This document shows, in pieces, positions 1 through 64,000 of a stretch of DNA of 64,000 bases. Source of the DNA: Dioszegia crocea (Eukaryota > Basidiomycota > Tremellomycetes > Tremellales > Bulleribasidiaceae); NCBI GenBank assembly GCA_001600615.1, contig BCKK01000008.1, forward strand, positions 1,198,534 to 1,262,533, written 5' to 3'. A model generated the notes under the pieces. It saw only the letters and a program-made list of their open reading frames with translations. It was not told where the DNA came from and searched no databases. The translations under genes were made by a program, and so were the position numbers. Each line of letters starts with the position of its first letter. The stretch's first letter is position 1.

Positions 1-34
1 GACTTTATTTCTTAGGAAGCTCGCTGACCCCTAG

Positions 35-1390
35 CGCCATCCACCTCATGGGCAACTACATCGAGCAGCCCAACCCATACGACTCTGAGTCGGATGACGA
101 GCACGACCACGACGACTACGACGAGATGTTCGACGGCGAGTCTGACGAGGATGATGAGGAGACCGCTGCGTAAGTTCAAGTCCAGCCTTGACTTCTACTC
201 TCGCTAACTACTTAGCTTCATCGAAGAGCTCAAAGAGCCCAAGACCAAGAAGGCCCTGACCGCCGCCGTTGCCGAGTCTAAGCCCAAGAAGGCTGCCCCT
301 GCCGCCGCCGCCACCCCCGCCGCCGCTGCGCCTGCCGACAAGAAGCGCAAGGCCGACGCTGTCGAGTCACCCGCCGCTAAGCCCGCAGCTGGTGCCGCTG
401 GCGAAGTCCTCTCCAAGGCCCAGAAGAAGAAGTTGAATAAGAAGGCAAAGACTGAGGAGGCGCCTGCTGTTGCGGCTGCCAAGCCCGAAGTTGCGTCGGC
501 TAAGACTGCCGGGGTGAAGGTGAGGAAATAGATCAATTCACCTTGTTGCTTGAGGGGACGAGGAATTTATCGGAAAATCAATACAAAATCGAGCGGAAAT
601 AGCTTGTAATCCCCCACACCCCATATCCCACACCCCATTTCTTGATTTAGTACCTAGACACCCCAATGCATATGTTAGCCTTAGCGTTGGGGTGTCGGGT
701 CGGCGATGACTTGCTTGCTTTGGCGTGATTGGGGTTGTCATCCGGTCGGGCTAAAGCTGATACCGCAGCGCACCCTACCCTCCGGTCTGATCATTGAGGA
801 TATCAAGAAGGGTGATGGACCCGCTGCCAAGGGCGGCAAGAGGTTGTCAATGAGGTATGTCTAGTCTCCATCTAACATTTCGTCTTCTGCCTCACTCCTC
901 GTTCTGGGCCATTTGGAGAGTATCCTCGATACCTCCCACCCCAATCATTGAGTTCCCAGCCATCCCAACTTTTGCCCGAATCCTACCTCCAACCCAAGCC
1001 CATACCACATTCCGCCCTTACTCTCCCCTCACCCAGCTAACACTCCCCAGGTACATTGGTAAACTCACCGACGGCAAGCAATTCGACGCCAACACAGCCG
1101 GTAAACCATTCTCCTTCGTACTCGGTCGTGGAGAGGTTATTAAGGGTTGGGACGAGGGTTTGATGGGTATGAGTGTGGGTGGTGAGAGGCGATTGACTGT
1201 GAGTTCTAGAATAATCCAAAGAGGCCGACAGCTGATAATTCCAGATCCCCGCTCAGCTCGCATACGGTAGTCAAAAGATTCCCGGGATTCCCAAGAAGTG
1301 AGTCTTTGACACTGGCCTGAAGTAGGTGTGGGAGCTGATGTGTCCAGCTCCACCTTGAAGTTTGACGTCAAGCTCTTGGCTGTTAACTAA
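35..1390 (+). CDS. FPR4: Nucleolar FKBP-type peptidyl-prolyl isomerase (Fpr3/Fpr4-like), 5' end outside window
   Basis: Prolyl cis-trans isomerase of the fungal nucleolar/histone-chaperone type. Six exons are visible (about 35-169, 216-519, 769-854, 1051-1198, 1245-1297, 1348-1390). The first is very acidic (D/E-rich after [18 protein letters not shown]), the second is a Lys/Ala-rich basic linker, and the rest form the C-terminal FKBP domain: [87 protein letters not shown]. This is the family order of acidic nucleoplasmin-like region, basic region, catalytic domain. The intron at 520-768 is long; read through it the frame would stop just after 530, but splicing to the acceptor at 768 restores the frame. 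The N-terminal nucleoplasmin-like part lies upstream of the window. The choice between Fpr3 and Fpr4 cannot be made here; basidiomycetes usually carry one gene. Confidence 0.92.
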
Positions 1391-1566
1391 AAATATCACC
1401 TTGTGAGAGGATGTCGAGTGCATGCAAGTGGATAAGGAATAAGAGGTAGATTTTACGGATTGATCAGTATTAAGTAGTCGAATCTTCTTTATTGAATATC
1501 ATGCAAAGTATAGATTGCGGTATCTGCATTTATGTCCAAAGTCAAAGCTTTTCAAATATACATGGG

Positions 1567-1854
1567 TTACTTGCTTTCTCGCTTGTAATATAGACGATTA
1601 TCGCTATAATCCATACTCTCCTCACGGTTCTCAGTCTTACCAGATACCTTACTCTGATCATCAACCTCCATCTCGTCCTTGCCCGAGTCCGAGTTGACAT
1701 CAGAAGTGGCAGAGGTCTGGGACGTGTGACCATTGGGAACGAGGGCGCTGAGCAGGGTTGACCTCGAAGATGAGTCGATCTTGGGAAGACGTACGACATG
1801 ATGCACAAGACTCGAAGCGTGGGCAAGCAACAATGTTTCATGCATGTCGAGCAC
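1567..1854 (-). CDS. Possible C-terminal exon of an unrecognised small protein
   Basis: An open frame of about 95 codons between two genes. It begins inside WAPFVLDMHETLLLAHASS and ends in a Ser/Asp/Glu-rich tail (DSGKDEMEVDDQSKVSGK, then MDYSDNRLYYKRESK). The composition looks protein-like and an acceptor-like CAGATAG lies just upstream, but I could not find a first exon in phase. Upstream space is limited because the sugar transporter ends at 1967. It may equally be 3' UTR of that gene. I do not recognise the family. Confidence 0.2.
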   Translation of the reverse strand: MLDMHETLLLAHASSLVHHVVRLPKIDSSSRSTLLSALVPNGHTSQTSATSDVNSDSGKDEMEVDDQSKVSGKTENREESMDYSDNRLYYKRESK

Positions 1855-1966
1855 AAAGGGAGCCCAAACCTATCTGAAATAATACTCGGAAACCCTTGTC
1901 CGCCTCCCTCTTCATCATAACGCAGCTGCTCACCCCTCTCCTCTCCTCTCCATGAATAGATCGCGA

Positions 1967-4250
1967 TCACTGCATGGGTTCAAGCTGCTCTGATTTGCGC
2001 CAGAGGAGGTAGCGCTTGGTGTAGTACGGCATGACCTTGGTGATGTTGTACTTAATGAAACGACTAGTCGGCACTGAGAACACCTGCAGTCAGTATTAGC
2101 ATGTAACAGTACTCACTTGATCCAGCTCCTCAAGCGTATACTGCTTGGTCTCAGGCACGTAGAGGAAGATCCACACAAAGGCGAGAGCGTTGAGACCGGC
2201 GTAAAAGCCAAAGGTACCGGTGGTACCGAGGGTTCGCAGGAGGCGAGGGAACTGAAATCAACATAAGCCCTTGGAGTAAAGGCGCTGAACTCACTGTGAG
2301 GCCTAGAATACTGGCCCAACCGTTATTGAACGCTACACTCCAAGCCATACCTTGCTCGCGCTGAGCGAGAGGGTATACCTCGGCAGCATACAGAAAACTG
2401 AAGTGTGAGCGAGTGCACTGCGTAAGGTAGACCGAAGATTCACGGTACTGGACCCTCGCCAAGCGAGTACGCGATGGTGAAGAGGTAGACGAAGAGGGCG
2501 ACAAGGCTGGTACGGGTAGTGGTGTCTTCGATGTAAAAGCAGAATCCGCCGACGAGCAAGGTCCAGCACATGTTGGGGAAGGTGAACAAGAGTAGAGTCC
2601 GGCGGCCGACTAAGGTGTCAGTAGTGCGCTCAGAACCCATGACGAGCTGGACTCACTCCTGTCGATGGTGAAGACGGCAGGTATGGCGAAAAGGAAGTTG
2701 AGCGCGCCAAAGCCGATAGAGGCGTAGAGAGCTTGGACGGGGGTGTAGCCACCCTCGACGAAGATTGTTGAAGAATAGAAGCCCATGACTACCCTGTAAG
2801 TTTGAAGCGCTAGCCAAGAGAAGAGGACTTACTGTTGATACCACACATCTGCTGTGCGAGCATTACCACAGATGACGCCAGAGTAGCCCGTCGGACCCGA
2901 GGTATCACGAAGAGGTCCGTAAATCTAGAGATGTAGGTGATACCAGTGAAGAGCTGGAGATCTCAGCTCAGTTGTGGTCACGAGGTGTAGCAAAGGAGAC
3001 GAAGACACACTTTCTGTTCCTCGAGAAACTGAGCGTAGGCATAGTACTGATGGCTCAGCTACTTTCACCACGGCTAAAGTGAAGAGAAACTCACGATGTC
3101 TCGAGCCGCCAGAAGATCCGAATTTCGGACCTTCCGCATAGCGATCCATGCCTCCTGCACTCGACCCTTCTTCATGTACCAGCGAGGGGACTCGACGCAA
3201 AACATTATGAGAGCGGCGAGTGGGACAGCCGGGATAAAGGCTGAGCCGATCTGCAGCCGCCAAGTGATGACACCGGCGTCCTTGACCACCGCATTAGCGC
3301 AGAATCCGAGGAAAATGCCAAAGGCAGTCCATCTAGAGTATTAGCTGAGCATCTTCACAAATTATCAAACAACTCACAGCTGCCAGCCCATGGTCAGACC
3401 ACCTCGAATAGAAGCAGGCGCGAGCTCGGCACTGAACATGGCGACAGTCGCTCCTTTAGCACCGACGCCAAGACCCATGATGATGCGAACGGCAGCTAGG
3501 GCCTGCCATGAATGAGTGAAGGCAGCACCTAGAGGTGTGGCGATGAGGATTATGGCAGTGATGAAGATGGTACCGCGTCTGCCGAGCCAGTTGTTCAGGG
3601 GATCAGAGACTGCATTGTCAGCTCTGACTTCTAAGTAGCTCTTCAGATGGGTCACTCACTCCAAACGCCGACCAGGGCAGCGGATATGTAGGGAGCCGAG
3701 TTGACAAAGCCAAGAATCCACTCATCTCGTCCGCCTCCTGGCTGGTCAAAGGGAGTGGCGATGCCAAATTCCTGAGGGAAGGACAAGTCTAAGCGTCAGC
3801 TAGGCACTATACATATCCAGCAGACAAAGCACGTACTGGCGCCATTGCTACCAGTCTGGTCCCAGCCCTGTGTCGCAGCTCCGAGAGCACAAACCATGAC
3901 TGAGATCAGCAGGTGCCCTTACAATGTCAGGCTCACAGCTCACCAGCAAAGTAAAGCCTCCAAGGTAGAGACCACTTGTGATCCTGCTCGTACTGCACCG
4001 CCAACCGATCATTCTCGGAGAGCTCCTGGATGAGGTGGGACCCCAATGGCTGCTGGGCGAGGAGTGCGCCCTTCAGGAAGACATCGCGGTCGGACTGCAG
4101 TCCATGCTGGTCCAGAAATTTGTTGACATCGATGATGAGCTGCTCTCTGGTGATGTGAGTGAGGATGTTGTCGGTAGCTCCGGGCGGACCAGCCCCAGAG
4201 GGAGCCCCTTCAAGGTGGTGAATGTCGAGTACGGTCTTGGTGTCGTCCAT
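1967..4250 (-). CDS. Sugar/polyol MFS transporter (SP family)
   Basis: Twelve-helix major facilitator of the sugar porter family, expected in the plasma membrane as a proton symporter. The first exon encodes a long cytosolic N-terminus (from [41 protein letters not shown]). Then come [86 protein letters not shown] and, at the end, [18 protein letters not shown], which are the RxGRR, PESPRxL and PETK signatures of the family. At least ten short introns. The C-terminus is [16 protein letters not shown]. The substrate cannot be read from sequence; this long-N-terminus, WDQTGSNGA subfamily is common in fungi for hexoses, polyols and organic acids. It is divergent from a transaldolase, pointing to sugar catabolism. 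Confidence 0.93.
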
Positions 4251-4681
4251 GAGTACTGTGCGGGGATGAGGGGATCTGTGGAGTGGGTGACGCTCGCGCT
4301 ATGCTCCTTTAGTAGCAGTGGAGCCCCCTTTACTGTACTAACCGGGCCATGCCTCCAGCTTCATCAGGCCGCCGGTCCATTCTTTCTACTCAGCCGGGCC
4401 TTTTACAAGACTCTTTCAGATGAGTACGACAAGCACCGATCAGTATGCGGAGTTTTAGCGGCAGCGGACAGTGGCGAAAGCGATTGGGAAGGCAATTATT
4501 ATCCGCCAAATCTCCGTCACACTGCCGTTCTGAATTTCTCCGTTAATCCTCCGCCTACCAGGGGCAGCTGTGGTCAATCTCATGCTTCGGTCAATTCAGA
4601 TTTCTCCCATGTCTCCTCATTAATATCATCCATCTCAGTCATCTCAGTAGTCTCATCCGTATCATCCACCTCATATACAAG
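4251..4681. promoter_or_regulatory. Shared divergent promoter of sugar transporter and transaldolase
   Basis: 431 nt between the two start codons. It holds a run of CCG triplets on one strand at 4503, 4513, 4525, 4540 and 4551, several in the form CTCCGTYA, and CGG triplets around 4447-4466 (GCGGAG, AGCGGCAGCGGAC). Such CGG/CCG arrays are what Zn2Cys6 regulators bind, and a Zn2Cys6 gene lies next to this pair. Regulation of both genes by one factor is inference. Confidence 0.45.
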
Positions 4682-5992
4682 ATGCCTGCAATGTCCTTAC
4701 TCGCACAGCTCGAACGCTCAGGCTGCAAAGTCGACATCGACTCGTATGACCCTTCCATCGCCCGCCTGCTCCCCTTTAAGGCACACGACGCCACCTCGAA
4801 TCAGGCGTTGATTCGTCTCCAGGTCTTCGACCCGCAGAATGATGAGCTCGTTCGAAGCGTCACCAAGTCCATGGCTGGGTCGTCCCCGCATGACATTCTG
4901 ACCGTACTCGTGAGTCACTGCGAGGAGCGTTGAGCTGACCGATGGTAGACCGCCAAATTCGCCCCGCTCTTCATCAATGACATATCGGGCCGAGTCCTGG
5001 CTCAGACCAGTCCCTCCTTTCCCAACGACAAGAACAAAATAATCCAGCATGCCAAGGCATATGATGCCGCCTTCAAGGCCGAGGGGATCACCCGGTGAGT
5101 AGGGTCGCATTTCCCGAGAATATTCAGCTGATTCCTCCAGTGAGCGATACTGCATCAAGATCCCGACCACTTCGGCTGGTGTGCAGGCTGGCAAGGCTCT
5201 GGAAGAGGAGGGAATTAGGACGCTCGGCACGGTGCTCTTCTCGCTCCCGCAAGCCATCGCTGCGAGCCAGGCTGGCATGTACGCCATCAGTCCCTACTTT
5301 AATCGTGAGTAAGGGATCCAGCAGGACTTTAGGCCGAAGCTGAGTTGCAGCCTGTATCGCTCATGATGACGGACTGTACTGGACCGACGTCAAGGATCCG
5401 GTTTCGCAGCACCCTATGGCTTACCGTATGGCTCTTATCCGCACCACGTACGACAATCTGAGACAGTCGACCGGTAAGGCGCAGCCGCAGATCAAGGGTG
5501 CTGGGTGAGTACGGCGATTAGGCTATTGCTGACTTCAGGTTCATCTCAGCTCGCGAGGTCATGGCTCAGGCCTGGCTCGGATGCGATCACGTCACCGTCC
5601 TCCCCGCATCCCTCAGGGACCTTCTCGCCTTCAACGAGATGCCAGAATACGCCAAGGACGAGAGGACTCATCGACTCTCCTTCAAGGTTGGGAACGACAT
5701 TGGCCTCACTGCTTGGACATCTCCGAGTAAGTCTGAGCTCGCCGGCAACCTGGCGTCTCTTCTGTCGGGCGTGGACCCCCTAAACGCCAAGGACAGCTCG
5801 GTCGAGTCTGTGTCGCTGGAGAAGGACTATGTCTCGGGACATGCGTTGGACGTGTGTAACGCGGCAGATGAGGAGACGGCGTTCCGTCTGAAGGATGCGA
5901 TCGAGACGTTCCAGCGTGCCGAGAGCGAGGTATTTGGCTATATTGCCAAGATTCAGGCGGATGTTGGGGTCAAGTCGTTGTCAGTAGCTTGA
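4682..5992 (+). CDS. Transaldolase-family enzyme
   Basis: Five exons (4682-4909, 4949-5094, 5141-5304, 5351-5504, 5539-5992) give 381 residues, longer than the roughly 320-335 of usual transaldolases. The TIM-barrel core is recognisable: ERYCIKIPTTSAGVQAGKAL carries the Schiff-base lysine in KIP, followed by EEEGIRTLGTVLFSLPQAI and AGMYAISPYFN, matching the family blocks around IKIPATWEGI, LTLLFSFAQA and SPFVGR. Transaldolase moves a dihydroxyacetone unit between sugar phosphates in the cytosolic pentose phosphate pathway. Here the Asn/Thr of the usual CNLTLLFS motif is replaced (RTLGTVLFS) and the Asp of SPFVGRILD is followed by a different context (IAHDDGLYW). It may thus be a paralogue with altered specificity rather than the housekeeping enzyme. 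Start chosen at the first ATG; a second ATG is three codons on. Confidence 0.85.
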
Positions 5993-6309
5993 AGTGTAGC
6001 GGTGTTGTAGTTACCTCTATGAAAGGCTGCAGATAGAAACGCCGGGCCCTAGTCCTCAACATGCTCTGCATTAGATAAACAAGTGATTGTCACCCTGACT
6101 TGGTGCCTGGGCTTGATCAGTCACAGCTTCAGCGATCGTAAGTGTGATATTAGTTGCTCTTGGCGCGGGTCAGTCATTGTTGAAATTGGGTCAGCTGCGA
6201 GTGTAGCGTCAATGACAGGCCAGAGTGTCGACCTGGCCTCGAAGGTGAGGCCGAACTGGGGCGAAGTGATTGATTAGCTATAGAACAACGATTGGGTAAG
6301 CGGAGAAGG

Positions 6310-8886
6310 CTACAGTGCACTCCTCCCTGAGTTTTCATTTCCGAGCTGTACGCCTGCCTCACGCTCGATGTTCGTCATGATATGCAGAAACGCTGGACGT
6401 CAGACTGCAGATTCCGCTGAAACTCACCGAGAAGGAATCGAGTGTTGGACTGGTCTTCGCAGTTTGCGGGTGTCGACGCTGGCGAGTGAGCGGAGTCGAG
6501 CATGCTGACCGCGACGACTCGGAGCTTCGTGACCAGAGATGGCCCGTTGATAGCCAGCTGCAGGGTCAGCTACTGTAGGCTCAGAGCGAGGCAACAGGAT
6601 ACACACCGTTTGAACGTCGAAGCTGCGCACAGTCAGCTTATTTCGCCGTGGAAGGGCTATCGGGACTGACCTGTGGACAATCGCAAGTAAATCCTGGTAT
6701 ACCATTTCCAATGTGTATGAACGATGGCCTAGCGGTACAGCCAGCACGCTCAGTTCTGCAGCGAAGTCAGCTCCAGTTTGTCCAACGCAATCGAGATGCT
6801 CACCTTGCCGGTAAATCCCATCTTCCGGTCCCCCAGATCTGAGCACATTCTTCTTCAGTCGACTGTGAATAGCATCAGTACTGGAGCTCCGCTGTAAGGG
6901 GCGACTCACATCAAGCACAGGCGAGTCATGGCCAAAGTGACGTGAATGTTAGCTTTGAGCACTTGGCAACCATCCGTCGGACCGCGCGCAAGGGACTCGC
7001 AAGGGTCCTGCAGAAATTGCGCCAGATCGCTCAGTGTCTGATTTTGCTGTTCGAGCGTCGTCCTGGCTGATCAGCGTCTATTCAGATTTGAGACCCGCTT
7101 GAACTGACGCGTCTGTGAAGGGACCATTGTCAAGAGTAAAAGGTGCCGTTATACAAGTCGCTGCTTGGTCTAGCTTTGAACAGAAGCCGCGGATCTGGCG
7201 GACAGCTTCAAGTAGGGACGCTGCCTCAGTGATGGGTTGTCGCAGGAGCAAGCGGTCGGCAAGGTATATGTCGCCGGCGACCCTGTACAGCTCAGCTTCG
7301 CCAAGAGGATCAAGTGGTCACTCACGTTACAATTCTGGATAGCATGTTAAAGCCAGCGATGATCGGCACTTCTCCAATGTGCGACAGATACCCTTCGCGA
7401 GTGATACACGAGTCGTCTCTGACATGAGCTAATGCCCTGAGGGTCACTCACAACTCCCGCGATGATAAAGTATGGCCCACACCCAAGCACTCGTCAGACC
7501 GCAGCAGAATCGCGCGATCGTTGGCAATTCCCTCGATTTTGTCGGCGTTGTAGGTGAGGTACCACAGACGGCGCCTTCGTTCGTTTTCAATAGGATCTGC
7601 TTCATCAGTGCTCAGCACCGACAGGAATGCGAGCAACGGCTGCTCACCGAGATCAATATATGACTGCAATTAGCTCGGGCCAAACAAGCCACTCACTAAT
7701 TCTCGATGGTATTCCAGCAGCAGACAGGTATTGACCAGTTCTCCAAAGGTCGCAGCCTCCTTTCCAACATCTCCAAATTTCTGCCTAAGTCAGCTTCCAC
7801 CTCGCACCTCGCCTGCCGGAACATTACTCACATTGTAAACGACGAAGCTCAAATACCTGAGAATCAGCTCTAACGTTACTGGATCATACTGACTTTGTGC
7901 AAAGATAATCAACGTCCGGCTCTCCTCGTCTCTGCCAAGCTATCCGACTGGAGCCCTCATTACATGCGAGAGCGAGCGCGTACATGTCCACGCCTGGAAA
8001 GTACGATCGGGGTGCATGCACCAGGGTTGCTGCAATCACGGCAAGTACTAAGGCTCGCCCTGTCAGCGCCACCTGGGCGCGCTGAAGATTTACTGACCTA
8101 GGAAAGCGGGAGATCGCTCGTCGTCTAGTTGTTCGAATTGCAGGAGAAAGGTCGGGCGATGAATGAGCGGAATGATGGCGTATACCTGAGGATCAGCTCT
8201 TCGAACAACTTAAGAACTGACCTGACTAAAGAAGGCAGATATGATGCCGGACGCGGTATCTCGCGGCAGAAACTCCTCGAGTCGTACGTCCAGCGGACCG
8301 CCAGTAAGCAGCTGGCGAGGCAGACTGGGCTCTGGGGGTGGATAGTTCGCCACTGGAGTCGGCTTGAAGGGATCGAAAGGAGATCCGTGGGGTGCTTCGA
8401 AGGCGCCAGTTAGATCCAGAGCTGATGGAGACCCTGTCCGTCCTTCCGAGCCCAGCTGTAAATTAGACGAAGAAGCCATATTGTTCATCGCCCAATTTGT
8501 ATCAACCTCCTTCATTTGGTCAGCGCATCCTTACTCCCTGACTGAGAAACTCACCTCAACATTGTCTAACACATTACGGGTGTTTGGCTCCACCGAGCAA
8601 CCTATCAGATCCTGCGCCTCCCGCAGTCTCTCCAAGGCGGCACTCTTCCGCCCTCGCTTCTGTTGAGGCGACAGATAGGAGCATCGCTGGTTCCACTTTA
8701 CACAATTCTGAGCGCGTCAGCATGAGAGGTACTATGTAGGCGTTCGGTACGTACGGTACAAGGTGTGAGGGCAAAAGAATCCACGATCTCAGGTGAACCA
8801 TCCCTCCGACACTTTGCCTTTCGGACTCGACAGGCATCGCAGCTCTGGCGTGCGAGAGTGGTCGCTCCTTGCGCGCGCGCGGACAT
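6310..8886 (-). CDS. Zn2Cys6 transcription factor with wide-spaced zinc cluster
   Basis: Many short exons from ATG at 8886 to TAG at 6310. Exons 1 and 2 join to give the zinc cluster SCDACRVRKAKCRRDG...PCTNCVKWNQRC, i.e. C-x2-C-x6-C-x16-C-x2-C-x6-C, followed by the basic linker YLSPQQKRGRKSAALERL. The middle-homology (fungal-specific TF) domain follows: RDTASGIISAFFSQ, LALVLAVIAATLV-type helices, YLSFVVYNKFGDVGKEAAT, RRRRLWYLTYNADKIEGIA, NDRAILLRSDECLGV. The C-terminus is NIEREAGVQLGNENSGRSAL. It lies beside the transporter/transaldolase pair and is a reasonable candidate for their regulator. The 5993-6309 spacer before it shows nothing clear. I cannot name an orthologue. Confidence 0.88.
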
Positions 8887-9097
8887 GCTGATTTATTGAG
8901 GTATTCCGACGAGGGGAGGGCTCTTTCACTGAGGTGTGGATGTGGAATCTGGATACAGTAAGGGGCTCTCAACGGTCCAAACCACGTTTTTGCTCCCGGA
9001 CCCCTATCATGGGCGTGTCTGGCATCTACCCCTCTAATGATAGGGTCAACAAAGTCGCTCTAGCTACGACACGGCTTTAGACTATGAATCTGCCTCG

Positions 9098-9630
9098 CTA
9101 TGGATATGCGTCACACGTATCTCGCCCAACGTCCCTGCAAGCTGCAGCCCCTGGCACCCTGGTAAGGCGACTTGTGTGGATGTGAGCAAGCTGTGCTGTT
9201 GTCAGCGGTGTACGTTGTGGGTGACAAGCAGCAGGATAGAAGAGGTCAATCGGAATGATGTGACGGGGAAGACAGACTTACCCTTGGGCTGTCTTGACAC
9301 CCCGACAAAGCTTACAGCCCCGATGTCCAGCCTGTCTTCTTCCCTCCGCATCGCGAGTCCACACCTGGTATACCGCGAATCCCTTGATGGGAGGTGCGAG
9401 TTGGTAGACTGAGCGACAGAGAGGTGGACGAGGAGTCTTGATGGGCAAGAGGTGAAGAGGATTCTTGGCAAGCACTGAGGATCAGCTGTCTCACACTTGC
9501 CATTGTTATTCAAACCACTGACTAAACATCCAGCGATGAAGATGCTCGTACACTCTCCCTTCTCCAATATACCTTCATGCTGGTGTTCTTCCATTGCACC
9601 TAGCCCATACATGCGTGGAGCATCCAGCAT
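9098..9630 (-). CDS. Hypothetical multi-exon fragment
   Basis: Weak minus-strand gene signal: the start MLDAPRMYGLGAMEEHQHEG, an intron ending in GCTGATCCTCAG, an exon of about 200 nt, an intron GTAAGT...GCTGACAACAG and a short last exon ending in TAG at 9098. Two frames of the central exon are open (one holds GHRGCKLCRGVKTAQG) and I cannot tell which is used. No family recognised. It probably belongs to the decayed locus that continues to 11.1 kb. Confidence 0.2.
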
Positions 9631-9759
9631 ATTAGATGGGATACATTGTCGGTGGTCGGGGCTTGATTGGAAGTGGCCTGGACATCAGCTGAATTTTTAA
9701 GGCAAAATCAGATTACATACCATATCCCCACACCACAACTCCACCACAGCATCTTCCTT

Positions 9760-11100
9760 CATCATCCTATACCCATCGAGATTTCCCCCATCATCCCCAT
9801 TCACTGTCGAGGGCAGCCGAGGTCGTTGTCCCTATCAGATGTTGGCGCAAAGGAGCCAGGTGGTATGTTAAATGTCAAGCGATGGGCAATATGCGACAGC
9901 TGTCGAGGGTTTGTCCCGATTTCTGAGGGATCAACTTGGATATCTAAGCCACAGCAGAGGCAATGTAGTGGTGTAGAGGCATAAGCGAGAAAGAGCCGAA
10001 CATACCAGATCATACTTGGGATTACCCTCCCAGTGCGTCCAGCCTAACTGGATTGGCCGTCCTGTAATTCCACCGTCTCCCACGCCAATACCGGCCATTG
10101 TGGGTCCGAGCGTGAGAAAGACAGGAAGATATGTGTCCATCAGGAATAAGTGAGGCATGATACGGCAGAAGGTGAAATGTAGGGGTCGTGTGACTGTAAT
10201 CGTCAACAGGTATCGAGAATTCCGTACAAGTCGGCCGACAGGAGGGACAACAGCCATCAACTTACCAGAGATGTCTCGTCCAGCAGTAGCCACCATCTAT
10301 GTCCGGCAGTCTCGCCTCTCCATTCGCCTCACATAGACTGGACCCAAAGGAAATAATCCTCTAACTTGCGCAGCCACCCACGCCAGCGTCAGAGCATCGT
10401 ATCCTGAAGGAGAGTGGGGATCTGTCAGGCAGCTCCGACTCGACGAAGACAATATAGGGCGTGAAGAGGCGAAAGAACTCCATGGTGCATGGTGTGGATT
10501 GAGCGCAAGGGGATACGGTGGTAGGGCGATAAGGTGGGACGATGTCGAGGAGGCGGGCTGCTTGTGCAGAGTAAGGTGCGAGATGGTGGATCGGTAAAGA
10601 TTGTCCAGATATGTGCCGAAGCCTGAAGCAGTCAGATCCAGCCAGTCACAGCCTTGGAAGAGATTCACCTTGATGGCTAGTACGACTCTAGGTCCCTCCT
10701 ACTGACCGCCTCCACTGGCTCGGTATACGGTGTAGATATAGCCGTTGATGCGCCTGGGCACATTAGTAGAGCATTGTAGAAACAGGGCATGCTATGCTTG
10801 TGTCAGCTAGGCACAAGCACGACAAGGGATTGATGTCGGGCAAGCTTGGCATGGTAGAAACACTTACCCTTGAGACATGTTAGGGTTCCGTAACAGCTTC
10901 TGTGCCCCCAATTGCCAGCCTATCCTGCTCCCTCTTTGAGTGACTATTGGATCCATGATTCCTCGATGATGAAGATGTGAGCCGGTGCTTTGGATGCAAA
11001 AGAGATGATAGAGTGTGTCATTAGCTCACTGAGGGATTAGCAGTCTGACATTAACATCCGACTTCCAGATCACTCACCGACTCATTCCGCGATGATGCTC
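9760..11100 (-). pseudogene. Module A: decayed copy of an unknown multi-exon gene
   Basis: Exon-intron blocks can be matched one by one with module B (11.29-12.84 kb). Shared segments include CSTNVPRRINGYIYTVYRAS (B: VVLSRRDSGCIYPISWAS), LRHISGQS (B: PRHTSGQS), FRLFTPYIVFVESELPDRSP (B: FRFSTTLSVFFASDSLSQIP), GYDALTLAWVAAQV (B: GCDALLLARVTVHV) and GPVYVRRM (B: LPAVRRM). A has an in-frame TAG just after YRASGGGQ (near 10700) and a 1-nt deletion relative to B in the CAGATCCCC tract near 10420 that shifts the frame. Introns keep consensus donors and branch sites, so decay looks recent. The family is unknown to me and no catalytic motif is visible. Confidence 0.5.
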
Positions 11101-11289
11101 AAAGCCCGTCTTGTTTCAATTTTCCATTTTGATATAGCACAGCACATTGGGTACTTTGGGAGCAACAAGAAATCGAATTGAATTGGCCTGCTGATCAGTT
11201 GAGACATCAGGGCAGGATCAGGATACGCACAGTGTCTCCACCCCACATCTCCTTGTCATTTAATCCAGTATCGCCATCATCGCCTCACG

Positions 11290-12840
11290 CGCACCGAAGT
11301 CAGACCGCCTTCATCTTCTTCAAACGTGGTTGGGCCCTGATGCAGTGTTCCAAAGGAGATAATGGCATGCTGGTGTGAAGGAATTTCAGTCATCAAGAAA
11401 TGTCGGATGTATGCGGCATCCATCGAAGGGCTCCATTTGATATCTGAGATGGTCAGCTCGGGTATTTAAGCGACAGCAGCTTCAAACAGCGGTGTAGACG
11501 AAGAAGGTAATGACGTACCACATTTATAATTCAGTCTCTTCCCAGCACTTCCGCCCTGACTGGTACCGCCCTCCTGCACGTATCCTACAACGCCAACACC
11601 GCAGTCTCTTTGCCGGCAGAGGATATTGTCCCGATTTTCACGAAGAGAGGAAGTCTCGTATCCAGCAACAACACAGGTACTTGATCAGGGTTCGGATAGA
11701 TTGTGACTGGAGGAGAGTATCATATCTGCCTTTGTCAGCGGACCGGCCAAAATTCCGGCTGTACACGTCGGCGGGCATCAAGGAAAAGGAGCCATCGACT
11801 CACTGAGGATGATTTTCTCCAGCAATGATCACCCTCAATGTACGCCACCTCTCTCAGTGTCCGCCATCCTAACAATACCATTCGCCTCACTGCAGGCAGG
11901 AATGATACCGACATCCCGTCGACATGCACAGTCACCCTTGCAAGCAGCAAAGCGTCGCATCCGATAAGAGCAAGGGGGATCTGACTGAGTGAATCCGAAG
12001 CGAAGAAGACACTAAGGGTCGTGGAGAAGCGAAAGGCATGTGTGAAGCTGAATGGAGTGGAGGGGAAGGGAGTGAGGGTCTGCTGAGGTGGGATGAATGA
12101 GGTGCGCAGGAGGGTGGCTCGTGCGGGGTACGGGCGGGAGTTGGTGTGTAGGCAGGTACTGCTTTGTCCAGATGTGTGCCGAGGCCTGAGAGTGGTCAGA
12201 TACAGCTAGCCATAGCCCCGGAAAGGAAGACTCACCACGATGATTTGTGTGATTCTAGGTAAAACCCTATCATGCCGCCTCTGCTGGCCCAAGATATGGG
12301 GTAGATACAGCCGCTATCGCGCCTGGACAACACCACGCCTTGATCGGTCCAGGCAAACAGGCCGGGTTGTTGGTGTCTGGTCACAAGGACAGCTAGCTTA
12401 GAGCAAGGCTAGACTTATCAGTATACGGTACGGTGGGTTTCATCCCTCAAGAGGCGGCAATAATATTCAACTTACCCGTAGATCCTCTCAAGAGGCTCCA
12501 TTCAAAGTCTCTTCCTCGCCGTCCATCAACGACCCACGCACAGGTGACATATGGGCTGCTTCAGCATAGCATCCTCGTCTCCAGGCTCGAGCGCGATTCA
12601 GCGGCTAGGGATGACAGGCCGGAGGAGGAGTGGCGTGATGGAAGGGCGAAGAGCGTCGGATGATGGGCTCAATCGGCAGTTCAATTTGCGGCGGTGCAAA
12701 AACTGCAGCTTCGGCAATCGCCATCGTAAACAGTCGTGGCTTAAGTTGGCTGGACTCGAGAGTACACCCTGAATTGGCCATGAATAGACCCGGGAAGCAG
12801 GGTGGTTCCGATTGTAGCCTATCTCTTGATAGGCTCATCT
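11290..12840 (-). CDS. Module B: unknown multi-exon gene, better-preserved paralogue of A
   Basis: Minus-strand exons with good splice signals. In reading order: an N-terminal exon ending near DFEWSLLRGST; PCSKLAVLVTRHQQPGLFAW with TDQGVVLSRRDSGCIYPISW; a long exon PRHTSGQSS...PYPARATLLRTSFIPPQQ, FSFTHAFRFSTTLSVFFASD, IGCDALLLARVTVHVDGMSV, SFLPAVRRMVLLGWRTLREV; then CVVAGYETSSLRENRDNILC, QRDCGVGVVGYVQEGGTSQ; and IKWSPSMDAAYIRHFLMTE, IPSHQHAIISFGTLHQGPTT. The intron at about 12190-12240 joins in phase across TCGTG|G. I could not make the exon junction near 12420 join in phase, so the copy may also carry lesions. The protein resembles no family I know. No signal peptide or membrane helix is certain. 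Confidence 0.35.
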
Positions 12841-13199
12841 TGAACAGGACCAGCTCATATCGCTTGATGGCAGGACAGCGAGGGAATCTTCCGATGTGGA
12901 TATGAAGTGATGTAGCTGGACGCTGAGGCGATACGGTGTAGGGGTAGACGAAGTGTAACTAGAAGCGCAAAACGATGGCAGAGAGGACATGAGGGACCGG
13001 GCCGCGGCTTTCTGCCGGTATCATGTTGGATCCCACCATGTGGCGGTAGCCTCCCTTAGCCTCCTCAGACCGAAGCTACTGCTTGACAACTCGGCCTATC
13101 CATACATGCCTACATGCCAGAGTCAGGGGCCTGCGTACGACTCGTCGGCATCTGAAGACAAATATTAGACACCGTAATTCTACAAAGCTGCTCTACCGC
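12841..13199. other. Stretch without recognisable gene
   Basis: Open frames here are short and lack splice or composition support. Upstream of module B it may hold that gene's promoter. I see no repeat or motif worth naming. Confidence 0.4.
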
Positions 13200-13818
13200 T
13201 TAGGAGGCCCAGCAAGGCCAAGCTGCCTCCAGCCCAGTTCCGTACCAAGCCTCTCCACAGCCATCTGAACCACCCACAGAAGCACCAAGAGCAGATAAGC
13301 CAACACTCCTCAAGACATACCAACCAAGACCAAGATCCCAGGCGCTATTTCCAAATTTTGCCATAACTCCGCCCGCAGGATAGCTTCCAGGTAGAATTGC
13401 GGAATAGCCCTCAATACCCAAGAATTCCGCCCCAACTACAGATCCACCAACGCTAGACCCGCTCAGATGATCCCGCTGGGACTATGACGCCCTCAAGCAC
13501 CTGCCCGGATAATGCCAAAGAGCCAATAGGAGGCAGAAGAAATCTGGCGAGATGACACATTTTGTTGGTCGGTAGGAGGTAGATGCAGACGAGGGGGAGG
13601 ACGTGATACTGTCTAGGAAGAGGTGTAGCAAGTCGAGGTGGAGGGATTGCTGTCGACAACAATGTAATGCTGTCGAGGAGGGGGTCAAGGAGGAGGTAAT
13701 GCAGTCGATGAGGAAGTATAGGATGACGAGGAGGCGGTACGAGACAGTCTGTGATATCAGTAAAATATACAGCCAGCATGGAACCCGGCGGAAAACAAGA
13801 CCGCCCGCCAACGCACAA
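13200..13818 (-). pseudogene. Fragments of an unknown gene: Pro/Leu-rich exon and Gly-rich exon
   Basis: Two adjoining minus-strand open stretches. 13453-13818 encodes a Pro/Leu-rich segment (SMLAVYFTDITDCLVPPPRH; PLVCIYLLPTNKMCHLARF; LPPIGSLALSG). 13200-13440 encodes a Gly/Trp/Ala-rich segment (AEFLGIEGYSAILPGSYPAG; WDLGLGWYVLRSVGLSALGA; CGEAWYGTGLEAAWPCWAS). They lie in different frames with a TAG (SSERV stop) between them and no clear intron to join them. The bias toward aromatic and Gly residues suggests formerly coding sequence. Family not recognised. Confidence 0.25.
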
Positions 13819-13844
13819 GACGAGTCCCTACGGTCTTGCCCTTA

Positions 13845-14204
13845 CTACCTCCACAGAACGCCAAGAGTACAACAGAGGGACGTACCGATAGAGTTTTTTT
13901 TGGATATCACGGCGCCAGACCGCAGGTCCGACAGCAGACAGACATGTTGCGAAACCCTTCTATGCCCGAGGCGCCTTTTAAATAGCCCCTCTTCCATACC
14001 ATGTACACCCAGAACATCCAGAAACCATCTCGGAACCACCACATGCCTAAACCAGATACGCCGGCTCAACATGGCGTGACAAAGTCCGAATCGAAGGAGA
14101 AATAATGGTGCGAGATTGAACACTTCGAACAGTTCAGAGGGGTACACGACAGATCGAGCCTCGTGTTGGATCTGAGCAATCAGTACAGTGTATACCAGCA
14201 TCAC
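13845..14204 (-). CDS. Unknown open frame, copy C of a duplicated segment
   Basis: About 119 codons: VYTVLIAQIQHEARSVVYPS, ELFEVFNLAPLFLLRFGLC, RRIWFRHVVVPRWFLDVLGV, HGMEEGLFKRRLGHRRVSQ. The block RRIWFRHVVVPRWFLDVLGVHGMEEGL matches VWCHLRGYP...PRWLEGLDVHDMEEWL in the next open frame upstream (14.45-14.67 kb), so the two are diverged duplicates. No known domain. The protein may continue across a donor-like GTACGT near 13885. Confidence 0.3.
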   Translation of the reverse strand: MMLVYTVLIAQIQHEARSVVYPSELFEVFNLAPLFLLRFGLCHAMLSRRIWFRHVVVPRWFLDVLGVHGMEEGLFKRRLGHRRVSQHVCLLSDLRSGAVISKKNSIGTSLCCTLGVLWR

Positions 14205-14213
14205 ATAACAGAA

Positions 14214-14901
14214 TCACAGCCCTTGAAGATCCCTGACTGACCCCGCGCCCGTCTCCGAGACCGGCCCCAGTTCAAGCACCCCCTGCACCGGCACCAAGAA
14301 CGCATGATACAAGCTTTTCCCTCTTTCCCTCAACCTCAGACGTGCCCAAGACGTAACAAGAGCACCGAAGAAAGGCTTCCCGAGATCCTGCAGTAGCTCA
14401 AAGGCGCCGCCGTTCAACAAGCCATCCAAAATCGTAAGCACACTCGCCCTTTAAGCCCCNCCCTGGCCCGCCTCAAGCCATTCTTCCATGTCATGCACGT
14501 CCAATCCTTCCAGCCACCTAGGCGCCGCCGCAGGGTACCCTCTTAGGTGGCACCACACTCGCTCGATCGATCCCAAACGAATATCGAGGCCGAGAGAGCA
14601 AAAGGCGAAAGGAGTGTGGCGTCGAGAATATCGTAGGTGAGCAACGGTATGCGGACAGAACAGGTCGATCAAGTGTCCAATCTAAGGTATTAGCACAGTA
14701 CCATGCCAGCCGGGAATCCGAGAACCCATGTTGACCGCCGTTAGGCTGCAATTCGCCCCATAGCGCGTGATCCGTCTCTAACGAACCATCCTCCAGCACC
14801 GTTCCTCTACCCGCAGGCTCACTTAGTTCCGAATCAGAAATGACCAGAGCACCATACTGAGACTTACCACTCGATATCCTGCAGCAGAAACAGAAGCGCA
14901 A
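14214..14901 (-). pseudogene. Unknown gene, copy C', interrupted by a stop next to an N base
   Basis: An exon begins after the acceptor GCTAATACCTTAG (near 14687) and reads LIDLFCPHTVAHLRYSRR, TPFAFCSLGLDIRLGSIERV, PRWLEGLDVHDMEEWLEAGQ. Then, next to the ambiguous base at 14460, a TAA interrupts a frame that otherwise continues to 14214 (LTILDGLLNGGAFELLQDLG, KPFFGALVTSWARLRLRERG, SLYHAFLVPVQGVLELGPVS). An upstream exon (ALVISDSELSEPAGRGTVLE) extends to about 14880. The stop could be an assembly error at the N. Related to copy C at 13.85-14.2 kb. Confidence 0.3.
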
Positions 14902-14981
14902 GCCGTGGAGCAGATATCAGCACTCTTGGTGTGGTACACGGCCTGGTCTCGAGCGGATCCGAGTCTTAGACCTAAACAACA

Positions 14982-16290
14982 TCAGCTACGATACTTACGC
15001 AACGTAGCCCCAGTGATTTGCCTAAAGACCAGGGATAGAAATCGGGCGCCAAGCTGGCAGGGGTATCGCACAGGCTGAAAACCTTCAAGACGTACCTCCG
15101 TGGCGCCACAAAGTTTGAGCCTCGGCCGCAAAGGCAGAGTTCTTGAGCCTATAGCCACCCCGCACACCTTAACAATAAAGCCATCCACCGAGAAGCGGCA
15201 GAAGTAGCAGGAGCGACAGCGCAGTCGAGCATTCGCCATTGGAAGATTTCGTCGGGTAAGGACGGTCAAGTCCAGGGATGAGTCGGCTGGGGCAGGATCT
15301 GAGCGCTCGTATTCGACTGAATATGGCTGGTAACGCCCGACGATGATATGGAAGGAGGTGAGAATGACGTGGGAACGGTATGAGTTGAAGGACGAAAATG
15401 GCGACTTGCTGATTGAGTCAGCCATCACGTTTAGCTGTTTCTGAAGTGATAGGACTCACAGAATCCGCCGAGACATCATCTACCTCAAACACTGTGGAAA
15501 AGTTGTCTGCCCACTCCATGCGCACGATCCCATTCCCGCCAACTTTTGGGACAGCGTAAGATGCGAAATAAGACGCTGGCACAGCGGTCAGGTGTGGAGC
15601 GTACAGTGTAGGGATCGAGAAGAGGGAAACCGGACTTCAAAATAAGCTTGGATCGTGACTGGTCAGATACGCACACTCACTGATGGAATACGACGAAATA
15701 GATTGGTAGTATGGCCTTGGGAGGGACTGTCTACCCCACTGGGGCAGACGAGCGCAAGCCAGCCAGCCAGCTTCCTTAGTTGGTCAGCTTGTACGTTCAA
15801 TGTTTCCTCCAGGATGTAGCCAGTACTGAGTGATGTCCATTTCAGCAAAGCTATCAAGAAGACATTCAGCACAAAGCACCGAGTCCGACTTACCAAAACG
15901 TATGATTTGCCGAATATGTGCTGAGGAAGCCGTTGCGCTCCCCAGTCAACATCGCTCAGGCTTCACTGGCGCTGCGCATCCACCTTCGAGCATGACTGTG
16001 ACAGTCAGTGAGAGTCAGAATTCGCGTGAAGGGCTGGTGAAGCTCGGACATACTAGGATTGAGTCGGAGGACTTGGCTCCGCCACGGCGAGTCCAACCGG
16101 TTCGCGCTTTATGCAGCATCAAAGCCAGTAATGCGATCGGACGCTGGTCATCTTTGAGTGCCTGTTCGTAGGTGTAGATGTTGGCGGGTAGCTCTAGTGT
16201 GCAAATAGATAAGAAGGATAGATGACAGTAACAAGGAGGCATGCTCTGTGTAACTTCGGCGCTGGTGAAATGCCGTAATTTCGCCACCCA
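14982..16290 (-). CDS. Hypothetical multi-exon gene of unknown function
   Basis: Protein-like segments separated by consensus introns. From upstream: PANIYTYEQALKDDQRPIAL, HKARTGWTRRGGAKSSDSIL (donor GTATGT, branch ACTGAC); SSAHIRQIIRFALLKWTSLS, EETLNVQADQLRKLAGWLAL across a GTAAGT...GATAG intron; LFSIPTLYAPHLTAVPASYF, VGGNGIVRMEWADNFSTVFE; finally SYRSHVILTSFHIIVGRYQP, YSVEYERSDPAPADSSLDL, ANARLRCRSCYFCRFSVDGF. Some junctions do not join in phase as I read them, so the gene is either mis-read or decaying. The Cys-rich C-terminal part has no recognisable zinc-finger spacing. No family identified. Confidence 0.3.
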
Positions 16291-16394
16291 TCAATTCTAT
16301 GGGTCTCTCTGCTTCAACCATCGCTAAGAGACGTGCATAGACCCTGCCCTAGTATACTGCATAGAATCACATAAAGATCAAGTTACAGAAGCAT

Positions 16395-17740
16395 CTACCT
16401 TGCAGCTTCCTGCTCCATTGTCGCGTTCATGATCATTTTGGTGAGAACAACATCCTCTTTTCCGTCCGCAACAGTGGTTGGAAAGCTCCGGCTCTCCGTG
16501 ATAGCTGCGTACAATTCGATGAGGGCGAGGTTGTAAAAATCGATGTAGGTCGACCGGATGGTCTGTTCGGAGAACTCTTGTTGAGGCGTGGAGTGTTGGA
16601 TGGTCAACTTGATGGGGAGGGCGCGGATATACGGGCTACAGAGTTAGTTTTACTCCGACGAGCTCCTTACCTGTCGTAGGTGATCTTGATTCTTTTGGTA
16701 CCGGTGTACACCTCTATATGGGCATCAAACAGGCCCACATCGTCCACGCCCATCTGAGGCGTCAGCTGGGGTCTCTACGGCATCCGCTCACTGACCTCGT
16801 ACAGCGCATTGAAGGTCCCATAGTCAAGTACCACCTGCCACCAATTCGGACGATCTCTTTCGCCATGTCTTGACGCCGACAGCACACGTCTGGGCATCCC
16901 GATTGCCTCCCGCATAGCAGAGAGAGCGTGCGAGCTGAAAGCGGTCAAGATTTGCCAGGAACCAGCATTCGACTCGTTTCCTAGCGCGGTCGGACCAAAA
17001 TTCTCGATGAGATTGGAAGAGATCCGAGACTTCAGGTCCTGGGCAGCTTCGACTGGATAGTCGCTGTACATCTTTTGATACATGCCGGTTTGAGGGGTAA
17101 AGTGTCGATTCTGCATACAGTCAGCTCTAGACTCCAGTCTCGAGAGAAGGTGACTCACATCACCAATAATGTCTCGTACTCGGACGTATTTGATATCCTG
17201 TCCAGCAATTTCCTCCTTGAAGCGCTTGAAGGCCAGAGCGTAACGACGCATGAAGCCAATGAAGATGACGACGTCACTGCGTACACGGGCAGCCTCAACT
17301 GCATCGGCCTCCGCCTCGGTCTGAACCATGGGCTTCTCCAGCATGACGTGCTTCCCAGCGTCAGCACAGGCGATAGCCTGCTCCGCGTGGTACTGGTCGG
17401 CCGAGCAGATGAAGACGAGATCGACGGGGATGTGAGACTCAAAGAGATCCGCACTTCACGCTTCAGCAGAATTCACTGCGAGGCGAGTACTATAGCGCTC
17501 ATGACGACTCACAGAGAGGTAAAGGTCGGACCAATGCCGAACCTGGCACTACAATGCTCGAGTGTCTGCGCCGAAATGTCCACCAATGCACTGATCTTGA
17601 ACATATGAGATGCAACGATTAGGTTGGGTATCTACTTATCAGTCTTGGTTCAGGGAACAGCGCAGAGGAGATCTCACATGGGTGACTTGCGCAATCTCAC
17701 CGCACCCAACGACAGCGACGTTCAAAACCTTCTGCGCCAT
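16395..17740 (-). CDS. GFO/IDH/MocA-family NAD(P)-dependent oxidoreductase
   Basis: Six exons from MAQKVLNVAVVGCGEIAQVT at 17740 to TAG at 16395. The N-terminal Rossmann fold shows GCGEIAQ as dinucleotide loop, LVFICSADQYHAEQAIACAD and the family signature GKHVMLEKPMVQT, whose Glu-Lys-Pro holds the catalytic lysine. The C-terminal alpha/beta domain follows (FIGFMRRYALAFKRFKEEIA; NLIENFGPTALGNESNAGSW; WWQVVLDYGTFNALYE; IRSTYIDFYNLALIELYAAI). Such enzymes oxidise or reduce sugars, inositols and sugar acids; the substrate is not readable. It stands alone between accessory regions. A 14-bp palindrome lies 125 nt upstream of the start. Confidence 0.92.
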
Positions 17741-18510
17741 CGTGATTGTATGTGAGATCGAGAGCTTGTGAGGGTGGATAGATGGCTGATAGTGGTCCAG
17801 GATTTAAGAGAGATGGATAAAGCCGAACAGGTGTCCTGAATGTCGCATTGTCGCTTCTGGGCCTTTCTCCGCGGAGAATAGGCGGACATGCGCGGAGAGC
17901 GGCGCGGCGATTTGGCGGAGGCTTTAGCTCTTCCCTGGAGCCGGTGATCGTGGACTGACATCATGCAAGAAGATTGTCAGATCAAGGCTATCACACCTTG
18001 AGCGCTCCGGCCACGAGCAGGATCAAAGTGGTGTATGGAACTCGAGGGAAACAAGCGGGCCGGCCACAAGAGGCCTCACGCGGATGACTTGTGCTTTCGC
18101 TTGTGGCAAAATTGGTTAATGGGGCCCCGGCCCGTCCTCGCAGAAAGTACACGCCTGGGTCAATGGATTCCTTTGGACTGATACTGTGTGAGGCAGACGA
18201 ACGAAGACAGGCACTGGTATACCCCTACCGCCGATCGAATCTCTTACATCTTGTCTTGACATGTGATACGTGTTATGTACTCGCGGTATAGCTTTCAGTT
18301 CTCGCTTTGTGGCTGCTTACGGCATAGCCCTGGGGATGGTTGGAAGGCAAGGGTCGGGCAAGGGTCAAGGCCACATGCGCAATGTCATATCTATCACTAT
18401 ATCAGGCTTAGAGATTTTTGCTGACAGGTCGCTTTACTCGTACAGTGGAGGGCGAGATACGTTGTACTTCAAAGCGCACTTAGCGATTGAGATGTCACGT
18501 CAGAGCTGTG
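17741..18510. other. Upstream region of the MocA gene and gene-free stretch
   Basis: About 770 nt without credible coding sequence. The proximal half is the promoter of the oxidoreductase and contains clustered GCGGAG/CGGAGA elements around 17865-17925. The distal half is unremarkable up to the fold-back element. Confidence 0.4.
17865..17878. promoter_or_regulatory. Perfect 14-bp palindrome TTCTCCGCGGAGAA
   Basis: Its own reverse complement; contains the everted CCG-CGG pair typical of dimeric Zn2Cys6 sites and lies about 125 nt upstream of the MocA-type oxidoreductase start codon. Further CGG triplets follow within 50 nt. Role as an operator is inference. Confidence 0.4.
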
Positions 18511-19304
18511 CCATGCAGAGCATCTCTCCCGATTATCGGCGGCGCCGGTATCGGGTGCGTATCGGCTGGCTATCGGCAGATTGTGGCCGATGTATCTGAC
18601 TCGCCGATGAACCTCTATCGGCTGCGCTGGCGCCGTGGCCAGATCAAAGAGTGTCCTATCGGCTAGCAGTCGGCCAGCCAAAAAGTTCGCCACCCAGATC
18701 CAGGAAATCGCCACTTTGGGCGATTGCGTAAGTGCCAAGCCGGATCAAATTGCCACTTTCGGCAATTCGCGTACCATTCAATTTTCGTCTAAGCTATCAT
18801 ACAGCGACTTATCGATCAACTATTTACCTTGTATCGTGGGGGGAGCTGACCAGTGTACGCAGGTGTGAGATATGGCCTCAGTCACAGCTCAGACAACATA
18901 CCAGAAGTGAGAGCCTCCCATAGCTCTGCTAAGTGGCTTTATAGTGAATGTTTAACCTGACGCACACTGATGGAGGACCTGCCCTGATGCTTATGCTCAG
19001 AATCTGATCTATACTAATCAAAAGAATAGCACTCATAGCTGATCTTGACATCTCCCAGATCTCCACTCGACATTCTGGGCGTTGCTTGACCAATTGTCCG
19101 CCCTCACGCGTGACCCCAAACCACCTCGGCTGACTGTATTAGTACCTATGGTAGCCGTCCGCCGATAGATCGGCTCATCGGCGAGACGGCAGTCTATCGG
19201 CCACGACGCCTGACCGCCGATTCAGATTGGCAGATTTCAGACCCCAGTCTGACTCGCCGGTGCCGACTGGGGCCGATTGATCGGCAGAGATGCTCTGGTG
19301 CCAT
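18511..19304. mobile_element. Fold-back / MITE-like element with ~130-bp inverted arms
   Basis: Left arm 18511-18640 and right arm 19160-19304 are imperfect inverted repeats. The outer ends read CAGAGCATCTCT on one side and its complement AGAGATGCTCT(G) on the other, and inside both arms share GTGGCCGAT, CTCGCCGATGA and CTATCGGC. ATCGGC/GCCGAT hexamers recur more than a dozen times in the arms. The 520-nt middle has no long open frame. This structure fits a non-autonomous fold-back transposon. No clear target-site duplication was found. Confidence 0.5.
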
Positions 19305-19744
19305 GTGATGCGGCCCGGCCGAATCGAGGGGTCTCCTCGAATTGGAGAGATCTGGTTGATTGAGTCTTGACAGGCCATTGTTAAGGAAACACATCTTGTG
19401 GAGGCTGAGCTGCAGCTATGTTGCTGAATCACATCGTGGCGGCGACCTGTCAACTGATCACTACTCTAATGATCTGGGCCTATCGAGGCGATGGCGAGAA
19501 TGTTCGAGTGATCACCATGATGCCGTTGAAGTAAACTGAAGAAGCTGGGCACATAAGTCGTCTGCCCCCCGAGTGTACCCGTGGTCCGGAGATAGACACC
19601 CGAAGAGTTAGATATATCAGAGCCATGGTCAAAGAATGGTGGATATGGGCATTTGGCCGTTTGTTAATTCATATGTACGACACCGGCTTACTGTGGTCGA
19701 TGATATCTGGTGAGTCTTTGCCAGTCTGATATGGAAGATATCTT

Positions 19745-20255
19745 GCAAGTCTGATATGGTGTCTCTCGTGCTGAGAGCTTACTCCGAGCCCCTAGGACGG
19801 CTCTCTCACGAGTTTCACCCGCTTTCGGCTTTGTTGTGACGGGACTAGGATCCTAGAATTTCTCCTCATCCCAAAGATATAGCCCCGTGATAGTGAGGTT
19901 GTCGATTGTCTGCCCATCTTAACGTAAGCTAGGAGATTCGTGGTCAGAGGATTGAATGCCAGACCTTGTGTCGAGAAATTGAGAGCAGGACCATGGTCAG
20001 TGATTGAGGGATCGGTATGTCAGTCTTGCTGTCAGTCGAGCCCATTTATGAGGATGATCAAATTGTTGAACCCGTAGCCGCGACAAGCACGACCCAAAAG
20101 TCAGCAAATGAGCTGTGAGTGATGATACATAATTGACGCGACATTATACTGCCCCGTCACGAATGTCACCATGCCGCTGTCTTCTTTTTCCAATCCAATC
20201 GACTTCACCTACGCTTCGCGACTCCCTTCCGCTGATGTCGGATCTCACTACGCCA
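19745..20255 (-). repeat. Dispersed duplication, copy 1 (inverse copy at 51345-51830)
   Basis: The reverse complement of this stretch aligns along its whole length with 51345-51830, roughly 80% identical by eye, with shared landmarks such as GGAAGGGAGTCGCGAAGC, GTATCATCACTCACAGCTCA, GGGCTCGACTGACAG and TTTGGGATGAGG. One frame, RENGVVRS..SGRESRS, is kept in both copies, but non-coding parts are equally similar. That suggests a segmental copy or mobile sequence rather than a conserved protein. Confidence 0.75.
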
Positions 20256-21017
20256 TTCTCGCGCGATAGGTTGAAGGTTGGCGAGGGGAGATCTGGGCGA
20301 TAATAATACTAAATTGTCAGCCAACGCACATAGAGCAGAGCCGAGAGATATGTAAGCCTGCCAGTAGACTAACATTTCTAAAAATCCCCACAGCCTCGCA
20401 ATCGCAATTGTCGGGGACCGGCGCTGTAGAGTCAGTGTACTGAGCAATGGACATGCTGTCAGGTGCCTACTTTTTGCAGCCCATATCCCGAACATCCATG
20501 GAGTAGCTCTAGCCCGCCAGCTGGCCGATCGAGGAGATCGTACCCGTATAGTGACAGTGCCAACTGAATAGATCAGCTAATTCCCTCGAAATGTGGCTTG
20601 GAAGAGGGGTCACACCTGTATAGGGACAGTGCGGACTAATTGGATCAGCTTAGTCCCTCGTGATACTGCTTAACAGAGGGGTAGCGTGGGGGTAAAGGAG
20701 AGAAACGGGGCAACATCAACCGCCGAGCAACTTACGATTCCGAATTTCAGCCTCCCAAGACCTGACAAACGCCAACCATCCCACGCAAAGAGCGTACTTG
20801 GACTCGATCTGAGGGTTATCAGCGGTGTGCTCTATGTGCTGAAGGCAAGTATAGGAGCTTGGAGTGGGAGATGGGAATATATGACGGAAAAACTTACGAT
20901 TGTGATGATTCCGGGGCTTGAAATTGGACGCAAATAATCCCACCCGAGGATCAAACCGTTTGATATAATCCTGCGCGTCGGCATGAGGATGCGGAAGGGT
21001 AACACGAGCTCATCCAT
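20256..21017 (-). pseudogene. Fragments of an unknown multi-exon gene (part E)
   Basis: Minus-strand pieces with consensus splice sites: MDELVLPFRILMPTRRIISN, GLILGWDYLRPISSPGIITI, then across a GTAAGT...GCTGATAACCCTCAG intron into IESKYALCVGWLAFVRSWEA and a GTAAGTTGC donor. Further down: RLWGFLEMLVYWQAYISLGS, ALCALADN. The Trp-rich exon followed by GTAAGTTG resembles the corresponding exon of module B (DFEWSLL). Downstream micro-exons are tandemly duplicated and I cannot close a full frame. Function unknown. Confidence 0.3.
20541..20684. repeat. Two-copy 72-bp tandem duplication
   Basis: Copies 20541-20612 and 20613-20684, about 75% identical by eye. Each has YACCYGTATAGKGACAGTGC near its start, then ATCAGCT, CCCTCG and AGAGGGGT. 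On the minus strand each copy contains a branch-site-like AGCTGATC followed by an AG acceptor and a short exon-like CACTGTC.CTATAC.G, so the unit looks like an intron plus micro-exon. Confidence 0.65.
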
Positions 21018-21289
21018 ATATGCTAGATGGGTGTCGGGCGAAAGCTGACGACCTTGTCGGGGAAATTCGTATCTGGAGTTGATACATTCTGCTTATTTCA
21101 CCCAAAATGAGGCCGTGATTTGGCGGCTGTGTGACTGGTATAGTATGAGATGTGCTAAAATTTTCATCAGCATATGTCTACCATGAAACGACTGAACAGT
21201 CGCTGGGGATTAGACGGACTAGGGGCAGACTCACATTTTCGACCGTGGTTTGCTTTGACAAGGCAACCCTTTCTATCTTCGCCTCAACT

Positions 21290-21600
21290 CCAATACCGCA
21301 GTATAGCCTTCGTCGAAGACATCATGGAACCATGGCTGCCTAGCCTCGATATGGCCGGGCCCAGAACTGTACTGTTCAGTCTCACAACCCAACTCTCCTT
21401 GATGACAAACACCAAAACTCACCGAATCTGTGCGCCGATCTGCCTGCTCACTACCATGCCAGCGTCTACACCCATGTGTACCCGCTCCATTATCGTGACC
21501 GCCATCCAGACTATCAAATCCGAAAGCGCCGAGCTGCGTTCCTTCATTTCCAAACCTTCACCCCTCTTCCGCAGTACAGCGCCGATCCTCGGGGCATAGA
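21290..21600 (-). CDS. Unknown two-exon open frame
   Basis: Minus strand: YAPRIGAVLRKRGEGLEMKE, RSSALSDLIVWMAVTIMERV, HMGVDAGMVVSRQIGAQIR, intron GTGAGTTTTG...ACTGAACAG, then YSSGPGHIEARQPWFHDVFD and EGYTAVLELRRR, stop. The residue composition is convincing and the intron ends are canonical. A longer intronless open frame runs antisense on the plus strand (21174-21599); I prefer the minus strand because of the splice sites. An in-frame TAG precedes YAPRIG, so the start is unresolved. No family recognised. Confidence 0.3.
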
Positions 21601-22913
21601 GCTATCGCGATGGAGTACCCGCAGTGAAGCCCATCCTTCCCGCCGGAAACGGCCTCGGTTTATGCGCAGATATATTGTTCATCGAGATGGACAGGGATAA
21701 GTGTAGAAGTCGGAATGATAAAGCAAGATTTGAATGGAGGTGAGTGTGGAGGGAATTTATCGAAGCCGAAATCAAAGTCGATCTGTCATGTATCGGTCCT
21801 ATCTCTGTCAGCGTTCTCCTCAGGTACATGCTCAGGCGTACTCACATTGTTTATAGCACATCAGAGAAGTGTGGCGTAGAGGGAGATCGATATTGGATCG
21901 CAGTGATAGGTGTTGTGGCGGCGTGAATTGATAGATTAATCGAACTTGGAAAGAGCGCGAGATGTTCTGTACGGTGGTTTCAAGATCCATCGATCCCAGA
22001 GAGAGGAGGCCCATTTGTTACTGAGAGGATGTCTGACAGGGCTGTAGGTGTCGGGGGGGTGGGAAGGCGAGTAAGAGTGGGTGGAGGGGATATTGGACGG
22101 ATAAGATTTTTAGTTGACCGTTCGCCCAACTTGTCTTCCTTCTACCGGGCCCGATGTCTCCAGGTCATCATCCATATCCCTTTCCGCTACCACCTTCAGA
22201 GAGGCGTATAGGCTCCCCGTTGACACCCATCTCAGACCGCCTCATCCGCCTCATCCGCCATACACGCCATACACGCCATCATCCGACACGTCCGTTCTCC
22301 GGTTACCGCGTATGTGCTGAGTTTCCCCCCATCCACCCCGTCCGTCCAGGATAGTATAGTAGACAGAGCGGTATAGTCGGTATAAAAACCTTGTAGTTCA
22401 GGAGAGGGAATGTTGGCCGGGGGTGTAAGGTGTTGACAGGTCGACCGAGAGTCGAAGAGGGGTTGGGATATCCTTAGATTTTGCGGAATTGAATCGTCGA
22501 TTGAATCAGCTGTGCGTGAGGGCTATAGTGTGGTGAGTGAGGATGATTGACGGAATGAGGCGCTTTTAAGGTCCAATATGACTTCAGCCTAACCTCAGCA
22601 CAAGCCTGCCCCGCGGTGCTTGTAATACAGACAATTATCCTTACCCTCATACTTACATATGAACACAAACTCCCAAAACTTGCTCTCTCAAATCCCATTT
22701 CGCAAATCTCCACTCTTGTCAACCTAAATTCTCATCATCCGCCAAAATTGTGATTCTCCTCCTTGACAGCTGATGTGTCTGACTCCAGGGGGAAGCTTGA
22801 GGTGGTTACGAGCGATAGCGCAGCCTGCACAGCGCGGGCTCAGAGGTGGGCACAGTTATCGGAAGTGTATAGACATGATAAGGAGAGGAGGACCGGCGGA
22901 GGGGTAGCGACGC
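21601..22913. other. Gene-poor stretch upstream of ATG12 3' end
   Basis: One minus-strand first-exon-like piece (MGLLSLGSMDLETTVQNISR, 21832-22014) ends at a GTGAGTACG donor, but no downstream exon joins in phase. The rest contains CT/AG-rich spacer and a TATAAAA at about 22380 on the plus strand without a clear gene behind it. Confidence 0.3.
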
Positions 22914-23709
22914 TTACGCCCAAGCTTGGGTGTTACTATGGGTATCAGCATCAAGTCACAGAAGCATCACTGAAGGTGAAGAAGTCCGTAGATTTGGTAT
23001 GGAGAAGTAGGATGAAAGGGCGTAAAGAAAGCCACTCACGAGTAATTGATAATCAAATGCCCTTCGGTCCCATAGCATTTATACAAATTGGCCACTACGT
23101 CATCCGGAGCGGGCGTAAATGCGGCATTGACATATGTGAACTAACCAGTCAGCTGACAGACACTCTTATTGGACAGGGATTTTCGTCAGAGTCAGCTTAC
23201 TAGTGGATCACCCTCTTTACTCCCCAATTGACCACGGAGGAACGTCACTACCGTCGCGTACTTATTACCCGCGGTGACTTTGAAGACATTGTTTTTCATT
23301 ATAGGTGCGGCACCTATGGATTTGAAGCGGACGACCACTAGGATGATCAGCCCATATTCTGATATCGCTGAAAGCTAGAAAGCTCGGAACGCCAGAATGA
23401 GCTGAAAAGACCAGACCTACCCTTTGACATGTCTTTCTGCTTATAATGCTCTAACGCGGCTATAGCATTGGGTCGAATGATGAGTGATGCAGCGATAGAT
23501 GGGCCTTATGTCTGATCAGCTGCCAATTCCTGCAGATGTCGCCACCTCCGGGGAGAGGTCAGTGCTTCAGTCGGGTCGAGCACGGCCTTTCTCTTCTACA
23601 TCGCTGAGAACCGGCTGTTTATCGGTCGCAAGGTCTTAGACTCACCTGGAGCTAACCCATCTGGTAATGCTGGAGATGTGACGTCCGGTATAGGGTTCGA
23701 GAGAGACAT
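22914..23709 (-). CDS. ATG12: Ubiquitin-like autophagy protein Atg12, ending in Ala instead of Gly
   Basis: Five exons (23646-23709, 23421-23504, 23201-23337, 23040-23140, 22914-22935) give 135 residues. After a short variable N-terminus the ubiquitin-like fold is unmistakable: [80 protein letters not shown], then YSNTQAWA and stop TAA. Atg12 is normally joined through its C-terminal Gly (family ending ..AWG) to a lysine of Atg5 by Atg7 and Atg10; the conjugate promotes Atg8 lipidation on the phagophore. Here the last codon is GCG (Ala). A GTAAGC donor-like sequence overlaps the stop; if used, the residue after Trp is still Ala. Divergent from the membrane protein at 23935. Confidence 0.9.
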
Positions 23710-23934
23710 GATGTAGATGTATGATGGGTGTAGTGAAGGCAAGCGAGCGACAAAGGGGCATCTGTGTGGTGACGTGACGAAGGTCCCGGGGGACTTTGCC
23801 GGTAACTGGCTGATACCGGCTGGATCAGCAGGCTATATCCTCGACTTATCATCTACATCTATTCTTCCTCGACATTGTCGTCTCCAAGCACTGATCAGCG
23901 CACTCGAAACAGACCTCCTGATCTACTGGCTATC

Positions 23935-25198
23935 ATGTCTGATCCTGCCGATTCAGAATCCAAGAAATTGGGCAATGAGCCATTGTTCGGAGCTACACCC
24001 CCACCAACGGAAACATCCACCTCTGCCTTGCCCGCCGAATCCTCTCCAGAAGATGCCGCACCAAAGGACCCATCGCCAGAGACCGCCAATCCGCTTTTTG
24101 GTGCAACTCCACCTGTGGACTTTGCGATCGAGGCAGGGGCAAAGGAAAGAATCGAGCAAGGGTCTAGAGAACGGGTTGAGTCGCTCCGACGTGCGAGAGC
24201 TGCAGAACTGGGTAGGACATCACAAGTATGTTGCCAGTGACAGTAGAAAGATCAGTATTGAAGGGTTTTGCTGATACCTCTAGTCTCCGGCACCCCCACC
24301 ATTTTCGCGTCTAACCAGTGCACCCAAGCCGGCCCCATCCCAACGCCCATCCACCCTCGTCCCTTATCTCCGCCGACTGAGCTTTGTGCTCTCCCTCTTA
24401 CTTGGAGCTGGCGCTTCTATCGCGCTAGTCTGGTCGGCTTTCCTCCTCCCTCGCTTACACGCGAGCTTCTCGGCACGGCGAGCGCTGGTGGATCAACAAG
24501 TGGAACGGACGGAAAGTTTCCTCGGGCGATTGAGGGCTGTGAGGGCTATGGGGATGCATGCGGGGTATAAGCGGGAGATACTGCCCTCGGAGTCGGCGAA
24601 TCTGGCTGAGAAGGAGAAGGGTAAAGCGCCGCAAGAGGAACGTGTAGCAGAGAAGGGGAAAGGGCGTGCTGTTGCAGGGGAGGATGAATCAAAGGCTATG
24701 ATAAGGGAATTATCATCCTCCGCCCATTCCTCAAATACATCACAAAACGGAGACGATTCATATGACTCAATTACTGCCGCTCCACCTCTTATACCCGACC
24801 TAGAACCCTTGCTCATATCCCTAAAATCACTCTCATCGACCCGCGGCAATACATCCACAACCCGTACTTCCCTCTTGTCCACTATTGAATCTTACACTTC
24901 GGCTCTACATCGTCAATTATGGAATCCCCGTCCTGGAGCTGGATTCGGAGTAGGGGCCGGAGGGAATAAAGGGTGGGGAACGGGGTATGGGCTTAATACG
25001 CTCGATCAGAATTTGAGGAATGCTTCGGGCGGCGGCGGCGGCGGTAGTGCGTCGAGTGGTGGTGCGGGTGTGTATAAAGATGGGTGGGAGGGTGAAGGAT
25101 TGAGCGATAGGTCTGAAGAGTGGGATAAAGTCCGGAAAGAGGTTAGGGGGATTAAGGGGATGTTGTTGGGGAGGAGAAGTATGGGTATGGGAGCGTAG
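23935..25198 (+). CDS. Single-pass membrane protein, possibly a Pex14/Pex17-like peroxin
   Basis: Two exons (23935-24225, 24284-25198; intron with GTATGT donor and GCTGATACCTCTAG end) give 401 residues. The N-terminus has two copies of PLFGATPP within about 35 residues, then an Arg/Glu helix (ERIEQGSRERVESLRRARA) and a Pro-rich stretch. One membrane helix follows (SFVLSLLLGAGASIALVWSA), then FLLPRLHASFSARRALVDQQ, VERTESFLGRLRAVRAMG, a charged and Ser-rich middle, Gly-rich runs and EWDKVRKEVRGIKGMLLGRR. The helix followed by LPRL and a coiled region recalls Pex14/Pex17-type peroxisomal docking proteins, but the conserved Pex14 N-terminal domain is absent, so this is only a suggestion. It shares a 225-nt promoter with ATG12. 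Confidence 0.6.
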
Positions 25199-25528
25199 TT
25201 CGAGGTTGCATAGGGGAGATCTTGGACATGCTTCAGATCTTTTGATGGCGAACTTGCGGGGGTGTCGGATCTACATACGCCTATTGTGTTGGCGTGCTAT
25301 AGTATAGAGCATCTCGATGATTGCTCATGCCCGAGGAAGGTACAGCCGATGCTGAAATTGCACACGGACCTGACTGTTGATCATCATGGCTAGCTATAGG
25401 ATACTCGTCGGAGTCTCGATCTATGTGTCAGCACAAAGAGACAGTAACAAGATAGGTATCCTAGATGTGCATCCAACCTATAAGCCCATGATAATTCCCA
25501 ATTATAACCCTGACTACGCTAAATGGAG

Positions 25529-27540
25529 CTAAACCCTGTCCACATGCTCTCGCTCCTGCTGATCGAAATTGCGCTGAACGTCCGTCACATACCCCTTGAA
25601 CTTCCTGGGCGAGACCTTCTTGGCGAACATCTCGTCGATTTCTGCCGGGGTACGCTGAGCGAGCTCGGGCAAGATGAACCAGGCAATGACCACCACGACC
25701 GTTCCGGTTCCAGCGAAGAATAGGCCGGCTTTGGGACCCCACCCAGCATTTTTGAGCACTAAACTTGTCAGCTGGTGTTGGCGTTGTAGTTCAAGAAAAG
25801 GACTTACTGATGGGCGTAACGAACGAGAACATGATGGCAAATAGATTGGACAGGGCCAGACCCCAACCTGCGGTCTTGGCTCGGAGTTGTTGCTGTGGCA
25901 CCTCGGCAAGATATGCGTATCCGATAGCAGAAGCGCCAGTTGTGGCTGGAAGTTAGCAAATGTCCAGCTGCAAGATGTAGAGGACGTACAGAAGATGGCA
26001 ATACAGGCGAAGAAGATGAGCAGAGATCCTAGAGCTGGCGTAGAGTAGTCGAAGAAGCCAACAATGCCGAGGGCCAGAACGGCGAGTACCGTAACTGCAT
26101 AGCCATAGACAGTGAATGGTCGACGCCTGATTGTCAGCGAGATCACATGTCGGCATAGATACACTCACCCAAAGGTATCCGTAGTCAAAGCGAAGAAGAT
26201 GCAGGATATAAGCTGGACACAGGCTAGGATCACAGTGACCACTGATTGTCAGCTGAGACTTTTGCTAGACTTACAGAAAGGGTCCTTGTTGCCTGCGAGC
26301 TGGAAGAAGAAGGTGGCGTAGGTGTTGAAGACTGACAGACCGACGAACTGCTGAGCGATTTTGGGCCAAGCAGCAATGATCAAACGCCAGCCATTGGTCC
26401 CTCTGAAGATGGCAAAGAAGTCGTCTTGCGACGTGGCGATGGCGACCCGACGCTCTTCCTCGACTGTCGCGAGCATGATTCCCTGACATCAGTGAGTGAT
26501 AATCATCGAAACTCACAACTTCATTGGCAGCATTATACTCCGGGATACCCGCATGATGGGCGATGAGGATCTTTTCCGCTTGCTCCAGCTTGCCTTTCGA
26601 AACCAACCACCCTGATGGTCAGCACTCTATCTCCAAAAGATGTGACAAACTCACAAGGGGATTCTGGGATGTAGGCAAAGATGAAGATCAACGCTCCAAT
26701 CATGCCCCACTGAGTGTAAATCGCCACTCGGAAATCGTACGGGTGGGTGGCGTTTAGTCTCTGGAGCGCGACAGGGGCCATGAGTTGACCAACAACGAAC
26801 CAGCTGCCAGGATTAGCGAGAGACGAATGAAGGGGTGAATTACTCACAAGGAATAGGCGTTGATGAGGAAACCTCGAAGCTGGGTGGGACTTTGCTCGGC
26901 GATGTACATGGGCAGTGTCGCTTGAACCATGCCCACACCCATTCCCGCAAGGAGCTTGGCGACGGCCCAGACTCCCCAGCTGCTGGCAAAGGACTCAATA
27001 GCGACCGACACTGTGGATTAGCTAGATTCAACATGAGAGATGAAAACTTACAAGCTAAGACCACCCAGGTGATGTAGAAAGCGACCTTCCGTCCGAATCT
27101 ATCCGAGGCGAAAGGTAGAGCGACTTGACCGATGAATTGACCGGTTGACTGCAAACCACCCCAACTGAAATGTCAGACACGATTTCCAGCTTAACTATCC
27201 CAACTTACATGCTGACCTTGTCTCCATCCATCGTCTTGCTTCCCTCACTAGCCATGGTCTGAATAAAGCCCAAATTGGCCACGAGTGAACCGTTAAGATT
27301 GATTTCTGGCATCAGCCGACAAGTTAAGGCAAACTCACGGTATCCATCCAAACTAGCACTAAAGGCAGCCATCATCGTGATGAGAACTACTCGCTTGTAC
27401 AGACGCATCGCCTGCCATACTGACAGTCGATCGAGCGAGCTCTTCATGACCGCTTGTTGAGGCTCGACGGTCTTCTCATCGTGGTGCTCGGGGTCGAGGT
27501 CGACATGGCTGGCGTCGGCTTTGTGATCGAGTGTGTTCAT
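25529..27540 (-). CDS. Sugar MFS transporter (SP family)
   Basis: About eleven exons from MNTLDHKADASHVDLDPEHH at 27540 to TAG at 25529. Sugar porter features: TMMAAFSASLDGYR at helix 1, ALPFASDRFGRKVAFYITWV (D-R-x-G-R-K), LLAGMGVGMVQATLPMYIAE with QLRGFLINAYS, FAYIPESPWWLVSKGKLEQA, a cytosolic loop (ATVEEERRVA), QFVGLSVFNTYATFFFQLAG, RRPFTVYGYAVTVLAVLALG, YAYLAEVPQQQLRAKTAGWG, and the final FILPELAQRTPAEIDEMFAK. The PExxxRTxxEID ending is that of maltose/alpha-glucoside-type and related fungal permeases. It is divergent from a BNR_4/PL42-like gene with only 316 nt between starts, so the imported substrate is probably a product of that enzyme. A TATATAAG lies about 80 nt before its ATG. Confidence 0.93.
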
Positions 27541-27675
27541 CTTTGCTGGTCTGAATTGTATAGCTCACAGACTGATGTGTGGGGTAAGTGGGGCTCATCT
27601 CGGAGGTCAACCTACTTATATACGGTAAGCGGAGAGATGGCATGGAGGTTGTTTCAGATCAAAATAGCCCGGCAC

Positions 27676-27748
27676 CGGAGCTGCCGCGGAAGGTCCGGCA
27701 CTGTTCCTTGGAGGGCCTGGGCCTACCGGATGCTCCGCGGTGGTTCCG
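27676..27748. promoter_or_regulatory. Four CGG-N5-CCG sites in two abutting pairs
   Basis: 27676-27686 CGGAGCTGCCG directly followed by 27687-27697 CGGAAGGTCCG; 27727-27737 CGGATGCTCCG directly followed by 27738-27748 CGGTGGTTCCG. The two pairs are 51 nt apart, start to start. They sit in the promoter shared by the sugar transporter (start 27540, minus) and the PL42-like gene (start 27857, plus). Inverted CGG triplets with fixed spacing are the standard target of dimeric Zn2Cys6 activators. Confidence 0.7.
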
Positions 27749-27856
27749 ATCGCTCGGCACAGGTTGACCGAGAGCCGGAATGTTCATCCTCCGTCAAGTT
27801 CTACATGCCATGTGTACTCACCATCTACTGACCGCAGCGTGCTACTCGAGAGAATC

Positions 27857-29375
27857 ATGACAACTAACGACACCATGTCCCTACGCAAAATCTCGGACAA
27901 TCTACGGCCGGGTCCAAATTCGCCACCATACACCACAACTTACCTCGGCCCGAGACCGCAGACAGTGAACAACCTGAACGGCGCGAGCTTTCAACAAGAC
28001 GCAATTGTCACGTACAAGGGTGAGCCTGATAGAGACAAGAGCTGATCGTAGGGTGGCAATATGTAGTCATATATCTAGACGCGAATCTTGGTGTCCGACA
28101 CGTCCACCTCCTCCGCAGGGAGCTTCCCTCGGGGTCATGGCAGGCTATCGAATTTTTGGACTACCAGCAGACCTTTGATGACGGTCACAATGTATGCTGT
28201 ATTGGAATCTCACCCTCAGACGGCCGGATCCACATAGCTTGGGATCTGCATAATTCGGAATTCAATTATCGGATCTCTAAACCGGGTCTTGCGGATGCTC
28301 CTGCGGCAGCGTCATGGGTGGCACAGGAGTTCGGCGAGGTGCAGCACGGCCTTTCCGGAGTCAGCAGCGAGTCTTTGACAGGGGTGAGTAATCATCCAAG
28401 CAGATGCTGATACAGGTGACATACCCACGATTCTTACGGCTAGGACCTGGGTATGGCGGGAGATTGCTGCTGGAGCTGCGGACGGGAATGGCAGGGCTGG
28501 GAGACTGTCGACTCTTCTTCTATGAGAAGGAAGAATGCTGGAGAGATGCTGGCATATATCTGAAAGGCATCGAGAACAATCCGTAAGTCCGATCCACACC
28601 ATCTGCTGATCATCAGTTACATTAACGGACTTGATCTAGACGCAAGTGGATCACTCCATGTATCTTGGTGCTACAGAGGATACGTCTACATCTCGCCGGA
28701 ACAGCTTCAGCAAGCCGCACAGCAAGCAGGCCCGAACGGTCCATCGAATAATTATGATCTTCATTATGCCTACTCGCCGGCAGAGGATGGCGTCCCTGGT
28801 CAAAAGTGGTACAGTCGGAGCGGCGCTTTAATAGGTTCTACTCCTGGTGGAGTATATCCGATCGAAGGAGTTGAGGGGACTCGTGTATTTGCCATTCCGA
28901 AAGATACCGGTATCATCAACCAGGAAGCGCAGTGCGTCGATCATAATGGGTTAATGCATGTATTGAACCGAGAGAATTCTGAGGGACGAGCTACCTGGTG
29001 AGTCGAGTTGCGGACTTGGCTGATGTTCAGGTTTCATTACACCATCAGTCCGACTCAACCATCATCAAAGCGCCGTCTCGGACATCGTCCTGAATCAGCG
29101 ACATCTCCTCGTGGGAAAATCCTCTACTACGCCGATCGGCTGCTGGCAGTCTTACCGGTCGGGGCGGACATTATGGTAATTGACTTGGATACTGGCGAGG
29201 AGTCGGTACGAATCAATGGTGCGGGAGCTAGCGGCCAAGAGGTGCTGCACGATGTGAGTTTTCGTCTGGTCGTTCTGACACCCAGAGATACCGCAAAGAC
29301 AAGCTTTCGCTGTTCGTCTGCCATGAGGGGCATTTGGCTGTGGTTGATGTGGAAAGCAGTCTTCTGCGGTGCTAG
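27857..29375 (+). CDS. BNR_4 beta-propeller protein, candidate PL42-type rhamnose-glucuronate lyase
   Basis: Six exons (27857-28019, 28052-28383, 28416-28582, 28617-28997, 29031-29253, 29286-29375) give 451 residues. The repeats match the BNR_4 seven-bladed propeller: NLNGASFQQDAIVTYKGWQY, FDDGHNVCCIGISPSDGRIH followed by IAWDLHNSEFNYRISKPG, SSESLTGVTYPRFLRLGPGY, DASGSLHVSWCYRG, NYDLHYAYSPAEDG, AQCVDHNGLMHVLNRENS, EVLHDRYRKDKLSLFVCHE. DGHN..I.....GRIH..WD.HN is the core with His residues used by rhamnose/ulvan-type lyases. Fungal members with known activity (PL42) cleave L-rhamnose-alpha-1,4-glucuronate caps of gum arabic side chains. No secretion signal is evident at this start, which is odd for a gum-cleaving enzyme; an intracellular oligosaccharide role is possible. 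Substrate is inferred. Confidence 0.75.
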
Positions 29376-29824
29376 ATCTTGCTGATGTGCGTGAGTCTAT
29401 ATCTTGGGGGCGGTGAGGTTAGACTAGTATATAAGATTGAACTGCATGTATCTATCTGCCTCATTGTGCTTTCCGTAGCGCTATCGCTCCGCAGGCGCCC
29501 CCATGAGCCTTCATCACAACTACTTATTCTCCCTGCTCACTCCACATTCCGCCTCCACATCCGCCACATTCCGCTTTGCCACTACCAGCCATCGGCTATA
29601 TCCGATCCGGGGAATATCCGGCCCGGAGTTGGCAGACGATGCCATCGTAGCTTACACATCCCTTCTCTCTTCCTCATATACACATTACCCATATACTGAG
29701 CACTAGGAACAGCACACCCAGGTAGGTCAGCCTCTTCTCTAGTCCAGAACGTACGCTGATATCTTTCAGAAAGGCCAAAAACTCGCGCACGAACCAAATT
29801 TCAAAGTCACCCGCACGTTACAAA

Positions 29825-30945
29825 ATGCCCTACACTCCGCTTGAGTCAGGCAAGAAGAGGGTGAGTCGCAGGTCCTGGCCCTTGCTGATGTCAGGTCATC
29901 TTGGGCTTGATGACATTTGGGCCTGACAAGGAGGCCGGCGCGAGAATCACAGACCTCTCAGAGTTCAAATCCGTCCTCGACGACTTCCAATCCCTCGGCT
30001 ACGGCGAAGTTGACACTGCTTACAGCTACGTCGCTGGCAAGCAGCAGGCATTCACTCGTGAGGCGGGCTGGAAGGAGAGGGGTTTGAGGATTGCCACCAA
30101 ATACTACCCCAACCCCGAGACAGGTGGTCATGACGCTACAAACATCCGTAAACGATGCGACGAGAATCTTGAGCGGCTCGGTACCGACTCGACCGACATC
30201 TTCTACCTCCACGCTGCCGACCGCAACACCAACTTTGCGGAGACTCTCGAGGAGTGTAACAATCTCTACAAGGAGGGCAAGTTCAAGCAGTTGGGCGTGA
30301 GCAACTTTGCTTCTTACGAGGTGGCGGAGGCGGTCATCCTGTGCAATGAGAGGGGATGGGTTAGGCCAACCATCTATCAAGGGATGTACAACGCAATCAG
30401 TAAGTCTATCTTAGTCCAAGCTAAATCCAGCTCGCAACCTAGACATCGAGACCATCACGGCCTGCCACCGCTACGGCCTCGACGTCGTTGTTTACAACCC
30501 CCTTGCCGGTGGTCTCTTCTCCGGGAAGATCAAATCCAAGGATCAAGAGCCCGCCGATGATGGCTCTCGCTTCTCCGCCAAGTCAGCCACTGGCACGAAT
30601 TACCGGAAGCGATACTTCCGTGACTCCACCTTTGACGCCTTGGCGATGGTCGAGAAGGTGGCAGAGAAGACCAATCTCACCCTCCTCGAAATCGCTTTGA
30701 GGTGGGTGATGCACCACTCTGCGTTGAACGTGAAGGACGACGGAGGGGATGGGATCATCATTGGTGTCAGCAGCAGGGCCCAGCTAGAGAGTAACTTGAA
30801 GGATCTGGAGAAGGGACCGTTGCCGGAGGAGGTGCTCAAGGTGTTGGACGAGGCGTGGCTCGTTACCAAAGCGCAGAGCCCTCCCTATTGGCATGGAGAG
30901 CTCAAGTATGGGTACGACACCCAGAAGGCCTTGTTTGGCAAATAG
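29825..30945 (+). CDS. Aldo/keto reductase, AKR7 (aflatoxin-aldehyde reductase) type
   Basis: Three exons (29825-29860, 29895-30399, 30443-30945) give 347 residues. The TIM-barrel signatures are VILGLMTFGPDKEAGARI, GYGEVDTAYSYVAGKQQAF (catalytic Asp and Tyr), IATKYYPNPETGGH (catalytic Lys), DIFYLHAADRNTNFAETLEE (His), KFKQLGVSNFASYEVAEAVI, YQGMYNAINIETITACHRYG, VYNPLAGGLFSGKI and GIIIGVSSRAQLESNLK. The family reduces aldehydes and dicarbonyls with NADPH in the cytosol. It follows the PL42-like gene by 450 nt and precedes an aldehyde dehydrogenase, so a joint role in handling aldehydes from sugar breakdown is plausible. The spacer 29376-29824 holds no other gene that I can see. Confidence 0.94.
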
Positions 30946-31149
30946 GTAGATAGGTAGCGTACATGTATGGTGCGCGGGAGAACGTGTAGCTTGAGCTAGT
31001 CTTGCTCGCCATACTTCTACTCCCTCTCTCCCGTTAAGCAGCGCATGGCTTCATACTGGCCTCGAGACAGCTCGAGACTAGCTTGAGCTTGTGGTGCCAC
31101 TTTGGAAACATTTCGCAAAATCGCCGTTGACTGACTTTGCCTTCAACCC

Positions 31150-32939
31150 ATGTTTCGTCCATTTCGCTCCAAGCTTGTCCATCACTCCCCTGGACATTGG
31201 CGAGGTGGATCTTGTGTGGCTCTTGGGCTAGCTCGCCAGATGTCGATTGATACCAAATCGACCCACGCCCATCTCCAAGTCCCTCATCTGGGACGAGTGG
31301 AATTGCCCACAGGCATCTTCATGTAGGTCATGACTTTTAATCTGAGCTGACCTCCAGCGACAACGAATGGCGCGCGTCGTCCACTGGTATCACCTTCACC
31401 ACTGTCAATCCTGCTACCGGTGCTACTCTGTTGGACATCGCCCACGCGTCAGAGGAGGATGTCAACACAGCCGTCAAATCTGCTCGTCGGGCTTTTAAGA
31501 CGACTTGGGGTAACAATGTTCAGGCGTCTGAGCGTGGAGCCGCTCTGATGAGGCTGGCAGATGTAATGGAGAGGGACAAAGGAAGGCTGGCAGCGGTAGA
31601 GAGTCTGAATACTGGGAAGGGGATTCGAATGGCTAGGTGAGCGCTACCCCTTCTCTGCTGATAGTCAGAGATTCGGATGTTGGTGACTCTATCGCTTGCC
31701 TGCGATACTACGCCGGTCTAGCGGATAAGTCTCACGGTCAAACAATACCACACTTTGGACAGGAGAAGTTCGTCTATACGATACATCAACCAATTGGCGT
31801 TTGCGGTCAAATGTGAGTTTCTTACTGGCTATAGCTAACGTCCAGTATACCGTGGAACTATCCCCTTCTTATGTGGGCCTGGAAAGTCGCTCCTGCTCTT
31901 GCAGCTGGCTGCTGCGTCATCATGAAGCCCTCCGAACTCACCCCTCTTACCGCTCTTATGCTGTGCGACCTAGCCAAAGAAGCCGGAATTCCCTCGGGCG
32001 TCATTTCCACTCTTCCGGGTCTAGGCGGAACAACTGGCCAAGCCATTGCTCGACATACAGACATCGACAAGATTGCATTCACCGGATCGGTCGCAACTGG
32101 GCGCAAGATCAGCATAGCTGCCGCTGAGAGCAATCTCAAAAAAGTGACATTGGAGCTAGGCGGGAAGAGCCCGATAGTCATCTTCGACTCTGCAGATGTG
32201 GAGGAGGCAGCAGACTGGGCGGCAATGGGGATATGGTTCAACTCGGGGCAGGACTGCTGTGCGGGCAGTAGGGTGTACGTCCAGGAGAGCGTGTACGAGG
32301 AATTCTTGGCGGCTCTGAGGACGAGGGCGGAATCTACGGCTATCGGACAGGTGAGCTATCGTCATGATCCTAGCTGACTTTCAGCCCTCCGATGACAAAA
32401 CCTCATTCGGTCCTCTTATCTCTGCTGGGCAAAGGGACAAGGTCATGGCGTATATCCAGTCTGGCGTAGAGGAAGGCGCGAGGGTGGTCACGGGCGGGAA
32501 GCGCTGGGCAAATTCTGGAGGGGGATTCTGGGTCGAGCCTACGATCCTGGCGGATGTGAACGACGAGATGACTTGCGTCAAGGAGGAGGTACGTCAAGCA
32601 ACCTAGAGCTGGCTGATTCTTCAGATCTTTGGCCCAGTCATCGCTGTGTCCGCTTTCTCTGCCGAATCAGAAGCGATTGAACGCTCAAATTCGACCATCT
32701 ATGGCCTCGCCGCTGCTGTCTTCACCCGCGACACTCAGCAAGCTATGCGTGTCTCTGCAGCTTTGGACGCTGGGACAGTGTGGGTCAATCAGTACGCTCT
32801 TACCCATCACGGCGTACCATTTGGAGGATTCAAACAGAGCGGGATTGGAAGGGAGCTAGGGACGTATGGACTCGAGGCTTATTGTCAAGTCAAGGCCGTG
32901 CATCATAATCTCTCGCAGAAGGTGGAGTGGCCATTGTAG
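31150..32939 (+). CDS. Aldehyde dehydrogenase
   Basis: Six exons (31150-31322, 31358-31636, 31669-31812, 31846-32350, 32385-32588, 32625-32939) give 539 residues. NAD(P)-dependent oxidation of an aldehyde to its acid. Seen: [72 protein letters not shown] (general-base Glu), [18 protein letters not shown] (the second Cys of QDCC is the expected nucleophile), [15 protein letters not shown] and [15 protein letters not shown]. The N-terminal 55 residues ([32 protein letters not shown]) are basic and could be a mitochondrial leader; the inner Met before SIDTK is an alternative cytosolic start. If the upstream cluster degrades L-rhamnose, this would fit a lactaldehyde dehydrogenase (LRA5 role); that is inference. 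Confidence 0.95.
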
Positions 32940-33185
32940 TTGGGCTATATGTAGCTGTATGCATTGTAGCTGTGAAGAAGATGTGTCGCATAGCATAGAC
33001 AGCGTTTTCCTTTGTATGTCGCACGGGTCTCGGCCTCGTCATCGCTTCGGCCGGCTACCAAAAATATCGCCATGACCCTTTGACAACAATACATCCACCT
33101 GCTTGACCGCTCTATACACATCACCGGCCTGCTGAGGACTACAATGGCAGCATCTCCCTCGTAGAGGAGCCGACATATCTTCGAA

Positions 33186-36100
33186 ATGTCGGGTATGTGT
33201 CCGAACTTGGCGATGGGATTGGGAGGCCTTGGAAGGGCAGCCTGCCGAACTCGACCGCACACCTTGTCGCGCTTGATTTCTCCTCCAACCACATCTAGAG
33301 CCAGAATATCGGGTAGTGCAAGTAGGTCTCTTCAATTGAACGTTGGTAGGCTGTCGAGACTGATCACTCAGATCTACAATCAGCCGGCCCCTCGCTCATA
33401 TCTCTTCGATCTCTATCCCGATCGACAATATCGCCCCGACCATGTCACTGCTCTGCCACTCCTCTCATAGCACGCGGTACCATCCGATACAACTCCTCAT
33501 CAACATCCACCCAGACAGTAGCCGAAAAGGCCCATCCAACAGCTCCTTTAACCTCCTCCCCAAATCCACCGCGATCTATTCTTGCACGGATATCGTCAAC
33601 GTTTGCCCTTTCGGATAAGGCGTCAGATACAGGCGGGAGTAGTGTTGCGAAGTTGATCCAAATGGCGAGACCGGAAAGCAAGCAATTAGGCATAGCTGTC
33701 GGATTGGTGAGTTTTCGGGAGCAAAGGGATGGCGGAGGAACCAGGAAGGGAGGGAATTCGCGAACTCCAAATCTTCAGCTGACATGGATAGCTGGTTGTG
33801 TCAAGCTCCGTGTCCATGCTAGTACCATTGACAGTCGGCAAGCTGATAGACTTCTTCTCAAATGGAGGGGTAAGTCTAGCACACCAGCCCTTTACTGATC
33901 CGGTAGTCTACCTTCCTTGGTCTCTCATTCCCTGTCGCCGCTACTGTGCTGGCTCTGACATTTTGTGTCGGTGCTGGCTGTAATGCTGGCCGAGCAATTA
34001 TCATGCGGTTGTGTGGGCAGAGGATAATAGCTCGAGTGAGGTAAGTCGGGGTCAGCCTGAAGGATATTTTGGGGTTCAAGGCGTGGGTGAGAGCGAGGGC
34101 ATAGCGAGGCGACATATCAGCATCTCGGAGATTCTCAGATAATGGATGTTGAGGCTGGTCTGGAAGGATGTTGGATCCCGGAGCTTTTGGTACTAAAGCT
34201 GATATCCCAGAAATCAAGCGTATCTCTCGGCTCTGCGGCAAGAACCTGAATTTGCCGATCGGAGCGCAGGCGACATCGTCTCTCGGTTGAGCGTGGATAC
34301 CAGTATCTTGGGAGATAGCGTGACGAGTAATCTGAGTGATGGCTTGCGGTGGGTATATCTGACTTTCGCTCTTTGATACCTAAGCTGATGTCTCAGAGCT
34401 CTGATTTCGGCCACAGTCGGAGGTATGTCTATGCTATAGGTAGCATTCCACAGATCTTAGCTGACACTACCAGTCGCGGCCATGTTCTGGATATCAAGCA
34501 AGCTGACCTTGGTCATGCTGTGCGTTGTACCCCCCATATCTATCGGCGCTGTCTTCTATGGTCGGTATCTACGAAAGCTGTCCAATCTCACTCAGGAGGC
34601 AATTGGAGACATGTCCAAGGTCAGTCTACACCTGTCTTCAATCTTCAATATCGCAAGCTCATCCCTCAGACTGCTGAGGAAAAACTCAATGCCTTCAAAA
34701 CCGTAACAGCCTACAATTCTCAGGTCACTGAGGGCAACATCTTCTCCGCCAAAGTGAATGAGGTGTTTAGTCTGGCGAAGAAGGAGGCGTACATGTCAGG
34801 GATCTTTTGGGGAATGAGCGGGTTGACAGGGAACTTAGCCATGCTGTGTTTGCTCGGTTACGGTATGTCCCTTCCAAATCAGCAGGCGCAACAATTGCTG
34901 ATATCGAAGGTGGACATCTAGTCTCGCACGGAGAGATCACCGTAGGAGATTTGACTTCTCTTCTGATGTACAGCGCGTGAGTCCAAGTACAAGACCTTAC
35001 CTCTTCTTGGAGCCAATGCTGATCCACCAAGCTACGTCGGAGGCTCCGTATCCGGTCTCACTGGCTTCTTCACTGGCTTGATGAAGGGCGTTGGTGCAGG
35101 CGGCCGAGTCTTCTGGCTACTGGATCGCAAATCCGCCATTCCACTCGGCGTTGGCCAGAAGGTCCCACTATCCCGAAACGGCTCGATCCGATTCGAGGAC
35201 GTCAAATTCACCTACCCCAGCCGGAAGGAAGTCGAGGTGTTGAAGGGGGTGACTTTTGATATTAAGCCGGGAACTTGCGTTGCGCTTGTGTAAGTCTCTG
35301 CTGAGAATCCGGTTGGGTCAACGCTGACCATACAGCGGATCAAGCGGAAGTGGAAAGACTAGCGTCCAACAGCTCATCAGCCGATTTTACGATCCCGATT
35401 CTGGATCTGTCCAATTCGACACAGATGGTAAGCAGTCCTTGAGTTGCAGTAGCGATCTGTCCACTGACACAATCAGATATCCGCTCGTTTGATGTTGAAT
35501 CATGGCGCGACCGTATTGGCATTGTTTTCCAGGACCCTATCTTGTTCGCCGGATCTGTTCACGACAACATCGCTTACGGGTCGCCAAATGCAACGAGGAC
35601 GCAAGTTGAGGAGGCGGCAAGACAGGCCAACTGCGAATTCATCTGGGACCTACCTCAGGGATTTGATACCCAAAGTAAGCTACACCACCTATGTCAGGCT
35701 CATCTTACGGGATATAGCTGATGTCTTCAGTTGGAAAAGCAAGTCTGTCTGGCGGGCAAAGACAACGGATCAGTATCGCTCGTGCACTTGTAAAGAAGCC
35801 ATCTATTCTGCTTATGGACGAAGGTTAGTTTCCCCTTTGATCCAATTTTGGGTGCAGAGTTGACCTTTCAGCGACTTCGGCTCTTGATTCGGCATCCGAG
35901 ACAGCAGTCAACCGGGCCATAGATGCTATCGTGCGCGACCAAAATATCACCGTCATTCTTGCCGCTCATCGATTATCGACAATAGCGCAGGCGGAGCATG
36001 TCATTGTATTGGAGAATGGGGTTGTTTCAGAGCAGGGATCATATGCTCTGCTGGTAAGCCTATCTCTCCACGTTCTATGACCAGCATGACGTAGCTGACA

Positions 36101-36235
36101 CTTCAGTCGAGAAGAGAGGGAAGTCGTTTCAGGACCTTGATGGCTGCTCAGCTACTTCTTGAGCAATCGGGAGATAAGCGGCGGGAGTCATCAGCGGCCA
36201 GAAATCAGGTGGAGCTGGTTGAGCCGGGCCAGTAG
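33186..36235 (+). CDS. MDL1: Mitochondrial ABC half-transporter, Mdl1/ABCB10 type
   Basis: A gene of about a dozen exons. The N-terminus is Arg/Ser-rich and acid-free ([40 protein letters not shown]), a good mitochondrial leader. The membrane domain begins [20 protein letters not shown], with [37 protein letters not shown]-type [40 protein letters not shown] and [19 protein letters not shown]. The ATPase has Walker [10 protein letters not shown]-loop [14 protein letters not shown], signature [16 protein letters not shown], Walker B ILLMDEATSALDS and H-loop LAAHRLSTI, all intact. Mdl1-type proteins sit in the inner mitochondrial membrane and export peptides. Ends LVEPGQ. The start is the first ATG giving an in-phase leader. 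Confidence 0.9.
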
Positions 36236-36896
36236 GGGTCTCATCTTGACCGTGTATCTTTCTGTCACCACCATGCATAGCAACTCACTGTCAGCTGAGA
36301 CGGGTGTCGGGATATGTGGATACTGCGGTTCGGGGAGACTAGTCTCATGTACAGAAGGTAAGCTCTAAACTTTAATCACAAATGAATCAGCTAACGAGAT
36401 AGATACTGTTTCACAAGCTTCGTTGGCAAGTCACTGAAATGCTGTTGACCTTGTCTCAACTACTGCACTCACATTACATATACTCCTCAGTACCCCTCAA
36501 CGTTTCAGCCCCTTCGATGATATTTCTGCCTCGTCAACTCGGCAAAGCTCGGCAAAGGTACTTACCAAACCTTCAAAGCTTCAAAGCGGGGTCCTTGACG
36601 ACCTCCGAAGTGGTACAAAACCAACACCCTTGTTCTTTTTTGCGATCGGCGGTCCTTTCTGCGGTGAGGTGAGAGAAGCTAAAGGACCAAAGGGCTACCT
36701 TGGCAACAGAGGTGGGAGGACAATAAGAACAAGGAGGCTCAGTGTTCCGAATTCTTGACTTTCTTGCGATCAGGTTGTGGGATATATAAGGACGGCTGAT
36801 TCTAGGACTTTCAGCCCCATACTCGACGCTGGTCACCCACTCTCATTATAACCACACTCTTTCAAATCCCCCTACTCCCATCTTACATACACCACT
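36236..36896. other. Intergenic region upstream of thaumatin-like gene
   Basis: 661 nt without credible coding sequence. Downstream part is a CT-rich leader (CCCTACTCCCATCTTACATA) directly before the ATG, preceded by a TATA box. Small plus-strand open frames (36159-36368, 36439-36672) lack support. Confidence 0.5.
36784..36790 (+). promoter_or_regulatory. TATA box of thaumatin-like gene
   Basis: TATATAA about 110 nt before the start codon, followed by a pyrimidine-rich stretch typical of strongly expressed fungal genes. Confidence 0.45.
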
Positions 36897-38448
36897 ATGC
36901 TCTCTCTCTATCTCCTCCCTCTCCTCTTCACCCTCGCTTCTGCTCGAAAGATCACCGTCACCAATCTCTGCCCCTCTACCGTCTGGCCCGCCATGCTTTC
37001 ACCCAAAGATATCGGCACTCCCATTCCCAATCATCCCACTGGCTGGGAACTCCCTTCTGGCGATTCGACAAGCTTTGAAGTGGCGCCGAACTGGACTGCT
37101 GGGCGGATCTGGGCTCGGACTGGTTGTGTCTTCCAGGATGGAAGATTGAGGTGCTTGACCGGGCAAGGTGGTGAGCCACAGGGCAAAGAGGGTCAGCGGT
37201 CTTTAGAGTGGTAAGTCCAAATCCTTTCATGCGGCTACCATTCAGAGATTCGGATCATTGCTGATAATCCTAGCTATGCCGGTGGAGAGCCGCCAGCTAC
37301 ACTTGGTGAGTAGGCTCGTTACGCTTCAACTACCCTATACACAAGTGCTGACGATGCAGCCGAATTCACTCTCGCACCTGATGGTGAAGATAACTACGAC
37401 ATGTCCCTTGTTGACGGGAAGTTGACCATTTACCTCTACTCCTAGACATACCTCACTCTTCTCGCCATCATGCTACCATACCACAATGCTCTACTCTCGC
37501 CCTTGATTAAAGCTGATCAATCAGGCTTCAACGTCCCCATGGTCATTCTTCCTTCCGCCCCAGACTGCCCCAAACCCGAATGCCCAGTCAACATCAACGA
37601 GAAATGCCCCGAAGTGCTGCGGTCTGGTTTGGACCAGAATGGAGCGAATTTGGGATGTGCGCACAGTTGCATCAAAGGCTTTGGGCAGGAGAAGTTTGGA
37701 AATAGGGCATGCTGCAGTGGTGAGTACCGGAAGTCTACCATCAGGCGGTGATGACCCACAGCTGATATCACAGGCGGCTATAACGACCCCACTCTTTGTG
37801 CTATCTGCGGAGTGGACTTTTACAATGTCTTCAAGGACAATTGCCCTAATGCTTATGCTGTGAGTAGAGCTTGTGGCTGTAGTCAAGTCTGATCTCGGCT
37901 AATACCTCAGTACGCCTACGAGTAAGCCGCCATATCACCATCTAGCACCCCCTAAACGAACCGAGCTGACTTCCACAGTGAGAAATCCAACACCGCCCTC
38001 TTCACCTGTCCCTCCTCATCCCAATCCGACTACGAGATCGTCTTTTGCCCTGGTGGCACTGACTATGTGGGACCCAAATCTGCTTCTACCGAGTACGACA
38101 ATGACTTCTCGACCTGCGAGAACAAAGTCACCAGCGGGAAACAGGAATTCGCCGTCAGCCCGAGCCCGACTGCCGGTCCTACCATTGGCGATATCAAGTA
38201 CAGCGCTGTACCCCGAGGCGCGAAGGCAGTGCATGCTACCAGTACTAGGAGGGCGTCTGTGACTCCTACTGCAGTTATTGGGAATGCGCATGTGGCGGTG
38301 CCCGGAGGAAACGAGACTGCTGGTCAGAACCCTCAAGTCTGCGGTGGAGGCAAGCGCCGCGTGAGTCTACTTTCTCTGGCTGGGAATTGCTAAGGCATCG
38401 ACTATTAGTATTGTCGCTGATGATCTACAGCGTGCTTATAGTACCTAG
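36897..38448 (+). CDS. Secreted thaumatin-like protein with damaged splice donor
   Basis: Signal peptide LSLYLLPLLFTLASA, then the thaumatin/PR-5 fold: RKITVTNLCPSTVWPAM, WELPSGDSTSFEVAPNW, GRIWARTGCVF, LAEFTLAPDGEDNYDMSLVD, FNVPMVILPSAPDCPKPECP, CAHSCIKGFGQEKFGNRACC, YAYAYDEKSNTALFTCPSSS and YEIVFCPGG. A Ser/Thr-rich tail ends RRAYST. Thaumatin-like proteins bind or cut beta-glucans outside the cell. Exons fit at 36897-37210, 37274-37305, 37360-37416, 37525-37719, 37774-37860, 37912-37922, 37980-38360, 38431-38448 (364 residues). However, the donor after VDG (37417-37422) reads GGAAGT where GTAAGT is expected. Without splicing there the product stops early at KLTIYLYS. Either a fresh mutation, an assembly error, or a rare GG-AG intron. 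Confidence 0.85.
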
Positions 38449-38778
38449 CGGCGTGCAAACTTGAGCTGATTGGGGCTGGATGTCGCCTTTAGCCATTTGC
38501 TTGCTTCTCTGCTTTCGACACTATTTTCTATACATATACCAATGCAACGTATCCTTCGAGAATTCATATATCTCTCCCCGTGTTGCTGATATGTGTCCGT
38601 GATGGGTACATACTGGCAGCCTAGATGGCAGGTCCAGGCTCAGACACCATCTGACTCGCCAGCCACGTGGTTCCGCCGCCTCATTTAGGTCTGAGCTCAG
38701 CAAACACATTCTTGGTGTTGTCCATCATTCCTCCACGAAGCTACTATCCACTCAGCGCCACCACTCTTCTCCTAGCAT

Positions 38779-39626
38779 GGTAAGATCCATGCTCTCGTCC
38801 CTAAACATAAGCTAATTCCGAAAGTCGTATTCCAGCGACGAAGAAACCGACTTCGACCTTATCTCCCTGCGAGTCAGAGCGCCTCGAAGATGAACTCGAC
38901 TTTCCCATATGGGACCAAGCGATCAAAATCATCCTACTATCCAAAGGCTATCTCGAGCATATCACCAAAGACGCATCTCAGATGGATACCGAATGCGATC
39001 AAAAACATCCCCTTTCTGACCCTCCTACCATTGTCGAAAACACCTCTCGTCGACGCGCCCACCTCCTTCTCGCTAGGCAGCGCCAGCTGTCATACTGGAT
39101 ACTCTACAATGGTCTGAGCGAGACAGCTCAACTCTTTGTACGGGCTTGTCAAGATCTGGGGGAGCTCTTTGTCGACCCGAAACCGAAAATACTCTACGAG
39201 CGGATCAAGGCGTTATACGGGGCACGTATCGGGACGGGATTCTTCTACAATTCCCTCTGGCGGGAAGTCTACCGCATGGACATTGCAGAGAATGAGGGTC
39301 CGAATCCCAAGCTCGATATGATGGTGAAGAAATGGCGGCAACTCATTGCGGGCGGTGCCTCTCCAGAGGTTAAGGCTCATATCCGCGGCTTGGCACCGTA
39401 CGCCATCTTGAATACCCTACCTGTGTCGTATCGCTCAATGGTGATGGTGCTCGAGAATGATTCCTCGGTGACGATGGAGAAGGTGCTATGGCGTGTGAGG
39501 CAAGAGGCGAGAAGGAGAGATGAAGCTGGACTGGTGGTCGGGCCGGGAGGCACGATGATTCAGCGGCCGACTGGAGAAGGTAGGACTAGGGGATCTCGGC
39601 GGCGCAATAGAAGGGGTCGGGGGTGA
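38779..39626 (+). CDS. Ty1/copia-type Gag-like protein without pol
   Basis: The main open frame runs to 39626 and its clear part begins around 38855: ERLEDELDFPIWDQAIKIIL, LSKGYLEHITKDAS, RQRQLSYWILYNGLSETAQL, KALYGARIGTGFFYNSLWRE, VYRMDIAENEGPNPKLDMMV, KKWRQLIAGGASPEVKAHIR, LNTLPVSYRSMVMVLENDSS, VTMEKVLWRVRQEARRRDEA. It ends in a basic RGSRRRNRRGRG tail. The pattern (W..A, SLWREVYRM, LP.SYR, L..EE.RR) is that of the copia Gag (UBN2-like) domain. The CCHC zinc knuckle, protease, integrase and RT are absent and no LTRs flank it. The 5' exon is uncertain: ATG 38778-38780 is followed at once by GTAAGA, and the intron phase does not resolve cleanly. Relic or domesticated Gag. Confidence 0.65.
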
Positions 39627-40341
39627 TGTGGTGGAATCATAAGGGTCTGGTAGGGAGAATGTGAGTGTCTGGTCCTCAATTGTCGCAGATCAACTTTAGG
39701 CGCCCGAGCTGATCCACTTGTAGGAAGGGCGATATTGAGACGGTCATATTTCTCAGGCCTGAGATGGACATTTTTGCAGTGCGAGATGTCTCGATGGATA
39801 TGGGTATTGCCACCTCTCACAGTCACTGCCGCGACTACTCACCCATGTTGAAACAAGCTTACAATCATATCTAACGGTTGTAGCTTGACTTATAACTCTC
39901 GCGTATCCTCTCGCGTATCAATCCCTGGATGGATCTTGAGCGATTAAGCGGTACACCCGATATAATGTGAGTACGAGTCGTCGATGTCGAGCATGTCAGG
40001 ACATAGGCGTGATGAGCTTTGGACCAGTGGCGGCGGCGAGGCAAGAGGAGGATCGGGACGGGAGGGCTTGACTCCTGCCTATCTTTTCGTAGTTCTGCGC
40101 CACTGCCCGATCTTTCCCGGCCTCATATGTCATACAGTACATTCCTTTACTCGATAAATACCTCTGCGTGATGTATGCATGCTTCTCGCTAGTGTGTATC
40201 CCTCATATAGCTAGCCACGGTATACCATGGCAGCGCTTGAGTGACGACTTAAAAAATCCCCCCTTGTAATATTTTGGCTTTGGTGGTGCAGCCAAAATCG
40301 ACCTCCACCATCTACCACTCATCCATCCATCCATCTATACA
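39627..40341. other. Intergenic, promoter of mitochondrial L11
   Basis: 715 nt with no credible gene. It contains paired CTCTCGCGTATC copies near 39896-39922 and an ATCCATCCATCCATC run just before the L11 start codon. Confidence 0.5.
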
Positions 40342-41084
40342 ATGTCTAAAGCACCTGTAGCGCAGCTAGTCGTAAGCTATTCCGCTTGTTCTCCTCCACA
40401 ATAGCTGACAAACGTCCAGAAAATCATTGTCCCTGCGGGCAAGGCCACGCCGTCACCGCCTGTCGGTCCAGCTTTGGGAGCGAGAGGTGTCAAGGCGATG
40501 GACTTCTGCAAAGAGTTGTAAGTTTTGTCCCTTCAGCCTGGGCTCTGGTAGAGAGCGGAGATGGAAGTGAATGTGTGGCTCTTGGCGTGGAGACGAGGGA
40601 ACCAGAGTCGGGGATAGGTGAGATCCAAGCGTTTCCGAATTGCCATTGGCGGCTAGGATCCGAGAACCGGGCTAGGGGCTAGGCCAGGGAGAGTTGCGCC
40701 GCTCACATCTTACTTCTACTTTGACGAACTTCCGGTATAGCATGATATAAATGCTGACAAGTCCACAGTAATGCTCGAACCGGCCATCTCGCCCCATCCA
40801 CCCCAACACCCACCTCAATCACAATATCCCCCGACCGCACCTTCACATTCTCCCTGCGTACACCTCCCACCTCCTTCCTCCTCATGCGAGCTGCGGGAAT
40901 AACAAAAGGATCCGGAACACAAGGAGCCAACGGAAAACCAGCGGGGACAATAAGTCTCAAACATGTCTACGAGATTGCGAAGGTGAAATGTGCGGATGAG
41001 GGGTTGAAGGTGCTAGGATTGGAGAAGGTTGCAAGGGGAATAATTGGGTCGGCGAAGACGATAGGGATAGAGGTGGTGCCATAG
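40342..41084 (+). CDS. MRPL19: Mitochondrial ribosomal protein L11 (uL11m)
   Basis: Three exons (40342-40371, 40420-40517, 40769-41084) give 147 residues, the usual length for bacterial-type L11. Motifs: [114 protein letters not shown]11 forms the GTPase-associated stalk base of the large mitochondrial ribosomal subunit. The second intron (251 nt) is long for this genome. The proline-rich [14 protein letters not shown] and IxGxAxxxGI blocks make the identification secure; yeast name MRPL19. Confidence 0.95.
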
Positions 41085-41399
41085 GCGCAGATGGAGGGTG
41101 AGAGAAAGAGGTTGGCGGGCGATACGGCTGGCTCGGCCCGGTCATATGGAGGATCATCTCTGGAGCTATCTTTCACTTTTGAAGAGAAAGCTTGAGGGTG
41201 ACAGTTCGAGGAGCGGGATAAAGGCGGATCTATGACAGTTGTTGGTTATGATCGGTGCCCTGGTGCTGGTCGGGATTGCTCAGTGGTGAAGGGATGTAGA
41301 GTAGGGGGATTTCTCGGATTTCCGCTACGGCCATAATCAAGATGTACAATATTGCATGCCCATTTCCCTTTGCCAAAACCTAATCCGATAGAATCCCGC

Positions 41400-42449
41400 C
41401 TAGATCCGCGGCTCATCGTCCTGAGCTTCGTTGTACTGGTTGCCGGTCGCACCTCTGTCATCCGACTGTGCGCCGTAGACCTGTGCGGGTCAGCCTGTGC
41501 AATTTTCATAAATTGAAGTTTCAAGTCTGCGAGAAGCTTACATTCTGGTTCTTGATCCTGTTCTCAGCAGCCTCGTGGTCGACATCTGGAGCGTCAGTGA
41601 TCATCGAGAATAGAAAGATGATAAATGCCGATCTTGACACAACCACCACTACTACCTTCATTCTCCTCTGAATCATCGACCCTTTTTCACCCACGAATTC
41701 CATATCCCCCTCTACCTCTTCCTCCTCCGTTCCCATTCCTATGACCCTCTATTCCGTCTCGCTCACACTACTCCCGCCTACTGTACCTCTGCCATATCAC
41801 CTGCCCCGCCCCTGAGATCTCCCCCCTTATCCCTCATCTCAACACGTATGCAAGATGAAGGTGAATCAAGACTCACCGCCCTCCTGCCTATACCCAGGCG
41901 TACTAGTCCCCGTCTTGTATCCCTGACTGTGATCATCCTCATCATCATCGCCAAACACAGCAGGTGACTCGTCCGTCCCCATCTGGTTGGCTCGGGAGAA
42001 GGAAGACCCTTTGGCGTTTCGGCCGTAACCACCGGTTGAAGTACCTGCGAAATCAGCACAGTGACCAGCTTTCATCGAGACGACTCACTATCATCCTGCT
42101 CCATGCCTTCGTAGATGCTAGCTCGGTGCTTCCGCTCTCCTTGCCCCTGCGCCTGACCCTGCTGAGCCTGATCCGGCCCCTTCGCCATCCCCCCTCCAAA
42201 TCCTGCACCCCTCACAGCGCCATATTGGCCTTCCTGCCCAAATTGCCCTGGTTCACCAGGCTGCCCGTAGGCACTGACGGAGGGGGCCTCGCCAGACCGC
42301 TGATTGTCCTGGGCGGAGCTGTCAACTTGAGCGTCCCCGTTTCCGCCTCCAGATTGGAGTTTGGATAACTCGGCTTTCGCAATGTCAATTGTCTACCCCT
42401 TCAGCGTCCAATCTTAGATTTATATTGTGAAGATACTTACCTGGTTCAT
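41400..42449 (-). CDS. Acidic, Gln/Gly-rich protein of unknown function
   Basis: Five exons from ATG 42449 (MNQ, first intron after nine nt) to TAG 41400. Sequence: TIDIAKAELSKLQSGGGNGD, a Gln/Gly-rich middle (YGQPGEPGQFGQEGQYG; QAQQGQAQGQGERKHRAS), TGGYGRNAKGSSFSRANQMG, DESPAVFGDDDEDDHSQGYK, a long intron (about 300 nt), VDHEAAENRIKNQN and finally VYGAQSDDRGATGNQYNEAQ with DDEPRI at the end. It looks intrinsically disordered throughout and has no membrane helix or known domain. Small hydrophilic stress proteins have this look, but I do not assign a function. Confidence 0.7.
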
Positions 42450-42942
42450 TTTATGTAGTCGTAACGGTGGTATCAGAAGGGAAGAGCTGAATGGAAGACA
42501 GATTCAAGATGAGAGAAGGATAGAGGGTTAGTTGTGCCTGCTCTCACTGGCGCGTCATGCGGATCCGGAAATGACGTAACACGCCTAAAGTGGCAGAATG
42601 GTGTTTTGCCACCCAACCCTCCCTCGACTTACTGTGGGAGTGATGACAGGATGGATAAGCTAAGCTTACTCAGAAGAGGCTTCAACATAGTAGCATCTCC
42701 CTCATCTGCGCACAGAATTATCATTCAAACAATGCCCACCGTTGTAAGTGAAGTTGAGATTATCCGGATTATCGACTCGGCCGACCATGTGGCTGGGTGG
42801 CAAATCAGCTGCACTCGAGTATTTCAGTCGCATTTGTCATCTTCGGCTCCGCTCAATTCGATTTCCCTATAATTTCTTACAAACTCCAGACTTCTTATCA
42901 CGTTCATCCACACTAAACGATAGATACCTGAGTGCATCTACA
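42450..42942. other. Divergent promoter region
   Basis: 493 nt between two divergent starts. In-frame ATGs upstream of 42943 (e.g. 42748) belong to an open frame that is more likely leader sequence. No clear operator seen. Confidence 0.4.
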
Positions 42943-44659
42943 ATGATGCTTTCCCCTACACACGGATTAGGCTGGAACCGCGGTATGCTCGGGGAAGATG
43001 AGACCCCAATCTGGACAGATGAGCCAGACGTAAATGTCATAGAGCAGCTTTCCCGACTGCATCTCAGCATCGCAGTCGGTAAAAGGTGCTCTGTGGCCTT
43101 TCTGGCGGAAGGCTCGCGCAATAAGGTTTACACCGTGGAGACGGATCATAGGACCTACGTGATGCGGGTAGGCTTGCCGTTGGATCCCATAAAAGTGGCC
43201 AACGAGGCAGCGACAATCGCCTTTGTGCGCGACCAGGTGAGTACTCCTTCTTCACAAATGATCCGTCAATGCCGGACTGATCCTGCTAGACTCAGATCCC
43301 TGTCCCAAACATCTACGCCTTCGACACAAGCAACGACAATACCCTACAATTCCCATGGATGCTGATCGATAAGGCGAAGGGATCACAGCTAGGGGATCTG
43401 TGGCAAGAGATGTCATTCTCACGAAAGAAGAACATAATTACGCAGTGAGTTGAGCTGAGCGGAACATAATCATGTACGGATCCTTGAGATCATTCGCTGA
43501 TCTTGATAGAGTCGCTGAAATCCAAACTCAGCTTTCACGACTGCCGCCTTTCCAGTCCATTGGGGGTCTGACATACACTACCGGCGGTCAAGCCAGAGTC
43601 GGACGCATCCCAGCCCATAACTTCCATATTCCAGGGCGCGTATGTGGTCCCACGCTCGGCCCATTCGAGCACTCAGTACAGTGGCTTCAGCCACGCCTGA
43701 GTCAAGTTCAGTATCGACTCGACACCGATTTCGCCTTGCCTACAGCTGAGGCTGCCGAGTGCCGTGGACACTTCGAACAGCGAATAGCATGGCAACAGAG
43801 CGAAGCTGGTCTCATCCTTCCTTTCCTCACACAATGCTATGAGTCCATCGGCGCACCCACCTCAATCTTTTACCACGATTTCCACCCCGGCAACATCTTC
43901 ATCGATGCCGAAGATAACATAACGGCCGTTCTCGACTGGGAGTTCGTCATGGTCGTGCCCAAGTGGATGTCTCAGGGCTTCCCAGATCTCCTGCTCACGC
44001 CTCAACGGCATGTAAAGCCCAACCGAGAGGATTACCGAGCAGATGCAGAAGACGCGATGGAGCTGGTCCGGGGAGGCGTAAACATTATGTATTGGGAGAG
44101 ACTGGAGGAATACCACGCGACAAAGCTACGACCCTTCTTTCTCAAAGAGATGGAGAAACGGACACCTGGCTGGATCGTCGAGCATGAACGGACAAAGTTC
44201 CACCGCCTTCTAGAAGATCAAGTCTCCAATCTAGAATGCAGTAGCCTAAGCCACGAGCTGGGTGACTGGCTTGACGCCTATGAAGGAGACGGGAAGGTTC
44301 CGCAGAGCGCAGTTGAGGGGAAATGGCCGGTGGCGATAGAGGATAGCCCTTGTTGGTTGGAGGATGAGTAAGTCTTTCGCAACAGTCAGCGTCAGCAAGC
44401 GATCATAGCTGACTTGCACAGGATCTGCAGCGAGAGTGATGGGTCAGACGAGGACGAAACTGCAGAAGAGGCAGACAAGTCGGAGATTGGCGTGCACAGC
44501 AAGGAAGGCGGCGCCACGGAACATGGAGCGGAGGTTGACGAGCTGCAGGGCTTCCGAGGGGTGTGGTCGAGCGCAAACTTGGCTTATCCGCTGCATTTAG
44601 TCCAAGACTTTGCTAGTTTTTACTTCGGCCTCAGTAGTCATCAGGTCAGCAGTAGTTAG
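42943..44659 (+). CDS. Aminoglycoside-phosphotransferase-fold kinase
   Basis: Four exons (42943-43236, 43290-43444, 43510-44367, 44422-44659) give 514 residues. Kinase-like fold of the APH family: CSVAFLAEGSRNKVYTVETD (nucleotide loop), TYVMRVGLPLDPIKVANEAA (Lys/Arg and Glu), IPVPNIYAFDTSNDN, PWMLIDKAKGSQLGDLWQEM, then the catalytic loop SIFYHDFHPGNIFIDAEDNI (H-D..HPGN) and metal-binding AVLDWEFV. The fungal members usually have unknown small-molecule substrates rather than antibiotics. The C-terminal 80 residues are acidic and low in complexity (SESDGSDEDETAEEADKSE) and are an unusual extension. The start was chosen at MMLSPTHGLGWNRG, just before the conserved part. Confidence 0.88.
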
Positions 44660-44836
44660 ATGTCAGTAGTTGATACTGTTCTGAAGGAAGTTGGTCATAA
44701 TCACGATAGTGAGAACAAGACGATAAATAGTGCAGCATGTGCCACGTATTTCCTGTGTACATCACCATCGCTTTGGAGGTAGACCTCAATCATCAAGACT
44801 CTCGGCGAGCTATATAATGTCAGCACTAACCACCGA

Positions 44837-47800
44837 CTACGAAAGCTTTGATGATGAACTGACCATTCTCGCAAATTCATCCTCTCCTTCTGTGCCAGTT
44901 TCGCTAGCTTCCTCTTCCCCTCTGTCCCCTACCTCATCCTGATCAGCACCTTCCACATCCCTCTCTCCAGTTTCTTCCACCGTTTGACGCTCCTCCACTT
45001 GTCGCTTCATCCTCTCCACCTGCTTCTCACTCAATTCCAACTTCCGTACCTCCCCATTCCCGTCCTCCTCAAGATATGACGGCGGTCCAAGCAATAGCGG
45101 CCGTTTCCGCTTCCGTTCTGGACTCTCGCCCTCCTCCCCTCTCTCATCAAACGAAGCTCGCTTGGCCGGCGGATCCCGGAATGACGATAGTGGGAGATCT
45201 TCTTCGTCGGCGTATCGGACGCGTTTACGGGGTGTGCCGGGTATGGAGCTGGGGGGCGAAGATATACTGTTGATGTCAGCTTCATATCAAAGCTCAAGAT
45301 CAGCTGAGTCGATGTAGTAAAGCGACGTACCTTCCCCGCTCCGACATTCCGTCATCTGACCCCTCCAGAAAAGCCTCAAATTCCTTCTCAGCCGCCTCGT
45401 CCCATCCGCCGACCGCAAAATCGGGATCATCAAGCTCCTCCTCAGCCTCAGCCTCCTCTTCCGGCAGTATCTCCGCCTCTTCTTTTCCGCCTTCATCCTT
45501 GACATCCCCTGGCAGAGCCACAACTTCCCCCTCCCCAACCTTCCCTTCTGCTTTTCCCTTCCCCTTCAATTGTCGCCGCGTATGTTCCGGATAACAGTCA
45601 AACGGCCCCTCATCGAGCTTCTTCCAGACCGCCAGACTCTGCACCATCCAGTCGAGTTTGACCACCCATTTGCCCATTTGCTGAGTTCGGTGTGTCTTTT
45701 CCGTTCCGGGCTGGATGCAGACGCAGTGGGTCATTTGGGGCGAGGGGGAGAGGAGAGGTCGGGCTCCGTAGACTAGGGAGAGAAGCCAGATCTCAGAACT
45801 GAAAGTCAGCCACCTACAGAGTAGCAAAGAAGGTGGTAAACCTACAGCTCTGGTCGTATGCCTTGGGGAATAATGCCTGAGAAGACTATCGAACATCCTT
45901 CTAGCACTCTCGATTTCATGTCAGGAATGATCAACTAGATGATCAGCTCAATCTCATACCAATCATGGCCCAGAGACAGCGAGACATCACTAACCTCAAC
46001 ATCACATCCCATCGGAAGTGGATCATCATCGGTAGCTGAAGACGGGCGAGCGTCGTACGCCGAGTAGAAAGCGTGATGTATTTCACTTAATATCTGTAAA
46101 TACGGTCAGCGATTGTACATGGTCAAGGGTGAAAGTAGAAACTCTGACGTACCCCGGTCAACCGCTCAAGCTCATCATCATTCTCACTCAGCATGGGTGG
46201 TGGCGGTGGAGGCGATCCCTCGGGCGTCGTACTTCTCTCCTCGCTCATTCCAGCATCTTGGGTGACGCCATCCACCTGCAGACCATTCTTTTCCACTACC
46301 GCCTCTACCGCCTCGGCAGGGTCTTCCACTCCACCGGGACTGAGATCTTTCCTGACTTCCTCATCATCCTCCGATGCACTCCTCTCCTTCTCCAACTTCT
46401 CCGCCAACCGCTTTAATGGTCGCTCCACCTCTATCCGATGAAGCATCTCTTCTTTCCCTTCCGCATCCACCGCTTCCACAACTTCGACGCCATCAATTTC
46501 CGCCAAAGCGTCGGAAGCGGGAGTCATGGGTAAAGGCGATAATGAAGGGGAAGGCGAAGTTGATATGGCCGATACGTCTGACTCCGCAGGGGATGATGGG
46601 GTTATCCGTTCCGAGACCTTCTTAGATCCAGACATTGGAATTGCCGTTTGGTCAGATCTGGACGGAGGTGATGATGATGCGGATTTCTTGCCTCCGATCT
46701 TGCCGTCTGTCCGGACGCCTTTGGCCGATGGTGTAGAGTTGATGTCGCCTATACCGAGGAAGAATTCATCTGGACCGTCAGCGTCCTTCTCGGTGGGGCA
46801 TGATATGATATTTGGGCCGGGCGGATGGACCCATTCTCATGTGTCGAAGAGCGGGTGAAAGAGGAAGTAAGATAGATTTGGAAAAGCGGCCAAAACGTAC
46901 ATGGTATGACTTTGACCAGATTCGGTATCTCTCCCCAGACATCTCCTCTGTCGTCTATGACGACCACCATACTTTGATCGGTCGGAAAGAGCCTCTTGAG
47001 ATGTTTAGATTTTACGTCTAAGCACGTATTAGCTTAGTTCCACTTATTGATGGCAGAATGCTATAGGAAGGAATGGGGAACAAATCATCCGACGACGAGG
47101 AGTGGACGTGGACGCTAGTGGTAGAGCAAGGACAAGTGAAGGCCGGGTGAAGAAAAAGTAGATGGGGTCAAAGAAATATAGACTCACTTCCACTCTCGTC
47201 TCGACTCAATATCCGCCCGCCGAAAATCTTCCCATCCGGATCGATAGCTTTACATATCGCATCCGCATACGTCCTCGTCCCCATCGTATAGACGTGCATC
47301 TCGTACATTTCAGACATTCTTTCGAGGAAAGTGGGTAGTCCAGGTCTGCAATGTCAGCTGGTGTTCCCACTCTGCATTTCGAGGCAGCTATGCCGCAGTC
47401 AACAATCAGACTCACCTAGGTTTCGTAAAGTACCAGCGATCATTTGCTCTACTCCGTCCCTTTACAGCGCCGGGCGGTAATTCATCCTCCAGCTGAAACG
47501 TCGCCACATCTCGAAGAGCGTCGGTATTCGGATTGCGTCTCCACCCTGTGGGCATGCCCGTACCTCCCTCCCCGTCATCAGCACCTTCCGCTTGTCGGAT
47601 TTCATCTAGCCATTCACCAACGGTAGGATCTACAGTGGTGTGTATGATGGTCTGATCCAGGTCGACGATGAGAGATAGTTTTCGAGCGTGAAGAAGGTCG
47701 GTTTTAGTTTGGTTATCTAGACGTGTCGCTTCCTGCGGAATCAGCACATCGCTCATACAGTCTAACAGGCCGAATACGTTGAGAAAGCTTAAAATAGAAG

Positions 47801-48736
47801 CAGAGAGATTGTATATTAGGAAGGGAGACTCACTCTCGACGAAACTGTCACACCGAGGCTATCATGACCCATCTCGTATGCGCCCGGAAACCTTGATGGG
47901 CCAGGAGTGGGTAGATTTCCCGGATCTGCTCGAGGTGCAGGAGTGATGTAATCGTTCCTGTATGTGTATTAGCATATGCTCAGATCGATCATTTGGGATC
48001 CGTGAACACAAGCGCCATCGGATAAGAGAGCTAATCCTTGTTCCCCGATCTGCAAGCTCCGACCATCCTCCGCGCTGACCCAGAAACCGATGCTTGAACA
48101 CTCACTCAGACAGCTCTTTCCCGCATACTCCGCAGAGACCATGTAGCTGTACGGGATGTGTACAAGGTTGTTGGATGTAGAGGATTGGTCGGCTGAAATG
48201 TCAGCTGCTGCTGAAAAGGTATTTCCTCCCGATTGTGTCCTGAGGTCCGGTCTTTAAGGCAGATCGGTACGCTCCTGATTGTGGCCTGCAAAGACCTGTG
48301 GTACTGGTCGACCTTGAACAGAACCTATCTCCCCCACCTCACAATTCCCCAACCTCACCCTCACCTCAGATCAAAGTAGACCAACTCACGCAGAATGCCG
48401 TTTCTCAATCCGCATCCCCAACTCAACTCCAGGTGCCCAATTGACGAATTCCCCTTCAACCGGACTCTCCCAGCTTCCAACCATATCATTCTCCCCTACA
48501 CCCTCTTCCTCGCCCTTCTCCCTCTTCCTCGGTCCAGACTCTTTCCCTGTTCCTGCGCCATCTCGAGCCTCCTTCGCCAAAGCCCGGCGAGACGTATCGG
48601 ACGTGAATGAGTATTCAAGAATTTTCGAGCCGCGCTGTATGGCATTTACAGATTTGGAGGAAGGGATGAGACGTGTAATTATAATTGGATATGGGAGGGT
48701 TGAAGGCAGGGAGAGTGGGGTTGGGTCGTCTGACAT
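44837..48736 (-). CDS. FCP1: RNA polymerase II CTD phosphatase Fcp1
   Basis: A large multi-exon gene. N-terminal beta-rich domain: LPSTLPYPIIITRLIPSSKS, VNAIQRGSKILEYSFTS, then VHIPYSYMVSAEYAGKSCLS. The catalytic FCPH domain has LSLIVDLDQTIIHTTVDPTV (DxDxT, the first Asp being the phospho-acceptor), a WYFTKPRPGLPTFLERMSE, MYEMHVYTMGTRTYADAICK, KIFGGRILSRDESG and DQSMVVVIDDRGDVWG. After a long acidic insert (SEERSTTPEGSPPPPPPM) comes a BRCT domain: VLEGCSIVFSGIIPQG, SEIWLLSLVYGARPLLSPSP, THCVCIQPGTEKTHRTQQ, VVKLDWMVQSLAVWKKLDEG. The C-terminus is acidic with a basic patch (PRKRVRYADEEDLPLSS; RKRKRPLLLGPPSYLEED). Fcp1 dephosphorylates Ser2/Ser5 of the polymerase CTD and is essential in yeasts. 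Confidence 0.93.
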
Positions 48737-49039
48737 ATTTGGAAGGATGAGGGTTCAATTATATTTCTAGAATGGAATGTGAAGTGTCGGTTTCGCTGAT
48801 TCCTTCAGGGTGAGCACGCCAACCCTCCCAGTGTGGCGATGAAGGGTCCGTCGATGTAGTCCTGTATAGATGTATTTGAGATGATGTAGTGACAAAGGCA
48901 GATGAATTGGATTCAGGCCTAACAGCTATACAGCTAGCCGACGCGCACGGACCTACCCTTCTTGGGTTTACCGTCGATCAGCTAAATCAGATCCGCCCTT
49001 GTCATCCATCACTCACCTATATTCTCCACATCCCCCTCC

Positions 49040-50979
49040 ATGCCCGAAACCAGCGCCACAAGTGCGGACGGCGAGGAGACGACCCGGAAACGACGCCGAC
49101 CGAACTCACTTGCCGCGTGCGATGGCTGTCAATCCCGCAAGTCTCGCTGTGAGATGGTCTCGCAGGCGCAATGTCAAAGATGCCTGAGCCTTGGCGAGAA
49201 CTGCCTCTTCTTGGGGAAGAGCGTGAACGATACTTCTATAGGACCAGCAGGTACGTATCTTACAGTGTAGAGCTGATGTCTAGATACAAACCCCCGTGAC
49301 TGGGCAGCAATAGCGCGACTTGAACAGCGAACCTCTCGACTCGAAGCTTTGCTTACCCGGCTGAGCTCGCAACCTGCCGGTCAGCTTTCGCTCAACGACA
49401 GAGAGGTACAAATGGATCCTGTTAAAGAGTACTATCGTGCATACAACGAGAGTGGCGATCAGCCGAGTCGAGGAAATGGCTCTTCTTCCGACCACCGCCT
49501 AGGCGCCTATCTTCACGTCTCCTCAATCCTCGCCCTCAATCACTGGCCGACTTTTGCAGATCCCGAGCGGGAGGGTGTCATTGAAGGAAAGGATATGCGA
49601 CGTCTCATAGAAGAGTGAGCGAGACAACTGAAGATAGCTAATCTTTAGTTTCCCTCGTTTGATCCCCGACGTGTCCCCCCTCGCCGCCCTATTCTACTCC
49701 ATGATGTGCTCAGAGCACCCGCTCGTCAAATCATGTATCCTACACAACGTTGGCGGCTTCACTGTCGAAAAACCTCCATCTCGGCAGACTCTGGCCAATA
49801 CCGCGCTGGTACTTCGTAACTTGGCCGTAATTCCAGCGGCTGAGCCTTCCCCCGCAATCGCCCTTGGGCTTCTCATCCTATCCTTCTCGCCAGCTTCGCG
49901 GACAGACATCAGTCTGCCTCGAACTCCAGATCCATACGAGGCGTCTTCACGTGCGATGCGCATAGCTCTCCGGCTGGGTCTGAATAAAGGGGCAAGATTG
50001 TTGGCTAGAGGCGGACTGGGGTCAATGGCGGTTGGCTTAGACGATGTGGTTCTTGTGAGTAGGGAGACTTCAGCTTTGGGACTTGCGCTAATGACTCAGT
50101 GGTACGCCATTAGTCATCGCTCTGCCTGGTGAGTAATTTCGATTTGATCTGGAGTATCCGCTAATATTCAGGGTTGACCTTCTTTCCACCGACTCCTTCG
50201 CCGCTCGCCCTTCACTCTGCCCATTGCTGTGCGAAAGCCTGAGCTCAGAAACACTCCCTTCCGAATCTCGCTCTGACCTCGTCTACCTCTGGCACGAGTC
50301 TCGGCTCATCTTCCTGATCCGACCATTGTCCGAAGCCATCGCCGAAGCACAATGCGCGATGCTTCAGGCCGAACCGATCACATTCCTCATCCCCGCACTC
50401 GCCGAATTCTCGGCTTCAATCGCCAAATGGAGCGAGGACGTCACCAATGCCAAATATCAACCCTCGTTCGCTTGGCTCTGCTTGCACGCGCAGCAGATCA
50501 AGATGATGGCATTTCTAAAGGTCTCGAATGACCATGGGCGGAACGTGAATCTGAATCCTCCGGACGACCAGCAAATTTCGCTCATGCGGTACTGCTCGTC
50601 CGAGATACGTCGGATTGCTATCGTTATAGTCGAACTCATCACATCCCTCCGCATCACTCCAGCTCGACTTCCTTCCTACAACCTCACACTCTGCTTTGCA
50701 GCATACGCGCTCATCCGGCCAATCAGGCTGGAAGACAACATGAGGGCATCTGTCGAGAGGTTTCGTCAGCTGCTGGTCGAATCTCACACTGCTGGCCAGC
50801 GGTATGTCGATCTTCTAGACGAAAGGCGAAGCAACGGTCCCATCACCAACGCGCCTTCCCCGTCAGGAGATGGGAACACATTCTCGACATACGAGAATTC
50901 CCTTGACTCGATGCTGGATGTGAGCTGGATGTTTGATCCCTTGTGGTCGGGGATTGTGGAGATGCCACCTGTGGAGTAA
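49040..50979 (+). CDS. Zn2Cys6 transcription factor
   Basis: Four exons. The zinc cluster RRRPNSLAACDGCQSRKSRC with EMVSQAQCQRCLSLGENC gives C-x2-C-x6-C-x7-C-x2-C-x6-C; the loop lacks the usual Pro. A coiled segment follows (AIARLEQRTSRLEALLTRLS). The fungal-TF region includes LGAYLHVSSILALNHWPTFA, LIPDVSPLAALFYSMMCSEH, LALGLLILSFSPASR-type helices, SSRAMRIALRLGLNKGARLL, ALMTQWYAISHRSAW and YLWHESRLIFLIRPLSEAIA. The layout recalls regulators of aromatic or organic acid use, but no specific orthologue is evident. Its 300-nt promoter is shared with FCP1, which is housekeeping, so its targets are probably elsewhere. Confidence 0.9.
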
Positions 50980-51344
50980 GGAGCCAATGAGTCAAGTTTA
51001 GGTCGTCAAGTGAGTCACTTCAGCTTGTTTGGGGTATCGAGAACATCGGACATGCACCGCTCAGAAGCACATGTTGACTCGCCAGTGTCCTGATCTTTGA
51101 ATATAGCTATGCCGGTCGGCCTAGCGCATCAATCAAAAGACTGCGCGGTATAATACTTACCGGGTGGGAGGTGAAGAGCGAGATTTGACGAGCTTGAATT
51201 AGAAGCCAGTGGCGAGAATGCGAGGTCTGGAGTACCTGAGTGAGTTAAATCTACGTGTTTGATTAATTGCGGAAGTCAGGCCTATACATTCGAAATCAGA
51301 GCTGACTATTCAGTGTCTCAGTCTTCGGTGCATCGATCTGAATC
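50980..51344. other. Spacer between regulator gene and dispersed repeat
   Basis: No credible gene. A GAGTGAGTT...GCTGACTATTCAG intron-like pair near 51240-51316 leads into the duplicated segment, so this may be an upstream remnant of the same copied locus. Confidence 0.3.
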
Positions 51345-51830
51345 ACCTCAGTTACCGCGCGAGAATGGCGTCGTAAGGTCCGCGGTCAGCGGAAGGGAGT
51401 CGCGAAGCTTACCCGAAGTCGAAGCGGCTTTGTCTCATCCGTGACGGGGCAGTATAGTGTGGTGTCAGTCATGTATCATCACTCACAGCTCATTTGCTGG
51501 CATTTGGGTCGTGCTTGTTGCGGCTACGGGTCCAACATTTTGATTATCCTCATAAACGGGCTCGACTGACAGTAAGACCATACCGATCCCTCAATCAGTA
51601 ATCATGGTCCTGCTATCAAATTCTCGACACAAGATCTGGCATCAGGTTCTCTGACCACAACTCTCCTAGCTTAGGTCGAGTTGGGCAGCTAGTTGGCAAC
51701 CATACTATGAAGGGGCTACAGCTTTGGGATGAGGCGAAATTCTAGGATCTCAATTCCGTCACAGCAAGGCCGCAAGGGAGTGGAAGAGCAGTCCTAGCGG
51801 GTAAGCTTTCAGCACGAGAAACGCCACATC
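51345..51830 (+). repeat. Dispersed duplication, copy 2 (inverse of 19745-20255)
   Basis: Aligns over its full length with the reverse complement of 19745-20255 at roughly 80% identity by eye. Similarity begins at CGCGCGAGAATGGCGT and ends at CAGCACGAGA.AC.CCA. The frame RENGVVRSAVSGRESRS is shared with copy 1, but stop codons fall soon after in both copies. Confidence 0.75.
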
Positions 51831-51888
51831 GGCGCGCGCGTAGCTCATCTTATGTTGAACAGATTGAGCAATAGGCTCCATTCAGGAG

Positions 51889-52407
51889 CTAACACCGCCA
51901 CAAACCCCCAGATGATGAGTAGAAGTGCACGCAGATCCTGGAAGAAGTCCCGTCCGGAATCCAGATGCGAGATAGTCCAGGGGGAGTTCGAGCGAGCGTT
52001 GATAACGCCGAGGGAGAAAGAGCCGAGTTTATTCGCGGTAGATGATCTGATGATATCGAGATCGCCGAGTCAGGATTGCGATGAATCACCGGCGATAGGA
52101 CTACTGCCATTTGAGCGTGAGCTTCATCCGTGGCTTGACGCACCTCTTCCCATTGGGCCTATGCTGTTGATAGACCAATGAGGACATTGGAAATGCCGAG
52201 TCGTTTCGCGCTCAAAGACGTTGAAGTTACAAAGACGTCGCCTGATCTCTCAAGCAGAACCAAGAATAGGAGAAATCCAATGGCGCTTAGTATACCCCAG
52301 ACCAGCGGAGAGTGACTTGGAGCGTCCACGATCGGCAACATATGGTTGTAAGCGAAAATGAAGAAACAGGGCAACTCAAAGGCGATCGCTGAAAATCTCT
52401 GATTCAC
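51889..52407 (-). pseudogene. Two-helix membrane-protein fragment interrupted by one TAG
   Basis: In one minus-strand frame: AIAFELPCFFIFAYNHMLPI, LVWGILSAIGFLLFLVLLER, KRLGISNVLIGLSTA, TAG (52159-52161), then AQWEEVRQATDEAHAQMAVV, LSPVIHRNPDSAISISSDHL. The two hydrophobic stretches and RLGISNVLIGLSTA resemble pieces of a multi-helix MFS-type carrier, but too little remains to be sure. A plus-strand open frame (51852-52181) overlaps and is the alternative reading. Confidence 0.3.
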
Positions 52408-52598
52408 TTAGCACAGTATCCAGTGTGTCAAATTTGTAATCCCGTTACTGTCCCAGCTAGTCTCGCCTGCCATGCAGATAGTCCGATCTCTTATGGACTG
52501 GAGCGAGCGAGTAAGGTACACATGAGTAGCGAGGAAAGACAGCACGCAAGATAGCCTGTAGGTAGAGGGGAAGAGCACAGTACATAGTCATTTATTCA

Positions 52599-53608
52599 TT
52601 TATGATCTGCGGTACTCATCGCCCAGTGGCCCTAACGCGGATGTTATGCCTGCTTGACCAGGTGCATTATCGACAGGTGTTATAGTGTAGGACGGAGAGT
52701 ACTTGTGATCGCGTACCTCATCGCCATTGACCATGTCCGAGGCGTCCACTGCAGTGTCAGCTTGACTCACGGACTGTCAAAGGGACTATCCGGGAACGGA
52801 GAGACTCACCCCGCTCCGCACACGCCTTAAGATCACTGACAATCCCAGCGCTGAAATTGCGATTGATCAACCGCGTCCTACACACATCCCTGTCCGTCTC
52901 CACCCATACCCGCATGTCCATCATTGCCGCACACTCCCGCCATCCAGGCTTGTCGAGTAGGGTGTATAAACCCTCCATCACCACGATCCGGTGCTGAGGG
53001 GTGATTGGGACGGGTGAGGGAGCGGGATCTTTAGCGGCGTGGTCAAAGGTTGGGAAGGGAATTCCCTGGACTGAGGGTGAGTCGAGGGGAAGGCGAAGTT
53101 GCTGGAGAAAGGCAAGGTACGAAGGGAGATTGAACGTGAATGATGCACCCTAAACTGATCAGCGACTACATCGTAGAGTGGATTGTGATCAGAGGTGTCA
53201 GCACTCACTCTTCGCCAATGAGCCACCTTAGGGTCCTCAAATGCGTCTAGCTCCGCCCGGGTATAATGCCACCCATCCAAACCCACACAAACCGCCAGAT
53301 CCCCCTTATCGCCCACTGCCTTTTTAGGCCCCTCGCTTGTGTCCACATCAGTCAATCCAGTCGCCTCATCGATACCGTACTTGGCATAGATTTTGTCGCG
53401 GAGGATGGAATTGAGATGAGCAGTGAGCGGGTACGCGAGAGTGGATTTGCCAGATCCGGGAGCCCTATTTCAGGTCAGCTAATTGATATCTACGCGCTAT
53501 GCGATATTCAGCTCACCCTGCTACAGCAATAAGGAGTCGGGTATCAGAAGCGCACTCATCGTATGCCCGAGCGATCTCTTGCGCCAATCGCTCTACTTCT
53601 GGGTCCAT
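52599..53608 (-). CDS. P-loop kinase of the uridine kinase/Yfh7-like family
   Basis: Four exons from MDPEVERLAQEIARAYDECA at 53608 to TAA at 52599. Walker A spans an intron: RLLIAVAGAPGSGKSTLAYP. Then VCVGLDGWHYTRAELDAFED (substrate-binding D-G-W-H), KVAHWRRGASFTFNLPSYLA, RIVVMEGLYTLLDKPGWREC (Walker-B-like V-x-E-G), MRVWVETDRDVCRTRLINRN (lid region) and a variable end GDEYRRS. The order matches the phosphoribulokinase/uridine kinase superfamily, in particular the fungal Yfh7-like proteins that have an insertion after the Walker A helix (here SILRDKIYAKYGIDEATGL). The phosphate acceptor is unknown. Confidence 0.85.
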
Positions 53609-53935
53609 GGTGGAAGAGGGTTAGGTGTTAGTCCGGACGAGAAAAACGGCAAGCGTCTTCGTCCGCACTTGCCGCCAGATTTCCGTTATTGGGCTCTTTA
53701 TTCATGCCTCCGAGATGAGAGGGTGTATACCGTAGCAGCTACCATAGCGATATCTGTGGTGTTCAGAAACTGATGTCTGAAACATATGACCAGATGTGAC
53801 GAAGCTCATGTATCCGGCATCGATCCTTCAAGGATCCCTTGCGTGTTGAATCACGTGCCATACAAGACCAATACACAAAATCAACCTAGATTTACGCCGC
53901 ATGATTACCCCCCCTTATACCCCTCTCATTCATTG

Positions 53936-56058
53936 TCAAACCGCTCCCACATCCTTCGCTCGGTGATGAATTAATGTCTGGTTCTTCCCCCCACTCAGGT
54001 CCGCTGCCGTTGAAGTGGACTTGAATTTCCAAGCGGGTATGCGGCGCTCATATAGCTCATCAAGCTCGAGGTAGGTCCTCCCGTAGGTCTGGCATTTAGC
54101 GCAGTATCCTCCATCGATAGACCAATGACTCACCTCGGGGTAGTAAAAGTACAAAACTGCAATAGTCGGAACGAGCAACGCGGCCCACATGTAAATTGCT
54201 TTGACTCCGAGGTTCGCCGCATCCGGCGAGATCATGTAAGGTGTTGCCCATTGGAAGACGACACTTTCTCGTCAGATGAAGGATCTGCCAGTAGGAAGCA
54301 AGACTTACAAGCCGATTCCATAGCATCCCAAGTTGAACGAGGTGGTCTTGGCTCGGAGACGAGGAGTCGAGGTCTCGCCACTAGCGACAAAGCCAAGTGG
54401 TCCGGCCGAGCCTCCATAACAGCACACCCAGAGCAGAAGCATGGCAAGAGCGGCGCTCTTCGATGCAGGGGTGTCTGTAAAGCCGGTGGAAGCGAGCCCG
54501 ATATTAAAGAGACACATGGCGACACAGCCCCTTCATATGTCAGCAAATGATAAAGCAACAATCATGGGCGACTCACCCGATCAGGAGGGGTCGACGACCG
54601 ACAATCTCGCACAGGAACATCGAAGCGCCAATGAAGACAGTAAGAAGTACGAACCTGGTGGTCAGTGAAAGGACAGGATTGAAGATCCAGACAAACTCAC
54701 GTGATGATGGTGATGAGGAAAGGATCATCGAAGCCAGCGACAGAGAAAAAGTACTATATCGTCAGTTTCAGGTCATACACAGGCAGCGAGTATACTCACA
54801 GTCGAGTATCCAAAGACAATGGGTGCACCTGCAAATGGCTGCGTCATGATCCCTGCACATCCAGCCAGTGTACGCCTCCAATTGTTCCCTCTGAAAATGT
54901 CGAGGTAAGATGCATCACCACTGCCAGCGCTCTGAGCTCGCTCTGCCTCCAAACCTTGGATGATGACTTTGTATTCGTGTTCCTGTACATCAGGGCAAAT
55001 CAAAGAGTAATTTTCAGCAGGGGAACTCACAACATCGTAATCGGGAACAGTACCGTATAACTTTAGCATGGAGCGCTTGGCCGCCGCTTCGTTCCCCTTT
55101 CGCGCGTGGTGTAGGTGGGATTCCGGGACGTACCAGATAGCGAGTGCGAGCACCTTGGACTATGAGCTCTATGCTCTGGACCACCATTCGCCAGAACTCA
55201 CACCTGTAAAGAGGAACTCCGTGGCGATGAGAGGTTTCCAGGCGTCGGGATTTGTCTGGACCAGAATCTTGGTAGCCACAGAGCTGATGAGCTGACCGAT
55301 ACCGAGAAGAAGTTGGTAGGAGCCGATCATGAAACCTCGTATTTGGAAGGGCGCGATCTCGCTGACATAGGTGACGAGAACGCTCTGAGCGACGCCGACA
55401 CCAAAACGAATGATCATTGCTCCGACAAGCCATGTCTGCCAGTTGTGCGAAGTGATCTCAGCGATAGACCCGGCGAAGAGAACGACGATGGCGATGATCA
55501 TCGCCCACCTATATTGTCAGTTCTGATTCCTCGGAGACATAGCACGAGGACTGACTTTCTCCCGAACCGATCCGCGAACCAACCGCCTGAGAACATCCCG
55601 GCAGTCTTGGTCATTTCGGCGAAGCCCTGCCAGTACGAAATGATCTTTGCCGAGATCGCTGGCATGCCGTCGATGGTGATATCGGCCATTTGGTTGATGA
55701 ACGGCTGCATCGGGATGACGTTTCCGGGGACCTGTTGTTGGAACTGGAGCTGTCAGCGCTGACAAGACAGTATCAGCCTGAGAAATGTCCTACTCCATCA
55801 TTCATGGCAGCCCAGTTAAGAATTGCACAGCATAGCATAGCTCTAGGGAAAGCCCTGACGACGCCCATCCTAGTGAGTGCTGTTTAGTGTCATCACGATA
55901 TTACGTCGAAGCTGGTCCAAGGACTCACATGCATATCTTGTCTCGAGAAGCTGCGCAGCTGGAACTTCATCGTGGGCGAAGTCGCCCTTGTTGTCGTTGT
56001 CGCCTAGATTGGGATCAGGGACCTGGCTGGGAGTCTCGGGTCGAAAAGAGATTGTCAT
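53936..56058 (-). CDS. Sugar MFS transporter (SP family)
   Basis: About ten exons from MTISFRPETPSQVPDPNLGD to TGA at 53936. Sugar porter blocks: ISYWQGFAEMTKTAGMFSGG, WFADRFGRK, GAMIIRFGVGVAQSVLVTYV with SEIAPFQIRGFMIGSYQLLL, AIWYVPESHLHHARKGNEAA, LDIFRGNNWRRTLAGCAGIM, TQPFAGAPIVFGYST, FLCEIVGRRPLLI, YGGSAGPLGFVASGETSTPR with LRAKTTSFNLG, and the C-terminal loop YGRTYLELDELYERRIPAWK. The last block (TYxELDELFERxIPAxKF) is typical of fungal alpha-glucoside/maltose-type permeases. Divergent from an SDR gene with 604 nt between starts. Confidence 0.93.
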
Positions 56059-56354
56059 ATTGGACCAGTGAGGATTGTGTGGGGCTCAATGGGGTGTGGT
56101 AATGGGAACGCGGGGACCCTTTCATCCTCAAAAGGGACCTCATGGTCTTATATTTGAGCATTTTAATGACTTGGCTGAGTGCAGTAGCCTGCGGACGAGT
56201 GTGGGCCGATAAGCAGCGAGGTATGACAAGAATATTACATCCGGCACGAGTGGCGGGGTTATAGGGCACTTGTCTCCGCACGGGGGATCTAGAGGGGTAA
56301 TTCAGTAAGTAGGGGGGAACTCGGGCTTGTAACTGTGATTCAAGCTTGGCTGGG

Positions 56355-56377
56355 CCGGAATGGTTCCGGTTCCGCGG
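56355..56377. promoter_or_regulatory. Palindromic CGG/CCG element in divergent promoter
   Basis: CCGGAATGGTTCCGG (56355-56369) is a perfect 6+3+6 inverted repeat, followed by CCGCGG (56372-56377). It lies between the sugar transporter (56058, minus) and the SDR (56663, plus). Zn2Cys6 factors bind such paired CGG elements. The rest of the 604-nt region shows CGGTCGGA near 56409 and no other striking motif. Confidence 0.5.
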
Positions 56378-56662
56378 ATCACAATTACCTCCGAGCCGAC
56401 AGTACTCCGGTCGGATCACAGATGTCCGCTAGCACCTGCTGACAGTCGCGGCATACACACGTCCATCCTCGGATCTCTCTGATCTCTGACCCGTTGCGAC
56501 AATCACTTGCAGGCAGAGTGAAGATGTACTCTGGCTTTTCCCTTGACGGTCTATCTCTCATCCACACTATATTTTTCATTTGCAGCAGCATCTCTCTGCT
56601 TACCTTCTTTGATCGCAACTATTAGTCACCCTCACACCGCATCAAACATTTATCCACCCAGC

Positions 56663-57883
56663 ATGCCGTCCACTGCCTCCGCCAGCGCTCTTTTCGAGTC
56701 TGTGAAGGATGGAAAGAGTCTTCAGATCAGCTCTCTATTTGATGTGAGAGGCTGGGTTGCTGTCGGCAAGTCTGGCCTTTCACCTCTGCGATTATCTGAC
56801 TAACATCGCGCAGTCACTGGCGGTGGAACAGGTTTGGGTCTCGTGACGGCCACAGCGCTGGCGGACAACGGAGCGCGGGTGTACATCAGCGGCCGACGTG
56901 CTGATCCTCTGCAAGCGGCTTCCCGCACGGCGGAGAAGGAGGGTGATGGCGAGATCATTGGCTTCGTGGCGGATCTGAGCACCAAAGAAGGTATCAGATG
57001 TGAGTCTCGCTTGAGTTCGATCCTAACGCTAGGGCTGACTTTCCAGCTTTCCGGGAACAGATTGCCGCCAAGGAGAAGCACATCAATATCTTGATAAACA
57101 GTAAGTCCGATCTGATCGATGAAAGGGCAAGAGCTCTTGTTGATACATGAGACCACGGCGTTTCGTTGGGCGCCGCCGATATCAATGCCTGCGCGCAAAC
57201 TGCAGAGGGTTTATCGGAACACATGTTTGAAAATGAGAGCTTCGAGACCTGGTGAGCTTGGGTCTGAAATATTCCACGAGGTGCCCTCGCTAATAATCAG
57301 GGGCGAAACTTACCGCATCAACACGTCCTCCTACTTCTTCACTGCTTTTGCCTTCCTTCCTCTCCTCGCTGCCGCCAAATCAGTCGGTGGCTACCCTGAG
57401 CCCGGAAACATTATCAATCTCTCGTCCATGTCTGGTATGACTATCACCTCACAGCGCGGCCAGTTCAACTACAATGCAGGCAAATCGGCCACTATCAGTC
57501 TGTCCAAGATGCTCGCGACCGAGTTTGCCAGAAGGAACTTGGGGGTCCGAGTCAACTGCGTGTGCCCGGGGTATTTCCCATCGGTAAGTCGTTAGTGTCA
57601 CCTTGTTGATCTAAGCTGATCAGACAGGGCATGACTGTCATCGACCCATCTGAGAACACTGGTTCCGAGGCGCACTATAAGGAGTTCCGAAATCGCTGGG
57701 CAATCCCCTTCGGCCGACCAGGAAATGCGGTCGACTACGCTCAGTGCATCTTTGGGCTTGTCACCGTAAGTCTCATTCTCATTACAGTGTCTTGAGATAG
57801 AAACTCATTATGTGCAGAACCAATACGTTACCGGAACGGATCTCATAATTGATGGCGGATGGCTTCTGGAGTCCGCATTCTGA
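56663..57883 (+). CDS. Short-chain dehydrogenase/reductase
   Basis: Classical SDR in about six exons. VTGGGTGLGLVTATALADNG is the TGxxxGxG cofactor loop, VYISGRRADPLQAASRTAEK follows with an Arg-Arg that favours NADP(H), then FVADLSTKEG, INILINNHGVSLGA (NNHG in place of the usual NNAG), FFTAFAFLPLLAAAKSVGGY, NIINLSSMSGMTITSQRGQF (catalytic Ser), NYNAGKSATISLSKMLATEF (catalytic Tyr and Lys) and VRVNCVCPGYFPSGMTV. The C-terminus is NQYVTGTDLIIDGGWLLESA. Similar fungal enzymes reduce 3-oxoacyl or keto-sugar substrates. With a sugar transporter on one side and a MocA oxidoreductase on the other, a sugar or polyol substrate is plausible. Confidence 0.93.
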
Positions 57884-58563
57884 GGCGATTGTTTGGTAGA
57901 TCAGCAGATGGGGATAAGATGCAATACTTGCGAAGATTAATTAGATCTACTTGTCAGGATCACTGAGGCAAGGAAGTAAGATCGAGATGTACGTGCCAAC
58001 AGTCAGGATAGGTGTAGAGACTTGGCGCCAACTTGGCAGTATCAATGTGCTGTTGTGCCGTGCTGGAGGCGATGGAGATGTAGGTTCTGAAGCCTATGAC
58101 TGGAGGGCGGCTGATTGTACCCCTGCTCAGTACGCTTGTTGAAACCAAATGGATCCCGTGTCGAACAGTCTGAGAAGGCTCCCTCCCGTGATACATTCTT
58201 TCAGTTCATATCCAACCTTAAATACTTGTCTTTGACCAAAGAGGCTCTACTCTCTGCCTGATGTGCTCAAGAATGTTAGTCTTGGCTTTGAAAACTTCGA
58301 GACTTGACTTGCGTGATCTCATGTTCACAGTTTACCCAAGTAGCATAGTACTCGGCCGCTCACTACCGCAGCGAAGAGGGGACAGATGATAAGAATTGCG
58401 ACGTGTATGAAGGACGAGAAGAGACTGAGCGGAGATTGAGCGGGGTGAGTAAAAAGAGTGGAGGTATTACAAGGATAATAGAAGGCCATCCCCTGAAACG
58501 AAGCCGACAAGCGCGCGCATAGCGATGAGTGTCCGACATCGCGATTGATTCTCAGCTAGAACA
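57884..58563. other. Intergenic spacer
   Basis: 680 nt between convergent genes (SDR and MocA). Open frames are short and unsupported; no repeat noticed. Confidence 0.5.
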
Positions 58564-60131
58564 TCACTTCTTCTGTCTTCCCGACCGCTCGCTCGCCCAT
58601 CGAATAGCCCAACTCATCTCGTAAGTCTTGGCAGCTGTCATGTCAGCTCGTAGATACTCAGAGAAAGGAGTGACTCACCATCACTGTAAGATGAGAGAAT
58701 GGGAGGGCTGTCCCTGACTCCGTCCATAGCGTCAATAAGAGTGGAGAACTCTGATAAGAAGGGATCGTCATCGTGGAAAGTGTGGATTTCTTCATTGTCG
58801 GATCCAGGGCGCCGGATATACAAGGTCGGTCGGTTGTACGGGTCGATGAGCTTGAGCTGATAGCCATCCGCAACTAGGTTGTCAGTAGTCATCAGCAGGT
58901 AAACCAGATAAAGGCATGACTTACAGACAGTGAACTCAGTTGAGAACTCAGTACCATGTAAAGCGACACCATGCTCAAGATGCCCAATCGCCCCGTTGGC
59001 GTATTTCCAGGTCGCCGAGGTGAAGCGGGGTATCCGGTCATTCTCAGGTATTGAGGCTTCGTCCACATTGAGCTAGTGATCAGTCACTTAATCAAGATTA
59101 CAGCCCGAAAGACTAGATGACTCACTTTGCTCAGAGCTCCTGGAGTATCGTTCCACTCCAACGCATGAGCCATCACTGACTCCAGATCCACCTCGCCTCC
59201 GAAATATCGTGACAAATCGCAGAAGTGCGTCGCCTGCTCGACGATCGGTCCGCAGTCAATGGCCTTATTCCACCAAGCAAGCTTTGTACTATGTTCGTAG
59301 GCTGATACATTAGCTGCAACTCACTCGTGATAGAGCTACCGGGACTAAATGACCAAAGGAGTCATGACTGACCCATGACGTATCTCGCCGAGGTCATCAT
59401 CACCTTCAACCCATTCTCCTCAACAATTCGCCTCATCTCCTGCACTGCCTTGGAATACCTTAGCATGTAACCCACACTAACCAAGAGCGGTGCTCTACCG
59501 TCAAGAAGCTGCGACACCGCCTTGACCTCCTCGACAGGACCAGTGGAGAGGGGTTTTTCGACAAATAGAGCGGCCTGAGGGAATGCCGCTGACAGCTGAT
59601 CCTCGGCATTGAAGCCCTGGTCGGGATGTAGCCGACCTCGGAACGCAGGAGGGGAGCCGAGAATGATGAGTGAGGGAGGAGACTTGGCTAGTGCAGCGGT
59701 AGCCGTCGTGATGGAAGGATAAATGGTTGTATTGGCGTAAGCCGCGCCGGCAAGCGTGAGTCGTTTCTGGGCCATGACGCTTTGGGCCCTGTCTACAGCT
59801 GGATCGACGAGTCCCACGACTCGGAGCCTGGACCCAAGCTTAAGCTCTAGCCGTTGAGAATGGTTCCATGGACCTTCGTCCGACCCGAAGTTGACTATTG
59901 TCAGTCAAGCACATATAGACGCCACTCGTGAAACTCACTATTTCCGGCCCCGATGATGAGAACATCCACAGGCTCGCCATCTCTCGGCGCCATTGATGGA
60001 GTGGGAGTTAACTGGCTACTGGACACATATCTCCCAAGCTGTAATACGTTGGGATGAACCTTCGCTTGCAAGACCAGCGACCTGGGAGCGACTCGAGTCC
60101 GGATTAGCCGAGAAACGCTGGAACCAGACAT
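58564..60131 (-). CDS. GFO/IDH/MocA-family oxidoreductase
   Basis: About six exons from MSGSSVSRLIRTRVAPRSLV at 60131 to TGA at 58564. VDVLIIGAGN opens the Rossmann fold, then GSRLRVVGLVDPAVDRAQSV, PPSLIILGSPPAFRG, QAALFVEKPLSTGPVEEVKA (family E-K-P with catalytic Lys), LLVSVGYMLRYSKAVQEMRR, WWNKAIDCGPIVEQATHFCD, LSRYFGGEVDLESVMAHALE, TSATWKYANGAIGHLEHGVA and KTYEMSWAIRWASER. The basic 45-residue N-terminus could be a mitochondrial leader; MAPRDGEPVDVL inside exon 1 is the alternative start. It is a different subfamily from the gene at 16.4 kb (LEKP there, VEKP here, little other similarity). Divergent from a Zn2Cys6 gene, with a Gal4-type site between them. Confidence 0.9.
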
Positions 60132-60287
60132 TCCGTGTGTGATTGGATTGGGCGATAGATAGATAGGATGAAATGGGACCAGTATACAGGTATGCCTGTG
60201 TACCGTATGGTACGGAACGGTGGGATTGGGCTACCTGCATTGTGCACGAGATGAGTGAGATGACATTATGGGTTTGGGAGAATGTCA

Positions 60288-60316
60288 TCGGATGGGTGTG
60301 ATCCGAAGCGGTACCG
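60288..60316. promoter_or_regulatory. CGG-N11-CCG (Gal4-spacing) site plus CGGTACCG palindrome
   Basis: TCGGAT (60288-60293) and ATCCGA (60301-60306) form a perfect inverted repeat with CGG and CCG exactly 11 nt apart, the spacing bound by Gal4. CGGTACCG (60309-60316) is an 8-bp perfect palindrome right after it. Located between the MocA oxidoreductase (start 60131, minus) and a Zn2Cys6 gene (start 60510, plus). Confidence 0.55.
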
Positions 60317-60509
60317 TTCAGCTTACGTATATAATGCTATTAATCTATAGAGTCGCTAATAGCTATACATGAACCATATATCATGTCTTGTACGATGTGC
60401 AAATCTTCGCAACATTGGTCCGAGGCTCATTCAGATCCTTTTTGGCTATCGACAGCTAGTACTGAGTAGCGAGTCCGCATACTGGCCGACGGTTGGCAGC
60501 GCTCAAACA

Positions 60510-63007
60510 ATGTCATCCGAAGTTGGAGAGGGCCCCATCAAGCGTCAGAGGATCTCTACGGCTTGCGAGTCTTGCCGTGAGCTCGCTTATCTTGATGGAC
60601 AAGCAGACGCTGACGCTTTTCAGGGATCAGAAAGCTATCATGTGATGGCCAGAAACCATGTGCTCGATGTCAAGAAGACCGACAGCAATGCAAATCTGTC
60701 GTTATGCAGGATCGTTCGCCCTTGACTAGAAAGCGCATGACGGCGCTAGAAGAAACGTGAGTTCCGCGCAAGCTCGATAGGTAGAACATAGAGCTGACTA
60801 CAAAGTATACTGATACATGAGAAGCTATGGGCGGAAATATACCCTAAGGTCTCTCTGAGTGATCTGGTTGTCAGGATCTCCACTGATGGGGAGGATCAGG
60901 TGCTGAGGGAGCTGCGGTCGCTGACTTCTCCCAATGTGAGCTCATCAGTCTATTCTACCTGCTCTGCAACCCTCCCATGTCGTTACTACCGGTTATCATA
61001 ATCAGATCCATATATATCTCATTGGGGAACCAGCTGATTCGTAGGTCCAGGGCCAGATCAACAATCACGCTCACGAAGCGTCTACCTCACACCTCCCTGC
61101 AATCCTCTCGCCTTTGCAGCCCGTCCCTCCTACAATCATTTTCAATCCCTCAACGTCCTCATACCCCCCAACTCGTCCTGGTAGCCCATCCAATTTATCT
61201 TTGGACGAAAGGTTTGGCGGCATCACAGGGCAGTACCCGTCTGCACTGGAATGGCGAGAGGATCATGATGAGGGTGCGAGAACTATGTCTCATGCGGATG
61301 CACCTCTGGACGGAATGGGAGGTATGGCTATGGAGTATGGAGTTGGAGGGAGCGGTCCAGGAGTCGGATATATTGGCCTCTCTTCAGGCGCTACTCTGCT
61401 CCGTGCGATCCGCCATCTCGCTCCTCAAAACACAATTCCATCTCTTTTCGATCCGTGGTCCACTTTCGACCTCTTCCAGTCACCCGGACTCTGCAATGGA
61501 TCGGTATCCCATGCGGCTACATCGTTCAGCTCTATCACTCCAACATCTCAGTTATCTGTGGACGAGTCCCTTCGCCTTCCTCCCAGCGCCGAGATCCGAC
61601 CTCTTCTAGATTCATACTTCGACCATTTTCGTGAGTAATGAGCCGCAGGACCTTTGATCTAAGTGCTGATGCCAACTCAGATCTTCTCACCCCCATTGTA
61701 CACGAACCTACCATCCGCGCCCAGATCACCGGAGCACTCGCACGACCCAAAACCAGCGGGGCTCGGGTACTGATCTACATGATCTTTGCGATGGGCGCCT
61801 TCGATCGAGCGACCCAGGAGGATGCGGATGACGGTCAACGATACTACGAGACTGCTCGGTCTGCATTTCAGCAAGACGTACTACAGGAGGGTTCGATCCA
61901 ACTCATCCAGGGGCTGGCGATCATGGCGAATTGGCTTCAACGTCGAAATAAGCCTAATGCTGGATATGTCTGTCTCGGTATCGCCATTCGTATCGGATTA
62001 GCCCTCGGTATTCACACCTCCATCACTGACGACCATCTATCACCACTCGATCGGGAAATACGCATCCGTCTCTGGTGGGGACTAGTTACCCTCGAGGCGG
62101 GGTGTTCCATCACCTTCGGACGTCCACATTCCCTCTCCTCTGCCGCACTGACATCCATACGGCTACCCCACAACGTCGACGACGAGTATCTGACTGTCTC
62201 GGACTCTGAATACCCCACCGAGCGGTCACATGTCACTAGCTACACCGCTCTCATCCACCAATCCCGGCTTGCTCGAGTATTCTTCCGACTCCAAGGCCGC
62301 CTCGCTTCATCTAATCCCCATCCGACCGTCGAACAGATCCGATGGTGCGGGGAGAAGCTCAAGTACGAGCTTGCCGCCCTGCCCCCTTACATGCTGCCGA
62401 GCGCTGAGGGACCTCATCAACTCGCCAGAGCTGTTCAAGTCTGGCGGGCTAGGGATGTACAATCAGTGCTATATCGGCCTGTGTTGTTGGCGGCTGCTTG
62501 GGGACCGGAAGGGCAGAATGGATTTGATACCAAGGTCACGGCTATCGTGCAGTGAGTCTTGGCCAGCAATCTAGCTGACAGGCAGTACTGTCCGACAGCT
62601 ATCCCTAGAAAATTTACATGACATCCGCACCTTCACTAGAACTCACAACGATCACCACCGAGGCAGCGAGTGGTACACCCTCTATTTTGCGTTCCAGGCA
62701 GCCCTCAGTATCCTGCTGTCAATCGTTCGGGAGCCATACCACAGCGATGTGCAAGACTGGCGGGCGGCAATCCAGGATACAATTGGTCTGTGTAGGGAGC
62801 TTCAGTCAGTGCGATCTGTCAGTCTCAATCTCGCTTGGTCACTGCACGTTGTTCACTGATATGCAGCTTGGGCAATCATACGCGCAAATTATGGAGAATG
62901 TCCTCAATGCGCAGACTGTCCCTGCTGGAGCTCCGCCAGTTGACCCAGCTCTCGATGGAACATATGATGTGCTTCCGATAGCATTCGATTATGAGCGGTA
63001 TCTGTGA
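60510..63007 (+). CDS. Zn2Cys6 transcription factor
   Basis: Multi-exon. The zinc cluster crosses the first intron: TACESCRIRKLSCDGQKPC followed by ARCQEDRQQC gives the canonical C-x2-C-x6-C-x5-C-x2-C-x6-C. A Pro/Ser/Gly-rich region follows. The fungal-TF domain is clear: LLDSYFDHFR, TPIVHEPTIRAQITGALARP, VLIYMIFAMGAFDRATQEDA, IQLIQGLAIMANWLQRRNKP, NAGYVCLGIAIRIGLALGIH, DREIRIRLWWGLVTLEAGCS and ITFGRPHSLSSAALTSIRLP. It resembles XlnR/Gal4-like sugar-response regulators in arrangement. Stop taken at 63005-63007; a GTGAGT overlaps it, and splicing to an acceptor near 63051 would extend the protein to 63093 (LAEIWSIQNGSVNV). Divergent from the MocA gene and a candidate regulator of 53.9-60.1 kb. 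Confidence 0.92.
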
Positions 63008-63093
63008 GTTCGACCGGCTTGTCATGCCAGTAGACTGTGCTGAACTCAAGGGCGGAGATCTGGAGTATTCAAAATGGCTCAGTGAATGTATAG

Positions 63094-64000
63094 GGGTGGT
63101 TGAGTTGCATGCATATAGTAATCAAGGTATCATAGGGTGATTGAGTTGCATTTGTGCTATGTAGTAAGTACATGTGTTTGCTACTAGTCAGCCTCTCTCA
63201 CCCCCGTCTACCACCTCGCTTGCCCAATCGATGTTGACGCATATCTACCCAGGGTGAGCCGGCTTTCCAACGACATGGTCCAGTACTGACCTGGCAGAGG
63301 GTTTCCTCCGCACTCGCACTCTATCTTCCAGCTTCGTACGACCCCAAGTATACCATCCCGGCATGAAGGGTTACCCAAACTCTATGCAGGGTTATATAGC
63401 TCGTTCGTGGGTGTGGGGGAATAGAATGTCAGTACCAAACCTATACCGGGCGATAGAGGAGGTCATAATCTATACTTTCACTTATCTGTGGGGTGAAGTC
63501 TACTCAGTATATACTCTTGTAATATGCGATATAGTGGTTTGAGAGGGTGATTGAGTTGCATTTGTGCTATGTAGTAGGTACTTGGGTTTGCTACTAGTTA
63601 GACTCTCTCACCCCCGTCTACCACCCTGCTTCCCAAGTCTTCGCCCTCGCTCTCACCAGTCCCAGTGACATCCTTCTCATCATGTACTCCCAGGTCCCGC
63701 TCGAAACCGCCTTCTTCCATTCCTCCATCCTCTTCACCGTCTCCGTCTCTATCAGCCCGTCCGCCGAGAAGACCAAAGGGGAGAATCTTCCCAGCCCGCC
63801 AGGTTGCGCCCTGACCGTCTCCCTGTGCACCGAGTTGAGATAGCGCTGTAGTTGGACCAGCGNCTTATCCCACGGACTTGCGTCCTCCTCGGGCCCGGCA
63901 GTCAGCCCTCCTCGAGTCCGTCCCGTAGACTTATGCACCTTATCACCCAGGATGGAGTACACCTTGACTTAGGGGTGATTGAGTTGCATTTGTGCTATGT
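63094..64000 (-). mobile_element. Head-to-tail array of 5'-truncated retroelement 3' ends
   Basis: The terminal motif GGGTGATTGAGTTGCATTTG (plus strand) recurs at 63135, 63545 and 63973, with a shorter variant at 63094 (GGGTGGTTGAGTTGCAT). The first two full copies share about 90 nt, through CTACTAG, CTCTCTCACCCCCGTCTACC. Element sense is minus: each copy ends at this motif on its left and is cut at its right by the next copy. This is what 5'-truncated non-LTR retrotransposons look like when stacked. The array starts about 90 nt after the neighbouring gene's stop and runs off the window. Confidence 0.55.
63618..63962 (-). CDS. C-terminal retroelement protein fragment (reverse-transcriptase-associated tail)
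   Basis: An open frame of 114 codons, with an N base at 63863: SPWDK.LVQLQRYLNSVHRE, GRFSPLVFSADGLIETETVK, RMEEWKKAVSSGTWEYMMRR, MSLGLVRARAKTWEAGW, stop. The pattern (FxPLVFSxxGLI near the start, W....S..W...., LVRARAK at the very end) is what I associate with the tail that follows the RT domain in fungal retroelements; no RT motif is left here to prove it. It lies inside the second unit of the truncated array and is not expected to be functional. Confidence 0.4.
   Translation of the reverse strand: MYSILGDKVHKSTGRTRGGLTAGPEEDASPWDKXLVQLQRYLNSVHRETVRAQPGGLGRFSPLVFSADGLIETETVKRMEEWKKAVSSGTWEYMMRRMSLGLVRARAKTWEAGW

Follow-up and report, generated by a model that had tools for sequence, protein, structure and literature searches.

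The window, by which we mean the whole 64,000-nucleotide stretch of Dioszegia crocea DNA analyzed here, carries ATG12 on its minus strand as five exons (positions 23709-22914) separated by four introns, each of which begins with GT and ends with AG (Table 1). The coding sequence is 408 nt long and predicts a protein of 135 amino acids with the C-terminal sequence NYSNTQAWA; the final exon has TGG at codon 134 (22922-22920) and TAA as its stop (22916-22914). Residues 49 to 134 match the APG12 model PF04110 (2e-27; 95.8 bits versus a cut-off of 22.8), and solved ATG12 chains match as far as the penultimate Trp (1wz3, 6.4e-22; 4gdk, 1.6e-15). The spliced model and the PF04110 match bear out a preliminary description of the locus, which had given a five-exon Atg12 ending in TQAWA, with GCG as the last codon before TAA. 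Upstream of ATG12, open frames run in the opposite direction (23806-25198, plus strand), starting about 225 bases from the ATG12 start; the largest of them (24284-25195, plus strand) contains a hydrophobic stretch and has no Pfam match.

Table 1. ATG12 exons, the C-terminal codon, and neighboring family matches, in window coordinates
Feature	Position	Strand	Remarks
ATG12 exon 1	23646..23709	(-)	start codon 23709-23707
ATG12 exon 2	23421..23504	(-)	
ATG12 exon 3	23201..23337	(-)	first part of ubiquitin-like domain; PF04110
ATG12 exon 4	23040..23140	(-)	second part of ubiquitin-like domain; PF04110
ATG12 exon 5	22914..22935	(-)	(S)NTQAWA + stop
ATG12 codon 135, GCG = Ala	22917..22919	(-)	Gly in 36/39 homologues with readable AW-x end
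Exon-sized piece, GFO_IDH_MocA oxidoreductase family	16778-17455	(-)	family match; ordinary neighbor
Exon-sized piece, BNR_4 family	28564-28998	(+)	family match; ordinary neighbor
Exon-sized piece, aldo/keto reductase family	29889-30557	(+)	family match; ordinary neighbor
Exon-sized piece, aldehyde dehydrogenase family	31835-32374	(+)	family match; ordinary neighbor

A PF04110 profile search of the genome (20.57 Mb, 17 contigs) revealed no second ATG12 copy with a C-terminal Gly: the only matches were to the ATG12 locus itself, as two exon pieces, and we reject a second copy on that basis. We also reject an alternative last exon reached through the donor GTAAGC at 22917, which overlaps the stop; as the preliminary description had correctly noted, this donor retains the first two bases of codon 135, GC, and Ala would be encoded whatever follows. 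Nor does ATG12 appear to be decaying, since its product shares 91% identity with Dioszegia hungarica Atg12 along the entire length. The latter is the nearest protein found (100% covered) and also ends NTQAWA; because it comes from a separate record, an error in a single assembly is unlikely. By these checks on assembly and homologues, the C-terminal Ala is real. A structure prediction for D. hungarica Atg12 (single chain, 31-row alignment) yielded an unusable model, with a mean pLDDT of 43.2 and a pTM of 0.29.

Among 73 listed homologues, 39 have a readable AW-x end; the remaining 34 were dropped as fragments or as reading into introns, and these include the sole row named C. neoformans. The last residue of the 39 is Gly in 36, Ala in 2 (D. 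hungarica, P0001, and Kwoniella shivajii, P0010), and Leu in 1 (Kwoniella sp. DSM 27419, P0012), in keeping with the earlier statement that the family ends AWG. By their names, the 39 rows comprise 14 Tremellomycetes, 19 other named basidiomycetes, and 6 unnamed sources. Alignment of Atg12 C termini from related Tremellomycetes had been proposed as a check on the Ala: D. hungarica shares the AWA end, and Gly was found in 11/14 Tremellomycetes (the others being 2 Ala and 1 Leu), 19/19 other named basidiomycetes, and 6/6 unnamed rows. All exceptions belong to Kwoniella or Dioszegia; thus, the non-Gly ends observed in these 39 readable rows are confined to Tremellomycetes. The two Kwoniella sequences are predicted proteins (AWA in P0010, AWL in P0012), and their ends possibly represent separate losses of Gly, or wrong last exons. 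Cryptococcus neoformans belongs to the same fungal class as Dioszegia; its Atg12 (P0025) has an N-terminal extension, and its C terminus (NYRCGRTPSSHLSMC) resembles a read-through intron, which prevents comparison of the true end.

When we compared Atg12 at 37 columns that are invariant in 38 other homologues, we found four departures besides the C terminus, all of them mild (F76Y, I99V, F118Y, and V126I); three of the four are common to D. hungarica. Changes at conserved Atg12 positions are therefore not confined to the bond. Residue 118, encoded in exon 4, is Tyr here and Phe both in the 38 other compared homologues and in D. hungarica.

Atg5 is encoded on the minus strand of contig C1, at about 2467.8-2469.1 kb, where the genome has its sole match to PF04106 and to PF20637; spliced by hand, the protein is 361 amino acids long and has matches to each of the three Atg5 Pfam domains. 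In the HMMER alignment, human ATG5 reads fmscmKead where D. crocea reads fmnqlRead, so that the acceptor Lys is replaced by Arg. The position is that of human K130, the ATG12 acceptor, and its codon in the one D. crocea assembly is AGG. Lys occupies this position in 120/120 listed Atg5 homologues (120 of 143 matches were listed), among which there was no Dioszegia Atg5. At columns that were ≥85% occupied, compared with the other 120 homologues, D. crocea Atg5 departs at 1 of 34 columns that are ≥97% conserved and at 1 of 10 that are strictly invariant: in both cases this is the acceptor Lys. The Arg sits inside a well-aligned exon, away from splice sites. Both Kwoniella species with a non-Gly Atg12 keep the Atg5 acceptor Lys (P0084 and P0085), which fits loss of Gly before loss of Lys; the listed C. 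neoformans Atg5 (P0083) also keeps it. In mammals, ATG5 K130R is the standard nonconjugatable laboratory mutant and is unstable in cells (PMC6796855); it has also been called conjugation defective and is described as not binding ATG12 (PMC3868163).

The preliminary description had further proposed a genome search for ATG10, ATG7, ATG3, and the Atg5 acceptor; besides the Arg, this search found Atg7 and Atg3 and detected no Atg10. PF03987, which covers both Atg3 and Atg10, matched only a single gene on contig C2, in two exon pieces, when the whole genome was searched at E up to 10, and that gene is Atg3. Protein queries (a basidiomycete-like Atg10 sequence and Hypsizygus Atg10) gave no match in a search that included no fungal positive-control genome. 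The Atg10 active-site pattern W-[YF]-x-H-P-C, whose spacing was drawn from basidiomycete Atg10 rows (yeast Atg10 is one residue longer there), matched the genome once, in a stop-filled frame. PF03987 itself is matched by 31/31 rows of our Atg10 alignment, yeast included. Agaricomycetes have an ordinary Atg10: a protein search gave 231 matches at E up to 10, of which the best 120 all carry PF03987, and the named Atg10 matches among these best 120 of 231 are, judging by their names, all from Agaricomycetes. Leishmania ATG10 is reported to be distant and only weakly similar, yet functional (PMC10104450), and a divergent Atg10 could thus be missed here. Judged from these searches, Atg10 is likely absent from this genome, although a divergent, intron-split gene could escape them.

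The rest of the conjugation machinery appears to be in place. The Atg3 gene has an HPC motif (HPCKHASVMKK) and a DIPDMDDIPDM stretch, as expected of Atg3; Asp-Met is given as the ATG12-interacting motif of ATG3 (PMC11764061). Atg8 is present and retains its conjugating Gly: the frame of its last exon reads ENTFG and then LLEEVQE. An Atg16 model matches contig C2 at 49.5 bits (cut-off, 33.7), with a second piece adjoining; this coiled-coil model also gives sub-cut-off matches in 10/14 prokaryote controls and another near-cut-off match on C1, so Atg16 is only probably present. Atg12, Atg5, Atg7, Atg3, and Atg8 are all kept, and this is the set of the ATG10-less, non-covalent type.

Taken together, the Ala at the end of Atg12, the Arg at the Atg5 acceptor, and the failure to detect Atg10 make canonical conjugation look lost. 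We think it likely that D. crocea has abandoned the covalent Atg12-Atg5 bond and that a non-covalent complex, whose binding we infer, does the work. The preliminary description had argued that without Gly there is no joining to Atg5; as far as canonical conjugation goes the sequences support this, and it is the non-covalent association that stays at the level of inference. A functional Atg12 would use its ubiquitin-like surface to dock on Atg5, with no isopeptide bond between them; Atg16 would tether the pair, and the complex would recruit Atg3-Atg8 via the Asp-Met motif region of Atg3, leading to Atg8 lipidation; this scheme is modeled on Apicomplexa and Komagataella. Since mammalian K130R is unstable and said not to bind ATG12, a non-covalent pair here would need a tighter interface.

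A covalent bond might instead be made by another route, with Atg7 tolerating Ala, Atg3 or another E2 replacing Atg10, and a different Lys of Atg5 being used. Kwoniella and Cryptococcus have the acceptor Lys, and most of their rows also show the Gly, though C. neoformans has been reported to lack a detectable ATG10. One study proposes that ATG10 is replaced by other E2 enzymes (PMC7262457), and another mentions that a different group has claimed an Atg10 of very low similarity (PMC6988817); a hidden E2 may therefore exist in the class. For D. crocea we nevertheless regard such a route as improbable, because both bond-forming residues are replaced together in this genome and because the Lys-to-Arg change blocks conjugation in mammalian ATG5 (PMC6796855).

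We consider it quite improbable that the Atg12 branch is being lost, with Atg12 and Atg5 having ceased to cooperate and Atg8 lipidation proceeding in the absence of an Atg12-Atg5 E3. Piroplasms offer a precedent, for they lack ATG12-system genes and still have ATG8 conjugation (PMC11764061). Piroplasms, however, have lost the Asp-Met stretch, whereas D. crocea keeps it in Atg3 and has an Atg16 match as well; moreover, the full-length identity to D. hungarica Atg12 and the retention of 33/34 highly conserved columns in Atg5 speak against such a loss. Finally, although the Atg5 change is read from one assembly, it is very unlikely that sequencing, assembly, or gene-model error hides a true Atg12 ending in Gly and a true Atg5 with Lys, because D. 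hungarica has the same Ala in a separate record, the sole nearby alternative donor also yields Ala, and the Atg5 Arg lies within a well-aligned exon with no splice site there.

A more far-reaching proposal, which we hold with evenly balanced confidence, is that D. crocea is a natural triple null for the Atg12-Atg5 bond, having lost the donor Gly, the acceptor Lys, and the E2; Tremellomycetes would then be dismantling the bond stepwise. The E2 would have been lost or become unrecognizable first, then Gly more than once (in Dioszegia and two Kwoniella), and here Lys too. An early loss of Atg10 in Tremellomycetes sits oddly with the presence of the Atg5 Lys in every listed relative and of the Atg12 Gly in 11/14. 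Two explanations suggest themselves: most of the class still has a working but unrecognized E2, the bond having been dropped in Dioszegia, or the two residues have a second role. Were the stepwise proposal true, an unknown E2 in Cryptococcus and Kwoniella, or such a second role for both residues, would be needed to explain why most relatives with no recognized Atg10 still have Gly and Lys. D. crocea would be a fungus that has erased both ends of a ubiquitin-like bond, and would carry nature's copy of the laboratory Atg5 Lys-to-Arg change. Relatives with both residues, or with Lys alone, would make the order of bond loss testable, and the case bears on why most eukaryotes retain a covalent link that some do without.

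Our literature search, which was thin on subscription journals, found nothing on Dioszegia Atg12 or on Gly loss in Tremellomycetes, and no natural Lys-to-Arg change at the Atg5 acceptor. The preliminary description had presented the locus as what would be an independent case in a basidiomycete. Two studies found no ATG10 in C. neoformans, and one of them suggests a non-covalent complex (PMC6988817 and PMC7262457); two Kwoniella proteins also lack the Gly. Given the published lack of a detectable ATG10 and the Kwoniella ends, Dioszegia is not the first basidiomycete hint of this kind. D. crocea resembles C. neoformans in that ATG10 is undetected and a non-covalent complex has been suggested for the latter by one paper, and differs from it in having Arg where the listed C. 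neoformans Atg5 has Lys.

The non-covalent ATG12-ATG5 complex is established in Apicomplexa and Komagataella phaffii (Pang et al. 2019, as cited in PMC11764061, PMC8161075, PMC12005411, and PMC6652269), and according to PMC11764061, which cites other work, the covalent link was lost at least 16 times across 94 eukaryotes. The preliminary description had invoked a switch to non-covalent association with loss of Gly in these groups; the non-covalent complexes are documented, but for Komagataella PMC6652269 says that the complex is non-covalent and has no need of the C-terminal glycine, which does not confirm a loss of Gly. As in Apicomplexa and Komagataella, ATG10 is not found in D. crocea, ATG12 is unable to use the normal bond, and ATG5, ATG7, ATG3, and ATG8 are kept. 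D. crocea differs from them in being a basidiomycete, in that the acceptor Lys of Atg5, a residue we did not find discussed for the known cases, is also replaced, and in that the non-covalent binding is proposed from sequence.

Among charophytes, ATG10 is undetected in both Chara braunii, whose ATG12 lacks a C-terminal Gly, and Nitella mirabilis, in which Gly is kept (PMC6652269); the Chara pair is probably non-covalent. D. crocea shares with them the undetected ATG10 and the same apparent order of loss, although charophytes belong to the plant lineage. Compared with the covalent system of yeast and mammals, D. crocea has the same Atg12 and Atg5 families by sequence, together with Atg7, Atg3, Atg8, and a probable Atg16, but the donor Gly and acceptor Lys are replaced and Atg10 is undetected. 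The kind is thus already known from Apicomplexa, Komagataella, and probably Chara, and has been raised for C. neoformans; D. crocea would be an unusually complete case of it.
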